This document shows, in pieces, positions 1 to 64,000 of a DNA stretch of 64,000 bases (position 1 is the stretch's first letter; the number at the start of each line of letters is the position of its first letter). The position numbers and the translations under genes were made by a program. The notes below the pieces were generated by a model, which searched no databases, was not told where the DNA came from, and worked only from the letters and a program-made list of their open reading frames with translations. Source of the DNA: Rubrivivax gelatinosus IL144. GTDB taxonomy: Bacteria; Pseudomonadota; Gammaproteobacteria; Burkholderiales; Burkholderiaceae_C. The stretch lies in assembly GCF_000284255.1 (NCBI RefSeq), contig NC_017075.1, positions 1,984,001 through 2,048,000 of the forward strand, read 5' to 3'.

Positions 1-285
1 CACGGCGCCATCACTAGCCGCCCCCTTGCATCCCGTCGGCTCACGCCCCCTGCCTGCCGAGCTCGATCCCGCGCCGGCGTAGCCGAAGAAGCCTCGATAG
101 TCGAGCGAGACACGCCGGCCGGTGCGCGGCGCGGCGCCAGCCGCCGGGAGTCCGGCCCCAGGCCCAGAAGTCGCGACGCGCCTCCCCAACTCTGCTCCCG
201 CGGGCGAGTGGTGCAGGAGCCGGGCTTGCCCGGACTTGGCATACGGCGAGCCATGCGCGCTGGCCGGACTTCCGGGGCTCAGCAG

Positions 286-1995
286 ATGAATCTCAAGCTC
301 TTGCGCTCAGCGGGCTGGGCGGTTGCCGTCGTCGTGTTCTTCCTCGGCTGCAGCGACTCGGGCGACGACGGCCGTTCGTATCTCGATCGAACGCTGGACA
401 GGCAGTTCGTCCCCGAGACCAGCCACCTCGTCACGCTGCAGACCTACCGGACGGACGAGCCCGACAGCGAGCAGCGCATCGTCGACAACCTGACGCTCGC
501 ACGCGACTACCTGACGGGGCTGGCCGAGGAGTTCAACCAGGACCAGCGCACGCTGAAGCTCGAACCCTTCGAGTGGCGCCGAGACGGCCCGACGCAGACG
601 CAATGGGTGTTCGGCTTCCGCCTGGGCAACGGGCCGAAGAAGATCGCGATCCTGACGCACCTGGACACGGTGCCACCCGGCAATGCCGACTGGCGGCCCT
701 TCGAGCCGCGCACCGAGAACCGCGACTACCGCGGTGCATCGCAACCCTTCCTCGTCGGCCGCGGCGCGGTGGACGACAAAGGCCCGTCCATCGTCGGCTT
801 CACCGTGCTGCGCGCGCTGGCCAAGCTCTACGACGGCACCGACTCGCTCGACGGGGTGACGGTCGAACTTATCTTCGACACCTCGGAGGAAACCGACTTC
901 TCGACGGCCTACTACTTCGAGCAGTTCGGGGTGCCGGATTTCGGCATCGTCTTCGACGCCGTCTGGACCGTGCGCGCCGAGAAGGGCATCGAGCGCCCGG
1001 TTTTCACCGTGCCGCTCGGCACGCCACCCGCCAGCGGGATGTACATCGAGGCCTTCGACAGCGCGCCGGGCGCCACCAACCAGATCCCGGACACGGTGAC
1101 CGCGCGCATCAACGGCAACGACCCGGCCGCGCTCGACAATCTGGCGGCCGGCATCGCCGCCCTCTATCAGCAGTACGGCTTCGACGATCCCCAATACCGG
1201 CGCGCGCCGCTGCAGGTGTCCCGCGACGGGAACGTGGTCGTGCTCAGCGCGGCGGTCATCGGCGCACAGCACGGTTCGGTGCCGGAAGAGAACCGCGCGC
1301 AAGGCGCCAATCCGGTGGTCTCGCTGTCGAACTTCCTCGCCCATCTGGCCGACGACGGCACGCTGGCGCCGAACGGCGTGGCGCGCCTGCTGCAGTTCAT
1401 GGCCTGGGGCTGGGGCACGACGGTCTTCGGCGAGAAGCACCCCGATCTGCTCGAACGCCACGATCAGGTCTTCGAGCAGGGCAACGGCACGACCTACGCG
1501 CTGACACGCGTCACGACGGGCCCGCAGGACGTGTCGCTGCGCATCGACATCCGCTACGCGCTCGGCCATCACGCCGTGGCCTGGGACGGCACGACCGAAG
1601 GCCAGTTGCCGGGCGCGAGCATCTTTCCCGATGTCTTCGCCCAGCTGGTGAGCCGCTTTCAGCAGGATGACCCGGGCACGGCCGTCACGGTGAGCACCGC
1701 GACCGCGGCCTCGCCCGACGTGCGCGACCCCCAGAGCCCGCGCTTCCAACGCATCGGCGACGCCTACCAGCGCGCGACCGGCACGCCGATGCCGCTGGCC
1801 GCCATCGGCGGCGGCACCGATGCCAAAGGGCAGCTCAACCTGGTGGCCGGCGGCGCGCTGTTCACGCTCGGCTTCGGCCCCCCGATCAACTTCCACGGCA
1901 TCGACGAAGGTGCGCCGATCGAGGACCTGAAGCTCAGCGCACGAATCCTCTACCAGATCATGCGCGAAGAGATCGCAGCCAAGACCGGCTCCTGA
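286..1995 (+). CDS. M20-family metallopeptidase lipoprotein (PepV-like)
   Basis: A 569-residue zinc peptidase of the M20 family, which hydrolyses amide bonds in dipeptides or related small amides. The ATG at 286 gives a lipoprotein signal (hydrophobic run ending FFLGC, Cys about residue 22), so the enzyme is probably anchored to a membrane facing the periplasm. An upstream ATG at 208 would bury that signal. M20 metal and catalytic motifs are in order: HLDTVPPG with H125 and D127, GAVDDKGP with D163/D164, and TSEETDF with E201/E202. The C-terminal GGGTDAK and the late His (FHGIDEG) complete the usual set. The insert between the halves fits the dimerisation/lid domain. The substrate cannot be read from sequence. 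No partner gene is adjacent. Confidence 0.85.
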   Translation: MNLKLLRSAGWAVAVVVFFLGCSDSGDDGRSYLDRTLDRQFVPETSHLVTLQTYRTDEPDSEQRIVDNLTLARDYLTGLAEEFNQDQRTLKLEPFEWRRDGPTQTQWVFGFRLGNGPKKIAILTHLDTVPPGNADWRPFEPRTENRDYRGASQPFLVGRGAVDDKGPSIVGFTVLRALAKLYDGTDSLDGVTVELIFDTSEETDFSTAYYFEQFGVPDFGIVFDAVWTVRAEKGIERPVFTVPLGTPPASGMYIEAFDSAPGATNQIPDTVTARINGNDPAALDNLAAGIAALYQQYGFDDPQYRRAPLQVSRDGNVVVLSAAVIGAQHGSVPEENRAQGANPVVSLSNFLAHLADDGTLAPNGVARLLQFMAWGWGTTVFGEKHPDLLERHDQVFEQGNGTTYALTRVTTGPQDVSLRIDIRYALGHHAVAWDGTTEGQLPGASIFPDVFAQLVSRFQQDDPGTAVTVSTATAASPDVRDPQSPRFQRIGDAYQRATGTPMPLAAIGGGTDAKGQLNLVAGGALFTLGFGPPINFHGIDEGAPIEDLKLSARILYQIMREEIAAKTGS

Positions 1996-2030
1996 CCGAA
2001 GGGCCGTGGGTGCCTGCCGGGCGGCGGCGT

Positions 2031-2114
2031 TCAACTCCAGCGCGCAGATCAGCGCCGATTAGGCCCCGACGTTCACCACCGCACTGGCGCCGCCGAAGCC
2101 GTCGCAGGGCTCGT
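2031..2114 (-). pseudogene. Decayed copy of the GH13 gene 3' end
   Basis: Read on the minus strand this stretch gives EPCDGFGGASAVVNVGA, a stop, then SALICALE. This is the C-terminus of the intact GH13 gene at 2792 (EPYDGFGASAVVNVGA, YSVLIYALG) with an extra codon, substitutions and a Tyr turned into a stop. It is a tail-only duplicate about 760 bases from the parent. The rest of 1996-2172 shows no gene. Confidence 0.75.
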
Positions 2115-2172
2115 TTGACGGCCAACAGCCGGCGCGTGATCGCGACCGAGCGCTTGCCAACCGCCTGGAGTC

Positions 2173-2535
2173 TCAGCGGCGCGCCTGCCGCGCCGCGGCC
2201 AGTTCGTCCTCGAAGTCGCAACTGGCCACGCTGCGCAGGCCGTGCGCATCGAGGCCGTTCAGCAGCCCGGCCAGCGCCGCGACGAATGCGGGCTGGACCA
2301 TGTCCGCGTCCATCGGCTCGATCTCGAGGTAGACCGGCCAGCGCAGGAAGTCGTCGGCGGCATCGGTGGCCTTCGAGCCGGGCTGGCCGTTGTCGAAGAT
2401 GTCGACCCTCAACCCGGCCACCTGCGCGCCGCGTCGCTCGAAGCGCTGGCCGGTGGCCGCGCTGATCGCGGCCTTCGCGGCGGCGCTGTCGGCGGCACCG
2501 GCCAGGTAGACCTTGCAGTAGAGATCGTCAGACAT
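2173..2535 (-). CDS. Small acidic protein of unknown function
   Basis: A 120-residue protein starting MSDDLYCKVY and ending in a basic tail (AAARQARR). No signal peptide or membrane segment is visible, so it should be cytoplasmic. The pattern of a short N-terminal beta strand, a middle stretch FLRWPVYLEIEPMD and a late CDFEDEL resembles small conserved proteins of unknown role found in many bacteria; this resemblance is from memory and the function is not known. It lies between two decayed gene fragments (GH13 tail and protease tail), so this part of the chromosome has been rearranged. Codon use and GC look like the neighbours, which supports a live gene. Confidence 0.6.
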   Translation of the reverse strand: MSDDLYCKVYLAGAADSAAAKAAISAATGQRFERRGAQVAGLRVDIFDNGQPGSKATDAADDFLRWPVYLEIEPMDADMVQPAFVAALAGLLNGLDAHGLRSVASCDFEDELAAARQARR

Positions 2536-2601
2536 CGGCGGGCGTGACCACGTGCCGGCAGGCTGCAGGCATCGAACATTGTGGGCGCCGTTGCGCCATC
2601 G

Positions 2602-2775
2602 TTAGCCGAACCAGCCCGCCACCTGCGAGGACACCCCGTTCACGCCACCCTGGGCGTCGAACACCGGCGAGCCACTGCTGCCCATCGACCCGTCGAGGTC
2701 GCTGACGAAGCTGTCGTCGCCGCCCAGCGCGGCGACACGACCGAGGCTGCAGCGGATGGACGGGCCGTGATGCCC
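2602..2775 (-). pseudogene. Trypsin-like serine protease C-terminal fragment
   Basis: The minus strand reads ...IRCSLGRVAALGGDD, then GSMGSSGSPVFDAQGGVNGV, then SSQVAGWFG and a TAA stop at 2602-2604. GSSGSPVFD is the catalytic-serine block of secreted trypsin-like proteases, and the following Gly/Val-rich strand fits the end of that fold. No start, His or Asp of the triad exists upstream, because the frame runs into the GH13 gene end and a stop at about 2809. It is therefore a remnant. Confidence 0.65.
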
Positions 2776-2791
2776 CGGGGCTGGGCGCCGC

Positions 2792-4600
2792 TCACCCCAG
2801 CGCGTAGATCAGCACCGAGTAGGCCCCGACGTTCACCACCGCGCTGGCGCCGAAGCCGTCGTAGGGCTCGTCCTCCGCGACCACCGACTGCGCCTCGTGG
2901 CCGTCGAAATCCGGGCCGTAGACCGGCGCGTCGGAGTTCAGCAGCAGCGTCCAGCGGCCGCCGGTGGGCATGCCGATGCGGTAGTCGCTGCGCGCCTCGT
3001 GGCCGAGGTTGACGACCACGACGACGTCGTCGCCGGGGCCGTGGTCCTGCCAGCGCTGGAAGGCCAGCACGTTGGCGTCGTTGTTCAGGTGGTAGACGTG
3101 GATGTGCTGGCCTTGCAGGCCGCGTGTCTTGCCCGCCAGGTTGCGCCGCAGCGCGATCAGGTCGCGGTACAGGCGCAGGGTGCCGCGGAACTGCTCGCGG
3201 TGGTCCCAGTCCAGCGGCACGTCGTCGCGGAACCAGCCGCCCTGCAGGAACTCCTGGCCCTGGAAGATCATCGGGATGCCCGGCGCCGTGAACACCAGCG
3301 CGGCGGCCGCGGTGGAACGCTTCTGCGCGTGCCAGCCGGTCGGGTCCTCGGGGTTGATGTCCGCCGGCACCCGGGCGCGGCCGTTGGCCACCTCGTCGTG
3401 CGACTCGGTGTAGATCACGCGCTGGAAGGCGTCGTCGTTGTAGCGCGTCTGCAGCGCGTCGCGCACGCGGTGCAGGTCGCGGTGTTCGTCGGCGGCGACG
3501 ATGGCCGCCTCGCGGATCGGGTGCACGAAGGCGCTGTCCCATTGCGCGTGGAAGGCGGCGCCGTGCTCGCCCACCTGTGAGATCTCGGGCAGGTGCTGCA
3601 TGTCCTCGGCGATCAGGATGCGGCCCGGGAACTGCTCGCGCACCGAGGTGTTGATCCAGCGCATCAGGCTCCAGCCGTCGGGGATGTCGTGGCCGTTGCC
3701 GCCGACGCTGCGCATGTACGGCGTCATGTCATAGCGCAGGCCGTCGAGGTGGAAGTCGCGCAGCCACGAGATCGCGTTGTCGTGGATGAAGCGGCGCACC
3801 GCCTCGCGGCCGTAGTCGGGGCGCGTGTCGCCCCAGGGCGTGGACGAACGATCGTCGTTGTAGAAGTAGATGCCGCCCTTGTCGTTCTCGCTCCAGCCGT
3901 CGAAGCGCCAGAGGTCCAGGTCCGACGGGCCGAAGTGGTTGTAGACCACGTCCAGCACCACCGCCAGGCCACGCTGGTGGCAGGCCTTGACGAAGGTCTT
4001 GAAGGCGTCGGGGCCACCGTAGGCCGACTCGACGGCGAAGACGTGCGCCGGGTTGTAGCCCCAGGAATAGTCGCCGGCGAACTCGGCCACCGGCATCACC
4101 TGCACGACGTTGACGCCCAGCTTGACGAGGTGGTCCAGCTTGGCGAGCGCCAGCTCGAAGTTGCCCGGCCGGCCCTCGCCCTCGCGCACGAAGAACGAGC
4201 CGACGTGCAGCTCGTAGATCACCAGCTCGTTGTGGCCGCGGATCTGCGGCTGGTCGTCGCCCCAGTCGAAGGCGGCGTGGTCGTAGATGACGCCGTTGCC
4301 GACCGACGAGGTGACCTGGCGCGCGTACGGGTCGATGCGAAAGAGCTGCTGGCCCGCGTGGTGGATCATGTACTTGTACTCGTGACCGGTGCGGGCCTCT
4401 TCGACGAAGCCGTACCAGTAGCCGTCGGCCTCGGGCTGCAGCGCGTGCGCGTCGGGCGCGAAGCCGTTGAAGTCGCCGGCGACGAACACCGCCTCGGCAT
4501 GCGGCGCCCAGACCCGGAAGGCGCAGCCCTCGGGCGTCGGCAAGGCGCCCATGCCCTCGACGACGGGGCGGACGGACGAAGCGGTGTGGCGGACGTTCAT
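2792..4600 (-). CDS. GH13 alpha-amylase family enzyme, branching-enzyme-like
   Basis: A 602-residue glycoside hydrolase family 13 protein. The ATG at 4600 is preceded by AGGA at good spacing and begins MNVRHTASS. An N-terminal CBM48/isoamylase-type domain (FRVWAPHAEAVFVAGDFNGF) precedes the catalytic barrel. The four GH13 regions are present: DVVYNH near residue 217, GLRYDM with nucleophile D291, LIAEDM with acid/base E332, and ESHDE with D402. The C-terminus is the beta domain typical of branching enzymes and trehalohydrolases. The likely substrate is glycogen or malto-oligosaccharide in the cytoplasm. It is shorter than classical GlgB (about 700 residues), and no glg or tre neighbours help decide. 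A decayed copy of its tail lies at 2031-2114. Confidence 0.8.
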   Translation of the reverse strand: MNVRHTASSVRPVVEGMGALPTPEGCAFRVWAPHAEAVFVAGDFNGFAPDAHALQPEADGYWYGFVEEARTGHEYKYMIHHAGQQLFRIDPYARQVTSSVGNGVIYDHAAFDWGDDQPQIRGHNELVIYELHVGSFFVREGEGRPGNFELALAKLDHLVKLGVNVVQVMPVAEFAGDYSWGYNPAHVFAVESAYGGPDAFKTFVKACHQRGLAVVLDVVYNHFGPSDLDLWRFDGWSENDKGGIYFYNDDRSSTPWGDTRPDYGREAVRRFIHDNAISWLRDFHLDGLRYDMTPYMRSVGGNGHDIPDGWSLMRWINTSVREQFPGRILIAEDMQHLPEISQVGEHGAAFHAQWDSAFVHPIREAAIVAADEHRDLHRVRDALQTRYNDDAFQRVIYTESHDEVANGRARVPADINPEDPTGWHAQKRSTAAAALVFTAPGIPMIFQGQEFLQGGWFRDDVPLDWDHREQFRGTLRLYRDLIALRRNLAGKTRGLQGQHIHVYHLNNDANVLAFQRWQDHGPGDDVVVVVNLGHEARSDYRIGMPTGGRWTLLLNSDAPVYGPDFDGHEAQSVVAEDEPYDGFGASAVVNVGAYSVLIYALG

Positions 4601-4832
4601 GCGTTGTCTTCCTGGAGCGGTTGGAGGCTCGGTGCCCGGCGCCGTGGGCGGCGTGGTGGGCCGGCCCCGGCGAGCTGGCGGCATGCTGACGACGGCTTCG
4701 CCGGCCGCCGGTCGGACAAGGCCCCGGCGGTGCGCAGGACAGCGTGCCTTTGGGGCCCCGATCACCGGCCTGCAGATCAAACCGGGGATTCGCCGCTGTC
4801 GCGGGACGGCGCAACAGCGGACAATCGCGGGT

Positions 4833-5189
4833 ATGGACCTGCATGTGCCGATTACCCTGAACGACGAACTCTCCGACGAGGTCGTCACCGCCACCGCTCG
4901 ACTGAACCTCGCCAGCGGCGAGATTGGTCGCATCGAATACCAGGACTGGGACGTCGCTTCGCGCGGCCTGCCCTGGGAACAGGACGACTACGAGTTCACC
5001 AGCGGCACCTTGTCGAATGCCGGCAAGGACGTCGAGTTCGGCGTCTCCGTGAACCGCACGACGGGCCAGTACTCGGTCAGCGCCGACGAACTGCTGGAGA
5101 TCAAGGTCAAGGCTGCGCAGCTGTTCGCCGGCATCAGCGGCAGCGAACTCGCCTCCGGCGCGCACGGCCGCAACGGGCGCACGCACTGA
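4833..5189 (+). CDS. Hypothetical protein, 118 residues
   Basis: Starts MDLHVPITLNDELSDEVV and ends in a basic, Gly-rich tail (SGAHGRNGRTH). It is acidic in the middle, with no signal peptide, membrane helix or known motif that I can recognise. It is divergent from the GH13 gene and about 300 bases upstream of the borosin-like peptide gene, in the same orientation. The long structured gap argues against a single transcript, but a link cannot be excluded. Codon positions show the strong third-base GC bias of real genes here. Function unknown. Confidence 0.55.
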   Translation: MDLHVPITLNDELSDEVVTATARLNLASGEIGRIEYQDWDVASRGLPWEQDDYEFTSGTLSNAGKDVEFGVSVNRTTGQYSVSADELLEIKVKAAQLFAGISGSELASGAHGRNGRTH

Positions 5190-5374
5190 CCGGCGCCTGA
5201 GCAGCACCCAGCCGGCCCGACCCGGTCGCCTCTGGCGCGATCGATGGCGGCTGGCTCCGCTCTTGCTTTTGCCTGGCCGCGCGGACGTCTTCCACGGCGC
5301 CGGCACTCAACGCGCGGCTTGCGTTTTTCGCCCTTTTAGGGGTGACCTCTATGCTAACGTCGCCGTTTGTGTGT

Positions 5375-5441
5375 GGGCGCAACCGAGCTTGCGTCCGACC
5401 GGCGACCCGGCGCCGGTCGGCCCGTCCGGCGCTTGCCGGAC
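5375..5441 (+). promoter_or_regulatory. Tandem hairpins in leader of borosin-like operon
   Basis: Three hairpins lie head to tail upstream of the peptide gene: GGGCGCAA/TTGCGTCC (5375-5396), a perfect 10-bp stem CCGACCGGCG/CGCCGGTCGG (5395-5420), and GTCCGGC/GCCGGAC (5424-5441). The first two share two bases, so they compete slightly. The intergenic gap of 300 bases (5190-5489) has no gene. A structured 5' leader is plausible; no match to a named riboswitch was seen. Confidence 0.4.
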
Positions 5442-5489
5442 ACGGCTCCCGGAAGCGTGTTCGATCTTCATCAATAGGAACAAGACGAA

Positions 5490-5708
5490 ATGTCGAAGCT
5501 GCTTGATCTGATGCGGAAGCTGGGCAGTGATGCCGCCTTGAACAGCGAGTACGAGCAGGACCCGCAAGCGGTGATCAGCCGTTTCGGCCTGTCCGCCGAG
5601 GAGAGCGCCGCTCTGCTGTCCAAGGACTACGAAGCGATCAAGCGTCTCACCGGCCTCAAGGACGGGCAGTTCGCGACCAACCACACGATCCGCGCCTACG
5701 ACAAGTAG
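5490..5708 (+). CDS. Putative split-borosin RiPP precursor peptide
   Basis: A 72-residue peptide. Residues 1-55 are helical and acidic (MSKLLDLMRKLGSDAALNSE at the start, then DPQAVISRFGLSAEESAALL). They resemble the borosin-binding domain of split-borosin precursors such as SonA and the clasp region fused to fungal OphMA, with the pattern M-S-x-x-L/M, L-x-x-D-x-x-L, F/Y-x-x-D, then L-S/T-x-E-E/Q. The C-terminal tail KDGQFATNHTIRAYDK is the likely core region whose backbone amides would be N-methylated. The start has AGGAAC 12 bases upstream. The methyltransferase fusion gene follows after 24 bases, so the two are almost certainly co-transcribed. No protease or exporter gene is adjacent. The family call is from memory of sequence patterns, not from a search. 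Confidence 0.75.
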   Translation: MSKLLDLMRKLGSDAALNSEYEQDPQAVISRFGLSAEESAALLSKDYEAIKRLTGLKDGQFATNHTIRAYDK

Positions 5709-5732
5709 GCGTCCCAGGCGTCCGACGCCGAC

Positions 5733-8267
5733 ATGCACCGACAGCGGTTCATCGCGGTGCTGTGGCTGGCGCTGGCCGGCCTGCCGGCGTTCGCCAACGA
5801 CGCGCTGGAACCGGAGGTGGCCGCGATCGAGCGGCTGGGCATCAGCGCGAACTGGCGTGAGACGACCGCCCGGATCAAGGCGCTGTCGCCGCAACGGGAT
5901 TCCCTGAGCCGAGAGCAGCGCCAGCGACTGGATTTCGTGCGCCTGCGCGCCCTGGCGCTGTCCGGCGACGAAACCGGTGCGATCGCCGGGTTCGCCGTGC
6001 TGCTGCAGGAGCCGCTTCCGGCGGCGCTGCGCGTGCGCACCTACAGCACCGCCATCAACGTCGCGGCGAACGTCGAGCAATGGGTGCGGGCCTTCACCTG
6101 GCTCGACGAGGCGCTCAGCTATCTGGACGAAGCGCCGGAAGAGTCGGCGCGCCTGCTGGGCGTCGCCAGCTACCTGCACACGCTCGTCGGCGAGCCCGGC
6201 AAGGCCCGTGAACTCGCGCTGCGCGAGCTGGATCTGGTCGACAAGAGCGGCGACGAGCACGCCCGGTGCGTCGCGCTCAGCGACATCGCGATGGCCGAGG
6301 ACTACTCGCACCAGTACCGCGAAGGCGAGCGCTGGCACCGGCGCCAGATCGATGCCTGCATGCGCGCCGGCAACACGATCTTCACCGCCAACGGCAAGTA
6401 CGGCGTGGGCAAGGCGCTGGCCGCCCAGGGGCGCCATGCCGAGGCGCTGGAGTGGGCGTCCCAGGCGATGGCGGAGTTCGGCAAGGCCGGCTACGCCGCG
6501 GGCGAGTGGAGCACGCGGCTGATGCTCGCCGGCAGCCTGATCGAGTCGGGCGGCGACCTCGAGCGCGCCGACCGCCTGCTGGCCGACACCCTGCGCTACT
6601 ACCGTGGCCAGAAGGCCGACACGGCGATCGCCGATACCGAGAACCTGCTGGCGCGCCTGGCCGAGAAGCGTGGCGACCTGGCCGAGGCGCTGGCGCACTA
6701 CAAGCGGGCTACCGAGGCGACGGCGTCGGCCGAGACCGATGCACGCGAGCGTCGACTGGCCTATCTGCAGGTGCAGTTCGACACCCGCCTGAAGGAGCAG
6801 CAGATCGCGCTGCTGCAGGCCGAGAAGGAGCTGGCGACGCTGCAGGTCACGGCGGCCCAGCGCCGGCAGTGGCTGCTGTGGGGCGGCATCGGCGGGCTGC
6901 TGCTGGCCGCCATCCTGCTGACGGTTCTGCTGCGGCACACCATCCGCGAGCGCCGGCGCTACCGCTGGCAGTCCGAGCACGACGGCCTGACCCACCTGTA
7001 CAACTACCAGCAGGTGCGCAAGCTCGGCGAAGCGGCCTTCGCCGAGGCCCGCCGGCGCGGGCGGCCGTTCACCGCGATCGTCGCCGACGTCGACCGCTTC
7101 AAGGGCGTCAACGACCACTTCGGGCACGCCGCCGGCGACGAGACGCTGCGCTCGCTCGGGACCTGGATCGCCGAGGTCGTGGGCGAAGGCGGCATCGCCG
7201 GACGCAGCGGCGGCGACGAGTTCATGATCCTCGTCGACGGCGACGCCTCGAAAGCCGAGGCGCTGCTGCAGCGCCTGCGTGAACGCATCGTGCCGATCAG
7301 CGTCTTCGGCAAGACGGTGCACTTCAGCATCAGCTCCGGCGTCTGCGAGGCCAACGAGCACGTGAGCACGCTGGAGCAGCTGGTGCACGAGGCCGATCAG
7401 GCGCTCTACCGCGCCAAGCACCGCGGCCGCAACCGCGTCGTGCGGGCCGGGGGCGAGGAGCCGGGTCCCGGCCGCCAGGCGGGCCTGGTGGTGGTGGGCA
7501 CCGGCATCGACTTCGGCCGCCACGTCAGCGAACGCTGCCTTTCCGAGATCCGCGAGGCCGAGGTCGTGTTCTGCCTGGTCGACCCTTTCGCGCTGGCGAT
7601 GATCCAGGGCTTCCGGCCGGACGCCATCAACCTGGGCCTGCACTACGCGCCGGGCAAGGACCGGCGCGAAACCTATCGCGAGATCGACGCCCGCATCATG
7701 GCCGAGGTGCGCGCCGGCAAGCGTGTGTGCGCGGTGTTCTACGGCCACCCGGGCGTCTTCGCCGACGTGCCCCACGCGGTGGTGCGCAAGGCGCGCGCCG
7801 AAGGCGTGCCGGCACGCATGGAGCCCGGCATCTCGGCCGAGGCCTGCCTGTACGCCAACCTGGGCATCGATCCGGGCCACCGCGGCGTGCAGTCGATGGA
7901 GGCGACGCACTTCCTGGTCTACGACCGCCAGCTCGACAGCGCCGGGCTGGTGCTGCTGTGGCAGGCGGCGCTGGCCGGCGACCTGAGCTGCACGCGCTTC
8001 CACGCCGAACGCGAGGGTTTGCAGGCGCTGGTGAACAAGCTGCTGCGCTGGTATCCGCCGGATCACGAGGTCATCCTGTACGAGGCGGCGCGGCTGCCGA
8101 TCGAGCAGCCCCGCATGGAGCGCCTGGCCTTGCGCGAGCTGCCCGACGCCCAGTACGCCGAGTACACGACGCTGGTCATCCCGCCGCTGGGCGAGATCGA
8201 GGAAGACGCCGAGATCGCCTTGCTGCGCGAACAGCCCGCGGCCGACAGCTCCGCGGCCGCTCACTGA
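5733..8267 (+). CDS. Membrane TPR-GGDEF protein fused to borosin alpha-N-methyltransferase
   Basis: An 844-residue fusion. Order: signal peptide (1-21, ending AFA), an Ala-rich TPR-like periplasmic region (about 40-335), a coiled coil (335-379), one membrane helix (about 380-400), and a cytoplasmic GGDEF domain with intact RSGGDEF (493-497), predicting diguanylate cyclase activity. Last is a SAM-dependent tetrapyrrole-methylase-fold domain from VVVGTGI (587-592) to about 825. That domain matches the borosin type: YGHPGVF (670-676), ARMEPGISAE (694-703), and Y638, R644, Y648, Y670 at the same spacing as OphMA Y66, R72, Y76, Y98 (numbers from memory). It should N-methylate backbone amides of the peptide encoded just upstream. 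A plain diguanylate cyclase would not need the C-terminal 260 residues. The fusion suggests an envelope signal controlling both c-di-GMP and peptide methylation. Confidence 0.85.
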   Translation: MHRQRFIAVLWLALAGLPAFANDALEPEVAAIERLGISANWRETTARIKALSPQRDSLSREQRQRLDFVRLRALALSGDETGAIAGFAVLLQEPLPAALRVRTYSTAINVAANVEQWVRAFTWLDEALSYLDEAPEESARLLGVASYLHTLVGEPGKARELALRELDLVDKSGDEHARCVALSDIAMAEDYSHQYREGERWHRRQIDACMRAGNTIFTANGKYGVGKALAAQGRHAEALEWASQAMAEFGKAGYAAGEWSTRLMLAGSLIESGGDLERADRLLADTLRYYRGQKADTAIADTENLLARLAEKRGDLAEALAHYKRATEATASAETDARERRLAYLQVQFDTRLKEQQIALLQAEKELATLQVTAAQRRQWLLWGGIGGLLLAAILLTVLLRHTIRERRRYRWQSEHDGLTHLYNYQQVRKLGEAAFAEARRRGRPFTAIVADVDRFKGVNDHFGHAAGDETLRSLGTWIAEVVGEGGIAGRSGGDEFMILVDGDASKAEALLQRLRERIVPISVFGKTVHFSISSGVCEANEHVSTLEQLVHEADQALYRAKHRGRNRVVRAGGEEPGPGRQAGLVVVGTGIDFGRHVSERCLSEIREAEVVFCLVDPFALAMIQGFRPDAINLGLHYAPGKDRRETYREIDARIMAEVRAGKRVCAVFYGHPGVFADVPHAVVRKARAEGVPARMEPGISAEACLYANLGIDPGHRGVQSMEATHFLVYDRQLDSAGLVLLWQAALAGDLSCTRFHAEREGLQALVNKLLRWYPPDHEVILYEAARLPIEQPRMERLALRELPDAQYAEYTTLVIPPLGEIEEDAEIALLREQPAADSSAAAH

Positions 8268-8289
8268 GCGGCGCGCCTTTCTGCGCGGC

Positions 8290-8841
8290 TCAGGCCGCCT
8301 TTCGCGCCATGGCCACGCGGTCTTTCAAACCGTGGGCGGACTCGTTGGCCAACGCTGCGCGCAGGTGCTCGAAGCCGCCGTCTGCCACCAGTCGGCGAAA
8401 GCCGTGCCTGCCGTAGAACGGCGCGTTCCACGGCAGGTGGTCGAAGGTGGTGAGGGTGATGACCTCGATGGCGTCGGCGCCTTCGGCTTGAGCGATCGCC
8501 TGCTGCAGCAGCGTCGTGCCGATGCCTCTCCTGCCGGCGTTGGGGTCGACGTCCATCTCGACAACGTGCAGCGCTCTGCCGACCGTCTCGCAGGCCACGA
8601 AGCCGAGGGCAGCGCCGCGCGCGTCTTGTGCGACCCAGACCAGGCCGCCGTCGATGAGCCGCGCCAGTTCCGCTGCCGCCATCGGTTGCGCGAGGGCGGG
8701 CGGAAGATCGCTCGGCGCGAAGATCGAGGCGGCGTCGGCTTCGACGCGCCGCATCACCGGGATGTCTGCGTGCCGGGCCTTGCGCACCGTGACGACGAGC
8801 CGTGCCGATGGAGCTTGCGGGTTGATCGCGCCTGGTGCCAT
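8290..8841 (-). CDS. GNAT-family N-acetyltransferase
   Basis: A 183-residue GCN5-related acetyltransferase. The acetyl-CoA binding signature is visible as VDPNAGRRGIGTTLLQQAIA, followed by the late beta-bulge region PFYGRHGFRRL. The N-terminal 15 residues are poorly conserved in style, and the start could be a few codons later, before TVRKARHADIP. The substrate is unknown; members of this subgroup often act on small amines or proteins. It lies 18 bases downstream of the SAM methyltransferase gene on the same strand and is probably co-transcribed with it. It converges on the borosin-like gene, with 22 bases between the two stops. Confidence 0.8.
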   Translation of the reverse strand: MAPGAINPQAPSARLVVTVRKARHADIPVMRRVEADAASIFAPSDLPPALAQPMAAAELARLIDGGLVWVAQDARGAALGFVACETVGRALHVVEMDVDPNAGRRGIGTTLLQQAIAQAEGADAIEVITLTTFDHLPWNAPFYGRHGFRRLVADGGFEHLRAALANESAHGLKDRVAMARKAA

Positions 8842-8859
8842 GTCGTGTGTTGCCGGTGC

Positions 8860-9444
8860 CTACAGCACGTCGCCGCGCCGTGCCACGACCTCCCACAAGG
8901 CCTTCTGGCGCACGTACTTGCGTGTCGTCTGGTGTTCCATCGACAGCAGCTGCCAGCCGCTGGCGAACAGCTCGGCGGTGCTGCGTTCGTCGAAGAAGCG
9001 CTTGGGCTGGCCGTCGACGAGGTAGTAGTTGGGCTCGATCGCGGGGTGGCCCGCGGCGCCGAAGTGCCTGTCTTCGACGGAGTTCAGCCGGCACAGGAAC
9101 AGCCCGCCCGGCTGCAGCGTGTCGCGGATGCGCCGCACCAGATCCAGCGTCTCGGTCCAGGCGAAGTAGTGCAGCGAGAGACTCGCGATCACCGCGCCGG
9201 CCTCGCCCGTGCCCAGCGGGAAGGGCGCGCGCACGTCCTGGCAATGGACCTGGGCGCTCGGAACGCGCAGCCGGGTTGCGGCGGCAGAGCCCGCCGAAAG
9301 ATCGAACGCGACGACGGCGAAACCCGCATCGGCCAGGGTGGCGGTGTCGGCACCGGTGCCGCAGCCGATCTCGAGCACGGGCCGGGTGCCGGCGGAGTCT
9401 TTCAGCTGGGGCAGCCAGCGGGCCAGCCAGGGGTCGTGGAGCAT
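8860..9444 (-). CDS. Class I SAM-dependent methyltransferase
   Basis: A 194-residue Rossmann-fold methyltransferase. Motif I is VLEIGCGTGADTATLADAGF (SAM-binding glycine loop). An acidic residue ends strand 2 (AFDLS), and SLSLHYFAWTETLDLVRRI fits motif IV/V. The C-terminus NYYLVDGQPKRFFDERSTAEL resembles small uncharacterised methyltransferases related to tellurite-resistance TehB. The ATG at 9444 was chosen as the only good in-frame start near motif I, but no clear ribosome site precedes it, and an N-terminal extension to 9606 is open. It is cytoplasmic with unknown substrate. It is followed by a GNAT gene, suggesting a two-gene unit. Confidence 0.75.
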   Translation of the reverse strand: MLHDPWLARWLPQLKDSAGTRPVLEIGCGTGADTATLADAGFAVVAFDLSAGSAAATRLRVPSAQVHCQDVRAPFPLGTGEAGAVIASLSLHYFAWTETLDLVRRIRDTLQPGGLFLCRLNSVEDRHFGAAGHPAIEPNYYLVDGQPKRFFDERSTAELFASGWQLLSMEHQTTRKYVRQKALWEVVARRGDVL

Positions 9445-9556
9445 GGTTTCGAGGGCCGAGCGCGGCGCGGTGAGGTGTGCAGGGCGGCATTCTCTTCGAG
9501 CGCGGTGCGCCGCCGCCCGCGCGCCAAGTGCTTGGCCACATGGTGTACAGGCGCCG

Positions 9557-10600
9557 TCACCCACCCCCGCCCAGCAAGCGCTCCACCCAGCCCGACGCCG
9601 AGGCATCGAAGCCCTCGCCGTTGGCCAGCACGACCAGCGCCCAGCCTTCGTCCAGTCCGCGCAGCACCAGCGACGAGAAGCCCGCGAACGCGCCGCCGTG
9701 GAACATCAGGCGGCCGCCTTCCCGCGGCACGACTTCGAGGCCGAAGCGGTACATCGCCTCGGCCGGGCCGAAGCGCCCGCCGTCGTCGGCGCTGCAGCGC
9801 GCCAGCAGCGAGGCCTCTCCGTGGCGCCGCCAGTCGTCCAGCCAGTGCGTTTCGGCACGCAGCAAGTCGTCCGGCGTCGACCACAGGCCGCCGTCGCCCC
9901 AGCTCGCCAGGTGGACCGGCAGGTCCTGCCAGCCGCGCGCCGGGTCATGGCGGTAGCTGCGCGCACGGCGCGGCAGTACGCGGCGCGGGTCGCGCTCGAA
10001 GCTCGTGTCGTGCAGGCCCCAGGGCTCGAAGAAGCGGCGGCGCGCGATCTCGTCCAGCGGCAGGCCGGCGTCGCGTTCCAGCCAGTCGGCCAGCAGCACG
10101 TAGTTGCTGTTGCTGTAGTCGTGGCGGCTGCCGGGATCGAAGTCGAGGTCTCCGGCGCGGCGGATCAGCTCGAGCGCCTGCGCCTGGCTGACGAGGTCGT
10201 GTTCGTCGTGCCCGAGCTGCAGGCCCCAGAGGTACAGGTAGTCGTCGATGCCGCTGGTGTGGCGCAGCAGATGGCCCAGGCGCACCGGCCGGCTGCAGCC
10301 GGCCAGCGCCGGCAGCCGCGTGCGCAGGTCGTCGTCCAGCGTGACGCGGCCGTCGGCCACGGCCTGCATCACCAGTGCCGCCACCCAGGGCTTGGACTCC
10401 GACGCGAGATAAAAGCGGGTGTCGCCGGCCACCGGCTGCGGCCACTCCAGGTGCGCCATGCCGTGCTGCACGCGGCGCAGGGCCTCGCCGTCGACGCTGA
10501 GCGCGATGGCGAAGCCGGGGCCGTCGGGGGCGTGCTGCGCGCGCAGCGTGACGATGGCGGCGTCGAAGCGGTCCAGCAGGCGAGGGAGGTCGAGGCTCAT
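9557..10600 (-). CDS. Serine hydrolase, beta-lactamase/class C PBP fold
   Basis: A 347-residue serine hydrolase of the beta-lactamase superfamily (family S12-like). Catalytic motifs: SESK in FYLASESKPW (SxxK with nucleophile Ser and Lys), YSNSNY (YxN), and HGG in FHGGAFAGF in place of KTG. The pattern GHLLRHTSGIDDY is typical of esterase/D-aminopeptidase-like members rather than true beta-lactamases. The start at 10600 (MSLDLPRL) gives no obvious signal peptide, so it may be cytoplasmic. The substrate is unknown. Its C-terminus has a Gly-rich end, and it is followed by the methyltransferase gene on the same strand. Confidence 0.8.
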   Translation of the reverse strand: MSLDLPRLLDRFDAAIVTLRAQHAPDGPGFAIALSVDGEALRRVQHGMAHLEWPQPVAGDTRFYLASESKPWVAALVMQAVADGRVTLDDDLRTRLPALAGCSRPVRLGHLLRHTSGIDDYLYLWGLQLGHDEHDLVSQAQALELIRRAGDLDFDPGSRHDYSNSNYVLLADWLERDAGLPLDEIARRRFFEPWGLHDTSFERDPRRVLPRRARSYRHDPARGWQDLPVHLASWGDGGLWSTPDDLLRAETHWLDDWRRHGEASLLARCSADDGGRFGPAEAMYRFGLEVVPREGGRLMFHGGAFAGFSSLVLRGLDEGWALVVLANGEGFDASASGWVERLLGGGG

Positions 10601-10749
10601 GCGGCGCAGGATAGCGGCCGCGGTCGAGCCCGCGCGGGCCAGCGGCCCGGCGTGCAATCGACGTTCCTTCCCTACGTCCCCACCCGATGGGCATTGACCG
10701 CTTGGCGTTCGAAGTCCAGCTTAGGCGGCCTCGCCTTCGGGAGATCGTG

Positions 10750-13293
10750 ATGCCCCACTTCCATGGTGTTGCTGGCTCTCTCCAGGGGTTCTGGATCACG
10801 GGCCTGGCTTGTCTGCTGTGGCCTGCGTCGGGGTTCGCGCAGCAGACCTCGTGGACCAATGCCGCGCCCGGCCCGTTCTGGGACTTGCCGGCGAACTGGA
10901 GCGCGGGCGCGCCAACCTCGTCCAGCACCGATGCCCTGCTGGGGGCCTTCGACACGACGCTGCGCAGCGGCAGCTTCAGCGTGGGGTCGCTGTCCGGGAC
11001 CGGAACATTGACCATGCCGGGCGGCGAACTGTCGATCGCGCAGGAGGCGACGGTGGGCGCGCTGGAGGTCCAGGGCGGCAGCTTCAGTGGCGGCGGCACG
11101 CTGACGGCGGGCAGTCTGGTCTGGCGCTCCGGGTCGCTGGGCCCCGACGTGTTCGATCAGCCGGCGGTCATTCTGATCGTCAACGGCACGGCGTCGATCC
11201 AGGGGCCGATGTCGCTGGGGCTCGGCTTCAGCACCCGCGCCGTCTCATTGCTCGGCGATTCGACGTGGGAAGACTGCGCGGGCGTCATCGACGGCGAAGG
11301 CCGGCTGTACGTCGGTGCTTCCGGGGTGCTGCACGATCGCGCCTTGTCCTCGCCGCACCGGTTCGACAGCGGCTACGGTGGGTTGGTCATTGCCGGGCAG
11401 TACGAAAAGACCGGCGCGTCGACGACGTCTTTCTCCGGCCAGTACTTCGCCAACAGCGGCTCTTTCGCCGTGAACGAGGGGGCTGTTTCCGTTTTCGGTT
11501 TTCCCGGCGCCAGTTGGGTCAACACGGGTACCGTCCGCCTGGCAGGGGGTGACTACGACGTCACGCTGTTCCGCGGCAGTTTCCTGAATACGGGCCGTGT
11601 CGACGTCGACGCCGGCCGCATGAACGTCAGCGTCGGTGGCAACGGCGGGCTGATAAGTTCCTCCGGCGACTGGTCCGTAGGGGCCGGTGGCACTCTGGTT
11701 TTCACCGGCGACATCCTGCAGCAGCGTTTCGATCCGGCGGTGTTCGATGGCGGCACCATGTCGGTGGACGGGCTGGTGCAGTTCAGTAGCGGGCGTTTCG
11801 AGTTCCGAGGCTCCGCAACCCTGTCCGCTCCCGGGCGTGTCGAAGTGCTCGACGGCGCTGAACTGGTGCTTCCGGGCGCTTCGACGCTGGGAGCGCTGAA
11901 GATCGCCCGGCCGTATGTCTTCACCGCGGACTATCCGCCGGTCGTCATCGGGTACGGGCTGAGCAGCGTGGAAGTCGATGGCGCGCTGTCCGTTGGAACG
12001 CTCGAATGGGCCGACGGCCATCTGCAGACGCAGGGGCCGGTGACCGTCAGCGGCCAGGCCTTGCTGACCCAAGACCCGGATCTCCTGAGCTGGCTGCAAA
12101 GCATGGACGATGCGGGAAAGCGGATGGACGTCGCCTTCACGTTCAACGGTGGCGCGATCTGGGATGGCAACTCCGACCTCTACGGGCAGGGCTCCATCCG
12201 CGTGGGCCCAGGCGCGGTGTTCGAGGACCGCACCCGCGTGATCGAGACGCCCGGCGTGGTGCGTGTCGCCCGTGTCGACAACGACGGGGTGTGGCTGAAG
12301 ACCGGTGCCGGTCATTCGCGCATCGAAAGCGCCTTCTTCAACCGCGGCACGGTGCACGTGCTGGACGCGGGCGAACTCGAGTTCACCGGCGCGCTGGACA
12401 ACGCCGGCACGTTGCAGGCCACGCGTTCGCGTCTAGTTGTCGCCGGGCCGCTGGCGCAGCTCGACGCCGTCAGCGGCGTGTTGTCCGGCGGGCGTTACGT
12501 GATGCGCGACGGCCGGATCGTGCTGGCGGGAAACTCGGCCCCGATCGTGGACAACCGCGCCGACGTCGTGCTCGACGGACCGTCCGCGCGGCTGCTGCGG
12601 GCCACGCCGGCGGGCGAGGTCGACGCCTTGTCCTCGCTGGCGCGCAACGCTGGTGCGCTGACGCTTCGCCATGGCGCCGAGCTGCATACGGCCGCCGCGC
12701 AAATGACCAACGAAGGGCGGCTGGTCGTCGACGACGCGGCGTTGATCGTCGGCCCGGCCGCCGGCACTGGCGTGTTCCGTCAGCAGGGGGCCGCCGCGGC
12801 GACGTGGCTGGACGGTGTCATTCGCGCTGACCGGTTCAGCTTCGAGGCCGGCGTCTTCGGCGCCGGCGGCGACGGCACGATCGGCACGGCGTGGCTCGAT
12901 GGCGTCATGGCCGACTTCGGGCCTGCGCTGGTCTTCGACGTCGACATTGCCGGCGCCGGTCAGGCGGATCTCGTTTTCACCCCGGGCGCGGCGACGCTGC
13001 AAGGGACTTTGAGCCTGGACTTCAGCGGAACGGTGGCGCCCGGCACTTACCGCATCTTCGTCGCCGAGGACGGCGTTGCCGGACGCTTCAGCAGCCTCGA
13101 AAGCGAGCTCGGCCCGCGCTATCAGCTGAGCGCCGTGTACGGTGACACCTACGTGGACCTCAGCATCTCTGCCGTGCCCGAGCCGGCGGCAGCGATGCAA
13201 CTGCTGGCCGGCCTGGGCCTGATCGGCATGCTGCACGCCGGCAGAACCCGGCGCCGTGCAGGCCCGGTCGCGCCCCGGCTGCGCAGGGATTGA
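10750..13293 (+). CDS. Large PEP-CTERM surface protein with beta-repeat region
   Basis: An 847-residue secreted protein. The ATG at 10750 follows GGGAG and gives a signal peptide ending ASGFA. Most of the protein is Gly/Ser/Thr/Val-rich beta-type sequence with repeated short units (LDNAGTL, GTMSVDG, GALSVGTL), like autotransporter passenger domains. The C-terminus is a PEP-CTERM sorting signal: VPEP, a hydrophobic helix (QLLAGLGLIGML) and an Arg-rich end. By family knowledge such proteins are exported, cut and anchored by an exosortase (EpsH/XrtA type), often in strains that make exopolysaccharide. No exosortase gene is in this window. The exact role is unknown. Confidence 0.85.
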   Translation: MPHFHGVAGSLQGFWITGLACLLWPASGFAQQTSWTNAAPGPFWDLPANWSAGAPTSSSTDALLGAFDTTLRSGSFSVGSLSGTGTLTMPGGELSIAQEATVGALEVQGGSFSGGGTLTAGSLVWRSGSLGPDVFDQPAVILIVNGTASIQGPMSLGLGFSTRAVSLLGDSTWEDCAGVIDGEGRLYVGASGVLHDRALSSPHRFDSGYGGLVIAGQYEKTGASTTSFSGQYFANSGSFAVNEGAVSVFGFPGASWVNTGTVRLAGGDYDVTLFRGSFLNTGRVDVDAGRMNVSVGGNGGLISSSGDWSVGAGGTLVFTGDILQQRFDPAVFDGGTMSVDGLVQFSSGRFEFRGSATLSAPGRVEVLDGAELVLPGASTLGALKIARPYVFTADYPPVVIGYGLSSVEVDGALSVGTLEWADGHLQTQGPVTVSGQALLTQDPDLLSWLQSMDDAGKRMDVAFTFNGGAIWDGNSDLYGQGSIRVGPGAVFEDRTRVIETPGVVRVARVDNDGVWLKTGAGHSRIESAFFNRGTVHVLDAGELEFTGALDNAGTLQATRSRLVVAGPLAQLDAVSGVLSGGRYVMRDGRIVLAGNSAPIVDNRADVVLDGPSARLLRATPAGEVDALSSLARNAGALTLRHGAELHTAAAQMTNEGRLVVDDAALIVGPAAGTGVFRQQGAAAATWLDGVIRADRFSFEAGVFGAGGDGTIGTAWLDGVMADFGPALVFDVDIAGAGQADLVFTPGAATLQGTLSLDFSGTVAPGTYRIFVAEDGVAGRFSSLESELGPRYQLSAVYGDTYVDLSISAVPEPAAAMQLLAGLGLIGMLHAGRTRRRAGPVAPRLRRD

Positions 13294-13326
13294 AGCGCTG
13301 CTTGCGGCCGCACGCGCGACGGCGGT

Positions 13327-14061
13327 TCACGACGTCTTCCGGGCTCGCCGGCCGATGCGTCTGCGCAGGGCGGCGAATGCGATGCCGGTGCTCATCAACA
13401 ACCAGGTCATCGGTTCGGGAACGGCGCTGACCGCGCTCGTCTGCGTGTAGGCGTTGAAGCCCAGCCAGACCGGCATCGGCGCGTCGGTGTCGTTGACGAC
13501 GGGAAACTCGAACGGCACATCGGGCACCTGTTCGTTGTTAAAGGAGGTCAAGTAGGCGGTGTAGAAGACGCCGTCATTGCCCCATCCGACCCCGACATCG
13601 ACCGTCGCGTTGCTGAAGAGGCAGTCCATGCAGCGGGTCTGAACGGAGAGCCGGCCCGAGACGACCATCTCGGTGTTCGGGCTGAGTTCGAACGCCGCGA
13701 AGGTGACCGCCTGGGATTGCCACCAAGGCGCCTGAGCGTCATGGTTCTCCGTCGTGACCACGACGCTGTCGGCGCTCACCAGCACGCGGTCGGTCGACAG
13801 GCCATCTGTGAACAGCAGATCTGCCGGATCGAGATAGGCCTGGGGTTTCGTGATGTTCAAGCGCGCGTAATACGTTCCATCGATCGATCCCGGCACGTAC
13901 TGCAGCGCCGCGACCTTGCCGTCCGCCGGCTCCAGGTCGGTCAGATCGACCTTGTAGTCGTAAATCGACGCCCGGCTCGACGCGAGCGGCGCGCCACGCT
14001 CTGCAGCTGCATGGGCCGTCATGGCGAGCACGGCGACAAGAGCGATTCCGAGACTGCGCAT
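13327..14061 (-). CDS. PEP-CTERM exported protein
   Basis: A 244-residue protein with a clear signal peptide (MRSLGIALVAVLAMTAHAAA) and a C-terminal PEP-CTERM signal (VPEPMTWLLMSTGIAFAAL then RRRIGRRARK). GGAGGT stands just before the ATG at 14061. The mature part is beta-rich and contains a CMDC pair that may form a disulfide in the envelope. Nothing in the middle identifies an enzyme. It converges on the larger PEP-CTERM gene with 33 bases between stops; the two may respond to the same biofilm programme, but that is inference. Confidence 0.8.
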   Translation of the reverse strand: MRSLGIALVAVLAMTAHAAAERGAPLASSRASIYDYKVDLTDLEPADGKVAALQYVPGSIDGTYYARLNITKPQAYLDPADLLFTDGLSTDRVLVSADSVVVTTENHDAQAPWWQSQAVTFAAFELSPNTEMVVSGRLSVQTRCMDCLFSNATVDVGVGWGNDGVFYTAYLTSFNNEQVPDVPFEFPVVNDTDAPMPVWLGFNAYTQTSAVSAVPEPMTWLLMSTGIAFAALRRRIGRRARKTS

Positions 14062-14144
14062 GGCGACCTCCGCGGTGGTCGGAGGGGGCAATGGGCGCAC
14101 CCGGTCGACGTGGTTCTTCGCCGGCCCTGCGGCATCATCGGCCC

Positions 14145-15461
14145 ATGCCCGCCTCCAGCTTCCGCCCCCCGCATCTCCTGCTCCCGCGTGCCGATCTCGA
14201 CCTCCAGCGCTGGAGCGTCATCGCCTGCGACCAGTACACCAGCGACCCCGGCTACTGGCAGCAGGTCGAGCAGGCCGTCGGCGACGCGCCGTCGGCGCTG
14301 CGGCTGATCTACCCCGAGGTCTTTCTCGCCAGCGCCGACAAACGCGAGCGCATCGCCGCCATCCAGACGGCGATGCGGCGTTACGCCGCCAGCGGCCTGC
14401 TGCGCCCGCATGCCGGCACGGTGCTGGTGGAGCGCACGCTGGCCGACGGCCGCGTGCGCCGCGGGCTGATGCTGGAGCTGGACCTGGAGCAGTACGACTA
14501 CACGCCCGGGTCCACCAGCGCGATCCGGCCGACCGAAGGCACGATCGTCGAGCGCATCGCGCCGCGGCTGGAAGTGCGCCGCGATGCCGAGCTGGAGCTG
14601 CCGCACATCCTCGTGCTGATCGACGACCCGGCGCGCACCGTCATCGAGCCGCTGGCCGCCGAGCGCGAGCGCCTGGCGCCGCTGTACGACACCGCGCTGA
14701 TGCTGGGCAGCGGCCGCGTCGCCGGCTTCGCGCCCGACGCCGGCCTGCAGGCGCAGGCCCTGGCCGCGCTGCAGGCGCTGGGCGACGCCGACGCTTTCGC
14801 CGCGCGCCACGGCCTGCCGGCGGGCACGGCGACCATGCTGTTCGCGGTCGGCGACGGCAACCACTCGCTGGCCACCGCCAAGGCCAACTGGGACCGCCTG
14901 AAGGCCACGGCCGGCCCCGACCATCCGGCGCGCTGGGCGCTGGTGGAAGTGGAGAACATCCACGACCCGGCGATGGAGTTCGCGCCCATCCACCGCCTGC
15001 TGATCGGCGTGCAGGCGGACCTGCGCGCCGCGCTGGCGGCGCACTTCGGTGAGCGCCTGCAGATCGTCGAGCAGCCCGACGCCGCGGCGATGCGCGCCGC
15101 GCTCGCCGCCCAGCCGCGTTCGCTGCACGCCGCCGGCCTGCTGCAGCCGGGCGGGCGCCACGCGCTGGTCGTCGTGCAGGGCGCGCCGGCGGCGCAGCTG
15201 GACGTCGCCAGCTTCCAGGGTTTCGTCGACGCGCTGCTGGCGCAAGGCGGGGCGCAGGAGGTCGACTACGTGCACGGCGACGAGGCGCTGGCGCGGCTGG
15301 CCGCCCAGGACGGCCACGCCGGCCTGCACCTGGCGACGCTGGGCAAGAGCGAGCTGATCGCGCGCGTGGCGCAGCACGGGCCGCTGCCGCGCAAGAGCTT
15401 CTCGATGGGCGAGGCCGACGAGAAGCGCTTCTACCTCGAAGCGCGCCGCATCCGGCCGTAG
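14145..15461 (+). CDS. DUF1015-family protein
   Basis: A 438-residue cytoplasmic protein. Features of DUF1015 are visible: an N-terminal RWSVIACDQYTSD block, DYTPGSTSAIRPTEGTIVER, and the highly conserved DGNHSLATAK motif near the middle, with ENIHDPAMEFAPIHR after it. The last residues (RKSFSMGEADEKRFYLEARR) are also typical. The biochemical activity is not firmly established; the fold is thought to be kinase- or nuclease-related. The ATG at 14145 places MPASSFRPP at the start. It is divergent from a PEP-CTERM gene and converges on the nos cluster with only 3 bases between stops. Confidence 0.8.
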   Translation: MPASSFRPPHLLLPRADLDLQRWSVIACDQYTSDPGYWQQVEQAVGDAPSALRLIYPEVFLASADKRERIAAIQTAMRRYAASGLLRPHAGTVLVERTLADGRVRRGLMLELDLEQYDYTPGSTSAIRPTEGTIVERIAPRLEVRRDAELELPHILVLIDDPARTVIEPLAAERERLAPLYDTALMLGSGRVAGFAPDAGLQAQALAALQALGDADAFAARHGLPAGTATMLFAVGDGNHSLATAKANWDRLKATAGPDHPARWALVEVENIHDPAMEFAPIHRLLIGVQADLRAALAAHFGERLQIVEQPDAAAMRAALAAQPRSLHAAGLLQPGGRHALVVVQGAPAAQLDVASFQGFVDALLAQGGAQEVDYVHGDEALARLAAQDGHAGLHLATLGKSELIARVAQHGPLPRKSFSMGEADEKRFYLEARRIRP

Positions 15462-15464
15462 CGC

Positions 15465-16088
15465 TCAGCCTGGCGGCGTGTGCTCGCGGTGCGGCGCCAG
15501 GCGCTGCAACTCGTCAGGCAGGCGCTGCTGCAACGCGGCGGCGGCGAACACCTGGCCGCCGTGGGCACGCGCGAAAGTGGCGGCATCGCCCTGGCTCGCG
15601 AAGGCCGGCAGATTCAGCCGGCGCATCGGGCCGGCGGCCGTCGAGCCGTGAACGAAGTGCGCCCGCGCCAGCGGCAGCCAGCCGCGGCCGTCGTGGGCCT
15701 GCACCCAGATGCCGGCGATGTCCTCGCGCCGGCGCCCGCGGGCATGGCGCGGCACGGCCTGCAGGTAGTGGAACAGGCACAGCGGCGAGTCGGTGAAGTG
15801 CGCGTGGCCGTCGGCGTAGCGCACTTCGCTGGCCCAGCGCGGCCAGCGTGCCGCATACATGCCGCAGACCGGGCAGCGCGCCTCGGCCGGCACCGCGGCC
15901 GGGCGTTCGGGCGACGCCAGGTCCAGCGTCCCGGGCGCCCAGGTCGGCGCGCTGATGCAGACCTCGCCGGGGCCGTCGTCGCCGGTGTCGGCGACAGGCG
16001 GGCGCTCGCGCCGCGCCCAGGCGGCGGCGCCCGCGCCGGCGCAGGCGGCCAGCGCGGCGGCGGCCAGCAGGCGGCGGCGGGTGGGCAT
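15465..16088 (-). CDS. Second NosL-like copper-binding accessory protein
   Basis: A 207-residue NosL-family protein at the end of the nos cluster. It begins with a twin-arginine-like MPTRRRLLAAAALAACAG, which also allows lipoprotein processing at the Cys. The metal motif ARCPVCGMYAARWPRW (CxxCGM) is complete, and SPLCLFHYLQA and GWLPLARAHFVHGS follow the NosL pattern. It probably binds Cu(I) in the periplasm and helps load the CuZ or CuA sites of nitrous oxide reductase. Its ATG overlaps the TGA of nosL by one base, so translation is coupled. It differs from nosL upstream, which lacks the CxxC pair, so the two may divide the work. Confidence 0.75.
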   Translation of the reverse strand: MPTRRRLLAAAALAACAGAGAAAWARRERPPVADTGDDGPGEVCISAPTWAPGTLDLASPERPAAVPAEARCPVCGMYAARWPRWASEVRYADGHAHFTDSPLCLFHYLQAVPRHARGRRREDIAGIWVQAHDGRGWLPLARAHFVHGSTAAGPMRRLNLPAFASQGDAATFARAHGGQVFAAAALQQRLPDELQRLAPHREHTPPG

Positions 16089-16639
16089 CACATGCGGCCG
16101 TCGTGGCGCACGCCGCCCGACAGGTCCACGTCCTCGGCCTTGATCGCGGCGAAGGCCAGCACCTTGCCGCCGTTCTTGGTCGCGAAGGCCTGGGCGTCGG
16201 CGACGTTGGCGAAGCCGGCCGAGGTCGGCCCCATCGAGCCGTGCTTGCGGCTGCCGAGCACGAAGGTGGCGGTCTGGGCGGCTATCCAGTGGCCCACCGG
16301 GCGCTCCCAGTCGGCCTGGGCCATGTCCTGCACCCAGGCGGCGGCCACCGGGCGCACCTGCTCGGGCGCGATCAGCGTCGACAGCAGCTCGGTGGCGTCG
16401 CAGAACCAGACGGTCTGCTCGCTGTCCTTGTAGCGCAGCTGGCCCTTGGGGCCGGGGTAGTCGGCCAGCAGCATGCCGTCGAGCGCACAGCTGGTCTTGG
16501 CGTCGGCCTCGACGGGCGCCAGCGCGGTGCCGGCGCTGCCGCCGCGGCTGCAGGCGCCCAGCCCGACGGCCAGCAGGCCGGCGCATCCGCACAGCAGGCG
16601 GCGGCGGGTGACGGCGGTTTGAAGAGTCGATTCGGTCAC
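16088..16639 (-). CDS. nosL: NosL copper chaperone lipoprotein
   Basis: A 183-residue periplasmic lipoprotein that supplies copper for nitrous oxide reductase. GTG start at 16639 in a GTGA overlap with nosY. The N-terminus has RRRLLCGCAG and a lipobox ending GLGACS. NosL family features are SCALDGMLLADYPGPKGQ, with YPGPKGQ very typical, and KHGSMGPTSAGFANVADAQ. The copper motif has one Cys plus Met (CALDGM) instead of CxxCGM, so ligand use differs from the second NosL copy next door. It probably sits on the outer face of the inner membrane or in the outer membrane, next to the NosDFY complex. Confidence 0.85.
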   Translation of the reverse strand: MTESTLQTAVTRRRLLCGCAGLLAVGLGACSRGGSAGTALAPVEADAKTSCALDGMLLADYPGPKGQLRYKDSEQTVWFCDATELLSTLIAPEQVRPVAAAWVQDMAQADWERPVGHWIAAQTATFVLGSRKHGSMGPTSAGFANVADAQAFATKNGGKVLAFAAIKAEDVDLSGGVRHDGRM

Positions 16640-17463
16640 GGCTTGAACCTCCAGGCCGCCGCGGCCAGCGGCAGCACGATCCACAGGAACATCGCCCCGC
16701 CCAGCCGCCAGGGGTCGGCCAGCGCGGGCGGCACGACGCTCGCCAGCCCGTAGAGGCGGCGCACGTCGTCCAGCGAAAACACGTTGAGCACGCGGAACAC
16801 GTCGGCCGGGTTGGCCAGCAGCAGCCAGGCCACGAAGTCGCCACCCCATTCGCCGCCCGAGGCCACCAGCAGGCCCAGCAGCACCAGGTCGAAGACGAGC
16901 ACGAAGACGAACCACAGCGCGATCGCCAGTCCCGAGGCCTGGGCGCGGTCGCGCGCCAGCACCGAGACCAGCGTCGCCAGGCTCAGGAACGAGAGCCCCA
17001 GCAGCACGGCGCTGAAGACGAAGCCGCCGTAGTGCAGCAGCGCGGCGTCGCCGAAACGCTGCACCAGCACGACGGCGACGACGGCGAAGCCGGCGCAGGT
17101 CGACAGCGCCAGCGCCGCGGCCAGGCCGGCGAACTTGCCGACCAGCAGCTCCAGCCGCGTGATCGGCAGCGACAGCAGCAGGTCGAGCGACCCGCGCTCG
17201 CGCTCGCCGACGATGGCGTCGAAGCCCAGCAACAGCGCGATCAGCGGCACCAGGTAGATGACCAGGCTCACCAGGCTGGCGATCGTCAGCTCCAGGCTGC
17301 GCGGGCCGATCTGGCCTTGCGCCGCCGAGCCGAAGTAGGTGATGGCCAGCGAGAACACGGTGAACACCACCGCGACGACCAGCACCCAGCGGTTGCGCAG
17401 CCGGTCGCGGAACTCCTTGGCGGCCAGCGCGCCGGCCTGGCGGAACTCGAAGCCGGTGTTCAT
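16636..17463 (-). CDS. nosY: NosY ABC transporter permease
   Basis: A 275-residue membrane protein with about six hydrophobic segments, beginning [20 protein letters not shown]. It is the permease partner of the ATPase NosF and the periplasmic NosD. The complex is required for assembling the catalytic copper-sulfur site of NosZ. The segment [20 protein letters not shown] is the coupling region typical of ABC-2 permeases. ATG at 17463 overlaps the nosF stop (ATGA), and its own stop overlaps the nosL GTG, giving tight translational coupling. Length and order match known NosY. Confidence 0.9.
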
Positions 17464-18434
17464 GCCTGCACCTCCTGGCGGGCGGTGGCGGGCGCCAGCA
17501 CCGGCAGCTCGCCGCCTTGCTGCAGCCCGAAATAGACGTCTTCGAGCGAGGGCTCGCGCACGACGAGGTCGTCCAGCCCGGCACCGGCCAGGCGCGCCAG
17601 CAGCGCCATCTTCTGCGGCCGCGGGCACTCCAGCAGCGCGTGTTCGCCGTCGCGGGCCACGAAACGCACGCCCGCCGGCAGCGAGCCCGCCAGCCCGGCG
17701 ATGGCTGCCGGCACGCCGCTGATCTGCACCCGCAGCGGCTGCGCCGACCGTTCGCGCAGCGCCTGCACGCTGCCTTGTGCGTGCACGCGCCCCTGGGCCA
17801 GCAGCGCCAGCGCGTCCACACGCTCCTGCAGCTCGGCCAGGATGTGCGAGCTGACGACGATGGTCGTGCCGCGCGCGCGCAGCGCGTCGAGCTCGGCATA
17901 GAACTCGCGCACCGCCAGCGGGTCCAGGCCGGTGGTCGGTTCGTCCAGCAGCAGCAGCCTGGGCTCGCCGAGCAGCGCCTGGGCGAAACCCAGCCGCTGG
18001 CGCATGCCCTTGGAATAGCCGCGCACCGGGCGCGAGGCCGCGGCGCCCAGGCCGACACGGTCCAGCAGCGGCGCGCATTCGGTGGCGTCGGCGCCCTTGA
18101 GCCGGGCGAAGAAACGCATCGTCTCGACGCCGCTCAGGTTGTCCCAGAGCACCAGGTTCTCCGGCAGGTAGCCGATGCCGCGGCGCACGGCGCGAAAGCC
18201 GCGGCCGCCGACGTCGGCGCCGCCGACGGTGACGCGGCCGGCGCTGGGTTCGATCAGCCCGAGCAGCAGCTTGAACAAGGTGCTCTTGCCGGCGCCGTTG
18301 TGGCCGACGAGCGCGAACAGCGTGCCCGCCGGCACGGCGAGGTCGACGCCGTCCAGCGCCTGCACCGTCTGGCCGCGGCCGCGGTAGCACTTGCCGACGC
18401 CGTGCAGCGCCAGCGCTTCAGCGTGTGCGTTCAA
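17460..18434 (-). CDS. nosF: NosF ABC transporter ATPase
   Basis: A 324-residue cytoplasmic ATPase of the NosDFY complex. Walker A is GHNGAGKST, the signature loop is YSKGMRQRL, Walker B is [12 protein letters not shown], and the H-loop follows in [10 protein letters not shown]. The C-terminal 90 residues form the regulatory extension seen in NosF. The start at 18434 ([17 protein letters not shown]) lies 17 bases inside the end of nosD, an overlap that supports coupled translation. Energy from ATP is thought to drive sulfur or copper-site maturation of NosZ in the periplasm. Confidence 0.92.
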
Positions 18435-19668
18435 TCCATTCGCTCCCGTTGGTGTGGCCGGGTTTCATCGCCGGCCGGTCGTCGACGACGCTGGGCACGC
18501 GCAGCACCGGGAACTGCTGTGCCAGCAGGCGCAGCGCCTGCACCGCCGGGCTGCCCATCAGCAGGCGCAGCGCCGGGTGGCGGTTCTGCAGCCGGTCGAC
18601 GACGTCGTTGGCCTCGTAGGGCACGTCGCCGACGCCGTCGCCGTCGCGGTCCCAGCCGAGGTAGGTGCTGAAGTAGTTGCCGCCGTTCCAGTGCTCGTCG
18701 CGGCCACCGACGTAGCGCACGGCCTCGCGGTTGGCGATGAAGTCGTTGTGTTCGACGGTGTTGCGTGTCGAGCCGGCGGCCAGGTGCACGCCGACGGCGT
18801 TGCCGACGATCAGGTTGCCGCGCAGCGTGGCGTACTCGACGTCGTAGATGAAGAAGCCGCGCTCGTTGCCGGCGACGACGTTGTCCTCGATGACCGAGTC
18901 CTGCAGCGTGCGCAGCATGATCCCGTGGTCGCTGTTGCCCCAGGTGCGGTTGCGGCGCACCACCTGGTCGCGCACCTCCATCAGCGCCAGCCCGCCGCGA
19001 TTCGCCCAGCTGTCGTTGTCCTCCCACAGGTTGCGGTAGGAGTTCATGTAGTGCGTGCCGTAGCGGCTGTGGTGCAGCCGGTTGCCGCGGAACACGGCGT
19101 CGTGCGAGACGTCGACGTAGAGTGCGTCGCGCACGAAGCTGATCTGGTTGCCGACGATCCGGGCACGCAGCGTGTTGTAGAGCTGCACGCCGTTGCCGCG
19201 CTGCGCCGAGTTCAGGTCGCGCAGGCCGGTGATGACGTTGTCTTCCACCCGAACGTCGTTGGCCTTCTCGATCCACAGCCCGAAGAGGTTGTAGGTCAGG
19301 TCGCAGCGACGGATGACGGCGCGGTGCGCGCCCGGCTGCACGTAGATGCCGGCCTGCTGGTCGACCAGGCTGTGGCCCGAGTCGCGCACGATCAGGCCTT
19401 CGATCGTCACGTCGGTGGCGCGGATGCGGATGACGTCGCCGCGCTGGCCGCCCGAGATCGTCGGCCGGTTGATGCCGCGCAGCGTCAGCGGCTTGTCGAT
19501 GACGAGCTGGGTCTCGTAGCGCCCGCGTTCGATCTCGACGACGTCGCCCGCCGCGGCGCGCGCCACCGTGCCGGCCAGGTCGCCGCCCGGCGCGACGCGC
19601 CAGGTCGCGGCCCAGGCGGGCGCCGTGGCCAGCGCCACGGTGCAGGCGAGCGCGCGCAGGAGTTTCAT
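18418..19668 (-). CDS. nosD: NosD periplasmic copper-site maturation protein
   Basis: A 416-residue periplasmic protein with a signal peptide ([20 protein letters not shown]). The body is a right-handed beta helix of CASH/NosD repeats (for example [53 protein letters not shown]). It works with NosF and NosY in assembling the CuZ centre of nitrous oxide reductase. ATG at 19668 overlaps the nosR stop by four bases. Length matches the family (about 410-440). Confidence 0.92.
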
Positions 19669-22271
19669 GCGTCGGGCAGGCCGGCGGCCTTCAGCAGCAG
19701 GAACAGCGAGGCGCCGATCAAGAGGTTCTTGAAGCCGACGTAGCTGGCCATGTCCATCCAGCTCGCCTGGCGGAAGTTCATGCGCCACCACGGGCCTTCC
19801 TTCACGTAGCGCCGGCCCTGCAGGCGGATCAGCAGCTCGTAGAGGCTCCAGCCGAACCACCAGCCGATGACCGCGGCCTGCGACAGCCGGCCGCCGGCGG
19901 CCAGGCCCCAGGCGACGGTGACGGCGAGCGCCAGCGCCAGCCCGGCGGCCGACAGCGCACGCTGCTCGCGCCAGCCATCGCGTGTCCAGGGCCAGAGGTG
20001 GTCGTGCAGCTCGTGCGTCCACCAGGCGAGGCCACGCGCGCTCGCCGGGTAGGGCGGGCGTGCCGGGGCGCTGGCCATGCGCGGGTCGGGGCCGTCGTTC
20101 GTGCGCGGCACCGCGGTTTCGGGCTGGAGGGGGATGAAGTAGCCGTCGCGGCCGATCTTCGTGATCAGCAGGCCGTCGCGTTCACGGCGCTTGCGCTCCT
20201 GCGACAGCGGCGGGCAGGCCTTGGTGTCGGTGTAGAGCACCATGCAGTCCAGGCAGTGCAGGCACTCGCGGTGGTCGATGCGGCCCGCGGCGTCGATCGC
20301 CTGCGCGCCGCAGTCGGTGGCGCAGGCCTTGCAGCGGTTGCAGTCGATCTTGCGGCGCAGCCCGAACCAGCGGAAGGTGCTGGGCATCGCCAGCGCCGCG
20401 CCCAGCGGGCAGATGTACTTGCAGTACGGGCGCTCGATGAAGATCGACAGCCCCAGCAGCGTGGCGACGAACAGCCCGTAAGGCCAGGGCCGGTTCCAGA
20501 TGCCGACGAGGAAGGTGGTCTTGAAGGGTTCGACCTCGGCCAGCTGCTCGGCCGTCGTCATCGACACCATGGACACCGCCAGCAGGCCGAAGAAGACGGC
20601 GTACTTGCCCCACTTCAGCCGGTCGTGCCAGGCGCGCGGCAGCTGGCGCTGGAAACGCGCCAGGCCGACCTTGCCGGCCAGCTTGTAGATGGCCTCGGAC
20701 AGCGAGCCGAACGGGCACAGCCAGCCGCAGAAAAGGCCGCGGCCGAACAGGAACACCGTGACCGCGATGAAGATCCAGAACAGGAAGATGAACGGGTCGC
20801 TCAGGAACAGCGACCAGGTCCACTGGTACAGCACCGAGTGGAACCAGGTCAGCACCTGTGTCACCGAAGGCTGGGCCATCAGCCCGAAGCCGACGAAGAC
20901 GATGGACAGCGCCCAGGCCGTGTACTTGAAGGCGTTGACCGGCCACTTGTTCTTGCGCGTCGATCGTTCGGTCAGCCGGTCACGCAAGGACCAGACGACG
21001 CCGACGGCCAGCAGCAGCGCGGCGAACAGCGCGATCTTCAGCCGCTGCGTCGACCAGACGCGCTTCCACGGCGCGTCGTCCTCGTCGGCCGCGGGCCGGC
21101 CGCCTTGCAGCAGCTCGTCGGGCAGCCAGTAGCCGGCCTCGAAACGCATGAAGCTGCGGTGGCCGGTGGCGCGGTCGACACGGCTGCCCAGGAAGGCCAG
21201 CTTCCACGGGTAGGCGGCCGAGAAGGCGCTGGAACGCACGATGAAGATCGCCGACTCGGTGACCGCCGGCGCGCCTGCGGCCTCGATGCCGTAGAGGTTC
21301 ATCGCGTCGAGGTCGCGGAAGGTGAAGGCGTCGTGGCCCTGCTTGATCTGCACGCGGTCGAAGATGCCGCCGCGCACGAAGCCCGAGCCCTTGAACGATT
21401 CCTTGCCGGCGGTGCGCACGATGAAGATCGCGTGTTCGCCGTCGGCCAGCTGCGAGCGCAGGCGCGCGTAGCCGGCGTCGCCGAGCACGCTGGCGCCGAC
21501 GCCGGGGTGGTTGAGGTCGCCGAACCAGAGTTCGATGAACGGTGCGCCGCCGTCGGCGTCCAGGCCGACCTGCTGCGGCGTCACGCGCAGGCGCTTGACG
21601 AGGCCGGCGTCCACGAGCTGCGGCCAGGTCCAGCGGCGCTCGGCGCCGGCCCACGACGCCGGCTCGCGGTTCACCGGCGCGATCAGCCCGACCTGACGGC
21701 CGACGGCCGCGCCCGACAGGCTCATCACCTGGTTCTGGGCGATGACGGTGACGGTGGCACCGGAGATCGCGTCGACGCCGAGGATGTTCTCGTCGGGCCG
21801 CGACGGCCCGACCTCGATCTTGTCGGCGATGCCCTTGCCGACGTACTGCTCGTTGAACCTGATCAGCGCCGACTCGGGGATGCCCAGCAGCAGGATCGGC
21901 TCGGAGTGCTTGAGCACCTTGACGCCGACGTAGCGGCCGTCCCGGGCGATGCCGATCAGCGTGACGACCGGCTTGCCGGAGTACGCCGGCGTGTCGGTGA
22001 CGTCGGTCGACAGCACGACCCAGCCCAGCAGCGTTTCGCCGGCACCGTAGGCCTCGACGTAGGGCGGGCTGCCGCGACGCGTGGAGAAGCGCACGGCGCC
22101 GGGGAAGACCGCGGCGCAGGGCACACGCGCGCACAAGTCGGGCGCGCTCGCCAGGTCGGCGGGCAGTTCGGCCTCGTAGGCGCCGCCGGCGGCTTGCGCG
22201 GGCAGCGCGGCGGCGAAGGCCAGCCACAGCGCGACGAGGAACAGGGGCAGGGGCAACAGGGACTTCCTCAT
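19665..22271 (-). CDS. nosR: NosR flavo-iron-sulfur membrane protein, C-terminally extended
   Basis: An 868-residue membrane protein that passes electrons to NosZ and is needed for nos expression. Order: signal peptide; periplasmic FMN-binding domain with the ApbE target DAISGAT (167-173, Thr173 the predicted flavin site); membrane helices with FCGWLCPFG and YCKYICPLG; then two ferredoxin-type clusters (CNRCKACATDCG and CLHCLDC). After the ferredoxin part comes an extra region of about 135 residues with two or three hydrophobic helices (MASAPARPP to the end), making it longer than the roughly 720-residue Pseudomonas protein. The ATG at 22271 has a poor ribosome site and stands only about 15 bases after the terminator that follows nosZ. 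Confidence 0.92.
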   Translation of the reverse strand: MRKSLLPLPLFLVALWLAFAAALPAQAAGGAYEAELPADLASAPDLCARVPCAAVFPGAVRFSTRRGSPPYVEAYGAGETLLGWVVLSTDVTDTPAYSGKPVVTLIGIARDGRYVGVKVLKHSEPILLLGIPESALIRFNEQYVGKGIADKIEVGPSRPDENILGVDAISGATVTVIAQNQVMSLSGAAVGRQVGLIAPVNREPASWAGAERRWTWPQLVDAGLVKRLRVTPQQVGLDADGGAPFIELWFGDLNHPGVGASVLGDAGYARLRSQLADGEHAIFIVRTAGKESFKGSGFVRGGIFDRVQIKQGHDAFTFRDLDAMNLYGIEAAGAPAVTESAIFIVRSSAFSAAYPWKLAFLGSRVDRATGHRSFMRFEAGYWLPDELLQGGRPAADEDDAPWKRVWSTQRLKIALFAALLLAVGVVWSLRDRLTERSTRKNKWPVNAFKYTAWALSIVFVGFGLMAQPSVTQVLTWFHSVLYQWTWSLFLSDPFIFLFWIFIAVTVFLFGRGLFCGWLCPFGSLSEAIYKLAGKVGLARFQRQLPRAWHDRLKWGKYAVFFGLLAVSMVSMTTAEQLAEVEPFKTTFLVGIWNRPWPYGLFVATLLGLSIFIERPYCKYICPLGAALAMPSTFRWFGLRRKIDCNRCKACATDCGAQAIDAAGRIDHRECLHCLDCMVLYTDTKACPPLSQERKRRERDGLLITKIGRDGYFIPLQPETAVPRTNDGPDPRMASAPARPPYPASARGLAWWTHELHDHLWPWTRDGWREQRALSAAGLALALAVTVAWGLAAGGRLSQAAVIGWWFGWSLYELLIRLQGRRYVKEGPWWRMNFRQASWMDMASYVGFKNLLIGASLFLLLKAAGLPDA

Positions 22272-22285
22272 CGCGGCACGAATGG

Positions 22286-22315
22286 AAAAAACCCCGCCCG
22301 CGGGTGCAGGCGGGG
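22286..22315 (-). terminator. Intrinsic terminator between nosZ and nosR
   Basis: On the minus strand CCCCGCC pairs with GGCGGGG around a short GC-rich loop, followed at once by six T. It lies about 50 bases after the nosZ stop and ends about 15 bases before the nosR ATG. It should stop or reduce transcription from nosZ into nosRDFYL. Confidence 0.8.
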
Positions 22316-22366
22316 TGACAAGACTCTCCTGAGGACGTTTCCGGAGAGAGGGACGAGCGACGAGGC

Positions 22367-24289
22367 CTAGGCCTCGACGATCATGCGGGTGCGCATCTCC
22401 AGGTGCAGCGCATGGCAGAAGTGCGTGCAGTAGCACCAGTACACGCCCGGCTTGCCGGCCGTGAACGTCACCGACTTCGTCTCCTGCGGGTTGACGATGA
22501 AGTTGACGTTGTGGTTCGGGATCGCGAAGCCGTGCGTCAGGTCCTCGACCTTGTCCAGGTTGGTGAGGATCAGCGTCACCTCGTCGCCGCTCTTCACCTT
22601 GAACTCGCGCAGGCTGAACGCCGGCGCCTGCGAGGTGAGCTTGACGGTGACCTTCCTGCCGTTGCGCGTGACGCCGGACTCCTTCGGGTCCTTCACCGCG
22701 ATCGGCGATTCGTCGAGCGAATACACCTGCTTGGGCTTGACGATGTCGCGCTTGAAGATGATGAAGTCGTGCGGCTCGCCACGCACCGGGTGGTCGGCCA
22801 GCAGCACCATCTTGTCGCCCGAGATGTCGATGAACTGCTCGTTCTCCGGGTGCAGCGGGCCCACCGGCAGGAAGCGGTCCTTGCTGAACTTGCAGCCCAC
22901 CGCGAGGTACTTGCCGTCGGCGGCCGCGGTCTCGCTGTGCGTGGCGCTCAGGTGGCCCGGCTGGTAGTGCACGTCCAGGCGGTCGACGACGTACTTGGCG
23001 CTCTTGTCGCCCTGGTGGAACTTGATCGCGGCGTCGACGTTCCACTTCACGACCTGGCTGTCCAGGAACAGCGTGGTGTAGGCGTTGCCGCGGCCGTCGA
23101 AGGCGGTGTGCAGGGGGCCCAGGCCCAGCTCGACCTCGGCGACGATGACGTCGTCGAGCTTCTCGAGCTTGCCGTCGAACCAGTCCAGCACCTTGGCGAG
23201 TTCGATGACGGTGCCGGTGGGCGAGAGCTTGCCCGAGCAGATGAAGTACTTGCCGTCGGGCGAGGCGTTGACACCGTGCGGGTTCTTCGGCACCGAGACG
23301 TAGCCGGCGAGCGCGGTCTTCGGGTCCTTGTTCGCTTCGCGCGTGGCGTCGACGACCGGCACCTTGCTGTCGCCGATGGTCTTGAACTTGCCGGCCTTGA
23401 CCGCCGCCTCGACGCGCGCGACGTGGAAGAACAGGCAGGCGTCGCGCTCGGCGGACATCATGTCCTCGTAGTGCACGCCGCCTTCGGTGTTGTACTGGTT
23501 GGTCGCCGCGAGCTTGCCGTCGTACGAGGTGGCGACGAGGTCGCAGTTGCCGTCGATCAGCGCCTGCCAGCGCACTTCCATGGTCTCGGCGTCGACGCAG
23601 CTGAAGATCGAGCGGTACTTCGAGCCGTCCTCGGTGCCGGCGTTGGGCAGCGGGATCGCGAACTCGCCGCCGCAGAACACGCGCGTCGTGTAGTTGATCG
23701 CCGGGTCCACCGGGTCGCGCTTGTCCGGGAAGATGCCGTGGAAGCCCTGGACGTTGGGCAGCTGCGTGATCTTGTCGCAGACGAAGTAGTCCAGCCGGAT
23801 GCGCGCGATGCGGGCGTTGATCTTGTCGTTGATCCACGCGTAGCGGCCGTCGTAGTTGCCGTCCTTGTACGAGGCGTGCGTGTGGTGGGTGTCGGCCACC
23901 GTGTAGCGCAGCGAGCCGTCGGGCTTGGTGCCCATGACCTTCTTCGACTCGTTGGTGATGCCCCAGCCGACCAGCGCGTCGGGGTTGAACACCGGGATGC
24001 GGTGGATCTCGCGACCCGAAGGCAGGCCCAGCACGCGCATGTCGCCGGTGTGGCCGCCGCTCCAGAGGCCGTAGTAGGAGTCGAGTTCGCCCGGGGCGAG
24101 GTGCGTCGCGTTGGCGGCACCGGCATGGCTGCCGGCCGCGGCCGACGCCGGCGCGGCGGCACCGGCGGCACCGCTCTTGTCGGTGCAGGCGCCGACGGCC
24201 ACCGCCAGGCCCGACAGGGCCGCGGTGTTCAGGAAGCGGCGCCGCGCCGGCACGTCGGCCGCGGCTTCGGGGGTCTTGTCGTGTTGCAT
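22367..24289 (-). CDS. nosZ: Nitrous oxide reductase NosZ, Tat-dependent
   Basis: A 640-residue periplasmic multicopper enzyme that reduces N2O to N2 in the last step of denitrification. The ATG at 24289 gives MQHDKTPEAA and a twin-arginine signal (ARRRFLNTAALSGLAVAVGA), as in clade I NosZ. The N-terminal propeller supplies the CuZ histidines (DTHHTHAS, NPHGVN, GPLHTAF and similar). The C-terminal cupredoxin domain carries the CuA site YWCYCTHFCHALHLEM. Length fits the family. It is first in the cluster, ahead of nosR, unlike the common nosRZDFYLX order. Confidence 0.97.
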   Translation of the reverse strand: MQHDKTPEAAADVPARRRFLNTAALSGLAVAVGACTDKSGAAGAAAPASAAAGSHAGAANATHLAPGELDSYYGLWSGGHTGDMRVLGLPSGREIHRIPVFNPDALVGWGITNESKKVMGTKPDGSLRYTVADTHHTHASYKDGNYDGRYAWINDKINARIARIRLDYFVCDKITQLPNVQGFHGIFPDKRDPVDPAINYTTRVFCGGEFAIPLPNAGTEDGSKYRSIFSCVDAETMEVRWQALIDGNCDLVATSYDGKLAATNQYNTEGGVHYEDMMSAERDACLFFHVARVEAAVKAGKFKTIGDSKVPVVDATREANKDPKTALAGYVSVPKNPHGVNASPDGKYFICSGKLSPTGTVIELAKVLDWFDGKLEKLDDVIVAEVELGLGPLHTAFDGRGNAYTTLFLDSQVVKWNVDAAIKFHQGDKSAKYVVDRLDVHYQPGHLSATHSETAAADGKYLAVGCKFSKDRFLPVGPLHPENEQFIDISGDKMVLLADHPVRGEPHDFIIFKRDIVKPKQVYSLDESPIAVKDPKESGVTRNGRKVTVKLTSQAPAFSLREFKVKSGDEVTLILTNLDKVEDLTHGFAIPNHNVNFIVNPQETKSVTFTAGKPGVYWCYCTHFCHALHLEMRTRMIVEA

Positions 24290-24388
24290 GTGACTCGGAA
24301 GGTCAGGGGGTGGGGCGGCTCCCGACGACCGACCGGTCATCACCTTGGAGCGCAAGGTGGATGCTGCGGATTTGGTGAATTCATCGCC

Positions 24389-24402
24389 TTAAACGAGTTC
24401 AA
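24389..24402. promoter_or_regulatory. Possible FNR/Dnr-type box between nosZ and cytochrome gene
   Basis: TTAAACGAGTTCAA (reverse TTGAACTCGTTTAA) fits the spacing TTGAT-N4-ATCAA with about seven of ten positions. It stands about 100 bases from both divergent start codons, a sensible place for oxygen- or NO-responsive control of nosZ and the cytochrome gene. Confidence 0.35.
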
Positions 24403-24493
24403 GGATTTCCTGGGACCGCCGGGCTATGGTTCGCGCCCACACCGCCTCGACCGCGGTCCCGCTGCCTGGCAGTGCTCTCCCGACACCGACACC

Positions 24494-24928
24494 ATGACCC
24501 TCGCCCGCACCTTGATCGCCACCGTCGCACTTGCCGCGCTCGCCGCCTGCGGCCGCCAGGAGCCTCCGGCCGCGCCGGCCGCCGCGCCCCAAGCCTCGAC
24601 ACCCGCCCCCGCCGCCGCGACCACCGCCCCGGCCACGCCGGCCGCCACCGAAGTCGCTGCCGCCCCGGCGGCCAACGACACCGGCAAAGCCACCTACGGC
24701 AAGGTCTGCGTGATGTGCCACGGCGCCGGCATCGGCGGCGCGCCGAAGATCGGCGACAAGGCCGCCTGGGGCCCGCGCATCGCGCAAGGCCAGGACACGC
24801 TCTACAAGCACGCGCTCGAAGGCTTCACCGGCAGCCAGGGGATGATGCCGGCCAAGGGCGGCGGCGCGAACCTGAGCGACGACGACGTGAAAGCCGCCGT
24901 CGATCACATGGTCGCCGCAGGGAAGTGA
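24494..24928 (+). CDS. Monohaem cytochrome c lipoprotein, c5-like
   Basis: A 144-residue electron-transfer protein. The signal sequence ends at a lipobox (LAALAACG), then comes a Pro/Ala-rich linker of about 45 residues, then a single haem domain with CVMCH and a distal Met in GMMPAKGG. The form matches cytochrome c5/c-555 type domains. It is probably tethered in the periplasm and may hand electrons to NosZ, given its divergent position next to nosZ across a possible FNR-type box. A strong hairpin follows the stop codon. Confidence 0.85.
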   Translation: MTLARTLIATVALAALAACGRQEPPAAPAAAPQASTPAPAAATTAPATPAATEVAAAPAANDTGKATYGKVCVMCHGAGIGGAPKIGDKAAWGPRIAQGQDTLYKHALEGFTGSQGMMPAKGGGANLSDDDVKAAVDHMVAAGK

Positions 24929-24968
24929 TGGCCCCCGGCCGCCTGGCGGCCGCCCCCCGAGGGGGCAA

Positions 24969-25002
24969 CCTGACCGGACCGGGAGACCCGGATCCGGTCA
25001 GG
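24969..25002 (+). terminator. Long hairpin after cytochrome c gene
   Basis: CCTGACCGGA pairs with TCCGGTCAGG, and inside it CCGGG with CCCGG, around a loop AGA. No T run follows, so it may act as a weak terminator or as an RNA-stabilising element between the cytochrome gene and apbE. Just upstream lie two small GC hairpins (24945-24966). Confidence 0.5.
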
Positions 25003-25061
25003 CGCATTAACCGCGCCACTCCCCCTGGTCGCCGGTGGCGACCTGTCCCCGAGGGGCATCC

Positions 25062-26108
25062 GTGCCCACGACTCCGATGACTCTTTCGCCAATGCTTCGC
25101 CACCCCACCCGGCGCCGGCTGCTGCTCGGCGGCGGCCTGGTCATGGCCGCGCCGCTGGCCTCGCAGGCGATGCCGGCCGCCGCGGCCGGGCACGAATCGC
25201 GGGTGCTGATGGGCACGCGCATCGACCTCACCGTCGTCGACGCCGACCCGGCGCGCCGTGCCGCGGCGCTGGCCGCGGCCTGGCGGCGCATGGAGGCCGA
25301 CGCGGCGCGCTGGAGCCGCTTCCGTGGCGACGGCGCACTGGCGCGGCTGGCCGCTGCCGCCGGTGCGCGTGCGCTGAGCGTCGACCCCGACACCGCCGAG
25401 CTGCTGCGCGGCGCGCGCCGCTGCGCCGAGGCCACCGACGGCTGCTTCGACCCCACCGTCGGCGCTTACGAAGACTGGCACTTCGGCGACGGTGCCGAGG
25501 CCCGTGTGCCCGCCGCCGCGCGGCTGGCGGCCCAGCGCCGGCGCGTCGGCTTCGAGCATCTGGAGATCGAGCGCGACGCGCCGCGTGCACGCCTGGCGCG
25601 CAGCGGCATGCGGCTGGATCTGGGCGGTTTCGCCAAGCTGCCGGTGCTGGCCGGCGGGCTGCAGGCGCTGCAGCAGGCCGGCGTGCGGCGGGCGATGGTC
25701 AACGGCGGCGGCGACGTGCTGTGCCTGGGGCAGGGCCGCGACCCGGCCTGGCGCATCGGCGTGCGCGACCCGGCCGAGCCTTCGCGGCTGCGCGGCGTCG
25801 TCGCGCTGCGTTCGGGCGTCGTCGCGTCCTCGGGCGACTACGAGCGCTTCTTCATCGATGCCCAGGGCCGGCGCCAGCACCACATCCTGGACCCGCGCAG
25901 CGGCTGGCCGACACGCGGCCTGCACGGCGTGACGCTGGTGGCCGAGCAGGTCGAGACCGTCAACGGCCTGGGCGCGGCGACCATGGTCGGCGGCGTGCGA
26001 CGCGCGCAGAGCTGGCTGGCGGCGCGCCCCGGTGTCGACGCGCTGACCGTCGGCGACGATGGCGCCTGGTTCGCCGGGCGCATGGCCGAGCGCCTCGCTG
26101 CGCTGTGA
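25062..26108 (+). CDS. apbE: FAD:protein FMN transferase (ApbE/NosX-like)
   Basis: A 348-residue enzyme that attaches FMN to a Thr of target proteins through a phosphoester bond. A Tat-like signal (HPTRRRLLLGGGLV) sends it to the periplasm. ApbE features: MGTRIDLTVVD, FDPTVGAYEDWHFG, LDLGGFAK, VNGGGDV, and the metal-site region HHILDPRSGWPTRG. The GTG at 25062 has GAGGGG five bases upstream and is preferred; ATG at 25077 or 25092 is possible. The target here is very likely NosR, which carries DAISGAT. In other denitrifiers the same job is done by NosX. Confidence 0.88.
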   Translation: MPTTPMTLSPMLRHPTRRRLLLGGGLVMAAPLASQAMPAAAAGHESRVLMGTRIDLTVVDADPARRAAALAAAWRRMEADAARWSRFRGDGALARLAAAAGARALSVDPDTAELLRGARRCAEATDGCFDPTVGAYEDWHFGDGAEARVPAAARLAAQRRRVGFEHLEIERDAPRARLARSGMRLDLGGFAKLPVLAGGLQALQQAGVRRAMVNGGGDVLCLGQGRDPAWRIGVRDPAEPSRLRGVVALRSGVVASSGDYERFFIDAQGRRQHHILDPRSGWPTRGLHGVTLVAEQVETVNGLGAATMVGGVRRAQSWLAARPGVDALTVGDDGAWFAGRMAERLAAL

Positions 26109-26125
26109 GTGCGACCTAGAATCGC

Positions 26126-26512
26126 TTGACCTTGAGCAAGCGCGGCCGCCACCCATTCGCCCTCTGGATCGCCGCGCTGGTGATCCTGATGGCCTCGCTC
26201 GCGCCCTCGGTCTCGCAGGCGCTGGGTTTTGCGCGCAGCGCCGCGGCGGTGGAGATCTGCACCGCGCACGGCTCGGTCTGGGTCGATGCCGACACCGGCG
26301 ACGAGACCGACGGCCCGGCGAGCGCCGGCCACCTGTTCGAGCACTGCCCCTTCTGCTCGCTGCACGCCCCGGCGCTGGGCCTGCCGCCGGCGCCGCTGGC
26401 CTTGCCCGGCGTGCCGCCGGGCGCGGAGCCGCTGCCGCGCGCCTTCCTCGCGGCCGCCCGCACGCCGCACGCCTGGGTCACGGCCCAGCCCCGCGCACCG
26501 CCGCGGGCCTGA
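26126..26512 (+). CDS. DUF2946-type small envelope protein
   Basis: A 128-residue protein with an N-terminal hydrophobic helix (ALWIAALVILMASLAPSVS) and a later EHCPFCSLHA motif, which is the DUF2946 hallmark. His and Cys residues (CTAHG, HLFEHCPFCSLHAP) could bind copper or haem. The likely start is the TTG at 26126 or the TTG two codons later. It precedes a TonB-dependent receptor and a PepSY protein on the same strand, a grouping often seen in Burkholderiales metal-uptake loci; its exact role is unknown. Confidence 0.65.
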   Translation: MTLSKRGRHPFALWIAALVILMASLAPSVSQALGFARSAAAVEICTAHGSVWVDADTGDETDGPASAGHLFEHCPFCSLHAPALGLPPAPLALPGVPPGAEPLPRAFLAAARTPHAWVTAQPRAPPRA

Positions 26513-26649
26513 ACGAAACACGCTGACGCGCCGCTGCGGCCGTCATGCCTTCCGCCTTGGGCCTCCCGGCCCGCCCGTCCTGGCCGTCCGTCGGCCGGGG
26601 CTTCGTCGCCGTGCCCGCTCGGGCTGCGGCGCCACCGGATTTCGTTCCC

Positions 26650-28854
26650 ATGTTCTGCCCCCGTACCCCCATCGCGGCCGCCGTGCTGCTGCTCGCCGCC
26701 ACCGCGTCCGCCCAGGACGCCGCTGACACCTCGTCCAGCCCCGACCAGATCGTCATCACCGGCACGCGCGACCGCCTGCACCTCGCCGAGCCCGGCAGCA
26801 CCGGCAGCCGCCTCGGCCTGACGGCGCGCGAGACGCCGGCCACCGTGCAGACGCTGACGCAGGAGGAGATCCAGGCCAAGGGCCTGCGCACCGCACGCGA
26901 GGCTTTCGCCGAGATCCCCGGCGTCATCGCCGGCAACGTGCCCGGCAACCCGGCGGCGGTGATGATGCGCGGCTTCTCCGGCAACACCGTCTCCATCCTG
27001 CAGGACGGCGTGCGCGTCTCGACCTCGACCATCGTGCAGCGCGACACCAACACCTGGCACTTCGAGCGCATCGAGGTGCTGAAGGGCCCGGCCTCGGTGC
27101 TCTACGGCGAAGGCGCGCTCGGCGGCGTCATCAACAAGGTGACGCGCAAGCCGACGCTGGACGGCAACCACGTCGACACGCTGCTGAGCGTCGGCAGCTT
27201 CGGCACGACGACGGTGGCCGCCGGCGCCAACCTCAAGCTGTCGGACAGCGTCGCGCTGCGTGTCGACGCCAGCCAGCTCGACTCGGACAGCCTCTACGAC
27301 GTCGACGACAACCGCACACGCTCGCGCGGCGCCACGGCCAGCCTGCTGTTCGAACCCGGCGAGCGGCTGTCGGTGCTGCTCGCCGTCGACCACTTCAAGG
27401 ACCGCTACGACAGCACCTACGAGGGCCTGCCGCTGGTGCAGGCTGCGGTCGCGCGCGACCGCAGCGGCATCGTGCAGAGCGCCAACGGCCTGGTCGTCGA
27501 CCGCTCGCTGCGTCGGCGCAACTACAACCCCGACGGCGCCTACTCGGGTGCCGAGGACACGACGCTGCGCTCGCACATCGACTGGAAGTTCGCCGAGGGC
27601 TGGACCTCCAGCACCGACCTGACGGCCTACGCCGCGCACCGCGCCTTCGTGTACAGCTATGTGCAGACCTTCGTCGCCGCCAGCGACGGCTTCCCCGATG
27701 GCAGCTTCGCGCGATCGGCGCAGCGCTTCTATCACGACCACGACTTCTGGAACGTTCGCAGCGCGCTGGCGCACGACGGCCTCGTCGCCGGGCGGCGCAA
27801 CCGCTTCACGGTCGGCGCCGAAGTCAACGACACCGACTTCTCCAGCCTGCGCCAGATCGCGCCGACCAGCGCGCTGGCCGCCGTCGACCCCTGGGCACCG
27901 CAGGTCGGCAGCTTCCCGAGCGCCGACAGCGTCTACACCGCCACCAACCTGAACTACGACTCGAAGCTGAAGACACGTTCGCTGTTCGCCGAGGACGCCT
28001 TCAACCTGACACCGGCCTGGCTGCTGGTGGCCGGCCTGCGCCACGACGACATCGACCTGCAGCGTGTCGTCACCGACTACAACGCCACGCCCGTCACGGT
28101 GCAGCGTTCTCGTCCGCACTACAGCCCGCTGTCCTGGCGCGTCGGCACGACCTACGATCTGTCGAAGGCGACGACGCTGTACGCGCAAGTCACCTCGGCG
28201 GCGGTGCCGGTGTCGACGATGCTGCTGCAGTCGATCAAGAACACCAGCTTCGAGCTCAGCCAGGGGCGTTCGGCCGAAGTCGGCTTCAAGTCCACGGCCT
28301 TCGACGGCCGGCTGACGCTGACCGGCGCGCTCTACGAGATCGTGCTGCACGACATCCTGACGCGCGACCCGGCCGACCCGTCGCTGACGGTGCAGGGCGG
28401 CACGCAGTCGTCCAAGGGGCTGGAGCTGGTCGCCGCGGCGGCGCTGACGCCGGCGCTGTCGGCCGGGGGCGGTGCCGGATACGTCGACGCGCAGTACGAC
28501 AAGCTGATCGAAGCCGGCGGCGCGGTGCGCAGCGGCAACCGCCCGATCAACACGCCGGCGACGACCGCCAACGCCTGGCTGGCCTACGCGCTGCCCGGCC
28601 TGCCGCTGAGGCTGAGCGGTGCGCTGCACCACGCCTCGGGCTTCTACACCGACACCGCCAACTCGATCCACGTCGACGGCCATACGACGCTGGACGCCGC
28701 GGTGGCCTGGCGCGTCACGCCCGAGACGACGCTGACGCTGCGCGGCCGCAACCTGACCGACGCCTTCTACGGCGAGTACTCGGGCTATCTGACGACCAAC
28801 GTCTACATCGGCGCGCCGCGCAGCGTCGAGCTGTCGCTGACGTCGAAGTTCTGA
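26650..28854 (+). CDS. TonB-dependent outer-membrane receptor
   Basis: A 734-residue beta-barrel receptor that takes up a metal complex or siderophore using TonB energy. The start MFCPRTPIAAAVLLLAATAS gives a signal peptide; a longer frame to 26545 is less likely. The plug domain shows ETPATVQTLTQEEI, RGFSGNTVSILQDGVRV and VLKGPASVLYGEGALGGVIN. The barrel ends with the required C-terminal Phe (SLTSKF). The plug is of the siderophore-receptor (FhuA/FepA-like) type. Position next to apbE and the nos cluster raises the option of copper uptake, as with NosA/OprC, but the ligand cannot be read from the sequence. Confidence 0.85.
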   Translation: MFCPRTPIAAAVLLLAATASAQDAADTSSSPDQIVITGTRDRLHLAEPGSTGSRLGLTARETPATVQTLTQEEIQAKGLRTAREAFAEIPGVIAGNVPGNPAAVMMRGFSGNTVSILQDGVRVSTSTIVQRDTNTWHFERIEVLKGPASVLYGEGALGGVINKVTRKPTLDGNHVDTLLSVGSFGTTTVAAGANLKLSDSVALRVDASQLDSDSLYDVDDNRTRSRGATASLLFEPGERLSVLLAVDHFKDRYDSTYEGLPLVQAAVARDRSGIVQSANGLVVDRSLRRRNYNPDGAYSGAEDTTLRSHIDWKFAEGWTSSTDLTAYAAHRAFVYSYVQTFVAASDGFPDGSFARSAQRFYHDHDFWNVRSALAHDGLVAGRRNRFTVGAEVNDTDFSSLRQIAPTSALAAVDPWAPQVGSFPSADSVYTATNLNYDSKLKTRSLFAEDAFNLTPAWLLVAGLRHDDIDLQRVVTDYNATPVTVQRSRPHYSPLSWRVGTTYDLSKATTLYAQVTSAAVPVSTMLLQSIKNTSFELSQGRSAEVGFKSTAFDGRLTLTGALYEIVLHDILTRDPADPSLTVQGGTQSSKGLELVAAAALTPALSAGGGAGYVDAQYDKLIEAGGAVRSGNRPINTPATTANAWLAYALPGLPLRLSGALHHASGFYTDTANSIHVDGHTTLDAAVAWRVTPETTLTLRGRNLTDAFYGEYSGYLTTNVYIGAPRSVELSLTSKF

Positions 28855-28856
28855 CG

Positions 28857-29987
28857 ATGCAGCGCTGGCGCGGGGTGGTGCGCAAGGCGCACCTGTGGCT
28901 GGGTCTGGGTCTGGGCGGCCTGTTCGCCGTGCTCGGGCTCAGCGGCTCGGTGCTGGTGTTCTACGAGGCGGTGGACGCGGCTTTGAACCCGGAGATCCGG
29001 GTTCAAAGCCGCCTGCCGGCGCCGGGCTGGGACTCGCCGGTCTGGGACCAGGCGCTGGCCACCGTGCGCGCCCGCTGGCCCGAGCGCCGCGGCGCCTGGC
29101 GCTTCGAGGCGACTGGCCGGCCCGGGCCGCTGGCGGCGCGCTACCAGCCGCCCGGCGTCGGCCACCACGGCCAGCGCATCATGGTCTGGCTGTCGCCCGA
29201 CGGCCGCCAGGTGCTGCGCGAAGACGAGTGGGGCCGCTACGCGATGACCTGGCTCTACGACCTGCACATGAACCTGCTGCTCGGCGAAGGCGGCCGCGCC
29301 GTCGTCGGCTGGGCCGGCGTCGCGACGGCCGCGCTGCTGGCCAGCGGGCTTTGGGCCTGGTGGCCACGCGGCAGCTGGCGCCGTGCGCTGCACTTCAAGC
29401 GCGAGGCCGAACGCACGCGCCGGCTGCGCGACCTGCACAAGCTCGCCGGCCTGGCCGGCCTGCCGCTGCTGGCGATGCTGGTCGTCACCGGCGTGATGCT
29501 GGCGCTGCCCGACGAGAGCAATGCGGTGCTGGCGCGCACGCTGGGGCCGGTCACCAAGCCGGGGCCGGTGCGCGCGGCGTCGTCGGGCGAGCCGGTCGGC
29601 ATCGCCACCGCGCTGGCCGCCGCGCACCGGGTGATGCCCGCAGGCCGGCTGGCCTGGGTCGAGGCGCCCGGGCCGGGCTTCGGTGCCTACATGGTGCGTG
29701 TGCAGCAGCCGGGCGACCCGAGTTACCGCTTTCCGCACAGCAGCGTCTGGATCGACCCGGCCAGCGGCGCCGTGCTGGCGGTGCAGGACCGGCAGCGTTT
29801 CGGCGCCTCCAACCTCGTCAACAACTGGCTGCACCCGCTGCACGACGCTTCGGCCGGCGGGCTGTGGCTGCGCGTGCCGGTGGCGCTGGCCGGGCTGCTG
29901 CCGGCGCTGCTGCTGGCCACCGGCGTCTGGCGCTGGGCGCTGCTGCGCCGTGCGCGCCGCGAGGCGTTCAGCCGGCGCGCCGCCTGA
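28857..29987 (+). CDS. PepSY-associated membrane protein (iron-regulated type)
   Basis: A 376-residue inner-membrane protein with four hydrophobic helices: near residues 12-35, about 140-162, about 195-215, and about 340-360. The N-terminus RKAHLWLGLGLGGLFAVLGLSG, a mid WLYDLHMNLLLG, and LRDLHKLAGLAG with regularly placed His are typical of PepSY_TM proteins. These are thought to pass electrons across the membrane to reduce metal-siderophore complexes. It begins 2 bases after the TonB receptor stop, so the two are one operon. An exact 16-bp inverted repeat lies in codons 41-52. Its end overlaps the end of the convergent cobF gene by 20 bases. Confidence 0.82.
   Translation: MQRWRGVVRKAHLWLGLGLGGLFAVLGLSGSVLVFYEAVDAALNPEIRVQSRLPAPGWDSPVWDQALATVRARWPERRGAWRFEATGRPGPLAARYQPPGVGHHGQRIMVWLSPDGRQVLREDEWGRYAMTWLYDLHMNLLLGEGGRAVVGWAGVATAALLASGLWAWWPRGSWRRALHFKREAERTRRLRDLHKLAGLAGLPLLAMLVVTGVMLALPDESNAVLARTLGPVTKPGPVRAASSGEPVGIATALAAAHRVMPAGRLAWVEAPGPGFGAYMVRVQQPGDPSYRFPHSSVWIDPASGAVLAVQDRQRFGASNLVNNWLHPLHDASAGGLWLRVPVALAGLLPALLLATGVWRWALLRRARREAFSRRAA
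28977..29012 (+). repeat. Perfect 16-bp inverted repeat inside PepSY gene
   Basis: GCGGCTTTGAACCCGG (28977-28992) and CCGGGTTCAAAGCCGC (28997-29012) are exact complements around a loop AGAT. The whole lies in frame and codes for AALNPEIRVQSR. A perfect stem of this length in coding sequence is unusual. Confidence 0.9.
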
Positions 29988-30717
29988 GCAGGTAGATGTC
30001 CATGATCCAGCCGTGGCGCGCGCGGGCTTCGGCGCGTGCGGCCAGGATCTTCGGCGCCGCCTCGGCCAGCGGCCCGGCGACGGTGATCTGCTCGGGCATG
30101 CCGACGTAGGCGCCCCACCAGATCTCGACGCCCTGCGGGTCCAGCGCCTCGAAGGCGCCGCCGGCGTCGAGCATCACGACGACGGTGTCCACCCCCGGCG
30201 GCCAGCCGTCTTCGCGCAGCCGGCGCCCGGTGGTGACGACGAAAGGCGCGCCGATCTCGTTGAGCGGGATCGCGTGCGCCGCGGTCAGTGCGTGCACCGA
30301 GGTGATGCCCGGCACCACCGTCACCTGCGGCGGCGGCTGCAGCCGTGCGGCGATGCGCAGCGTGCTGTCGTACAGCGACGGGTCGCCCCAGACCAGCAGC
30401 GCGACGCGGCGTGCGCCGGGGTGCTCGGCGATCGTCTGCATCCAGACCTCGGCGATGGCGTCGTGCCAGTCGTCGACGCGGCGGCGGTAGTCGGCGGTGG
30501 CCGCATCGCGCACCGGCAGGTCGAACTCGGCGACGACGGTCTTCGCGTCGCGCAGCACCTCGGCGCAGATCGTGCGCCGCAGCTCGGCCAGGTCGGCCTT
30601 GTCCTCGCCTTTGCGCGGGATCAGCACCAGGTCGGCCGCGGCCAGCGTGCGCATGGCCTGCAGCGTCAGGTGCTCGGGGTTGCCGGTGCCGATGCCCACC
30701 AGCGCCAGTTCGATCAT
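29968..30717 (-). CDS. cobF: Precorrin-6A synthase (deacetylating) CobF
   Basis: A 249-residue SAM-dependent methylase of aerobic cobalamin synthesis. It methylates precorrin-5 at C1 with loss of acetate to give precorrin-6A. The start MIELALVGIGTGNPEHLTLQ is the SAM-binding loop of tetrapyrrole methylases; LLVWGDPSLYDSTLRIA and VVPGITSVHALTAAHAIPL are further family motifs. The C-terminal YVGMPEQITVAGPL and MDIYLLRR fit CobF. No other cob gene is nearby. Its domain is distantly related in fold to the borosin methyltransferase at 5.7 kb but differs in all active-site motifs. Confidence 0.88.
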   Translation of the reverse strand: MIELALVGIGTGNPEHLTLQAMRTLAAADLVLIPRKGEDKADLAELRRTICAEVLRDAKTVVAEFDLPVRDAATADYRRRVDDWHDAIAEVWMQTIAEHPGARRVALLVWGDPSLYDSTLRIAARLQPPPQVTVVPGITSVHALTAAHAIPLNEIGAPFVVTTGRRLREDGWPPGVDTVVVMLDAGGAFEALDPQGVEIWWGAYVGMPEQITVAGPLAEAAPKILAARAEARARHGWIMDIYLLRRRAG

Positions 30718-30777
30718 CGTCGGTCCTCGTGTCGCCGGGGGGCGACGGGCGGGCGAGTGTACGGCGGGGGCCGGTGT

Positions 30778-32202
30778 TCAGGCCGAGGCATAGGGCTCGC
30801 GCGGCCGCGTGTCGGCGTCGATGCGCAGCGCCCGGCCCAGCGCCGGGTAGGCGCGCTGGGCGCAGTCGCGGCGTTCGCAGAGCTTGCAGCCGGGGCCGAT
30901 CGGCACCGCGGCGTCGGCACGGTCCAGCGCCAGGCCGCGGCCGTAGACCAGCCGGCCGGCGTGGCGCAGGTCGCAGCCCAGCGCGACGGCGAAGCGGCGC
31001 CCGGGCCGGCCCCAGCCGCCGTCGTGCTGCGTCACGCAGCGTGCGATCCACAGATAGCGCCGGCCGTCGGGCATCTGCGCCAGCTGCGTCAGCACCTGGT
31101 CGGGCTGGGCGAAAGCCTCGTAGACCTTCCACAGCGGGCAGGTGCCGCCGGTGCGCGAGAAGTGGAAGTCGGTCGCCGACTGGCGCTTGGAGATGTTGCC
31201 GGCGCGGTCCACGCGCACGAAGAAGAAGGGCACGCCGGGCGTGCCGGGGCGCTGCAGCGTCGACAGCCGGTGGCAGACGGTCTCGAAGCTGACGCCGTGG
31301 CGCCGCGCCAGCAGTTCGATGTCGTAGCCCAGAGCCTCGGCGGCGCCGAGGAAGGCGCCGTAAGGCAGCAGCAGCGCGCCGGCGAAGTAGCTCGCCAGGC
31401 CGATGCGCGCCAGCGCCCGTGCTTCGTCGCTCGGCAGCGCCGGGTCGGCGACCAGCGTGGCGATCGGCGCGGCGGCTTCGAGCAGCGCCAGCTGCGCCGC
31501 CATCTGGAAGCCGCGCTGGCCGGGCGCCAGCTCGGGATGCAGGCGCAGCGTGCGGCGCACCGGGTCGTAGCGGCGCAGGCCGGCGGCCTCGTCGGGCGCG
31601 GCCAGGTGCACGTCGACGCCGTGGCGGCGCTCCAGCCGCTGCTGCAGTGCCGGCGCCAGGTCGGCGGCCGAAGGCGAGGCCACGCCCAGTTCGGCATGCA
31701 ACGCCTCGGCCAGCGCATCGAGCTCGGCGACGTGGTTGTGGCGGGCGTAGAAGAAGTCGCGCACTGCCTCGTGCGGCTGCGCCGGGCCGACCTGCGCCAG
31801 CAGCTCGCGGTCGCCGGCCTGCGCGGCCAGCGCCTGCAGCCGCTGGCGCGTGTCGTGCGCCTGGTGGTGCAGGGCGATGACGCGGCGCGCCAGCCCCGGC
31901 ATCTGCCGCGCCAGCGCCTGCAGCTCGGCCTGCGCCACCGGCTCGGCCGCGTCGCCGTCGGCCACGGCTTCCTGGAGCTGGGCCACGAGGCGCGCTTCGT
32001 CGTCCTCGCTGAACCACTGCGCGTCCACGCCCAGCGTGGCCTGCAGCTTCAGCAGCACCGGCACCGACAGCGGCCGCTGGTCGTGCTCGATCTGGTTCAG
32101 GTAGCTCGGCGACAGGCCCAGGCGCTGGGCCAGCGCCGCCTGCGTCAGCCCGCTGCGTTCGCGCAGCGTGCGCAGACGCACGCCCATGAAGGTCTTGCGC
32201 AT
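30778..32202 (-). CDS. ScfR/RamB-type XRE-family transcriptional regulator
   Basis: A 474-residue regulator. The N-terminal HTH_XRE domain (residues 8-62: LRTLRERSGLTQAALAQRLG, then SPSYLNQIEHDQRPLSVPVL) binds DNA. The middle part is the IrrE-like/DUF955-related region without a clear HExxH, and the end is the DUF2083 domain with Cys residues (GGTCPLW, GCKLCERRDC) that may hold a metal or sense redox. Such proteins control acetate, propionate or glyoxylate metabolism. It diverges from a thioesterase gene across a strong inverted-repeat operator, which suggests self-control and control of that gene. Confidence 0.82.
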   Translation of the reverse strand: MRKTFMGVRLRTLRERSGLTQAALAQRLGLSPSYLNQIEHDQRPLSVPVLLKLQATLGVDAQWFSEDDEARLVAQLQEAVADGDAAEPVAQAELQALARQMPGLARRVIALHHQAHDTRQRLQALAAQAGDRELLAQVGPAQPHEAVRDFFYARHNHVAELDALAEALHAELGVASPSAADLAPALQQRLERRHGVDVHLAAPDEAAGLRRYDPVRRTLRLHPELAPGQRGFQMAAQLALLEAAAPIATLVADPALPSDEARALARIGLASYFAGALLLPYGAFLGAAEALGYDIELLARRHGVSFETVCHRLSTLQRPGTPGVPFFFVRVDRAGNISKRQSATDFHFSRTGGTCPLWKVYEAFAQPDQVLTQLAQMPDGRRYLWIARCVTQHDGGWGRPGRRFAVALGCDLRHAGRLVYGRGLALDRADAAVPIGPGCKLCERRDCAQRAYPALGRALRIDADTRPREPYASA

Positions 32203-32213
32203 CGTTCAGGTGC

Positions 32214-32305
32214 TTCGCAATCTTCGCAAGATGGCGAAGAAGGCTTCGCATTCATTCGCCGTTTCAGGCGTTCTCGGGAGGCGACAGCATAGCGAAGATT
32301 GCGAA
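32214..32305. promoter_or_regulatory. Inverted-repeat operator pair for ScfR-type regulator
   Basis: TTCGCAATCTTCGC (32214-32227) and its exact complement GCGAAGATTGCGAA (32292-32305) stand 64 bases apart in the divergent promoter region. Further TTCGC/GCGAA half-sites lie between. RamB/ScfR proteins are known to bind TTTGCGAA-like sites, so these are good candidates for autoregulation. Confidence 0.6.
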
Positions 32306-32330
32306 CCTCACGAACTCTCCGAAGACCCCG

Positions 32331-32771
32331 ATGCACGCCGTGCAAGACCTCCCCCGCCACCGCCCGCTGCCGGCCGACCCGGCGCACGAACTCCCGGCGC
32401 TGGACCGCCTGACGCTGACCGAGCTGGTGCTGCCCGAGCAGAGCAACCACTACGGCACGCTGTTCGGCCCCTACGGCCTGGCGCTGCTGGGCAAGGCCGC
32501 CTACCTGGTGGCCACGCGTTTCACGCGGCAGGCCATCGTGATGGCCGCGGCCAGCCGGGTCGAGTTCCTGAAGCCCGCGCCGGTGGGCAGCGTGCTGCGT
32601 GTCGAGGCGCGCATCGCGCGCGTGGGACGCAGCTCGCTCACCGCCACCGTCGTCGCCAGCTTCGACGCCGCGCCCGGCACCCGCGGCGAGCAGGCGCTGC
32701 TCGGCAGCTTCGAGATGGTCGCCGTCGACGCCCACGGGCGGCCGACTGCGGTGCAGCCCTCGCCGGCCTGA
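32331..32771 (+). CDS. Hotdog-fold acyl-CoA thioesterase
   Basis: A 146-residue hotdog thioesterase that should hydrolyse short or medium acyl-CoA. Features: LVLPEQSNHYGTLFGPYGLALLGKAAYLVA (central helix with the catalytic Asn/His region) and MAAASRVEFLKPAPVGSVLRVEARI. The start at 32331 follows the operator region shared with the divergent ScfR-type regulator. Control by a short-chain acyl-CoA sensor next to a thioesterase is sensible, but the exact substrate is unknown. Confidence 0.8.
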   Translation: MHAVQDLPRHRPLPADPAHELPALDRLTLTELVLPEQSNHYGTLFGPYGLALLGKAAYLVATRFTRQAIVMAAASRVEFLKPAPVGSVLRVEARIARVGRSSLTATVVASFDAAPGTRGEQALLGSFEMVAVDAHGRPTAVQPSPA

Positions 32772-32869
32772 GGGTGACATTCGTCATGTCGACCGCCTGA
32801 CACCGTTCACTGGTGCGCGCCGCGCCGCCCGGCGACAGTGGCTTCCTGTCGGAGCCCGGGAGAACGGCG

Positions 32870-33763
32870 ATGGATGAGGCGGCGGCCGTCGAGGCCCGCG
32901 ATGTCGTGCACTGCTACGGCCCGGTGAAGGCGCTGGACGGCCTGAGCCTGGCGCTGGAGGCCGGGTGCGTGACCGGCCTGCTGGGCCCCAACGGCGCCGG
33001 CAAGAGCACGCTGGTCGGCCTGCTGCTCGGCCGCTGGCGGCCCCAGGCCGGCCGCGTGTGTGTCTGCGGCCAGTTGCCCGGCAGCCTGGCCGCACGTGCG
33101 CTGACCGGGGCGATGCTGCAGAGCGCCGCGCTGGCCGCCCAGCTGACGGTGGCCGAGCATCTGCGGCTGCACGCCTCGTATCACCGCGCGGCGCGGCCGC
33201 TGGAGCAGACGCTGGCGCTGGCCGGGCTGCAGGCGCTGGCCGGGCGCCGCTACGGCGCGCTGTCGGGCGGCGAGCAGCGGCGCGTGCAGTTCGCGCTGGC
33301 CTTGTGCGGCCGCCCGCGGGTGCTGGTGCTCGACGAGCCCAGCGCCGCGCTCGATGCCGAGTCGCGCCGCGCGCTGTGGCAGGCGGTGCGCACGCTGGCC
33401 GATGAGGGCGCCGCCGTGCTGATGACGACGCACCTGCTCGAAGAGGCCGAGGCGCTGTCCGACCGCGTCGTGCTCCTGGCCGCGGGCCGTTGCCTGGCCG
33501 ACGGCTCGCCGGCGCAGATCCGCGCCCGCGTGGCGGCGCAGTCGCTGCAGTGCCTGAGTTCGCTGCCGCTGGAGCGGCTGCGCGCCTTGCCTGGCGTGAC
33601 GGCGGCCGAACCGCGCGGCCGGCGTGTCGCGCTGCGCACCCAGGCCGCCGAAACCACGCTGCGGGCGCTGCTGGCGGCCGACGACACGGTGGCCGAACTC
33701 GAGCTCACCGCCACCCGCCTGGAGGACGCCGTGCTCGACCTGCTGCACCGGGAGACCGCATGA
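32870..33763 (+). CDS. ABC transporter ATPase, drug/lantibiotic-export type
   Basis: A 297-residue ATPase. Walker A is GPNGAGKST, the signature is LSGGEQRR, Walker B is VLVLDEPSAALD, and the H-loop is MTTHLLEEAE. The C-terminal 80 residues form the accessory domain of DrrA/CcmA-like exporters. ATG at 32870 follows GGGAGAA. The stop overlaps the permease start (ATGA). It is the first gene of a five-gene unit running to 37554 with 4-base overlaps, ending in a DesK/DesR-like two-component pair. The exported substrate is unknown. Confidence 0.88.
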   Translation: MDEAAAVEARDVVHCYGPVKALDGLSLALEAGCVTGLLGPNGAGKSTLVGLLLGRWRPQAGRVCVCGQLPGSLAARALTGAMLQSAALAAQLTVAEHLRLHASYHRAARPLEQTLALAGLQALAGRRYGALSGGEQRRVQFALALCGRPRVLVLDEPSAALDAESRRALWQAVRTLADEGAAVLMTTHLLEEAEALSDRVVLLAAGRCLADGSPAQIRARVAAQSLQCLSSLPLERLRALPGVTAAEPRGRRVALRTQAAETTLRALLAADDTVAELELTATRLEDAVLDLLHRETA

Positions 33764-34500
33764 ACGCCGCCTCGCTGCTGGCCGCCGAGACCCGCGCCGA
33801 GTGGCTCAAGGCCTGGCGCCAGCCGGCCTTCGCGGTGCCGACGCTGGCGCTGCCGCTGGCCTTCTACGCCTTGTTCGCGATCGTGCTGACGCGGCCCGGC
33901 AGCGGCAATGCCGCCTACCTGCTGGCGACCTACGGCGTGTTCGCGGCGCTCGGCCCGGCGCTGTTCGCCTTCGGCGCCGGCGTCGCGCAGGAGCGCGAAG
34001 CCGGGCAGCTGGCGCTCAAGCAGATCGCGCCGCTGCCGGTGCCGCTGTACCTGGGCGCCAAGCTGATCGTCTGCATGGGCTTCACGGCGCTGGTCGTGGC
34101 CGGCCTGTACGCGCTGGCCGCCTGGGGCGCCGGCGTGGTGCTGCCGCGGGCCGCCTGGGCAGCGCTGGCGGCGGTGCACGTGGGTGCGGCCTTGCCGACG
34201 GGGCTGCTGGGGCTGGTGATCGGGCTGCGCCTGTCCGGGCAGGCGGCGATGGCGGTGAGCAACCTCGTCTTCCTGGCGCTGGCGGTGCTGGGCGGGCTGT
34301 GGATGCCGGTGTTCCTGTTCCCGCCGTGGATGCAGGTGCTGGCGCTGGCGATGCCCAGCCACCACCTGGCCGAGATCGCGCTGGCGGCCAGCGGGCGCGA
34401 CATCGGCGGCAGCCTGCCCGGCCACGCCGCGGCGGTGGCGGGTTTCATGCTCGTCTTCGCCGCCGGCGCGGGCTGGGCCTGGCGTCGGGCGGCGCGATGA
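33760..34500 (+). CDS. ABC-2 type permease
   Basis: A 246-residue inner-membrane protein with six hydrophobic segments (FAVPTLALPLAFYALFAIVL, YLLATYGVFAALGPALFAFG, and others). The sequence GAGVAQEREAGQLALKQIAPL is the coupling helix region of ABC-2 exporters, and LPSHHLAEIALA-like text near the end is also usual. It pairs with the ATPase just upstream (ATGA overlap) and overlaps the amidohydrolase start in the same way. The complex probably exports a lipid, peptide or drug. Confidence 0.85.
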   Translation: MNAASLLAAETRAEWLKAWRQPAFAVPTLALPLAFYALFAIVLTRPGSGNAAYLLATYGVFAALGPALFAFGAGVAQEREAGQLALKQIAPLPVPLYLGAKLIVCMGFTALVVAGLYALAAWGAGVVLPRAAWAALAAVHVGAALPTGLLGLVIGLRLSGQAAMAVSNLVFLALAVLGGLWMPVFLFPPWMQVLALAMPSHHLAEIALAASGRDIGGSLPGHAAAVAGFMLVFAAGAGWAWRRAAR

Positions 34501-35825
34501 AGCGCGGCGTTGCCGCGGCGCTGGCCGGCGCGGCGGCGCTGGTCGCCGGCTTCCTGGCGCTGCCCGAGCCGGGCGACGAGCACGAGCCGGCGGCGGCGCC
34601 GGGTTTCGTCGTGCGCGACGTGCGCGTGTTCGACGGCGAGCGTGTCGTCGAGCAGGCCACCGTCGTCGTGCGCGACGGCCGCGTCGCCGAGCTCGGCCCG
34701 GGCCTGGCGCCGCCGCCGGGGCTGGAGGTGGTCGACGGGCGCGGCCGCACGCTGCTGCCCGGCCTGATCGACGCTCATGTCCACCCCTGGGGCGACGCGC
34801 TGGCCGAGACGCTGAACTTCGGTGTCACTACGGTGTTGAGCATGTTCTCCGACCCCGCCGCGGCCCGCGAGCTGGCGCGCACGCGCGACTCGCTGGCGCC
34901 GCGCGCGCACGCCGACCTGTTCTCGGCGGGCTGGCTGGCCACGGCGCCGGCCGGCCACGGCACGCAGTTCGGCCTGCCGGTGCCCCCGCTGGGCACGCCT
35001 GCCGAGGCACCGGCCTGGGTCGACGCGCGCCTGGCCGAAGGCTCGGACTACATCAAGATCGTCTACGAGCCGCGCGACGCCAACGGCCTGGGCCCGCCGT
35101 TCCCGTCGCTGGACCGGGCGACGCTGGCGGCCCTGGTGGCGGCCGCGCACCAGCGCCGTCGCCTGGCGGTGGTGCACGTCTCGCGCCTGGAGCCGGCGCG
35201 CGAGGCGCTGCAGGCCGGCGCCGACGGCCTGGTGCACGTGCATGCCGACCGCGTCGCCGACGAGGCCCTGGTGCGCCTGGCGCGCGAGCGCGGCGCCTTC
35301 GTCACGCCGACGCTGGCCGTCATCGCCGGCAACGATTCGGCCGCGGCCGGTCGGCCCGGCCCGCCGCGCGAGACGGAGCGTTTCGCCGCCGACCCCGCCG
35401 TGCAGCCCTTCCTCACGCCCGAGCAGCGCCGCGGACTCGAAGCCGGGCGCGGCGCGCGCCTGTCGATCTTCCGGCTGGAGCTGGCGCTGGCCTCGGTGCG
35501 GGCGCTGCACGAAGGCGGCGTCGAGATCCTCGCCGGCTCCGACGCCCCGAACCCCGGCACCGCGCACGGCGCCAGCCTGCACCACGAGCTGGAACTGCTG
35601 GTGCGCGCCGGCCTGACGCCGGTGCAGGCCTTGCGCGCGGCCACCGCGGCGCCGGCCGCACGTTTCGCGCTGGGCGACCGCGGCCGCATCGCGCCGGGCC
35701 GGCGTGCCGACCTGCTGCTGGTCGACGGCGACCCGACGGCCGACATCCGCGCCACGCGCGCCATCGTGCGCATCTGGAAGAACGGTGCGCCGGTGCCGCG
35801 CCGCCGCTATCCTGAGGCGACGTGA
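34497..35825 (+). CDS. Amidohydrolase-superfamily protein
   Basis: A 442-residue imidazolonepropionase-like amidohydrolase. The HxH metal pair is in GLIDAHVHPWG, a Lys (DYIKIVYEPRD) may be the metal bridge, VVHVSRLEPA and VHVHADRV give later His ligands, and AGSDAPNPGT supplies the last Asp. An N-terminal hydrophobic helix (AAALAGAAALVAGFLAL) suggests export or a membrane anchor. It is an odd gene to find between an ABC exporter and a two-component pair; 4-base overlaps on both sides make it part of that operon. The substrate may be linked to the exported compound. Confidence 0.8.
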   Translation: MKRGVAAALAGAAALVAGFLALPEPGDEHEPAAAPGFVVRDVRVFDGERVVEQATVVVRDGRVAELGPGLAPPPGLEVVDGRGRTLLPGLIDAHVHPWGDALAETLNFGVTTVLSMFSDPAAARELARTRDSLAPRAHADLFSAGWLATAPAGHGTQFGLPVPPLGTPAEAPAWVDARLAEGSDYIKIVYEPRDANGLGPPFPSLDRATLAALVAAAHQRRRLAVVHVSRLEPAREALQAGADGLVHVHADRVADEALVRLARERGAFVTPTLAVIAGNDSAAAGRPGPPRETERFAADPAVQPFLTPEQRRGLEAGRGARLSIFRLELALASVRALHEGGVEILAGSDAPNPGTAHGASLHHELELLVRAGLTPVQALRAATAAPAARFALGDRGRIAPGRRADLLLVDGDPTADIRATRAIVRIWKNGAPVPRRRYPEAT

Positions 35826-36955
35826 AGACACGAGCCATGCCCGACACCAGCGCTCCCGAGCTGCAGCAGATCGACCGCGGCACGCGGCGCATGGGCTACT
35901 GGTTCCTCGCCTATCTGCTGCTGTACCCGCTGCCCTGGCTGGGGCACGCACCCGGCACGGCGGCGCTGCTGGCCTCCGCGGCCGGCGTGGCGGTCTTCCT
36001 GCCGCTGTACCTGGCGGGCTTCGGCCGCAGCGACCGGCGCGCGCTGGGCTGCGGCGCCGGCGTCGCCGCCGTCGGCCTGGCGCTCGAGCCCTTCGGCGGC
36101 GTCTGGGGCGTGTTCATCGTCTACGCCTGCGGCCTGCTTGGCGGCGTGCTGCCGCGCCGGCGCGCGGCGGCGGCCCTGGCCGCGCTGGCCGTGGTGCTGG
36201 CGGCGCTGGTGCTGTGGCGCGGCATCGGTCCGTGGCACTGGCTGCCGTCGGTGTTCTTCGGCGCCATGACGGCGGTGGTGTCGATGTACTCGGCGGCCTT
36301 CGCCGTGCAGAGCGCCGAGCTGGCCGCGTCGCGCGACGAAGCCCGGCGCCTGGCGGTGGTGGCCGAGCGCGAGCGCATCGCGCGCGACCTGCACGACCTG
36401 CTGGGCCACACGCTGACGGCCATCGCCGTCAAGGCCGACCTCGCCGGGCGCGTTGCCGAGGCCGAGCCGGCGCGCGCCAGGGCCGAGATCGAGGACATCC
36501 GCCGCATCGCGCGCGCCGCGCTGGCCGACGTGCGGGCCGCGCTCACCGACCTGCGCGCCACGACGCTGGCCACGGAACTGGCGGCGGCGCGCAGCGCGCT
36601 GGGCAGCGCCGGCGTCGAACTCGACGCCGAGCTGCCCGCGCTGCCCCTGCCGGCGGCGGTGGAGACGGCGCTGGCCTTCGTGCTGCGCGAGGGCGTGACC
36701 AACGTCGTGCGCCACGCGCAGGCCAGCCGCTGCCGGGTGCAGCTGGCCTGCGCCGATGGCGAGGTGACGCTGGCGGTGCAGGACACGGCGCACGCCCCGG
36801 CGGCGGCCCGGCCGGCGCCGCCGGCCGAGGGCCACGGCCTCGCCGGCCTGCGCCAGCGGCTGCGCGCGGTGGGCGGCGAGCTCTCGCTGATCCGCGCGCC
36901 GCAGGGCTCGACGCTGCTCGCGCGCGTGCCGCTGGCAGGCGAGGGCGGCGCGTGA
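35822..36955 (+). CDS. Sensor histidine kinase, NarL/DesK type
   Basis: A 377-residue membrane sensor with about five or six helices in the first 170 residues and almost no external loop, which points to sensing within the membrane. HisKA_3 follows: ERERIARDLHDLLGHTLTAI with the phospho-accepting His in DLHD. The ATPase domain has REGVTNVVRHAQA (N box) and EGHGLAGLRQRL (G box). GTG at 35822 gives a GTGA overlap with the amidohydrolase; ATG at 35837 is an option. It should phosphorylate the response regulator encoded next. Confidence 0.88.
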   Translation: MKTRAMPDTSAPELQQIDRGTRRMGYWFLAYLLLYPLPWLGHAPGTAALLASAAGVAVFLPLYLAGFGRSDRRALGCGAGVAAVGLALEPFGGVWGVFIVYACGLLGGVLPRRRAAAALAALAVVLAALVLWRGIGPWHWLPSVFFGAMTAVVSMYSAAFAVQSAELAASRDEARRLAVVAERERIARDLHDLLGHTLTAIAVKADLAGRVAEAEPARARAEIEDIRRIARAALADVRAALTDLRATTLATELAAARSALGSAGVELDAELPALPLPAAVETALAFVLREGVTNVVRHAQASRCRVQLACADGEVTLAVQDTAHAPAAARPAPPAEGHGLAGLRQRLRAVGGELSLIRAPQGSTLLARVPLAGEGGA

Positions 36956-37554
36956 TCCGGGTCGTCGTCGCCGAGGACCAGGCGATGGTGCTGGGGGCGC
37001 TGGCGGCGCTGCTGGCGCTGGAGCCCGACATCGAGGTCGTCGGCCGCGCCGCCGACGGGCCGGCCGCCTGGGCGCTGGTGCAGCGCGAGCGTCCCGAGGT
37101 GCTGCTGTCGGACATCGAGATGCCGGGCCTGAGCGGGCTGGACCTCGCCGCGCGCGTCCAGGCCGCGAAGCTGCCGACGCGCGTGCTCATCGTCACCACC
37201 TTCGGCCGCCCGGGTTATCTGCGCCGGGCGCTGGACGCCGGCGTGCGTGGCTACCTGCTGAAGGACCAGCCCAGCGAGGAGCTGGCCGCCGCCGTGCGCC
37301 GTGTCGCCGCGGGCCAGCGTGTCGTCGCCACCGAGCTGGCCGAAGCCGCCTGGGACCTGCCCGACCCGCTGAGCGAGCGCGAGCGCAGCGTGCTGCGCCT
37401 GGCCGAGGAGGGGCGCAGCAACAAGGAGATCGCCGACACGCTGGGGCTGTCGCCGGGCACGGTGCGCAACTACCTGCACGAGGCGGCGCAGAAGCTGGGG
37501 GCCGACAACCGGGTCGAAGCCGCGCGCATCGCCAGGACCCGGGGCTGGCTCTAG
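36952..37554 (+). CDS. NarL/DesR-type response regulator
   Basis: A 200-residue two-domain regulator. The receiver domain has AEDQ at the acidic pocket, D54-like phosphorylation site in LLSDIEMPGLSGLD, and LLKDQP with the conserved Lys. The C-terminal LuxR-type helix-turn-helix reads LSERERSVLRLAEEGRSNKE then GLSPGTVRNYLHEA. GTG start at 36952 overlaps the kinase stop (GTGA). It likely controls the ABC exporter operon in response to membrane state or an envelope-active compound. Confidence 0.9.
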   Translation: MIRVVVAEDQAMVLGALAALLALEPDIEVVGRAADGPAAWALVQRERPEVLLSDIEMPGLSGLDLAARVQAAKLPTRVLIVTTFGRPGYLRRALDAGVRGYLLKDQPSEELAAAVRRVAAGQRVVATELAEAAWDLPDPLSERERSVLRLAEEGRSNKEIADTLGLSPGTVRNYLHEAAQKLGADNRVEAARIARTRGWL

Positions 37555-37613
37555 CCGGCGCGCCGCCTGCGATCATCGGCGGTCCCGACTTCCGCCCGAA
37601 TCCGCTTCTTGCC

Positions 37614-38090
37614 ATGACGCAGGCAACCCCGGTGGCCGCCGAGCCGCTTCGCATCGACCCGCTCGCCCCCGCCGACGTGCCCGCCGTGCGCGCCCTGCTG
37701 GTCGCCGGGCTGACCGAACGCTGGGGCGGCTACGAGCCGCGTTTCAACCCCGACATCGAGGCCCTGGCCCAGGGATTCGACGGCCGGCTGACGCTGGTCG
37801 CGCGCCGGGGCGGCACGATCGTCGGCACCGGGGCGCTGCGGCCGGCCGGGGCGGGGCGCTTCGAGATCGTGCGCATGTCGGTCGCCAGCGAACACCGGCG
37901 CCAGGGCGTCGGCGCACAGGTGCTGGCGGCGCTGCTGGACGCAGCGCGGCAGCGCGGCGCGCACGAGCTGGTGCTGGAGACGACGCGCAGCTGGCAGTCG
38001 GCGATCGAGTTCTACGAGCAGCACGGCTTCCGACGCACGCACGACGACGGCGAGGACGCCTGGTTCGTGCGTGAGCTGCCCGCCGGCTGA
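37614..38090 (+). CDS. GNAT-family N-acetyltransferase
   Basis: A 158-residue GCN5-related acetyltransferase. The acetyl-CoA loop is EHRRQGVGAQVLAALLDAAR, followed by LVLETTRSWQSAIEFYEQHGFRR, which is the usual beta4-alpha4 end. The early GTGALRPAGAGRFEIVRMSV is also typical. The substrate is unknown. It starts 59 bases after the response regulator and converges with a GGDEF gene with 4 bases between stops. Confidence 0.85.
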   Translation: MTQATPVAAEPLRIDPLAPADVPAVRALLVAGLTERWGGYEPRFNPDIEALAQGFDGRLTLVARRGGTIVGTGALRPAGAGRFEIVRMSVASEHRRQGVGAQVLAALLDAARQRGAHELVLETTRSWQSAIEFYEQHGFRRTHDDGEDAWFVRELPAG

Positions 38091-38094
38091 TGTC

Positions 38095-39795
38095 TCAGCC
38101 GGCCAGCGAGTCGTCGGCGCTGACGCAGCAGTTGCGCCCGCGGCGCTTGGCCGCGTAGAGCGCCTCGTCGGCACGCTGCAGCGCCACGACGACCGGCGTC
38201 GCGTGGCCGTCGGCCCAGGCGACGCCGATGCTCAGCGTGACGTGCCCGGCTTCGGCGAAGCCGTGGCCCTGCACCGCCAGGCGGATCTTCTCGGCCACCA
38301 GCGCGGCCTCGGCCGGCCCGGCCAGCTCGGGCAGCAGCACGGCGAACTCCTCGCCGCCCAGGCGCGCGGCGAGGTCGGTCTCGCGGATCGAGGCCTCCAG
38401 CAGCCGCGAGATCTCCTGCAGCACGCGGTCGCCGACGCTGTGGCCGAAACGGTCGTTGACCGACTTGAACAGGTCCACGTCGAGCATCAGCAGGCCGATG
38501 CCGCGCCCGGTGCGGCGTGCGCGCGCTTCCTCGTCGGCGGCACGCTGCTCGAAGGCGCGGCGGTTGGCCAGCCCGGTCAGCGCGTCCTGCGAGGCCAGCC
38601 GGGCGAGCTCGGCGTTGGCCGCCGAGAGCTGGCGCGTGCGGTCGTCGACGGTCTGCTCGAGCTGCGCGTTGGCCTGCTCCAGCCGGGCTTCGCGGTCCAG
38701 CAGGCTCTCGGTCATCGCGCGCACCGATTCGGTCATCGCCTCCAGCTCCGGCGAGCCGCAGCGCTGCGGGAAGGCGGCGCTGCTGCGGCCCTCGCGCACC
38801 GCGACCACCGCGGCGGCGAGCTGTTCCAGCGGCCGGCTCAGGCGCACCGCGAGCACGTAGGCGAGCGCGGCGACCAGCAGCGAGGCCACGAGCCCGACGA
38901 TGAACAGCCGGTCGCGCAGCGCCGAGATCGGCGCCGTCGCCACCTCCAGCGGCTGGCGCAGCACGACGCTCCAGCCCAGGTCCGACTGCGCCGTGGCCGG
39001 CACCGCCGCGCGCGCCACCAGGTAGGCGCGGCCGTCGGCGTCGTTCTGCACGCCGAAGCGTCCCGGCCCGGGGGCCTCGGGCAGGCGCATGCCCGGCGCG
39101 TGCAGCGGGAACAGCAGCGTGCCGTCGCGCGCCAGGATCATCGCCTCGGTGCGCAAGGCCGCCGGGTCGCCGCGCACGGCGTCGGTCACGGTGCGGGCGA
39201 TGCGCTGCCAGCGCACGTGGGCGGCGAGCACGCCGCGCACCTCGCCGTCGTGGTCGCGCACCGGCGCCGCCAGGTCGATGAAGTGCAGCGAGTCGGACGC
39301 CTCGTGGGCCAGCCGCCGGGCCAGCTGCGCGTCATCGTGAACGTCGCCGGTGTAGGGGCCGCGCAGGCCGGCGGCGAACCAGGGCCGCTGGCGGACGTCG
39401 GCGCCGTCGAGCCGCCCGCCGGTGGCGTTGAGCAGCCGCCCGGAGGCGTCGGCCACGCCGATCCAGACGTATTCGTCGTTGATCTCCTTGCGCAGCTGCA
39501 GCGAACGCAGCACACGCGGCGAGTTCAGCCGGCTCTCGACCAGCGAGGGCACGCGGCTCAGGATCTCGACTTCCTTCTCGCGTTCCTGCAGCCGCACGGC
39601 GAGCTGGAAGGCCGCCGAGCGCGCCGAGCTCAGCAACTGCTGGCCGACGAACTCCGCGCGCTGCTGGGTGGCCTGGCGCGCCGCATAGAGGCCCACGCCG
39701 AGCAGGGTGCACAAGGCCAAGCCAGCGGCCCACAGCGTGAGCCTGACTCGGAACGACCCCCAGGCCCGGGGCGAGACGTCCGGCGCCGCGCTCAT
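38095..39795 (-). CDS. Membrane diguanylate cyclase with dCache sensor
   Basis: A 566-residue protein that should make cyclic-di-GMP. A first membrane helix (about residues 17-40) and a second (about 297-320) frame a periplasmic dCache-type sensor (EYVWIGVADASGRLLNATGG, RPWFAAGL, GPYTGDVHDD, ILARDGTLLFP). A HAMP-like part (RLSRPLEQLAAAVVAVREGR), a coiled coil and a C-terminal GGDEF domain follow. The active site is GGEEF (480-484), expected to be active, and DVDLFKSVNDRFGH is intact. The sensor type is often for amino acids or other small ligands. Confidence 0.9.
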   Translation of the reverse strand: MSAAPDVSPRAWGSFRVRLTLWAAGLALCTLLGVGLYAARQATQQRAEFVGQQLLSSARSAAFQLAVRLQEREKEVEILSRVPSLVESRLNSPRVLRSLQLRKEINDEYVWIGVADASGRLLNATGGRLDGADVRQRPWFAAGLRGPYTGDVHDDAQLARRLAHEASDSLHFIDLAAPVRDHDGEVRGVLAAHVRWQRIARTVTDAVRGDPAALRTEAMILARDGTLLFPLHAPGMRLPEAPGPGRFGVQNDADGRAYLVARAAVPATAQSDLGWSVVLRQPLEVATAPISALRDRLFIVGLVASLLVAALAYVLAVRLSRPLEQLAAAVVAVREGRSSAAFPQRCGSPELEAMTESVRAMTESLLDREARLEQANAQLEQTVDDRTRQLSAANAELARLASQDALTGLANRRAFEQRAADEEARARRTGRGIGLLMLDVDLFKSVNDRFGHSVGDRVLQEISRLLEASIRETDLAARLGGEEFAVLLPELAGPAEAALVAEKIRLAVQGHGFAEAGHVTLSIGVAWADGHATPVVVALQRADEALYAAKRRGRNCCVSADDSLAG

Positions 39796-39907
39796 CGGCC
39801 GACGCCGGGCCGCGCCACCGCGGGCCGCCTGCAGATGGACATGCCGCGACTGTGAAGGAGCGCCGCAGCCCTGTCACGGCCAGGCTTCACGCCCGGCGCC
39901 GTTGTCT

Positions 39908-40465
39908 TCAGCCGCGGCGGCGTTTTCCGGCGAGCAACAGGCCGCCCAGTGCCGCGGCGGCCAGCGGCAGCGTCGCCGGCTCGGGCACGGCCGTGAAATC
40001 GGTCACGACGGCGGTGGCGCTGCCGCCCCAGCCGTCGACCGAGTTCATCGCCAGGCCGAAGACCGCGTCGTGGTCCAGCACCAGGCTGAAGCGGCCGGAC
40101 TGCGGGTCGAACGAGTCGCCGGCGCTCAGCGCCTGGAACTGGCCGTCGAGCAGCCAGCCGAAGACGTCGTTGTTCGAGCCGCCGTCGTCGGCGGTCGTGT
40201 AGGCCCAGTCGAAGCTGATCGTGGTGCCGGCGGCCAGCGCGACGGTCGCCGTCAGCAGCGTCGGCACGAAGGCCTGGTCGGGGCTGCCGGTGAAGTCGGC
40301 CGAGACCAGCGTCAGGCTGTCGGGCGCGATCGTCGCGACGCCGTTGCCGCCGTCGGTGTTGGCGACGGTCCAGGTCAGCGCGTCGACCGGGCCGGCGTGG
40401 GCGGCGAGGCAGCCGGCGGCCAGCAAGGCGGCGGCGACGGGGCGGAACAGGGTGCGGGCGTTCAT
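39908..40465 (-). CDS. PEP-CTERM exported protein
   Basis: A 185-residue protein with a signal peptide (VAAALLAAGCLAAHA) and a C-terminal PEP-CTERM signal (VPEPATLPLAAAALGGLLLAG, then KRRRG). The mature part is beta-rich, with SFDWAYTTADDGGSNNDVFG and many Asp/Gly, which may bind calcium. The ATG at 40465 overlaps the stop of the phytase-like gene upstream (ATGA), so both are made together. Function is unknown; placement in the envelope by an exosortase is expected from the family. Confidence 0.82.
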   Translation of the reverse strand: MNARTLFRPVAAALLAAGCLAAHAGPVDALTWTVANTDGGNGVATIAPDSLTLVSADFTGSPDQAFVPTLLTATVALAAGTTISFDWAYTTADDGGSNNDVFGWLLDGQFQALSAGDSFDPQSGRFSLVLDHDAVFGLAMNSVDGWGGSATAVVTDFTAVPEPATLPLAAAALGGLLLAGKRRRG

Positions 40466-41847
40466 CGGGCGAAGCTCTGGTTGACGAAGACCGAGCCGCC
40501 GAGGTCGGCGTCGGTGAAGCTGAAGACGAACCACTGGTTCGGGTTGTCCTGGCCGTCGGCGGTCGTCGGCAGGAAGTCGTTGTCGTTGCCGACGTAAAGC
40601 GTGTGGCGCGTGACGCCGTCGACGACGATGTCCTCGCCGAAGGCGATGCCTTCGAGCTTGGCCGGGATCGCCGTGGCCTTGATGCCGGCGGCGCCGAGCT
40701 TGGCGGCGATGTCCAGGAACAGCGTCTTGGTCAGCGCGTAAGGCGCCAGCGTCGCCGCGCCGCTCTTGCCGCTGACGTCGCTGCCGGTGGCCAGGTCGAC
40801 CTTGTAGATGCGCTTGACGACGGCGCTGGAGCCGTCGCCGCGGCCCTTGCCGTCGCGCTCCAGCACCAGCAGCTCGTGCTCGTTGAGCGCCAGGATCTCG
40901 CTGCTGTTGTAGGTCTTGGACTTGTCGGCCAGGTAGTTGTCGTAGACGAACTGCTGGGTCGCGCCGCTGGCCAGGTCGATCTTCAGGATGCGGTTGTAGC
41001 GGCCGCCGTCGCCGCCGTCCTGGATCAGCGGGCTCTGGACCATCGCGAACAGCGTCTTGCCGTCGGGCGAGATCGCCAGGCCTTCCATGCCCTTGTTGGC
41101 GACGCGGCCGCTGGTGTTGGCGCTGATCTCGGTGCTGCCGACGGCCGCCTTGCGTGCCACGGCCAGTTCGGCCGGCAGCCGGGTGACGCGGCCGCGCGCG
41201 CCGGTGGCGCGGTCGAACTGGTAGACGTAGGGGCCGTATTCGTCGGAGACGAAGACCGTGGTGCCGCTGCGCGCCAGGCGGATGCCTTCGGGGTCCAGGC
41301 GGGCGTCGCTGCTGTCGGCCGAAGTCGTCGCCGGGTTGAAGTTGTCCGAGCGGCCCGAGAAGTAGAAGCGGTTGGCGCCGTTGGCCGCCGGCACCGCGCC
41401 GAAGCCGCCGGCCGTGCCGCCGTAGGCGAGCGCCGTGCGGCTGTAGAGCAGCGTCGTGCCCAGCAGCGTCGGCGTCAGCGTGAACGGCAGGCCGGTCTTC
41501 GTGTCGGGGGTCGCGCTCAGCGCCAGCGACAGCGTGTGGAAGCGCGGGATGTAGCTCGTCGTGTCGTCGACGGCGCTGTTCCAGGCCACGGCGTTGGGGC
41601 CGCGGTCGGGCAGGGCGAGGAAGGTGCTGCCGCCGGCCCAGGTGAGGCCGGAGCCCAGGCCGCCGAGCAGGTCGCCGCGCTGGCCGTTCTCCAGCGGCGC
41701 GCTCTGGCCCGAGAAGTCGCTGCCGTTGCCCGGCAGCGAACCGATGGCGATCAGGTCGACGGCGAAGGCGGCGCCGGAGGCACTGCCCAGGGCCAGCGCC
41801 GCGGCGGCGGCCAGCAGGCGGCGGTGATGTTTGGACAACCGGGTCAT
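40462..41847 (-). CDS. Phytase-like (esterase-like) secreted protein
   Basis: A 461-residue secreted beta-propeller-type protein of the phytase-like domain family. The signal peptide ends ASGAAFA. Characteristic strings are SGLTW, LALPDRGPNA, DPEGIRLARSGTTVFVSDEY, NKGMEGLAISPDGKTLFAMV, and EILALNEHELLVLERDGKG. Members are annotated as esterase-like, but a firm activity is lacking. It is the first gene of a pair with a PEP-CTERM protein. A GC hairpin lies upstream at 41914-41932. Confidence 0.85.
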   Translation of the reverse strand: MTRLSKHHRRLLAAAAALALGSASGAAFAVDLIAIGSLPGNGSDFSGQSAPLENGQRGDLLGGLGSGLTWAGGSTFLALPDRGPNAVAWNSAVDDTTSYIPRFHTLSLALSATPDTKTGLPFTLTPTLLGTTLLYSRTALAYGGTAGGFGAVPAANGANRFYFSGRSDNFNPATTSADSSDARLDPEGIRLARSGTTVFVSDEYGPYVYQFDRATGARGRVTRLPAELAVARKAAVGSTEISANTSGRVANKGMEGLAISPDGKTLFAMVQSPLIQDGGDGGRYNRILKIDLASGATQQFVYDNYLADKSKTYNSSEILALNEHELLVLERDGKGRGDGSSAVVKRIYKVDLATGSDVSGKSGAATLAPYALTKTLFLDIAAKLGAAGIKATAIPAKLEGIAFGEDIVVDGVTRHTLYVGNDNDFLPTTADGQDNPNQWFVFSFTDADLGGSVFVNQSFAR

Positions 41848-42015
41848 GGTGTTTGTGTTCCGACGATGACGAGCCGGGCGATGCTCGTGGGGGGGCGTGA
41901 CGCTTGCGTGACGGCCCCCCGGTTCCGGGGGCGCGCGTGCCGCGGGCGGCGGCGCCGTGCCGACACCGGGCCCGGCTTTCGTTACCGTCGCGGCGGACCG
42001 AACCAGACGACCGCC

Positions 42016-43608
42016 ATGGACTTCGTGCTCGCCTACCTCGCCCGGCAGGAGATCCTGCTGCTCTTCGTGCTCATCGGCTTCGGCGCGCTGGCCGGCCGGG
42101 CCCGGCTGGCCGGCGTCTCGCTGGGTGCCGCCGCGGTGCTGTTCCTGGCCATCGCGCTCAGCGCCTGGGGCAAGTCGCGCGGCCACGAGCTGGTCGTGCC
42201 CGAGGCGCTGGGCACGCTGGGGCTGACGCTGTTCACCTTCGCGATCGGCGTGATGTCGGGGCCGGGCTTCTTCGCCTCGCTCAAACGCGGCGTCTGGCCG
42301 ATCCTGGCGACCGTCGGGGTGCTGACGAGCGCCGCGCTGGTGGCCGTGCTCGGCGGCCGGCTGCTGGGGCTGGACCCGGCGCTGGTGGCCGGCGCCTTCG
42401 CCGGCGCGGTGACCAACACGCCGGCGCTGGCTGCCGCGCGCGAAGCCGCCGGCAACAGCCCGCTGCCGACGATCGGCTACGCGGTGAGCTACGTCTTCGG
42501 CGTGCTCGGCATGCTGCTGGCGACGCAGTTCGCGCTGCGCGACCGTGCCCAGGACCACGACTCGCCGGCGCCGCTGGTCAACTGCACGGTGCGGGTCGAG
42601 ACCGACGCCGAGCCGCGCATCGGCGAGATCGAGCGCCGCCACGAAGGCCGCATCCGCTTCTCGCGCGTCAAACACGGCGGCAGCCGCTTCCCGACGCAGG
42701 CCCCGGGCGACGCCGACGTGCTGCGCCGCAACGACCTGGTCACCGTCGTCGGCCCCGAGGACATCGTCGCGCGTGTCGCCGCCGAGCTGGGCCACGCCTC
42801 GTCGCACACGCTGCATGCCGATCGCAGCGAACTCGACTTCCGCCGCATCACGCTGTCCAACACCCAGCTCGCCGGCAACACGATCGCCGGGCTGGGGCTG
42901 ATGCGCCGCTTCGGCGCCACCGTCACGCGCGTGCGCCGCGGCGACGTCGACATGCTGGCCAACGACGACCTCGTGCTGCAGCCCGGCGACCGCGTGCGCG
43001 TCATCGCGCCGCGTGCGCAGATGGCGGCGGTGTCGGGCTTTCTCGGCGACTCCGAGCGCGGGCTCTCGGACATCAACCCGGTCGCGCTGGGCCTGGGCAT
43101 GGCGGCCGGCATCCTGCTCGGCAAGTTCGCCTTCCCGGTGCCGGGCGCCGTGTTCTCGATCGGCTCGGCCGCCGGCACGCTGGTGCTGGGCCTGGTCTTC
43201 GGCCAGCTCTGCCGCATCGGGCCGGTGGTGACGACGCTGCCGCATTCGGCGGCGCAGGCGATCGCCGAGCTCGGGCTGCTGGTCTTCCTCGCCCAGGCCG
43301 GCACCAAGGCCGGCGGCCAGCTCGGTGCGGCCTTCGCGTCGGGCGCCTGGATCGACCTGCTGCTGCTGGGGCTGGTGGTGACGACGACGACGGCCGTCGC
43401 GGTGACGCTGGTGATGCGGCGCGTCTTCGGCATGGGCAGCACGCGGCTGGCAGGGGTGCTGGCCGGCACGCAGACCCAGCCGGCGGTGCTGGCGTTCGCC
43501 AACGGCCGCACCGGCCACGACAGCCGCGTCGCCCAGGGCTACGCGCTGGTCTACCCGGCGGCGATGATCACCAAGATCCTGCTCGGCCAGGTGCTCGGCG
43601 GGCTGTAG
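42016..43608 (+). CDS. AspT/YidE/YbjL-family transporter
   Basis: A 530-residue inner-membrane protein of the aspartate:alanine exchanger family. It has two blocks of about five membrane helices (residues 5-190 and 350-530) on each side of a cytoplasmic part with two TrkA-C type (RCK_C) domains (RRNDLVTVVGPEDIVARVAA and LQPGDRVRVIAPRAQ). Repeated motifs GAVTNTPALAAA in the first half and GTQTQPAVLAFAN in the second are the family hallmark. It probably exchanges a dicarboxylic or amino acid. ATG at 42016 starts MDFVLAYLARQE. Confidence 0.88.
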   Translation: MDFVLAYLARQEILLLFVLIGFGALAGRARLAGVSLGAAAVLFLAIALSAWGKSRGHELVVPEALGTLGLTLFTFAIGVMSGPGFFASLKRGVWPILATVGVLTSAALVAVLGGRLLGLDPALVAGAFAGAVTNTPALAAAREAAGNSPLPTIGYAVSYVFGVLGMLLATQFALRDRAQDHDSPAPLVNCTVRVETDAEPRIGEIERRHEGRIRFSRVKHGGSRFPTQAPGDADVLRRNDLVTVVGPEDIVARVAAELGHASSHTLHADRSELDFRRITLSNTQLAGNTIAGLGLMRRFGATVTRVRRGDVDMLANDDLVLQPGDRVRVIAPRAQMAAVSGFLGDSERGLSDINPVALGLGMAAGILLGKFAFPVPGAVFSIGSAAGTLVLGLVFGQLCRIGPVVTTLPHSAAQAIAELGLLVFLAQAGTKAGGQLGAAFASGAWIDLLLLGLVVTTTTAVAVTLVMRRVFGMGSTRLAGVLAGTQTQPAVLAFANGRTGHDSRVAQGYALVYPAAMITKILLGQVLGGL

Positions 43609-43703
43609 CGCCGGGCGTGGCCCCGCGGCGCGCGGGCCGGTGCACCGCGCACCCATAATCGCGCCCGTTCCGACACCGCCGCCCCACGAGGGCCGCCTGC
43701 GCC

Positions 43704-44552
43704 ATGAGCGTCCACGTCACCGACACCCCCGCGGCCGCCTCGCGCCCGCGCCTGAACCTCGTGCGCCTGCGCGAGATGGCCGCGCGAGACGAGCCGATCG
43801 CGATGCTGACCTGCTACGAGGCCACGCTGGCCCGCCTGGTCGACGCAGCCGGCGTCGACGTCGTGCTCGTCGGCGACTCGCTGGGCAACGTCGTGCAGGG
43901 CCGCTCGAGCACGCTGCCGGTGGACCTGGGCCACATGGCCTATCACACCGAATGCGTCGCGCGCGGGCTGTCCTCGGCCTGGCTGATCGGCGACCTGCCG
44001 TTCGGCAGCTACGAAGCCTCGCCGCAGCAGGCGCTGGAGTCGGCGATCACGCTGATGCGCGCCGGCGCCCAGATGGTCAAGCTCGAAGGCGGCGGGCCGA
44101 TGGTCGAGACGGTGCGTTTCCTCGTCGACCGCGGCATCCCCGTCTGCGCCCACCTGGGGCTGACGCCGCAGCGGGTGCACGCGCTGGGCGGCTTCCGCGT
44201 CCAGGGCCGCGACGCCGCCGGCGCCGAGACGCTGGTGGCCGACGCCCAGGCGATGGCCCAAGCCGGTGCCGCGATGCTGGTGCTCGAACTGGTGCCCTCG
44301 GCCGTCGCGCGCCAGGTGCGTGCCGCCGCGCCCGGGCTGATCACGATCGGCATCGGTGCCGGCCCCGACACCCACGGCCAGGTGCTGGTGCTGCACGACA
44401 TGCTGGGCTGGACGCCGGGCCGCCGGCCGCGCTTCGTGCACGACTTCAGCCGCGACGGCGAACACACGCGCAGCGTGCAGGACGCCGCCGCCGCCTACGT
44501 CGCCGAGGTCAAGGCCCGGCGTTTCCCCGACCCCGTGCAGCACGGCTACTGA
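43704..44552 (+). CDS. panB: 3-methyl-2-oxobutanoate hydroxymethyltransferase PanB
   Basis: A 282-residue enzyme that makes ketopantoate from 2-oxoisovalerate and methylene-tetrahydrofolate, the first step to pantothenate and CoA. Motifs: [47 protein letters not shown], and [20 protein letters not shown]. The start at 43704 is close to a CATAAT element that may be the -10 box. panC follows after six bases. Length is normal for the family. Confidence 0.95.
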
Positions 44553-45404
<852 letters not shown>

Positions 45405-45543
45405 GAGTTCTCAGGCCGGGACGGCACGAACTGTCAACGCTTGTGGGTTCGCCGAGCGGGCCCGTGGGTTTTTCGGAGATAATAGCTGTGCGTCGCGGCC
45501 TTCGGGTCGTCGACGTTCGTCTATTTCTCTTCATGACCTTCAA

Positions 45544-45575
45544 TATCCCGCGGGCTTGCCCGCGGGATACTTTTT
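45544..45575 (+). terminator. Intrinsic terminator after panBC
   Basis: TATCCCGCGGGC and GCCCGCGGGATA form a perfect 12-bp stem with loop TT, followed by C and five T. On the opposite strand no T run follows, so it acts for the rightward transcript. The gap 45405-45593 has no gene. Confidence 0.88.
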
Positions 45576-45593
45576 CAAGGTTACAGACGAGTT

Positions 45594-46160
45594 TCACGCG
45601 CCGATCGGCAGGATACTCCGACCATATTGCGCGTGGAGCACCTCGGCCATCGCCAGGTAGATCGCCGAGAGACCGCAGACGATGCCCTCGAAGCCGGCGA
45701 TCATGCCGATCGTCGCCGAGCCGCTGAAGTCGCGTGCGGCGAGCAGCGCGAACAGCAGCGTCAGGCTGCCGAACACGAACTGGATCGCGCGGTTGCTGCG
45801 CCAGGTGCCGACCCACATCCAGGCCGTGAACACGCCCCACATCACCAGGTACCAGCCCATGAAGCCCTCGGGCGTCGCGTCGGCCCAGCCGAGCTTGGGC
45901 AGCACGATCAGCGCCACCAGCGAGAGCCAGAAGAAGCCGTAGCTGACGAAGGCGGTGAGGCCGAAGGTGTTGCCTTTGCGGAACTCGAGGATGCCCGCGA
46001 CGATCTGCGCGGCGCCGCCGTAACAGAGGCCCATGGCGAGCACCATGGCGCTCATCGGGAAGAATCCTGCGTTGTGGATGTTGAGCAGGACGGTGGTCAT
46101 GCCGAACCCCATCAGGCCGAGCGGCGCAGGGTTGGCGAAGTGATCGTTGGAAGCAGACAT
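45594..46160 (-). CDS. Acetate/succinate uptake transporter (SatP/GPR1 family)
   Basis: A 188-residue inner-membrane protein with six helices. The family motif [18 protein letters not shown] is at residues 10-27, and [26 protein letters not shown] is the second conserved block. These proteins import acetate or succinate, likely as hexamers. An upstream palindrome (46200-46226) lies between this gene and the azoreductase gene and may be an operator. Confidence 0.92.
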
Positions 46161-46199
46161 GCGAGCCCTCGCGGAGGCTGGATAAAAGGCTCGCGACTG

Positions 46200-46226
46200 T
46201 ATCAGGGTATACCCTAAATTCTGATA
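46200..46226. promoter_or_regulatory. Palindromic operator candidate upstream of acetate transporter
   Basis: AGGGTATACCCT (46204-46215) is a perfect 12-bp palindrome, and TATCAG (46200) with CTGATA (46221) form a wider pair. It stands 40-65 bases upstream of the transporter start. The remainder of the gap 46161-46480 contains no gene. Confidence 0.45.
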
Positions 46227-46480
46227 TCCGATGGTCCTGCTGCGAGATTTCCCGGGGAATGATCGGGATATTCAATGAACTGATCGCCGGCGCCACTGGA
46301 AGCGGTCAGGCGCTGTTCGAATTTTTGCAACAGAGGCGTCGAGACCGGCGAACGGCGCGCCCGCGCGCAACGCCCAGAATTGCTTCCGTACCGAAAGCGC
46401 TCCTCGGTGACGCTGCCCCAGCGGGGCGTGCAAAGCGATCGAACAGCGCCGCCGGCCCGACTTTCCTACAGGACTGCACG

Positions 46481-47080
46481 ATGAAGATCCTCCAGATCAA
46501 TGCCAGCGCCCGCCGCGAAGGCGCCAACTCGACCCGTGTCGCCAACGACGTCGTCGCCGGCCTGCGCGCCGCGAACCCGGATGCCGAACTGACCGTGCGC
46601 GACCTCGCCGCCAACCCGCTGCCGGTGCTCGACGAAGCCGCGCTGGGCGCGCTGTTCACCCCCGCCGAAGCGCGCACGCCGGAGCAGGCGGCCCGCGTGG
46701 CCGTGGCCGACGCTGCCGTCGCCGAACTGCAGGCCCACGACGTCATCGTGCTCGGCGTGCCGATGTACAACTTCGGCGTGCCGGTGCAGTTCAAGAACTG
46801 GATCGACTCGGTGGCCCGCGCCGGCATCACCTTCCGCTACACCGCCAACGGCCCCGAAGGCCTGGTCACCGGCAAGAAGGTCATCGTCGCGCTGGCGCGC
46901 GGCGGCATCTACCGCGACACGCCGTCGGACTCGCAGGTGCCCTACCTGAAGTCGGTGCTGGGCTTCCTCGGCATGACCGACGTGCGTTTCGTCTACGCCG
47001 AAGGCCTGAACATGGGCCCGGAAGCCGCGGCACGCGGCTTCGCGCAGGCTCAAGCCGACATCGCTGCCGCGCTGGCATGA
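46481..47080 (+). CDS. azoR: FMN-dependent NADH-azoreductase
   Basis: A 199-residue flavodoxin-fold quinone/azo reductase. It begins [20 protein letters not shown], the phosphate-binding loop for [28 protein letters not shown] is the central AzoR motif, and [10 protein letters not shown] and [19 protein letters not shown] close the fold. It uses NADH to reduce quinones and azo dyes in the cytoplasm. It stands alone, divergent from the acetate transporter. Confidence 0.93.
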
Positions 47081-47126
47081 TCGTCCGCGGCGGCAGGTGC
47101 CGCCGCAGACATCCCCCGAGGAGCCC

Positions 47127-47627
47127 GTGACGATCGCCTTGCCCGCCCATGAACTGCAGATGACGGTGTTGATGACCCCGGACACCGCCAACTTCTCGGG
47201 CAAGGTGCACGGCGGGGTCATCCTGCGCCACCTCGACCAGGTGGCCTACGCCTGCGCCAGCCGCTACGCCGGGCGCTACGTCGTCACGCTGAGCGTCGAC
47301 CAGGTGATGTTCCGCCAGCCGATCCAGGTCGGCGAACTGGTCACCTTCCTCGCCTCGGTCAACCACACCGGCCGCTCCTCGATGGAGATCGGCATCAAGG
47401 TGCTGGCCGAGGACATCCGCGCCGGCGTCGTGCGCCACGTCAACAGCTGCTTCTTCACGATGGTCGCGGTCGACGACGGCGGCCAGCCGGTGGCCGTGCC
47501 GCCGCTGGAAGTGCGCACGCCCGACCAGAAGCGCCGCCATGCCGCGGCCGAGATGCGCCGCGCGATGCGGCGCGAGATGGAAGCCAAGGCCGCCGCGATC
47601 CACGAGGCGCACGCGCGCGGCGAATGA
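47127..47627 (+). CDS. Acyl-CoA thioesterase, YciA-like hotdog protein
   Basis: A 166-residue hotdog thioesterase. The YciA/BACH pattern is seen in MTPDTANFSGKVHGGVILRH, LDQVAYACASRYAG, VTLSVDQVMFRQPIQVGELV, and MEIGIKVLAEDI. The GTG at 47127 follows GAGGAG closely; a GTG at 47097 would add ten residues. The C-terminal 40 residues are highly basic and Ala-rich, with a likely helix (AAAEMRRAMRREMEAKAAAI). It should cut CoA from a range of acyl-CoA in the cytoplasm. Confidence 0.88.
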   Translation: MTIALPAHELQMTVLMTPDTANFSGKVHGGVILRHLDQVAYACASRYAGRYVVTLSVDQVMFRQPIQVGELVTFLASVNHTGRSSMEIGIKVLAEDIRAGVVRHVNSCFFTMVAVDDGGQPVAVPPLEVRTPDQKRRHAAAEMRRAMRREMEAKAAAIHEAHARGE

Positions 47628-47642
47628 CGCCGCGCAGCGGCC

Positions 47643-48668
47643 TCAGCCGCCGGTGACGGCGTCGGCCGGCGTGCGCCAGGCGCTGGGCGGCGGCGGTTCG
47701 GGCGAGAGTTCCAGCGGCTGGCCGTGCGGCGTGGCCAGCGCGCGGTCGACCAGCGCGCGCGACAGCGGCGACGCGAAGGTCTGGATGAAGTCGTAGGCGT
47801 AGTCGCGCAGGTAGATGCCGCGGCGCACCGCCAGCCGCGTCGTGTTCACCTCGAACAGATGGCGCACGTCGATCGCGTGCAGGCCGTGGTCGCGCGCCGG
47901 GTCGTAGGCGATCGAGGCGATGATGCCCACGCCCAGGCCGAGTTCGACGTAGGTCTTCACGACGTCGGCGTCCATCGCCGCGAGCACGATCTCGCGGCCC
48001 AGGTTCTCGCGCTCGAAGGCTTCGTCGATGTGGCGACGGCCGGTGTAGCCGGGTTCGTAGGTCACCAGCGGGAACTGCGCCAGGCGCTCCAGCGTCAGGC
48101 CCACGCCCTGGCGGTCCTCTTCGGCCAGCGCATGGCCTTGCGGCACGACGACGACGTGGCTCCAGCGGTAGCAGGGCAGGGCGACGAGTTCGTCGTAGTC
48201 GGCCAGCGCCTCGGTGGCGACGCCGATGTCGGCTTCGCCGTCGATCAGCCAGCGCGCGATCTGGCGCGGCGAACCCTGGTTCAGGTGCAGCGTGACCTGC
48301 GGGTTGGCGGCGAGGAAGTCGCGCACCACCGGCGGCAGCGCGTAGCGCGCCTGCGAGTGCGTCGCCGCCACCGTCAGCGTGCCGCTGCCGGCGCGCGCGA
48401 AGTCGGCGCCGGCGCGCTTCAGGTTGTCGGATTCGGCGAGCAGGCGCTCGATGATCGGCAGCGCCACCTTGCCCGGCTCGGTGAGCCCGGTCAGGCGCTT
48501 GCCGACACGCACGAAGAGGTCGACGCCGAGTTCGTCCTCGAGCTCGCGCACCTGGCGGCTGACGCCCGGCTGCGAGGTGTGCAGCACCTCGGCGACCGAG
48601 GTGAGGTTGAAGCGTTGCCGGACGGCTTCGCGGACGGCGCGGAGTTGCTGGAAGTTCACGCTGCGCAT
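47643..48668 (-). CDS. CysB-family LysR-type regulator
   Basis: A 341-residue regulator. The winged helix-turn-helix reads FNLTSVAEVLHTSQPGVSRQ then VRELEDELGVDLFVR, followed by GKRLTGLTEPGKVAL, all CysB-like. The effector domain (ATHSQARYALPPVVRDFLAA, NPQVTLHLNQGSPRQIA) is the CysB sulfate/acetylserine pocket type with TxSQ near the ligand. CysB and Cbl control sulfur assimilation. A Pro-rich C-terminal tail is unusual. It diverges from flagellin, with a CGAATCGATTCG palindrome at 48696-48707 in between. Confidence 0.88.
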   Translation of the reverse strand: MRSVNFQQLRAVREAVRQRFNLTSVAEVLHTSQPGVSRQVRELEDELGVDLFVRVGKRLTGLTEPGKVALPIIERLLAESDNLKRAGADFARAGSGTLTVAATHSQARYALPPVVRDFLAANPQVTLHLNQGSPRQIARWLIDGEADIGVATEALADYDELVALPCYRWSHVVVVPQGHALAEEDRQGVGLTLERLAQFPLVTYEPGYTGRRHIDEAFERENLGREIVLAAMDADVVKTYVELGLGVGIIASIAYDPARDHGLHAIDVRHLFEVNTTRLAVRRGIYLRDYAYDFIQTFASPLSRALVDRALATPHGQPLELSPEPPPPSAWRTPADAVTGG

Positions 48669-48837
48669 GGTGCAGGCGTTGTTTGCATGAACGAACGAAT
48701 CGATTCGCCGACCCTCATGCGTTCAGCGAATAAGTGATCTTGCAGCCGGTCGTTTAAGAAATTCCGCGGGCCGTCGCCCTGTGGTGACGAGACCGAGGCG
48801 CAACGTACTCGGACCACCACCCCACCGGAGCACCGTC

Positions 48838-49749
48838 ATGCTGAGCCTTCATACCAACGCCGCGTCTCTGTCCACGCAGAACTCCGTCGGCAACACGCAG
48901 CGTTCGCTGTCCTCGTCGATGTCCAAGCTGGGCACCGGCTATCGCATCAACTCGGCGATGGACGACGCCGCCGGCCTGCAGATCGCCACCCGCCTGGACG
49001 CCCAGACCCGCGGCATGGCCGTCGCCCAAAAGAACACCCAGAACGGCATCTCGATGATGCAGACCGCCGAAGGCGCGTTCGCCGAGACGACCAGCATCCT
49101 GCTGCGCATGAAGGATCTGGCGACCGAAGCCGCCAACGGCTCGTCGACCGCCGACGACAAGACCGCGATGCAGTCGGAATACGACGCGCTGGGCCGCGAA
49201 CTGACCAACATCGTCAAGAACACCTCCTTCGGTGGCCAGAAGCTGTTCGGCGTCGGCACCGACGCGGCGGCCGTCACCGGCGGCACGAGCACGCTGGGCA
49301 AGGGCACCGGCGTCACGTTCCAGATCGGCTCGAGCGCCGCTGAAACGATGGTCGTCAACGTCTCCGACGCCCTGGGCAAGCTGACCGCCGACGACGGCAG
49401 CCTGGGCAAGGCCAGCGCGGCCTACGTCACGACCGCCGACGCGACGACGGTCGGCACCGAGCTGACCGGCGCCGCCAACGCGACGATCACCAAGCTCGAC
49501 CAGGCCATCGCCGACGTCGGCACGGTGCGCTCGGCGCTGGGCGCGGCGTCCAACCGCCTCGACCACGTCTACAACAACCTGTCGAACATGAGCACGAACA
49601 CGTCGGCCGCCAAGAGCCGCATCATGGACGTCGACTACGCCAGCGAGACCGCCAACATGACCTCCAAGCAGCTGCTGCTGCAGGCCGGCACCTCGATGCT
49701 CAAGCAGAGCGGCAGCATGTCGCAGCTCGCCCTGTCGCTGCTGAACTGA
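48838..49749 (+). CDS. Flagellin
   Basis: A 303-residue flagellin, the filament subunit secreted by the flagellar export machine. The N-terminal D0/D1 region reads HTNAASLSTQNSVGNTQRSL, then LGTGYRINSAMDDAAGLQIA, and the C-terminal D0 reads ETANMTSKQLLLQAGTSMLK, then QSGSMSQLALSLL. The central variable domain is short and rich in Thr/Ser/Ala, offering many sites for O-glycosylation. It is short relative to Salmonella flagellin, as in lateral and many beta-proteobacterial filaments. A glycosyltransferase gene follows. A hairpin (49789) lies between them. Confidence 0.95.
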   Translation: MLSLHTNAASLSTQNSVGNTQRSLSSSMSKLGTGYRINSAMDDAAGLQIATRLDAQTRGMAVAQKNTQNGISMMQTAEGAFAETTSILLRMKDLATEAANGSSTADDKTAMQSEYDALGRELTNIVKNTSFGGQKLFGVGTDAAAVTGGTSTLGKGTGVTFQIGSSAAETMVVNVSDALGKLTADDGSLGKASAAYVTTADATTVGTELTGAANATITKLDQAIADVGTVRSALGAASNRLDHVYNNLSNMSTNTSAAKSRIMDVDYASETANMTSKQLLLQAGTSMLKQSGSMSQLALSLLN

Positions 49750-49788
49750 GTCCGACGAGCGGCGCGCCAGCGCCGCCCGCGTCGCCAG

Positions 49789-49818
49789 GGCCGACCGGCA
49801 TCGCCGGCCGGCCTTCTT
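49789..49818 (+). terminator. Probable terminator after flagellin
   Basis: GGCCGACCGGC and GCCGGCCGGCC pair with one mismatch around a 3-base loop, followed by TTCTT. It should stop most of the strong flagellin transcript before the glycosyltransferase gene. Confidence 0.6.
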
Positions 49819-49867
49819 GCCGTCAACCGGCCGCGGCCGGCACGGCTCTTCTTCGAGGAGCAGGCGC

Positions 49868-51787
49868 ATGGCGCTGCAGGATGTCCGCCGCAACGACCGG
49901 TACGACACGAACTGGCGTGCCGGCGTCGCCGCCGTCGGCGCCGGGCGCTGGGGCGAGGCCGAACGGGGTTTCCAGCGCGCGGTGCAGGCCTCTCCCGGGG
50001 CCCACGCCGCCTGGCTGTACCTGGCGCGAGCGCAGCTGCAGCTGGGCAAGCTCGACAGCGCGGTCGCCGCGGCGCGCCGGGCGCTGGCGCTGAAGGCCGG
50101 CGACGCGGTCGCCGCGATGCTGCTCGGCGAATGCCTGACGCACCGCCATCGCCATGCCGAGGCCGCCGAGGTGCTCGAAGCCGCGCTTGCGGCGAACCCG
50201 GCCACGCCCGAACTGCTGTCGGCGCTGGGCAGCGCGCTGCTGCTGGCGCAGCGGCCGCAGGACGCGATCACGCGGCTGATCCAGGCCAGCATGCTGAGCC
50301 CGGCCGACGCGCTGCTGCACTACCGCCTGGGCCTGGCCTTCAAGCGCCTGGGCGCCGAGAGCCAGGCGGCGATCTGTTTTCGCACCGCGCTGTCGGTCGA
50401 CCACGACGGCGCGATCGCGCCGCTGGCGCTGCCGCTGCTCGTCAGCTCCAGCCAGCAGAGCTGCGACTGGAGCGAGCTCGAGCGCGACGGCGCGGCGCTG
50501 CTCGCGCTGCTCGACGTCGCCAGCGTCGAACGCGGCGGCGAGATCTCGCCGTTCTCGCTGCTGTCGCTGCCCAGCAGCCGCGCCCAGCAGCGCCACGCCG
50601 GCGCGCTGCACACCCGCCACCTGCTGCAGGGCCTGCGCCCGTCGCTGCCGCCGCCGGGGCCGCGCCGCCCGGGGCGCGTGCGCGTCGGCTACCTGTCTTC
50701 GGACTTCCACAACCACGCCACGGCGCTGCTGATGGTCGGCCTGCTCGAGTGCCGCGACCGCGAGCGCTTCGAGGTCTTCGCCTACACCCACAGCGCGCCT
50801 GACGGCAGCCCGCTGCAGCAGCGCCTGCTGGCCGCCTGCGACCAGGTCGTCGACGTCGCCCGCCTGAGCGACACCGAGGTCGCCGAGCGCATGCGCCGCG
50901 ACGGCGTGGACATCGGCGTCGACCTCAAGGGCCACACGCGCGGCACGCGCATGACGGTGTTCGCGCAGCGTCCGGCGCCGGTGCAGGTCTCCTTCCTCGG
51001 CTACCCGGGCAGCACCGGCGCCGACTACCTCGACTACGTCATCGGCGACCCCGTCGTCACGCCGCTGGCGCACGCCGCGGACTACAGCGAGTGCATCGCC
51101 CAGATGCCGCACTGCTACCAGCCCAACGACCACCGCCGCGCGCTGCCGCCGGCGCCGCCGCGTGCCGAGCTCGGCCTGCCCGAGGACGCGCTGGTGCTGT
51201 GCTGCTTCAACCAGAGCTACAAGATCACGCCCGAGGTGCTGGCGCTGTGGGCGCGCGTGCTGCACGAGCTGCCGCAGGCGGTGCTGTGGCTGCTGGCCTG
51301 GAACGCCGACGGCCAGCGCCGGCTGCTGGCCGCGCTCGAGGCGCTGGGCATCGGCGCCGAGCGTGTCGTCTTCGCCGAGCGCCTGCCGGTCGACCAGCAC
51401 ATCGCGCGGCTGCGCGCCGCCGACCTGTTCCTCGACACCTGGCCGTACAACGCGCACACCACCGCCAGCGAGTCCTTGTGGGCCGCGGTGCCGGTGCTGA
51501 CCGTGCCCGGCGAGACCTTCGCCTCGCGCGTGGCCGCCAGCCTGGTCGCCGCCTGCGGCCTGCCCGAGCTGGCCTGCGCCGACGCCGAGGACTACGTGCG
51601 TACCGCCGTCGAACTCGGGCGCTCGCCCGAACGCCTGCAGGCCCTGCGCTGCCATCTGGACGCGCGGCGCGCGGGCCTGCCGCTGTTCGACACCGAGCGC
51701 TACACGCGCGACTACGAGGCGCTGCTGCTGCGCATGCACGAGCGCCGGCTGCAGGGGCTGGCGCCGGCGGCGCTGCCCGCGGCCTGA
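49868..51787 (+). CDS. TPR-containing O-GlcNAc-transferase-like glycosyltransferase
   Basis: A 639-residue cytoplasmic protein. Residues 15-200 are TPR repeats (AHAAWLYLARAQLQLGKLDS, ALLHYRLGLAFKRLGAES), and residues 265-625 are a GT41 (OGT/SPINDLY-type) domain: RVRVGYLSSDFHNHATALLM, DLKGHTRGTRMTVFAQRPAP, VQVSFLGYPGSTGADYLDYV, CCFNQSYKITPE, DLFLDTWPYNAHTTASESLW. It likely moves a sugar to Ser/Thr of a protein. The gene just upstream is flagellin with a Ser/Thr-rich centre, a likely target. ATG at 49868 follows GAGGAG. An HD-GYP-type gene follows after 14 bases. Confidence 0.9.
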   Translation: MALQDVRRNDRYDTNWRAGVAAVGAGRWGEAERGFQRAVQASPGAHAAWLYLARAQLQLGKLDSAVAAARRALALKAGDAVAAMLLGECLTHRHRHAEAAEVLEAALAANPATPELLSALGSALLLAQRPQDAITRLIQASMLSPADALLHYRLGLAFKRLGAESQAAICFRTALSVDHDGAIAPLALPLLVSSSQQSCDWSELERDGAALLALLDVASVERGGEISPFSLLSLPSSRAQQRHAGALHTRHLLQGLRPSLPPPGPRRPGRVRVGYLSSDFHNHATALLMVGLLECRDRERFEVFAYTHSAPDGSPLQQRLLAACDQVVDVARLSDTEVAERMRRDGVDIGVDLKGHTRGTRMTVFAQRPAPVQVSFLGYPGSTGADYLDYVIGDPVVTPLAHAADYSECIAQMPHCYQPNDHRRALPPAPPRAELGLPEDALVLCCFNQSYKITPEVLALWARVLHELPQAVLWLLAWNADGQRRLLAALEALGIGAERVVFAERLPVDQHIARLRAADLFLDTWPYNAHTTASESLWAAVPVLTVPGETFASRVAASLVAACGLPELACADAEDYVRTAVELGRSPERLQALRCHLDARRAGLPLFDTERYTRDYEALLLRMHERRLQGLAPAALPAA

Positions 51788-51801
51788 GGAGCGCGCCGGC
51801 G

Positions 51802-52995
51802 GTGCTCAAGGAGATCGCGGTCGCCGACCTGCGTGTCGGCATGTTCGTGCACAAGATCTGCGGCTCGTGGATCGACCACCCGTTCTGGCGCACGCGTTTC
51901 GCGCTGCGCGAGGCCGAGGACGTCGCCAAGCTGCACAGCAGCGGGGTCGAGCGCCTGGTCATCGACCTCGAGCGCGGCGTCGACGTGCTGCCGGCGCTGG
52001 TGCCGGTCGACGAGCCGCTGTCCGACGCGACACCCGAGCCGGCGCCGCCGCCGGAGCCGCCGCGTGTCGGCCGCGACTACGTGCAGGCCGCGGCGCTGTG
52101 CCGGCGCAGCCTGGCACCGCTGCGCTCGCTGCACGACAGCGTGCGCCTGGGGCGCGCCGTCGCCACCGAGGCCTGCGAGCACCTGGTCGACGAGATCGTC
52201 GACTCGGTCGAGTACGAGCCGACGCTGCTCGTCGCCGTCGCCCGGCTGAAGGCCGCCGACGAGTACCTGTACCTGCACGCGCTGGCGGTGTCGGCGCTGA
52301 TGGTCGCGCTCGGCCGCCAGATGGGGCTGGCGACGCCGCAGCTGCGCGAGGCCGCGCTCGCCGGGCTGCTGCTGGACATCGGCAAGGCTCGGCTGCCGTC
52401 CGAGCTGCTGACGCGCCCGGCGCGGCTGCAGGGCGACGAGCTGGCGCTGATGCGCCGCCACGCCGAGATCGGCCACGCGCTGCTGTCGCGCCTGGACGGC
52501 GTGCCGCGCAGCGTGCTCGACGCCGTGCGCCACCACCACGAGCGCCTGGACGGCAGCGGCTACCCCGACAAGTTGCGCGCCGAGGCCATTCCCGCTTTCG
52601 CGCGCATGGCCGCGGTCTGCGACGCCTACGACGCCGTGACCTCGCGCCGGCCCTATCGCGCGCCCTGGGACCCGGGGCTGGCGATGCGCCACCTGGCGCA
52701 GTCGCCGCGCGAGTTCGACGCGGTGATCGTGCAGCACTTCGTCAAGGCGGTCGGCATCTATCCGACCGGCACGCTGCTGCGGCTGAAGTCCGAGCGCCTG
52801 GCGGTCGTCGTCGGCCGCGGGGCCTCACTGCTGACGCCGCGTGTGCGGGTCTTCTACTCGGTCGACGAACGCCATGCGATCGAGCCCTTCGATCTCGATC
52901 TGTCCGATCCGCGCTGCGAGGACGCAGTCGCCGGCATCGAGCCACCGGAGGCCTGGCGTTTCCCGGGGCTGGAGCAGCTCTGGCTGCGTGGGTGA
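51802..52995 (+). CDS. HD-GYP-like protein with altered HD motif
   Basis: A 397-residue protein of the cyclic-di-GMP phosphodiesterase type. The N-terminal DUF3391 part is EIAVADLRVGMFVHKICGSW. The HD-GYP domain has H159 (YLYLHALAV), then LLLDIGKARLP where canonical proteins read LLHDIGK, so the His of the HD pair is Leu191 next to D192. HAEIGHALL, RHHHERLDGSGYPD and GYP (253-255) remain. Loss of this metal ligand may reduce or end hydrolysis and leave a binding or scaffold protein. GTG start at 51802, 14 bases after the glycosyltransferase, so it is in a flagellar-linked operon. A terminator is at 53299. Confidence 0.85.
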   Translation: MLKEIAVADLRVGMFVHKICGSWIDHPFWRTRFALREAEDVAKLHSSGVERLVIDLERGVDVLPALVPVDEPLSDATPEPAPPPEPPRVGRDYVQAAALCRRSLAPLRSLHDSVRLGRAVATEACEHLVDEIVDSVEYEPTLLVAVARLKAADEYLYLHALAVSALMVALGRQMGLATPQLREAALAGLLLDIGKARLPSELLTRPARLQGDELALMRRHAEIGHALLSRLDGVPRSVLDAVRHHHERLDGSGYPDKLRAEAIPAFARMAAVCDAYDAVTSRRPYRAPWDPGLAMRHLAQSPREFDAVIVQHFVKAVGIYPTGTLLRLKSERLAVVVGRGASLLTPRVRVFYSVDERHAIEPFDLDLSDPRCEDAVAGIEPPEAWRFPGLEQLWLRG

Positions 52996-53016
52996 TCGGC
53001 GTTTGGCCTAGGTCTG

Positions 53017-53200
53017 GCTCTCGCGCTGCGTGCCGCCTTGCTTGGTTCGTGAGCATTGGATGTGAGGGACGGCCGGCGGTCAAAGGCCTCGGCGTGCCAC
53101 GATCGCCGGGTGGCCGGTTCCGTTCATGTCCTCCGGCCCGGCAAGCCGGGCCTCCTCCTGATACTTCACTCCACCGGCCACCCGGCGCCCGCGGCAGGGC
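53017..53200. repeat. Dispersed repeat, copy A, left of cassette island
   Basis: Part 1 (about 53017-53118: GGCTCTCGCGCTG, then TTCGTGAGCATTGGATGTGA) and part 2 (53120-53177, read on minus as GGAGTGAAGTATCAGGAGG, a GCCCGGC/GCCGGGC hairpin, and GGACATGAACG), then GCCACCCGGCGCCCGCGGC. The same units recur at 55476-55765. The gap 52996-53473 has no gene. Confidence 0.65.
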
Positions 53201-53298
53201 GGTGCTGGGGCTGTTCGCTCGGGGGTGGCGGACCTCCCCCCGAAGGCGGGCGGTGGGCTTGGCGGCGGACGTGGGGCGGCACAGAATCATCTGTAACC

Positions 53299-53322
53299 GA
53301 CGCCGCTTTCGGCGTCATTTTT
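53299..53322 (+). terminator. Intrinsic terminator left of cassette island
   Basis: GACGCCG and CGGCGTC form a perfect stem with loop CTTT, followed by ATTTTT. It probably ends the transcript from flagellin/glycosyltransferase/HD-GYP before the AT-richer island. Confidence 0.8.
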
Positions 53323-53473
53323 ACGCCTGCACCGCGGGTCGCTCGGCGACGGAAATCTCAAGCGCGACAAGGGCTTGAGTTGTCGTCCAGGGTGTCTGTT
53401 ACGCGAGCGTTGGATTTGTTATGTGGCGTCTGGTTGCTGCATATAACAATAGTTGGTCACTTTAGGAGTCGCC

Positions 53474-54424
53474 ATGCCAATCTTGTTTTGCAATGTCGGG
53501 TGGATGAGGTACTACAACGGTATTGATGGTGATTCAATCGAACGGGGTGGCGAATACAACCAACACTCAACAGGCCACGAAGTCTGTAACTTCAGCAGCA
53601 ACGCCGGCACTCTTTACGGATATGTCCAGCCCACTGGCAAAATCAAGATCGAGAAATTGGGTGCCGGCAAGAAAGATGATTCCGTGAGTGGTGTAACCGT
53701 CGTATGGACGGCTGGGCCTGAAAGTGGTGGAACTGTCGTCGTCGGTTGGTACAAGGATGCGACGGTCTTTCGTGAGGCGCAGAAAATTGAAAAGCCGAGT
53801 GCAATTCAGAAGAAGAACGGCGTTAGCATATTCAGAATCAAGGCCCCAGCTGGTAAGGCAGTATTGCTTCCTGTTGAACAGCGAGAACTAATGATTCCGA
53901 GAGCAGTAAAGGGCGGAATTGGTCAAAGTAATGTTTGGTTCGCAGACAAGGAAGAAAGCCAAGAAATTGTGAACCGCGTCACTTCGCTCATCAATGGGGA
54001 GGCTATCGCCGCTCTCCCTGATGTGGATCAGAGTCAGGCTATTCTTGAAGGCAACCCTCGCCTTGTCGCACACCTTCGGCGTGAGCGAAATTCGGCGATT
54101 GTTAAAGCAAAGAAAGACGCAGTCCTTCGAGCCACAGGAAAACTCTGCTGCGAGACATGCGGATTTGATTTCAAAGAGGTTTACGGAGAATTCGGCGATG
54201 GGTTTTGTGAGGTGCATCACCTTCAGCCATTAGCCAAGGCTGATGGTGTTGTGAAAACAGAATTAGGTGATCTGGCAATTGTTTGCTCAAACTGTCACCG
54301 TGTCATTCATCGAACCGATCCGATGCTTTCCATTTCAAGCCTAGCGATGCATCTTCAGCGCCAGCGTGCCCAACACGGCGGTCCACACGAACGCTGCGCG
54401 ATAAAGCCCGCGCAGCGCCGGTGA
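53474..54424 (+). CDS. HNH endonuclease with N-terminal sensor-like domain (cassette gene)
   Basis: A 316-residue protein much richer in AT than its neighbours, so probably transferred. ATG at 53474 follows AGGAG. The C-terminal HNH nuclease has CETCGFDF, EVHHLQPLAK (catalytic His pair) and CSNCHRVIHR, with four Cys for zinc. The first 170 residues form another domain (NVGWMRYYNGIDGD, GYVQPTGKIKIEKLGAG, VTVVWTAG, TVVVGWYKDATVFRE) that recurs in HNH proteins and may read a DNA or ligand signal; its role is unknown to me. It lies in an integron-type cassette whose attC begins just before the stop. It could be a restriction or anti-phage gene. Confidence 0.8.
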   Translation: MPILFCNVGWMRYYNGIDGDSIERGGEYNQHSTGHEVCNFSSNAGTLYGYVQPTGKIKIEKLGAGKKDDSVSGVTVVWTAGPESGGTVVVGWYKDATVFREAQKIEKPSAIQKKNGVSIFRIKAPAGKAVLLPVEQRELMIPRAVKGGIGQSNVWFADKEESQEIVNRVTSLINGEAIAALPDVDQSQAILEGNPRLVAHLRRERNSAIVKAKKDAVLRATGKLCCETCGFDFKEVYGEFGDGFCEVHHLQPLAKADGVVKTELGDLAIVCSNCHRVIHRTDPMLSISSLAMHLQRQRAQHGGPHERCAIKPAQRR

Positions 54425-54438
54425 CCTCTACGTTAGGC
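54368..54438 (+). other. Integron attC recombination site
   Basis: GCCCAAC (54368-54374, fits RYYYAAC) and GTTAGGC (54432-54438, fits GTTRRRY) bound a 71-base region that folds on itself. GGTC/GACC give the next pair, and CGCTGCGCG pairs with CGCGCAGCG around a short loop. The first HNH gene stops inside it and the second starts five bases after it, exactly as in a cassette array. No integrase gene is seen. Confidence 0.8.
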
Positions 54439-54443
54439 TGCAC

Positions 54444-54980
54444 ATGCTACGTAAACCTGTCGCCTTAGCCACGAAAGTCGCTGCACTAACTGAAGCGGGG
54501 TATCGCTGCGCAGTCCCTACCTGTCGAACAATATTAGCGCTTGACATTCACCATCTGGTGCATGTGAGCGAAGGGGGAGGAAACGAACAATCAAACCTGC
54601 TCCCGCTGTGTCCCACGTGCCACGCGCTTTTCCACAGAGGAGAGATACATCGTGACTCACTCTACGCATGGAAGTCGATGCTGGTTGCACTGAGCCAAGC
54701 GTTCGATCAACGCGACATTGACGATCTGCTGTTCGTAGGCGCAGATCGCCCAGCTGATCTGTTGTTATCGGGTGACGGGGTTGCACGGTTCTCTAGGCTC
54801 ATCGGAGCCGGACTGGCGAACTACAGTCTCGCAATTGCTGATTATCAGAACGGCCGCTTGTTGTATCGAGTGCACCTGACAGAACGCGGCACGCTGTTGC
54901 TGCAAGCATGGAAGCTCGGTGACCGGAACGCCCTCGCAGCTGCGCTCGGTGCGGCCTCTCAAGAAACTCCTCCCAAGTGA
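54444..54980 (+). CDS. HNH endonuclease, second cassette gene
   Basis: A 178-residue protein starting five bases after the attC core. The HNH nuclease fills residues 15-70: GYRCAVPTCRTILALDIHHL, then EGGGNEQSNLLPLCPTCHAL, with Cys pairs (CAVPTC, CPTC) for zinc and the catalytic IHH. The last 100 residues have no known motif to me. Base composition is lower in GC than the flanks. No ribosome site stands out, as is common for cassette genes. After its stop an IS110-type remnant begins within 20 bases, and no attC is seen there. Confidence 0.8.
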   Translation: MLRKPVALATKVAALTEAGYRCAVPTCRTILALDIHHLVHVSEGGGNEQSNLLPLCPTCHALFHRGEIHRDSLYAWKSMLVALSQAFDQRDIDDLLFVGADRPADLLLSGDGVARFSRLIGAGLANYSLAIADYQNGRLLYRVHLTERGTLLLQAWKLGDRNALAAALGAASQETPPK

Positions 54981-54999
54981 TTGATGCAGGCGGAGTTTT

Positions 55000-55425
55000 C
55001 TAGGCGGTGGCTGAGTCAGGCGTGACCGGACCGAGTGCCATGCCGAGCCGCTGCGCCTTGCGCTGCAGGTTGTGCAGTACACGCTGGCGGTATCGCTCCT
55101 CGTAGTAGGCCTGGCCTTGATCGGTGTACTCCTGGCCCTTGCTCAGCAGGCTGTAGATCAGCCGGGCGAGTTTGTGTGCGGCGGCCGTGACGGCTTTGGC
55201 CTTGTCCATGCGGGCGCACAAACGCCGGTAGTACGCGCCCAGCGCCGACTGGCTGGTGCGCAGCGCCGCGGCGGCCAGCCGCAGCGCCTGGGCGGCGCGG
55301 TTGGCCGTGGGACGGGTCTTGCCGCTCATGACCTTGCCGCCGGTGATCTTGGTGCCCGGGCACAGGCCCATCCAGGATGCGACTTCCCCTTTCCAGCGTC
55401 GGATTGCTGACTTGCACCTTCAATC
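55000..55425 (-). mobile_element. IS110-family transposase C-terminal remnant
   Basis: The minus strand encodes IRRWKGEVASWMGLCPGTKI, then TGGKVMSGKTRPTANRAAQA and further to a TAG at 55000, about 138 codons. GLCPGT, the GGK turn and NRAAQALRLAA are typical of the Transposase_20 domain of IS110/IS1111 elements. The DEDD catalytic N-terminal half is missing; a stop lies just upstream of the remnant. It ends the cassette island on its right and cannot move by itself. Confidence 0.8.
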
Positions 55426-55475
55426 GTGACGTCTCGACGTCGTGCTGGGTTGTGGGAAGTCCCTTCGTATTCCCT

Positions 55476-55765
55476 CCACCGGCCACCCGACGCCCGCGGC
55501 AGCCACCGACAGTTGTGTGCTAGCGGTGTGCCACCAAAGCCTCGGAGCCGGCCGCCGGGGCGTGTCCCGGAGTGAAGTATTAGGAGGAGGGCGGGCGCAG
55601 CTCGCCCGGGGGACATGAACGCAGGGACACGCCCCGGCGGCCGGCTCTCGCGCTGTTGCTCGCGGACGTGCTCCGAAGTTTCCTTCGTGAGCTTTGGCTG
55701 TGAGGGAAGACCTGCGGTCGGAGGCCGCAACGAGCCGCGGTCGCCGGGCGGCAGGAGACGACGCA
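55476..55765. repeat. Dispersed repeat, copy B, right of cassette island
   Basis: CCACCGGCCACCCGACGCCC at 55476, then the GGAGTGAAGTATTAGGAGGA unit with its hairpin and GGACATGAACG (about 55568-55620, plus strand), then GGCTCTCGCGCTG and TTCGTGAGCTTTGGCTGTGA (about 55643-55757). These match copy A at 53017-53200, with the middle unit inverted. The gap 55426-55841 has no gene. Confidence 0.65.
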
Positions 55766-55841
55766 GCGTGTTTAAGCCGCATAGCCGGCAGGTCGCCCTC
55801 AATCGGTGCGCGGGACAGACCCGCTGCTTGCAGAGGTGGAT

Positions 55842-56741
55842 ATGTCCTGGTCCCGGCTGAGCGCCGTCGCTCCGATCGTTTTCGACGCCGCCGCAGCGAG
55901 GGGCCGCGAAGCGCCGGCCGCTGCCGCCGCGCTGGCCGGCGCGGTGACGCCGCCGCTGCCGACGGCCGCCGCCGCGCCGGCGGTGCAGCCGGCGATCGTC
56001 GAGCTGCCGCCGGGTGTCACGGTGGGCGACGTGCTGAGTTTCGAGGTCGTCGAGACCGGCGCGCGGCTGCGCCTGGCCGCACGCGGCGCGATGTCGGGCG
56101 CGACGCCGCCGGGCTGGCAGCTCGACCCGCTGGCCTTGAGCCAGGTGCGCGGTGCCGCACCCGACGACGCCGCAGCGCTGGCCGTCGCCTGGCGCGCCGG
56201 CATCGCCCAGCGATTGCGCGCCGCCGCCGGCGAGACGGCATTGACGATGCCGCAGACGCCGCCGCCGCCCTGGGCCGCGTCGTGGCTTGGCCTGCCGCTG
56301 GCGCTGGCGATCCCGCTGCCCGAGGACGGCGAGGATGCCGCGCCGCCGCCGCCCGGGCTGCGGCGCGCGCCGGCGCTGCACCTGGTCGTCGACCTGCCGC
56401 GGCTGGGGCGCGTCTCGGCGCACCTGCAGCTGGGCGTCGGCGGGCTGTGGCTGGGGCTGGCCTGCGTGCGGCGCGAGTCGCTGCCGGCGCTCAAGCGGGT
56501 GCTGCCGGCGCTGGCCGCGGGCCTGCGCGACGCCGGCATCGTGCTGCTGCGCTGCCGCGTGCAGGTCGGCGGCCTGGCCGCCGGCGCCGGCGCGGTGCCG
56601 CTCGGCGTGCTGCCGGTGGGCTCGCTGCTGCCGCCATCGCTGTTCGCCGCGGCGACCGAGGTCGTGCTGGCGCTGGTGCAGGCCGATGCGGGCGCCGTCG
56701 CCAGCGAAGGCCTGCAGCGTCTCAGCCGAGAGTCCCGATGA
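55842..56741 (+). CDS. Hypothetical Ala-rich protein, FliK-like C-terminus
   Basis: A 299-residue protein with an Ala/Pro-rich first half and a more ordered end (APALHLVVDLPRLGRVSAHL, LWLGLACVRRESLPALKRVL, PALAAGLRDAGIVLLRCRVQ). The order of strands and helices there resembles the C-terminal domain of the hook-length protein FliK, where a similar position beside export genes is seen, but the match is weak. ATG at 55842 follows GAGG. Its end overlaps the end of flhA by 20 bases in convergent orientation. It could also be an unrelated regulatory or structural protein. Confidence 0.5.
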   Translation: MSWSRLSAVAPIVFDAAAARGREAPAAAAALAGAVTPPLPTAAAAPAVQPAIVELPPGVTVGDVLSFEVVETGARLRLAARGAMSGATPPGWQLDPLALSQVRGAAPDDAAALAVAWRAGIAQRLRAAAGETALTMPQTPPPPWAASWLGLPLALAIPLPEDGEDAAPPPPGLRRAPALHLVVDLPRLGRVSAHLQLGVGGLWLGLACVRRESLPALKRVLPALAAGLRDAGIVLLRCRVQVGGLAAGAGAVPLGVLPVGSLLPPSLFAAATEVVLALVQADAGAVASEGLQRLSRESR

Positions 56742-58821
56742 CGCTCACTTCGCGCGACTCCGGGATCTCGTTGTACGACAGCACCGTGAGCCCCGGCGCG
56801 AACAGCCGCGCGTAGCGCGCCAGCAGCGGCCGGATCTGCGGCATCACCAGCAGCACCGGCGCGGCGGCGAGCTGCTTCATCTGCTCCAGCACCATCGGCA
56901 TGTGGGTCTGCAGCTGCGACAGCAGCTTGGGGTCGACCGGGAAGTTGTCCAGCGCGACCTTGGCGCCGCCCTGGCGGGCGTTGTTCAGCGCGCCCAGCAG
57001 CAGGTTCTCCAGCTCGGCGCCGAGGCTGAAGGCGCGCATCGTCGGCCCCGGGCCGGCGATGGCGTTGACGATCTGGCGGCGCAGCGTGCAACGCACCTCG
57101 GCGGCCAGCAGCACCGGGTCCTTGGTCGTCTCGGCGTTCTCCAGCAGCGTCGTGGCGATCGGCACGATGTCCTTGATCGACACGTTCTCGGCCAGCAGCA
57201 AGCGCAGCACCTTCAGCAGCTGGCTGTGCGTGTAGGCCTTGTCCAGCGCCGCGGCGAGCTTGGGCGCCAGCGCGCCGCAGCGTTCGATCAGCGCCGGCAC
57301 GTCCTCGTGGCGCAGCAGCTCGCCGAGGTGGTCGCGCACGAGCTTGGAGACGTGCGTCGCGACGACGCCCGCCGGCTCGACGACCTGGTAGCCCAGGCCG
57401 AGCGCGTGCGCCTTCTGCCCGGGCTCGATCCAGACCACCGGCAGCTGGTAGGCCGGCTCGATGCCGGGCACGCCGTCCAGGTCGCCGTAGGTCTGCGGCG
57501 AGGGCAGGGCCATCAGCCGGTCGGGGAAGACCTCGGCCATCGCGATCGGCGTGCCGCCGAGCAGCACCGCGTACTGCGTCGGCCGCAGCGACAGGTCGTC
57601 GCGCGCGCCCAGGCGCGGCAGCACCAGGCCGAGCTGCTCGCTCATCGTCTGGCGCACACCCTTCAGCCGCTTGGCCAGCGGCGCGCCCTGCGCCGGGTCG
57701 ACCAGCGCCGCCAGGCGGTAGCCGACGGTCACCGACACCGGCTCGACCACCGGCAGCGCCGGCCAGTCGATCTCGGCTTCGCGTTCGGCGACCAGCGCCT
57801 GCTCGACCGCCTTGGCGGTGTCGTCGGCCGGTACCACCACCGGGCGCCGCGCCATGCGCCAGGCGACGAAGCCCAGCACCGCGGCGAAGCCGCAGAAGGT
57901 CGGCCAGGGCATGCCGGGGATCGCGGCCAGCGCCAGCATCACGCCGGCAGCGCCGTAGAGCACCGGCGGCGAGGCCAGCAGCTGGCGCCCGATCTGCTGC
58001 TCGACGTCGCCCGAGTCGCTGACGCGGGTGACGATGATCGCCGCCGCGGCCGACAGCAGCAGCGCCGGGATCTGCGCGACGAGGCCGTCGCCGATGGTCA
58101 GCAGCGCGTAGGTGCGGAAGGCCTCGGCCAGCGGCAGGCCGTGCATCCAGGCGCCGATCGCGACGCCGCCGATCATGTTGATCAGCAGGATCAGGATGCC
58201 GGCGATGGCGTCGCCGCGCACGAACTTCGACGCGCCGTCCATCGCGCCGTAGAAGTCGGCCTCGGAGCCGACCTCGCGCCGCCGCGCCTGCGCCTTCTCC
58301 TGGTTGATCAGGCCGGCGTTGAGGTCGGCGTCGATCGCCATCTGCTTGCCGGGCAGCGCGTCCAGCGTGAACCGCGCCGAGACCTCGGAGATGCGTTCGG
58401 CGCCCTTCGTCACGACGACGAAGTTGATGATCATCAGGATCACGAAGACGACGATGCCGACGACGAAGTTGCCGCCGATGACGACGTTGCCGAAGCTCTC
58501 GATGACCCGGCCGGCGGCGTGCGTGCCTTCGTGGCCGTTGAGCAGCACGACGCGCGTCGAGGCGACGTTGAGCGTCAGCCGCATCAGCGTCGTCGTCAGG
58601 ATGATCGTCGGGAAGACCGCGAAGTCCAGCGGCCGCTGCGTCGTCACCGCGACCAGCACGACGATCACCGCGAGCACGATGTTGAACGTGAACAGCACGT
58701 CCAGCAGCAGCGGCGGCAGCGGCAGCACGACCATCGCCAGGATGGCCAGCAGGAAGGCCGGCGCGGCGAGGCGGTTGCGCTTGAGCGCGGCCAGCAGGGT
58801 CTGGGTGGGGGTGGTGCTCAT
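56722..58821 (-). CDS. flhA: Flagellar export gate protein FlhA
   Basis: A 699-residue membrane protein of the flagellar type III export gate. The N-terminal half has about eight helices with LNVASTRVVLL and the FHIPEP-type loop VRGDAIAGILILLINMIGG; the C-terminal half is the cytoplasmic ring domain (DVPALIERCGALAPKLAAAL, SYNEIPESREV). It binds export substrates and chaperones. ATG at 58821 overlaps the flhB stop (ATGA). It is last in the fliMNPQR-flhBA operon. Confidence 0.95.
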   Translation of the reverse strand: MSTTPTQTLLAALKRNRLAAPAFLLAILAMVVLPLPPLLLDVLFTFNIVLAVIVVLVAVTTQRPLDFAVFPTIILTTTLMRLTLNVASTRVVLLNGHEGTHAAGRVIESFGNVVIGGNFVVGIVVFVILMIINFVVVTKGAERISEVSARFTLDALPGKQMAIDADLNAGLINQEKAQARRREVGSEADFYGAMDGASKFVRGDAIAGILILLINMIGGVAIGAWMHGLPLAEAFRTYALLTIGDGLVAQIPALLLSAAAAIIVTRVSDSGDVEQQIGRQLLASPPVLYGAAGVMLALAAIPGMPWPTFCGFAAVLGFVAWRMARRPVVVPADDTAKAVEQALVAEREAEIDWPALPVVEPVSVTVGYRLAALVDPAQGAPLAKRLKGVRQTMSEQLGLVLPRLGARDDLSLRPTQYAVLLGGTPIAMAEVFPDRLMALPSPQTYGDLDGVPGIEPAYQLPVVWIEPGQKAHALGLGYQVVEPAGVVATHVSKLVRDHLGELLRHEDVPALIERCGALAPKLAAALDKAYTHSQLLKVLRLLLAENVSIKDIVPIATTLLENAETTKDPVLLAAEVRCTLRRQIVNAIAGPGPTMRAFSLGAELENLLLGALNNARQGGAKVALDNFPVDPKLLSQLQTHMPMVLEQMKQLAAAPVLLVMPQIRPLLARYARLFAPGLTVLSYNEIPESREVSVIGTLG

Positions 58822-59954
58822 CGGGTCGGGGTCTCGGCCAGGTGCGGCGGCACCGGCAGGTCATCGGGCAGTTCGGGGCGGCGCACGCGCCGGCCGTCGC
58901 GGAAGGCCTGCAGCTGCATCACGTAGCCCAGCACCAGCGCCACGGCGCGGTACAGCGCCGCCGGCACCTGCTGGTTGACCTGGCTGGTGTGATAGATCGC
59001 GCGGGCCAGCGGCGGCGCCTCGACGACCTGCACGCCGTGTTCGGTGGCGACGCGGCGGATGTACAGCGCCATCTCGTCGACGCCCTTGGCGACGACGAAG
59101 GGCGCCTGCGCGCGGCGCTGGTCGTACTTCAGCGCCACGGCGTAGTGCTCGGGGTTGACGATCACCGCGTCGGCGCCGGGCACGGCCTTGCGCACGCTGC
59201 GCTGCGCGATCTGGCGCTGCAGCTGGCGGATGCGCTGGCGCACCTCGGGCCGGCCTTCGGTGGTCTTGTGCTCTTCCTTGACCTCCTGCTTGCTCATGCG
59301 CTGCTGGCGGCGAAAGAGGAAGGTCTGCAAGGGCAGGTCGATCAGCGCGAAGAGCACGAAGACCGCGACCAGCGCCAGGATGCCGCCGCGCACCAGCGCC
59401 AGGCCGTCGGCCAGCGCGCGGTCCAGCGTCATGCCCTGCAGCCGCAGGTAGTCCTCCGGCGCGGTGCTGGCGACGTGCCAGAGCACGGCCACCAGGGCCA
59501 GCGTCTTCAGCAGCGAGCCGGCGAACTCGGCCCAGTGGCGCGCGCCGAACAGCCGGCCGAGGTTGCTCGCCGGGTTTAGGCGCTCGGGCTTGGGCTCCAG
59601 GTTCTTGCTGCTGGCCACCCAGCCGCCGGGCACCAGGCCGGCGACGACGGCCAAGAGCGGCACCGCCAGCAGCGGCAGCACCATCTTCAGCAGCAGCAGG
59701 ACCGAGGTCTTGAACAGCGTCGACCAGGTCTCGGCCAGCGCGGCGTCGCCGTCCAGCGGCACGAAGGCGGCGCCGAACAGCAGGCGGAAGTCGGCCAGGT
59801 AACCCGGCAGCAGCATCACGAAGACCTGCAGCCCGACGACGATGCCGGCGGCCGTCGCCCAGTCGCGCGAGCGCGGCACCTGGCCCTGCTCGCGCGCCTT
59901 GCGCAGCTTCTGCGGTGTCGCCTTCTCGGTCTTGTCGCCGCCGGACTCAGCCAT
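58818..59954 (-). CDS. flhB: Flagellar export switch protein FlhB
   Basis: A 378-residue protein with four membrane helices and a cytoplasmic tail that switches export from hook to filament. The start is ESGGDKTEKATPQKLRKARE, the family signature. The self-cleavage motif is NPEH (267-270) in VIVNPEHYAVALKYD, with Glu where Salmonella has Thr (NPTH); N-P and H, the key parts, are kept. It overlaps fliR by eight bases at its start and flhA at its end. Confidence 0.95.
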   Translation of the reverse strand: MAESGGDKTEKATPQKLRKAREQGQVPRSRDWATAAGIVVGLQVFVMLLPGYLADFRLLFGAAFVPLDGDAALAETWSTLFKTSVLLLLKMVLPLLAVPLLAVVAGLVPGGWVASSKNLEPKPERLNPASNLGRLFGARHWAEFAGSLLKTLALVAVLWHVASTAPEDYLRLQGMTLDRALADGLALVRGGILALVAVFVLFALIDLPLQTFLFRRQQRMSKQEVKEEHKTTEGRPEVRQRIRQLQRQIAQRSVRKAVPGADAVIVNPEHYAVALKYDQRRAQAPFVVAKGVDEMALYIRRVATEHGVQVVEAPPLARAIYHTSQVNQQVPAALYRAVALVLGYVMQLQAFRDGRRVRRPELPDDLPVPPHLAETPTR

Positions 59955-60726
59955 GCGAGGCCCTCAGGCCGTGTTCGATCAGGTCGAGCACGCGCTGCAT
60001 CATCGCCAGGTAGTGCGCCGGCAGGTGGCGCACCAGCGCCACCAACATCAGCAGGCCGAAGCAGGTGACGACGGCGAAGCCCAGCGAGTACAGGTTCAGC
60101 GCCGGCGAGACGCGGTTCAGCAGCCCCAGGCCGATCTGCACCACCAGCGCCGCCAGCACCAGCGGCAGCGCCAGCAGCATCGCCGCCGAGAACACCCAGG
60201 CCACCGCCAGCGGCAGCGCCTGCAGCGACAGCCCGGCCAGCCCGCCGCCCACCGGCCAGGCCTTGAAGCTGGCCCCGGCGACGCCGGCGACGACGAGGTG
60301 GCCGTCGACGGCGAAGAACACCAGGATGCCCAGCACGTGCAGCAGGCTGGAGACGACGTCGGAGGACTCGCCGTTCATCGGGTCGTTCATCACCGCCATC
60401 GACAGCCCGATCTGCGACGAGGCCAGATAGCCCAGCGTCGCCAGCACCGCGTTGACGAGGTGGAAGGCCAGCCCCAGCACCAGGCCGATCAGCGCCTGCT
60501 CGACGGTGGCGGCGACGCCGGCCAGCGACAGCGGGTCGATGGCCTGCACCGGCTGCGCGACCGGCAGCAGCACGACGGCCATCACCAGCGCCAGCAGCAC
60601 GCGCAGCGTCAGCGGCAGCAGGGCGTCGCCGAGGATCGCGGTGGCGGCCAGGAAGGCGAGCACGCGGCAGAAGGGCCACCACAGCTGCCCGATCAGCCCC
60701 AGCCACTGGCCGTAGAGCGCTTCCAT
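59947..60726 (-). CDS. fliR: Flagellar export protein FliR
   Basis: A 259-residue inner-membrane protein with about six helices, starting MEALYGQWLGLIGQLWWPFC. SSQIGLSMAVMNDPMNGESS is the conserved mid loop. It is part of the FliPQR core of the export gate. The stop overlaps the flhB start by eight bases, and fliQ lies 5 bases upstream. Length is as usual. Confidence 0.93.
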   Translation of the reverse strand: MEALYGQWLGLIGQLWWPFCRVLAFLAATAILGDALLPLTLRVLLALVMAVVLLPVAQPVQAIDPLSLAGVAATVEQALIGLVLGLAFHLVNAVLATLGYLASSQIGLSMAVMNDPMNGESSDVVSSLLHVLGILVFFAVDGHLVVAGVAGASFKAWPVGGGLAGLSLQALPLAVAWVFSAAMLLALPLVLAALVVQIGLGLLNRVSPALNLYSLGFAVVTCFGLLMLVALVRHLPAHYLAMMQRVLDLIEHGLRASHG

Positions 60727-60731
60727 CGCCG

Positions 60732-61004
60732 TCAGCCCACGAGCGTCGCCGCGCGGTGGAAGACCGAGATGCAGAAGTCCATCATCGAGCCGACCAGCCA
60801 GCGCCCGGCCAGCGCGACGACGAGCAGCGTCGCCAGCAGCCGCGGCAGGAAGCTCAGCGTCTGCTCGTTGATCTGCGTCGCGGCCTGGAACAGCGCCACC
60901 AGCAGCCCGACCAGCAGCCCGGGCACGACCAGCACCGCGACCATGCGCGTCACCAGGCCCAGCGCCTCGCTGACGAGGTCGGCGGCGATCTCCGGGGTCA
61001 TCAT
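60732..61004 (-). CDS. fliQ: Flagellar export protein FliQ
   Basis: A 90-residue protein with two membrane helices (VAVLVVPGLLVGLLVALFQA and LLATLLVVALAGRWLVGSMM) joined by the conserved loop TQINEQTLSFLPRL. It is part of the FliPQR channel. The start could be either of two adjacent Met codons. Eleven bases separate it from fliP and five from fliR. Confidence 0.93.
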   Translation of the reverse strand: MMTPEIAADLVSEALGLVTRMVAVLVVPGLLVGLLVALFQAATQINEQTLSFLPRLLATLLVVALAGRWLVGSMMDFCISVFHRAATLVG

Positions 61005-61015
61005 CGCCGCGGCTC

Positions 61016-61789
61016 CTAGAACTTCTGCACGCTGGTGACCAGCGTGTCCACGGTCAGCGTCCAGCCGTCGACGAGCACGAACAGCAGCAGCTTCAGCGGC
61101 AGCGAGATCACGAGCGGCGACAGCATCATCATGCCCATCGCCATCAGCAGCGAGGACACCACCAGGTCGATGACCAGGAAGGGGATGAACAGCATGCAGC
61201 CGATCTGGAACGCCGTCTTCAGCTCGCTGAGCACGAAGGCCGCGAGCTTGACGGTGAAGGCGTGTTCCTCGGGCTTGGCCACCGGCGCCTCGCCGGCCAG
61301 CCGCGAGATCTGCGCCAGCGCGGTCTTGCTGGTCTGGGCGAGCATGAAGGCCGAGATCGGCTTGGCGGCGCGTTCCAGCGCCTCGCTCATCACGATGCGC
61401 TCCTCGTCGTAGGGCACGAGGGCGTCGGTCCAGATGCGCTCGCCGACCGGGCGCATCACCAGGCAGGTGAGGATCAGCGCGACGCCGGTGATGATGCGGT
61501 TGGGCAGCCCCTGCTGCAGCCCCAGCGCCTGGCGCAGCAGCGCCAGCACGATGACGAAGCGCGTGAAGCTGGTCATCATCAGGACGAGCGCCGGCAGCAG
61601 GCCCAGCAGCGTCATCAGGATGACGATCTGGGTCTTCACCGTGAAGTCGGTGGTCGCGCCGCGCGTCGTCGTGCTGAGCACCGGCACGCCGTTGGCGGCC
61701 AGCGCCGAGGCGCCGGCCACCAGCAGCCCGGCGGCCAGCGCCCAGCGCGCCGCACGCGTCCAGCGCGGGGTGGCCCAGGCCAGATTCAT
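61016..61789 (-). CDS. fliP: Flagellar export protein FliP
   Basis: A 257-residue inner-membrane protein with a cleavable signal (AAGLLVAGASALAANG). The family blocks are TSFTRFVIVLALLRQALGLQ, PNRIITGVALILTCLVMRPV, and MLFIPFLVIDLVVSSLLMAM then GMMMLSPLVISLPLKLLLFV. It is the main protein of the export pore. Its ATG at 61789 overlaps the fliN stop by four bases. Confidence 0.95.
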   Translation of the reverse strand: MNLAWATPRWTRAARWALAAGLLVAGASALAANGVPVLSTTTRGATTDFTVKTQIVILMTLLGLLPALVLMMTSFTRFVIVLALLRQALGLQQGLPNRIITGVALILTCLVMRPVGERIWTDALVPYDEERIVMSEALERAAKPISAFMLAQTSKTALAQISRLAGEAPVAKPEEHAFTVKLAAFVLSELKTAFQIGCMLFIPFLVIDLVVSSLLMAMGMMMLSPLVISLPLKLLLFVLVDGWTLTVDTLVTSVQKF

Positions 61790-62127
61790 GCCTCGGGCAG
61801 CCCGAGGTCCAGGTCCGAGACCTCGACCACCTTCAGCCCGTACTTGTCGCCGGTGACGACGACCTCGGCGCGGCCGATGGTCGTGCCGTTGACCTTGATC
61901 GTCAGCGGCTCGCCGGCCAGCGTGTCCAGCGGCACGACGCTGTCGGCGCGGATGCGGCTCAGCTCGTCCAGCGAGATGCGCGCCGAGCCGACTTCCAGCG
62001 TCAGCGTCACCGGGATCTTGCGCATCAGCTGCGCCAGCTTGCGCCCCGGCGCGGGCGCCTCGGGCACCGGTTCGACGGTGTCCAGGTCCAGCGTGTCCAG
62101 CGGGTCGATCGGAAGCGGTTCGCTCAT
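61786..62127 (-). CDS. fliN: Flagellar motor switch protein FliN
   Basis: A 113-residue switch-complex protein. After an acidic N-terminal stretch (DPLDTLDLDTVEPVPEAPAP) comes the SpoA domain: MRKIPVTLTLEVGSARISLD, then ELSRIRADSVVPLDTLAGEP, and VNGTTIGRAEVVVTGDKYGL. It forms the C-ring together with FliM. ATG at 62127; the fliM-like gene ends 11 bases upstream. Confidence 0.92.
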   Translation of the reverse strand: MSEPLPIDPLDTLDLDTVEPVPEAPAPGRKLAQLMRKIPVTLTLEVGSARISLDELSRIRADSVVPLDTLAGEPLTIKVNGTTIGRAEVVVTGDKYGLKVVEVSDLDLGLPEA

Positions 62128-62138
62128 CGTCGTGGCTT

Positions 62139-62978
62139 TCAGTCGGAGTCGGAGAAACAGGTGAGGCACAGCCGGCCGTCGTGCTCGGCGACGCGGGCCT
62201 TGAACAGGCGCAGGCCGTCGACCAGGGCGTCGGCTTCGCCGAGCGTGATCGGGAGCACGTCGCCGACCTTCAGCGCGGCGACGTCCGACAGCGGCAGCTG
62301 CTTGTCGAGCAGCTGCGCGACGAGGCGGAACTCCAGCCGCGTGGCCAGCGGCGCGACGGTGGCCTGGGCGCTGGAGGGCAGGCGCTCGGTGGCCAGCTGC
62401 GTCCACAGCCGCTCCAGCCACGAGGGCGCGAGCGCGACGCGCAGGCGCGCGGGTTCGCTCATGCCGGCTTCGGCGATCGTCGCGTCCAGCACCCAGGTGC
62501 CGCGGGCCGGCGCCGCGGCGGGCGTGCCGGCCGCCGGCGCCGCGACGGTGGCGGGCTCGGCCGGCAGCCCGGCTTCGAGCCGGCGTGCCGCCAGCGCCGC
62601 CCAGGCCGCACCCAGCTGCGCCGCCAGGCGCTCCTCGGTCGTGGTGGCGGTCGTGTCCTCGCCCTGGGCCTCGGTGCCGAAGCGCCGCGCCATCAAGGCC
62701 AGCAGCAGCCGGCGGTCGGCGCCGCAGACCAGCGTGCCGCGCGCGAACGCGTAGGCATGCCAGCCGCTGCCCTCGGCCTCGCGCTCCAGCCGCGCGAGCG
62801 AGGCGTCGACGACCTCGAAGCCGGCGCGGTGGCGCTGGTTGACCTGGCGCCGCAGCCAGCCGGCGAGGTCGGCCCGCCAGCGCCGCGCGAAGGCGTCGAG
62901 CAGGTGCACCGGGCGCCCGAGCGAGGTCGGGTCGATCGGCCGGCAAGGGGTCGAACGGGATGCGGTCATGGCATGCAA
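62139..62978 (-). CDS. fliM: Divergent FliM-like motor switch protein
   Basis: A 279-residue protein placed where fliM is expected. The last 75 residues form a SpoA-type domain (LEFRLVAQLLDKQLPLSDVA, ALKVGDVLPITLGEADALVD, GRLCLTCFSDSD). The middle has a weak CheC-like region. The N-terminus (MTASRSTPCRPIDPTSLGRP) lacks the EIDALL segment that binds CheY-P in normal FliM, and the protein is about 50 residues shorter than usual. It may form the C-ring of a lateral-type motor without the usual CheY input. First gene of the leftward operon. Confidence 0.7.
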   Translation of the reverse strand: MHAMTASRSTPCRPIDPTSLGRPVHLLDAFARRWRADLAGWLRRQVNQRHRAGFEVVDASLARLEREAEGSGWHAYAFARGTLVCGADRRLLLALMARRFGTEAQGEDTTATTTEERLAAQLGAAWAALAARRLEAGLPAEPATVAAPAAGTPAAAPARGTWVLDATIAEAGMSEPARLRVALAPSWLERLWTQLATERLPSSAQATVAPLATRLEFRLVAQLLDKQLPLSDVAALKVGDVLPITLGEADALVDGLRLFKARVAEHDGRLCLTCFSDSD

Positions 62979-63324
62979 TGAGACATCGAGCGGCGAATTC
63001 TAGGAATCGTTCGGCTTTTCGTTGGCGCAATTAAGCGGAATATGCATCGCTTTCTTTCCGACCGTTCATTTGCCCGAACTCGCATCATGCAGACCATGCC
63101 GGGTCGGATGGCAGGTGTTTTTCAGGGAATTCATCCGACTCACAATAAATGAAAAGAGCGCGCCGAGATGGTAATTCTGAAACTATCAGTTTTGCCATCT
63201 GATGTCATTCGGAGCGATATCGAAATCTGTCATGCCGTTAAAGAAGAGAACTAGTTCACGTGTCCGAAGCTATCCGCCGGTTACGGCCTGCAACAGCCCG
63301 GACGCCGCGCTTAGCATGCGCCGC

Positions 63325-63415
63325 ATCAGGGCACACCCGTGCGAAAGCCGGGGTCGCAAAGCTTCCGGTCTAACCGTCCCCCCGAGCGGGACGCACGACA
63401 GCGGGGCCGCCGGGC
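63325..63415 (+). promoter_or_regulatory. Cyclic-di-GMP-I (GEMM) riboswitch
   Basis: The core matches the class I aptamer: GGGCACACC, GCGAAAG, then GGGTCGCAAAGC, CCGGTCTAA, a variable hairpin (CCCCGAGCGGG), and ACAGCGGGGCCGCCGGG. The Vc2 RNA from Vibrio cholerae shows the same order (GGGCAAACC, CGAAAG, GGGACGCAAAGC, CCGGCCTAA, GTAGCGGGGTTACCG). It reads towards the fliE-like gene about 500 bases downstream. The remaining gap 62979-63914 has no gene I can support; further hairpins follow it at 63429-63450, 63679-63694 and 63779. Confidence 0.85.
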
Positions 63416-63778
63416 GAAGCCGCCTCGAGCACCTCGGACGCACGAGGTGTGACGGCATCGTCTGTCCATGGCGCGGCGCGCCGTGGAGACCTTTGCGTTC
63501 ACGCGGGTCGGGCCCTGTCACGAGCTCCGCACCCGATGTCACGAACGCCGCCACCTGCCACCGCCTGTCGCACCGCCCCGAGCGGAGCGCGCCAGACCGT
63601 TCGCGGATCGCCGGTGTCGCCGCTGCGGGCCGCCGTCAGATTCGTTGCCAGTTCGAGATCGATGTTCTGCATGCGTTTCCAGCGTTTCCGCTGGAGGCTA
63701 ATGCCGGTTTTATTCGCGGGCTCCGGATTCACGCTCGGAAGACAAGCTCCGGAGTCACGAAAAATTAATGCGCCGTTG

Positions 63779-63817
63779 CCGTCAAGTCTTTTGACGGTGA
63801 ACCGATAAGCGCTTATC
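63779..63817. promoter_or_regulatory. Hairpin and palindrome upstream of fliE
   Basis: CCGTCAA/TTGACGG (63779-63797) makes a 7-bp stem with a 5-base loop, and GATAAGCGCTTATC (63804-63817) is a perfect 14-bp palindrome. Both lie 100-135 bases before the fliE-like start. They may be an operator or part of the riboswitch expression region; no T run follows. Confidence 0.4.
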
Positions 63818-63914
63818 CCCGTGTTCTTGGCGTAATGGGCCGGCAGCAGGCCCGAGCCGCCGCATGGTCCGAAGTTCCCGGTTGCCGCGAATGCGGTCGA
63901 CTCCTGGAGGTTTG

Positions 63915-64000
63915 ATGTCGCAAATGTTGATGTCGGTCATGGCGCAAGCCGAGCGCATGGCGGGCGAGGGCCTGCGCCTGGGCGCCGGTGCCGCGGCCGA
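63915..64000 (+). CDS. FliE-like hook-basal body protein, cut by window edge
   Basis: Only the first 28 codons are inside the window (MSQMLMSVMAQAERMAGEGL then RLGAGAAA). The ATG at 63915 has GGAGG four bases upstream, a strong site. The short amphipathic start and its position, divergent from fliM across a long gap, fit fliE at the head of a fliEFGHIJ operon, as in lateral flagellar loci. The call rests on context more than sequence and needs the next bases. Confidence 0.5.
   Translation, partial: MSQMLMSVMAQAERMAGEGLRLGAGAAA

Follow-up and report, generated by a model that had tools for sequence, protein, structure and literature searches.

A split-borosin precursor gene beside a predicted TPR sensor, diguanylate cyclase and borosin methyltransferase fusion in Rubrivivax gelatinosus

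The gene pair and its surroundings

Two neighbouring genes on the forward strand of the Rubrivivax gelatinosus IL144 chromosome encode a small protein of 72 residues and a large multidomain protein of 844 residues. Both open reading frames were found where the preliminary description had placed them, and the order of signal peptide, TPR domain, membrane helix and GGDEF domain that it had proposed for the larger protein is borne out by Pfam, inspection and a structural model. Positions below are those of the window, that is, the whole stretch of 64,000 nucleotides analysed.

5490 to 5708, + strand: precursor gene, 72 aa, of split-borosin type, with a borosin-binding domain (BBD; residues 1 to about 56) and a conserved core tail (about 58-72)
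5658 to 5705, + strand: part of the precursor gene coding for linker and core peptide, assigned by tail conservation, with the core boundary set by analogy with SonA 62-71 (PMC8429565)
5733 to 8267, + strand: fusion gene, 844 aa, with signal peptide, TPR, coiled coil, transmembrane helix, GGDEF and borosin methyltransferase
5733 to 5798, + strand: likely signal peptide, residues 1-22, from a hydrophobic N-terminus seen by inspection; a helix in the model
5820 to 6857, + strand: predicted periplasmic TPR sensor and start of the coiled coil, residues 30-375 (Pfam TPR, AF2 model, fold search)
6864 to 6926, + strand: predicted transmembrane helix, residues 378-398, a hydrophobic stretch seen by inspection
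6966 to 7442, + strand: GGDEF diguanylate cyclase domain (Pfam E 7.6e-35), motif at 7209-7223, without an RxxD I-site
7476 to 8264, + strand: borosin alpha-N-methyltransferase domain, residues 582-844 (SonM E 3.4e-68; Foldseek; catalytic residues)
2792 to 4933, - strand: alpha-amylase/CBM48 family gene, upstream of the pair
8290 to 8841, - strand: GNAT acetyltransferase gene, downstream of the pair

Neither of the last two genes looks like part of the system, and the four flanking open reading frames that were scanned include no protease and no exporter. At the Rfam gathering threshold no c-di-GMP riboswitch precedes the precursor gene; the only Rfam match in the window is a c-di-GMP-I riboswitch aptamer at 63320-63414 (+), with 53 bits against a gathering score of 35. 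The precursor and fusion genes are in the same reading frame, separated by a single TAG. This was considered as a meaningful arrangement and rejected: the frames match in 7 of 27 fused loci of the first survey set described below and the organism's own paralogue, a frequency about the third expected by chance, and the match is thus treated as coincidence.

Within the fusion protein, Pfam recognises TPR_12 (best stretch 181-247), GGDEF (415-568) and TP_methylase (585-786, E 6.3e-19). In the model the predicted transmembrane stretch belongs to a single long helix, residues 316-415, and some 13 poorly conserved residues link the GGDEF domain to the methyltransferase.

A borosin methyltransferase and its precursor

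The C-terminal domain is, by homology, a SonM-like borosin α-N-methyltransferase. Compared with solved structures in the PDB it matches SonM with an E-value of 3.4e-68 and OphMA with about 2e-39, and Foldseek places SonM at all of ranks 1-12. The SonM residues mutated by Miller et al. (Y58, R67, Y71 and Y93; PMC8429565) align in the PDB alignment with Y638, R644, Y648 and Y670 of the fusion, which are invariant in 120 of 120 homologues listed, the organism's own two copies included. The preliminary description had favoured a borosin-type over a cobalamin-type methylase on residue signatures, and had named a better match to CobA/CbiF-type enzymes as an outcome that would count against it; clearly there is none, the best tetrapyrrole methylase reaching 2.7e-5. 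Although the Pfam superfamily match might suggest an ordinary tetrapyrrole (cobalamin or siroheme) methylase joined to a cyclase, this reading has a vanishingly small probability and is refuted at the level of sequence, since SonM stands ahead of CobA-type enzymes by more than 60 orders of magnitude in E-value, the catalytic residues are those of borosin enzymes, without variation, and a SonA-like gene adjoins. NCBIfam tetrapyrrole methylase models score far below their cut-offs on the domain.

The adjoining gene had been taken for a split-borosin precursor, and it is of that type: its product matches SonA (PDB 7ltc chain B) over residues 1-57 with an E-value of 1.3e-7. A separately encoded precursor with a borosin-binding domain, as in split borosins, is seen in the SonA match, in the model, where five helices span residues 3-54, and with the precursor HMM. 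Relatives of the precursor number 256, and its tail is strongly conserved among the 120 homologues listed, with G59 in 120, Y70 in 119 and F61 and N64 each in 114. The interface between BBD and methyltransferase is not readable in an AF2 read-through model, whose pTM is 0.45.

The cyclase and TPR domains

The intact GGDEF motif proposed for residues 493-497 is present, and homologues listed carry GGDEF in 119 of 120 cases and GGEEF in one. With its intact A-site motif the domain is a predicted diguanylate cyclase. None of the 29 scorable fused proteins, among them the organism's own paralogue, has the product-inhibition I-site, and it is absent from 15 of 18 operons of the first set in which the cyclase precedes the methyltransferase. 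It is present in 24 of 29 operons of the reverse order and, in the second set, in 55 of the 65 cyclases that could be scored. Such a distribution hints at a change in cyclase control along this lineage.

The TPR domain (residues 30-375) is modelled with a mean pLDDT of 92.4. Its predicted fold is like that of the pheromone receptors Rap and NprR, although other TPR proteins score equally well or better in the fold search. Core-peptide divergence follows TPR divergence better than it follows GGDEF divergence.

Conserved association with a TPR sensor

Neighbourhoods of SonM-like methyltransferases were surveyed in two sets, which share some species and are not independent. Set 1 comprises 79 loci, the best of 573 and hence biased toward close relatives, searched with HMMs for methyltransferase, GGDEF, TPR and precursor; the count excludes the organism's own paralogue (L003), the short loci L004-L011, and L091. 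Its 82 methyltransferase genes divide into 29 fused to GGDEF, 49 with a GGDEF gene on the same strand within 3 kb, one without and three with less than 3 kb of flank. Thus GGDEF is fused or adjacent in 78 of the 79 informative genes, and TPR proteins adjoin the sole exception (L081). An intact GGDEF or GGEEF motif accompanies 75 of the 78 genes, and the cyclase reading frames of the remaining three are cut or frame-broken; at one locus (L066) a single cyclase serves two methyltransferase genes. Unfused operons run precursor-cyclase-methyltransferase in Wenzhouxiangella, Thiolapillus and Sedimenticola, and methyltransferase-precursor-cyclase in Shewanella, Dyella and Rheinheimera; the cyclase lies downstream in all seven Shewanella loci, from species other than S. 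oneidensis. The precursor HMM built on the fused clade missed many precursors of the Dyella/Rheinheimera type and was iterated, with a last-round cut-off of E 0.01.

Set 2 was order-wide: 70 of 295 genomes were positive with 106 matches, and 100 regions with 104 genes were examined. Automatic scoring gave 70 cyclases, 14 kinases, 15 cases of TPR only, four of none and one too short. On rechecking, two TPR-only cases proved to be kinases cut by a contig end (L152 by Pfam, L166 by an H-box seen on inspection), one scored as none (L156) is a TPR kinase, and at two more (L198, L199) the neighbour is a TPR protein that lacks an output domain and, on inspection, ends in a membrane helix. The 104 genes are thereby accompanied by 70 cyclases, 17 histidine kinases and 15 TPR proteins without a recognised output, with one none and one too short; two of the cyclases (L143, L163) are doubtful, being divergent or fragmentary, and one (L144) is split over two frames. 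The motif of the nearest cyclase is GGEEF in 64 of the 70, GGDEF in one and not found in five, of which one is a fragment and four are degenerate. These four (L104, L105, L107, L108) adjoin borosin methyltransferases in a single genus, and are perhaps receptors rather than enzymes. GGDEF domains occur near the methyltransferase gene at 88.5 per Mb on the same strand and 2.3 on the opposite strand, compared with 10.8 further out on both strands.

Across both sets, a TPR domain is found in 151 of the 157 nearest cyclase or kinase reading frames, and a transmembrane-like stretch before the output domain in 149. The first TPR HMM, which missed diverged sensors, had matched 141 of the 157; the figure of 151 is from its iterated version. 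Of the six without a match, four are fragments (L014, L049, L144, L163) and two (L143, L165) are probably not the partner. At the loci L114-L117, L121, L125, L128, L130, L131, L137 and L140, TPR proteins of about 350-375 aa, often at least two in tandem, adjoin methyltransferase and precursor; those inspected, at L114 and L125, have signal-like N-termini, with no transmembrane helix or output domain seen.

In a class-wide sample the methyltransferase occurs in 9 of 369 genomes. A sensor accompanies it in the present fusion, at L092 (a TPR kinase and a TPR cyclase) and at L094 (a TPR kinase), and at L093 there is a cyclase whose TPR domain is recognised by the analysis HMM but not by Pfam. At the other five of the nine no TPR sensor was recognised, and methyltransferase identity there is 39% or less; a sixth gene without a TPR sensor (L100) came from a family sample. 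These distant cases limit the association to the SonM-like clade rather than to all borosins. In two of the five (L095, L096) an MFS transporter lies directly downstream of the methyltransferase gene.

Distribution and origin of the fusion

A second full copy, a precursor gene and an 847-aa fusion whose methyltransferase domain is 84% identical, lies at about 3.119-3.122 Mb in the same genome, each copy having one precursor. The methyltransferase was found in two strains named Rubrivivax gelatinosus, in none of the five other sampled genomes of the genus and in 2 of 399 genomes of the family sample, the present genome included. The fusion is nevertheless widespread: 307 fusion-sized proteins match the methyltransferase region, and both Pfam domains are present in 120 of 120 listed. 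In the tree the Rubrivivax fusions are placed among those of Lysobacterales (Luteimonas, Pseudoxanthomonas, Dokdonella and others), so that transfer between these lineages is likely. All 31 fused rows lie to the same side of a branch (100/95) nested within the unfused operons of cyclase-methyltransferase order, which fits a single fusion event and with it a Rosetta-stone argument for direct coupling; outside this one clade unfused operons are the rule. Tandem duplications were seen of precursor-fusion units (L021, 679-6762), of methyltransferase genes (L066) and of precursors (L163).

Relation to known systems

RRNPP receptors (Rap, NprR, AimR) are genetically coupled to a small peptide gene; they are cytosolic, and their peptides are unmodified, linear and imported. 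The domain described here resembles their TPR superhelix in size and predicted fold, though other TPR proteins score as well or better. By contrast with RRNPP receptors, it comes after a likely signal peptide and is joined to a transmembrane helix and a cyclase or kinase. Given these two features, seen by inspection and in the model, the fusion may be said to work like an RRNPP receptor without being a member of the group.

The type IV split borosin SonM/SonA of Shewanella oneidensis shares with the present pair the methyltransferase fold, the catalytic residues and a BBD-bearing precursor (PMC8429565). SonM is however a free-standing enzyme of 263 aa, as opposed to a fusion with TPR, transmembrane and GGDEF parts (PMC8429565), and the core tail differs from that of SonA. 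In the RcbA/RcbB pair of Vibrio vulnificus a TPR domain controls a GGDEF cyclase, but the proteins are predicted to be cytoplasmic, the partner is another TPR protein, and the word methyltransferase is absent from the text of the paper (PMC12282931).

The preliminary description knew of no described example of such a fusion. This has to be amended, as a 'GGDEF-sequence-containing domain' is named for borosin architectures in the Figure 1 legend of Xu et al. 2024 (PMC11395268). That architecture shares the presence of a GGDEF domain with the present one, and a GGDEF-borosin fusion is by itself of a known kind and not wholly new. The words TPR, tetratricopeptide, sensor, signaling, transmembrane and c-di-GMP do not occur in the text of that paper (PMC11395268). 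A literature search on borosins with cyclases, kinases or Shewanella biofilm found no report of the wider TPR-sensor pattern; apart from Xu 2024, a single review on ribosomal peptides from marine sources was all that it turned up in the portions available. Imani 2022 and Cho 2022, outside that search, may already note the GGDEF gene. Nothing on borosins was found in the accessible literature on peptide ligands of TPR-GGDEF proteins or on RRNPP systems in Gram-negatives, nor a biological role for bacterial split borosins in the accessible parts of PMC8429565, PMC11285071 and PMC11395268. The fusion is one clade within a larger pattern in which a TPR sensor almost always stands beside a SonM-like methyltransferase, and it is this pattern for which the literature searched gave no precedent.

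Proposed mechanism and alternatives

From the gene pair, its domains, their intact motifs and their conserved association, all of them observed, we arrive at a reading to which we give about even odds (a probability of roughly 0.5): a split-borosin precursor is paired with an enzyme which, in one protein, likely methylates the precursor backbone and is predicted to sense the mature product with its periplasmic TPR domain, so that c-di-GMP synthesis by the GGDEF domain would be set accordingly. The BBD would dock on the methyltransferase domain in the cytosol, where amides of the core would be N-methylated. Once released, the core could cross the inner membrane, either by virtue of its N-methylation or through an exporter encoded elsewhere, and might then bind the TPR superhelix as peptides bind Rap and NprR receptors. 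Binding would alter the dimer geometry, and the change would pass along the coiled coil and transmembrane helix to switch the cyclase. Fusion may serve to hold both dimeric enzymes on one membrane dimer. Peptide, methyltransferase and TPR protein are nearly always neighbours in close relatives, which makes the modified peptide the likely signal read by the TPR protein; that the TPR domain is constant whilst the output can be swapped also argues that it is this domain which reads the peptide. The proposed link between peptide modification and second-messenger signalling, as far as genome comparison can speak to it, is strengthened by these data.

The chief rival, albeit an unlikely one, is a switch confined to the cytosol, in which the precursor is not released and its binding or methylation gates the GGDEF domain without an intermediary, serving as timer or memory, whilst a different periplasmic cue is sensed by the TPR domain. 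The methyltransferase does lie directly behind the GGDEF domain across the short linker, no protease or exporter is encoded in the flanking frames scanned, and the absence of the I-site from all scorable fused proteins may call for another means of cyclase control. However, the constant partner of the methyltransferase is the TPR domain and not GGDEF, the output being in places a kinase or absent; unfused operons prevail outside the one clade; and the core diverges with the TPR domain more than with the cyclase. It is more doubtful still that the TPR sensor and c-di-GMP only regulate a secreted N-methylated natural product aimed at other organisms. Omphalotin A, a borosin from a fungus, is nematocidal (PMC11285071), and the MFS transporter beside two distant methyltransferase genes would suit such a role, but within the clade the core tail hardly varies from genus to genus, unlike that of typical diversified natural products, and there is a single precursor per copy with no exporter in the flanking frames scanned.

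Implications

Extending the preferred reading, of a methylated peptide sensed by the TPR domain, beyond this locus is a more tentative step, which we place somewhat short of even odds. SonM-like bacterial borosins would be peptide signalling systems and not natural-product factories, their N-methylated product acting as ligand of a periplasmic Rap-like TPR receptor with c-di-GMP, phosphorelay or stand-alone outputs. Gram-negatives would thereby have their own equivalent of RRNPP signalling, and in the present case one protein would combine synthase and receptor. With a TPR sensor as constant companion, and a cyclase or a kinase as its possible output, the purpose of bacterial borosins becomes a question for binding and c-di-GMP assays. 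If the reading is true, backbone N-methylation would be a signalling modification, and RiPP chemistry would be linked to a second messenger.
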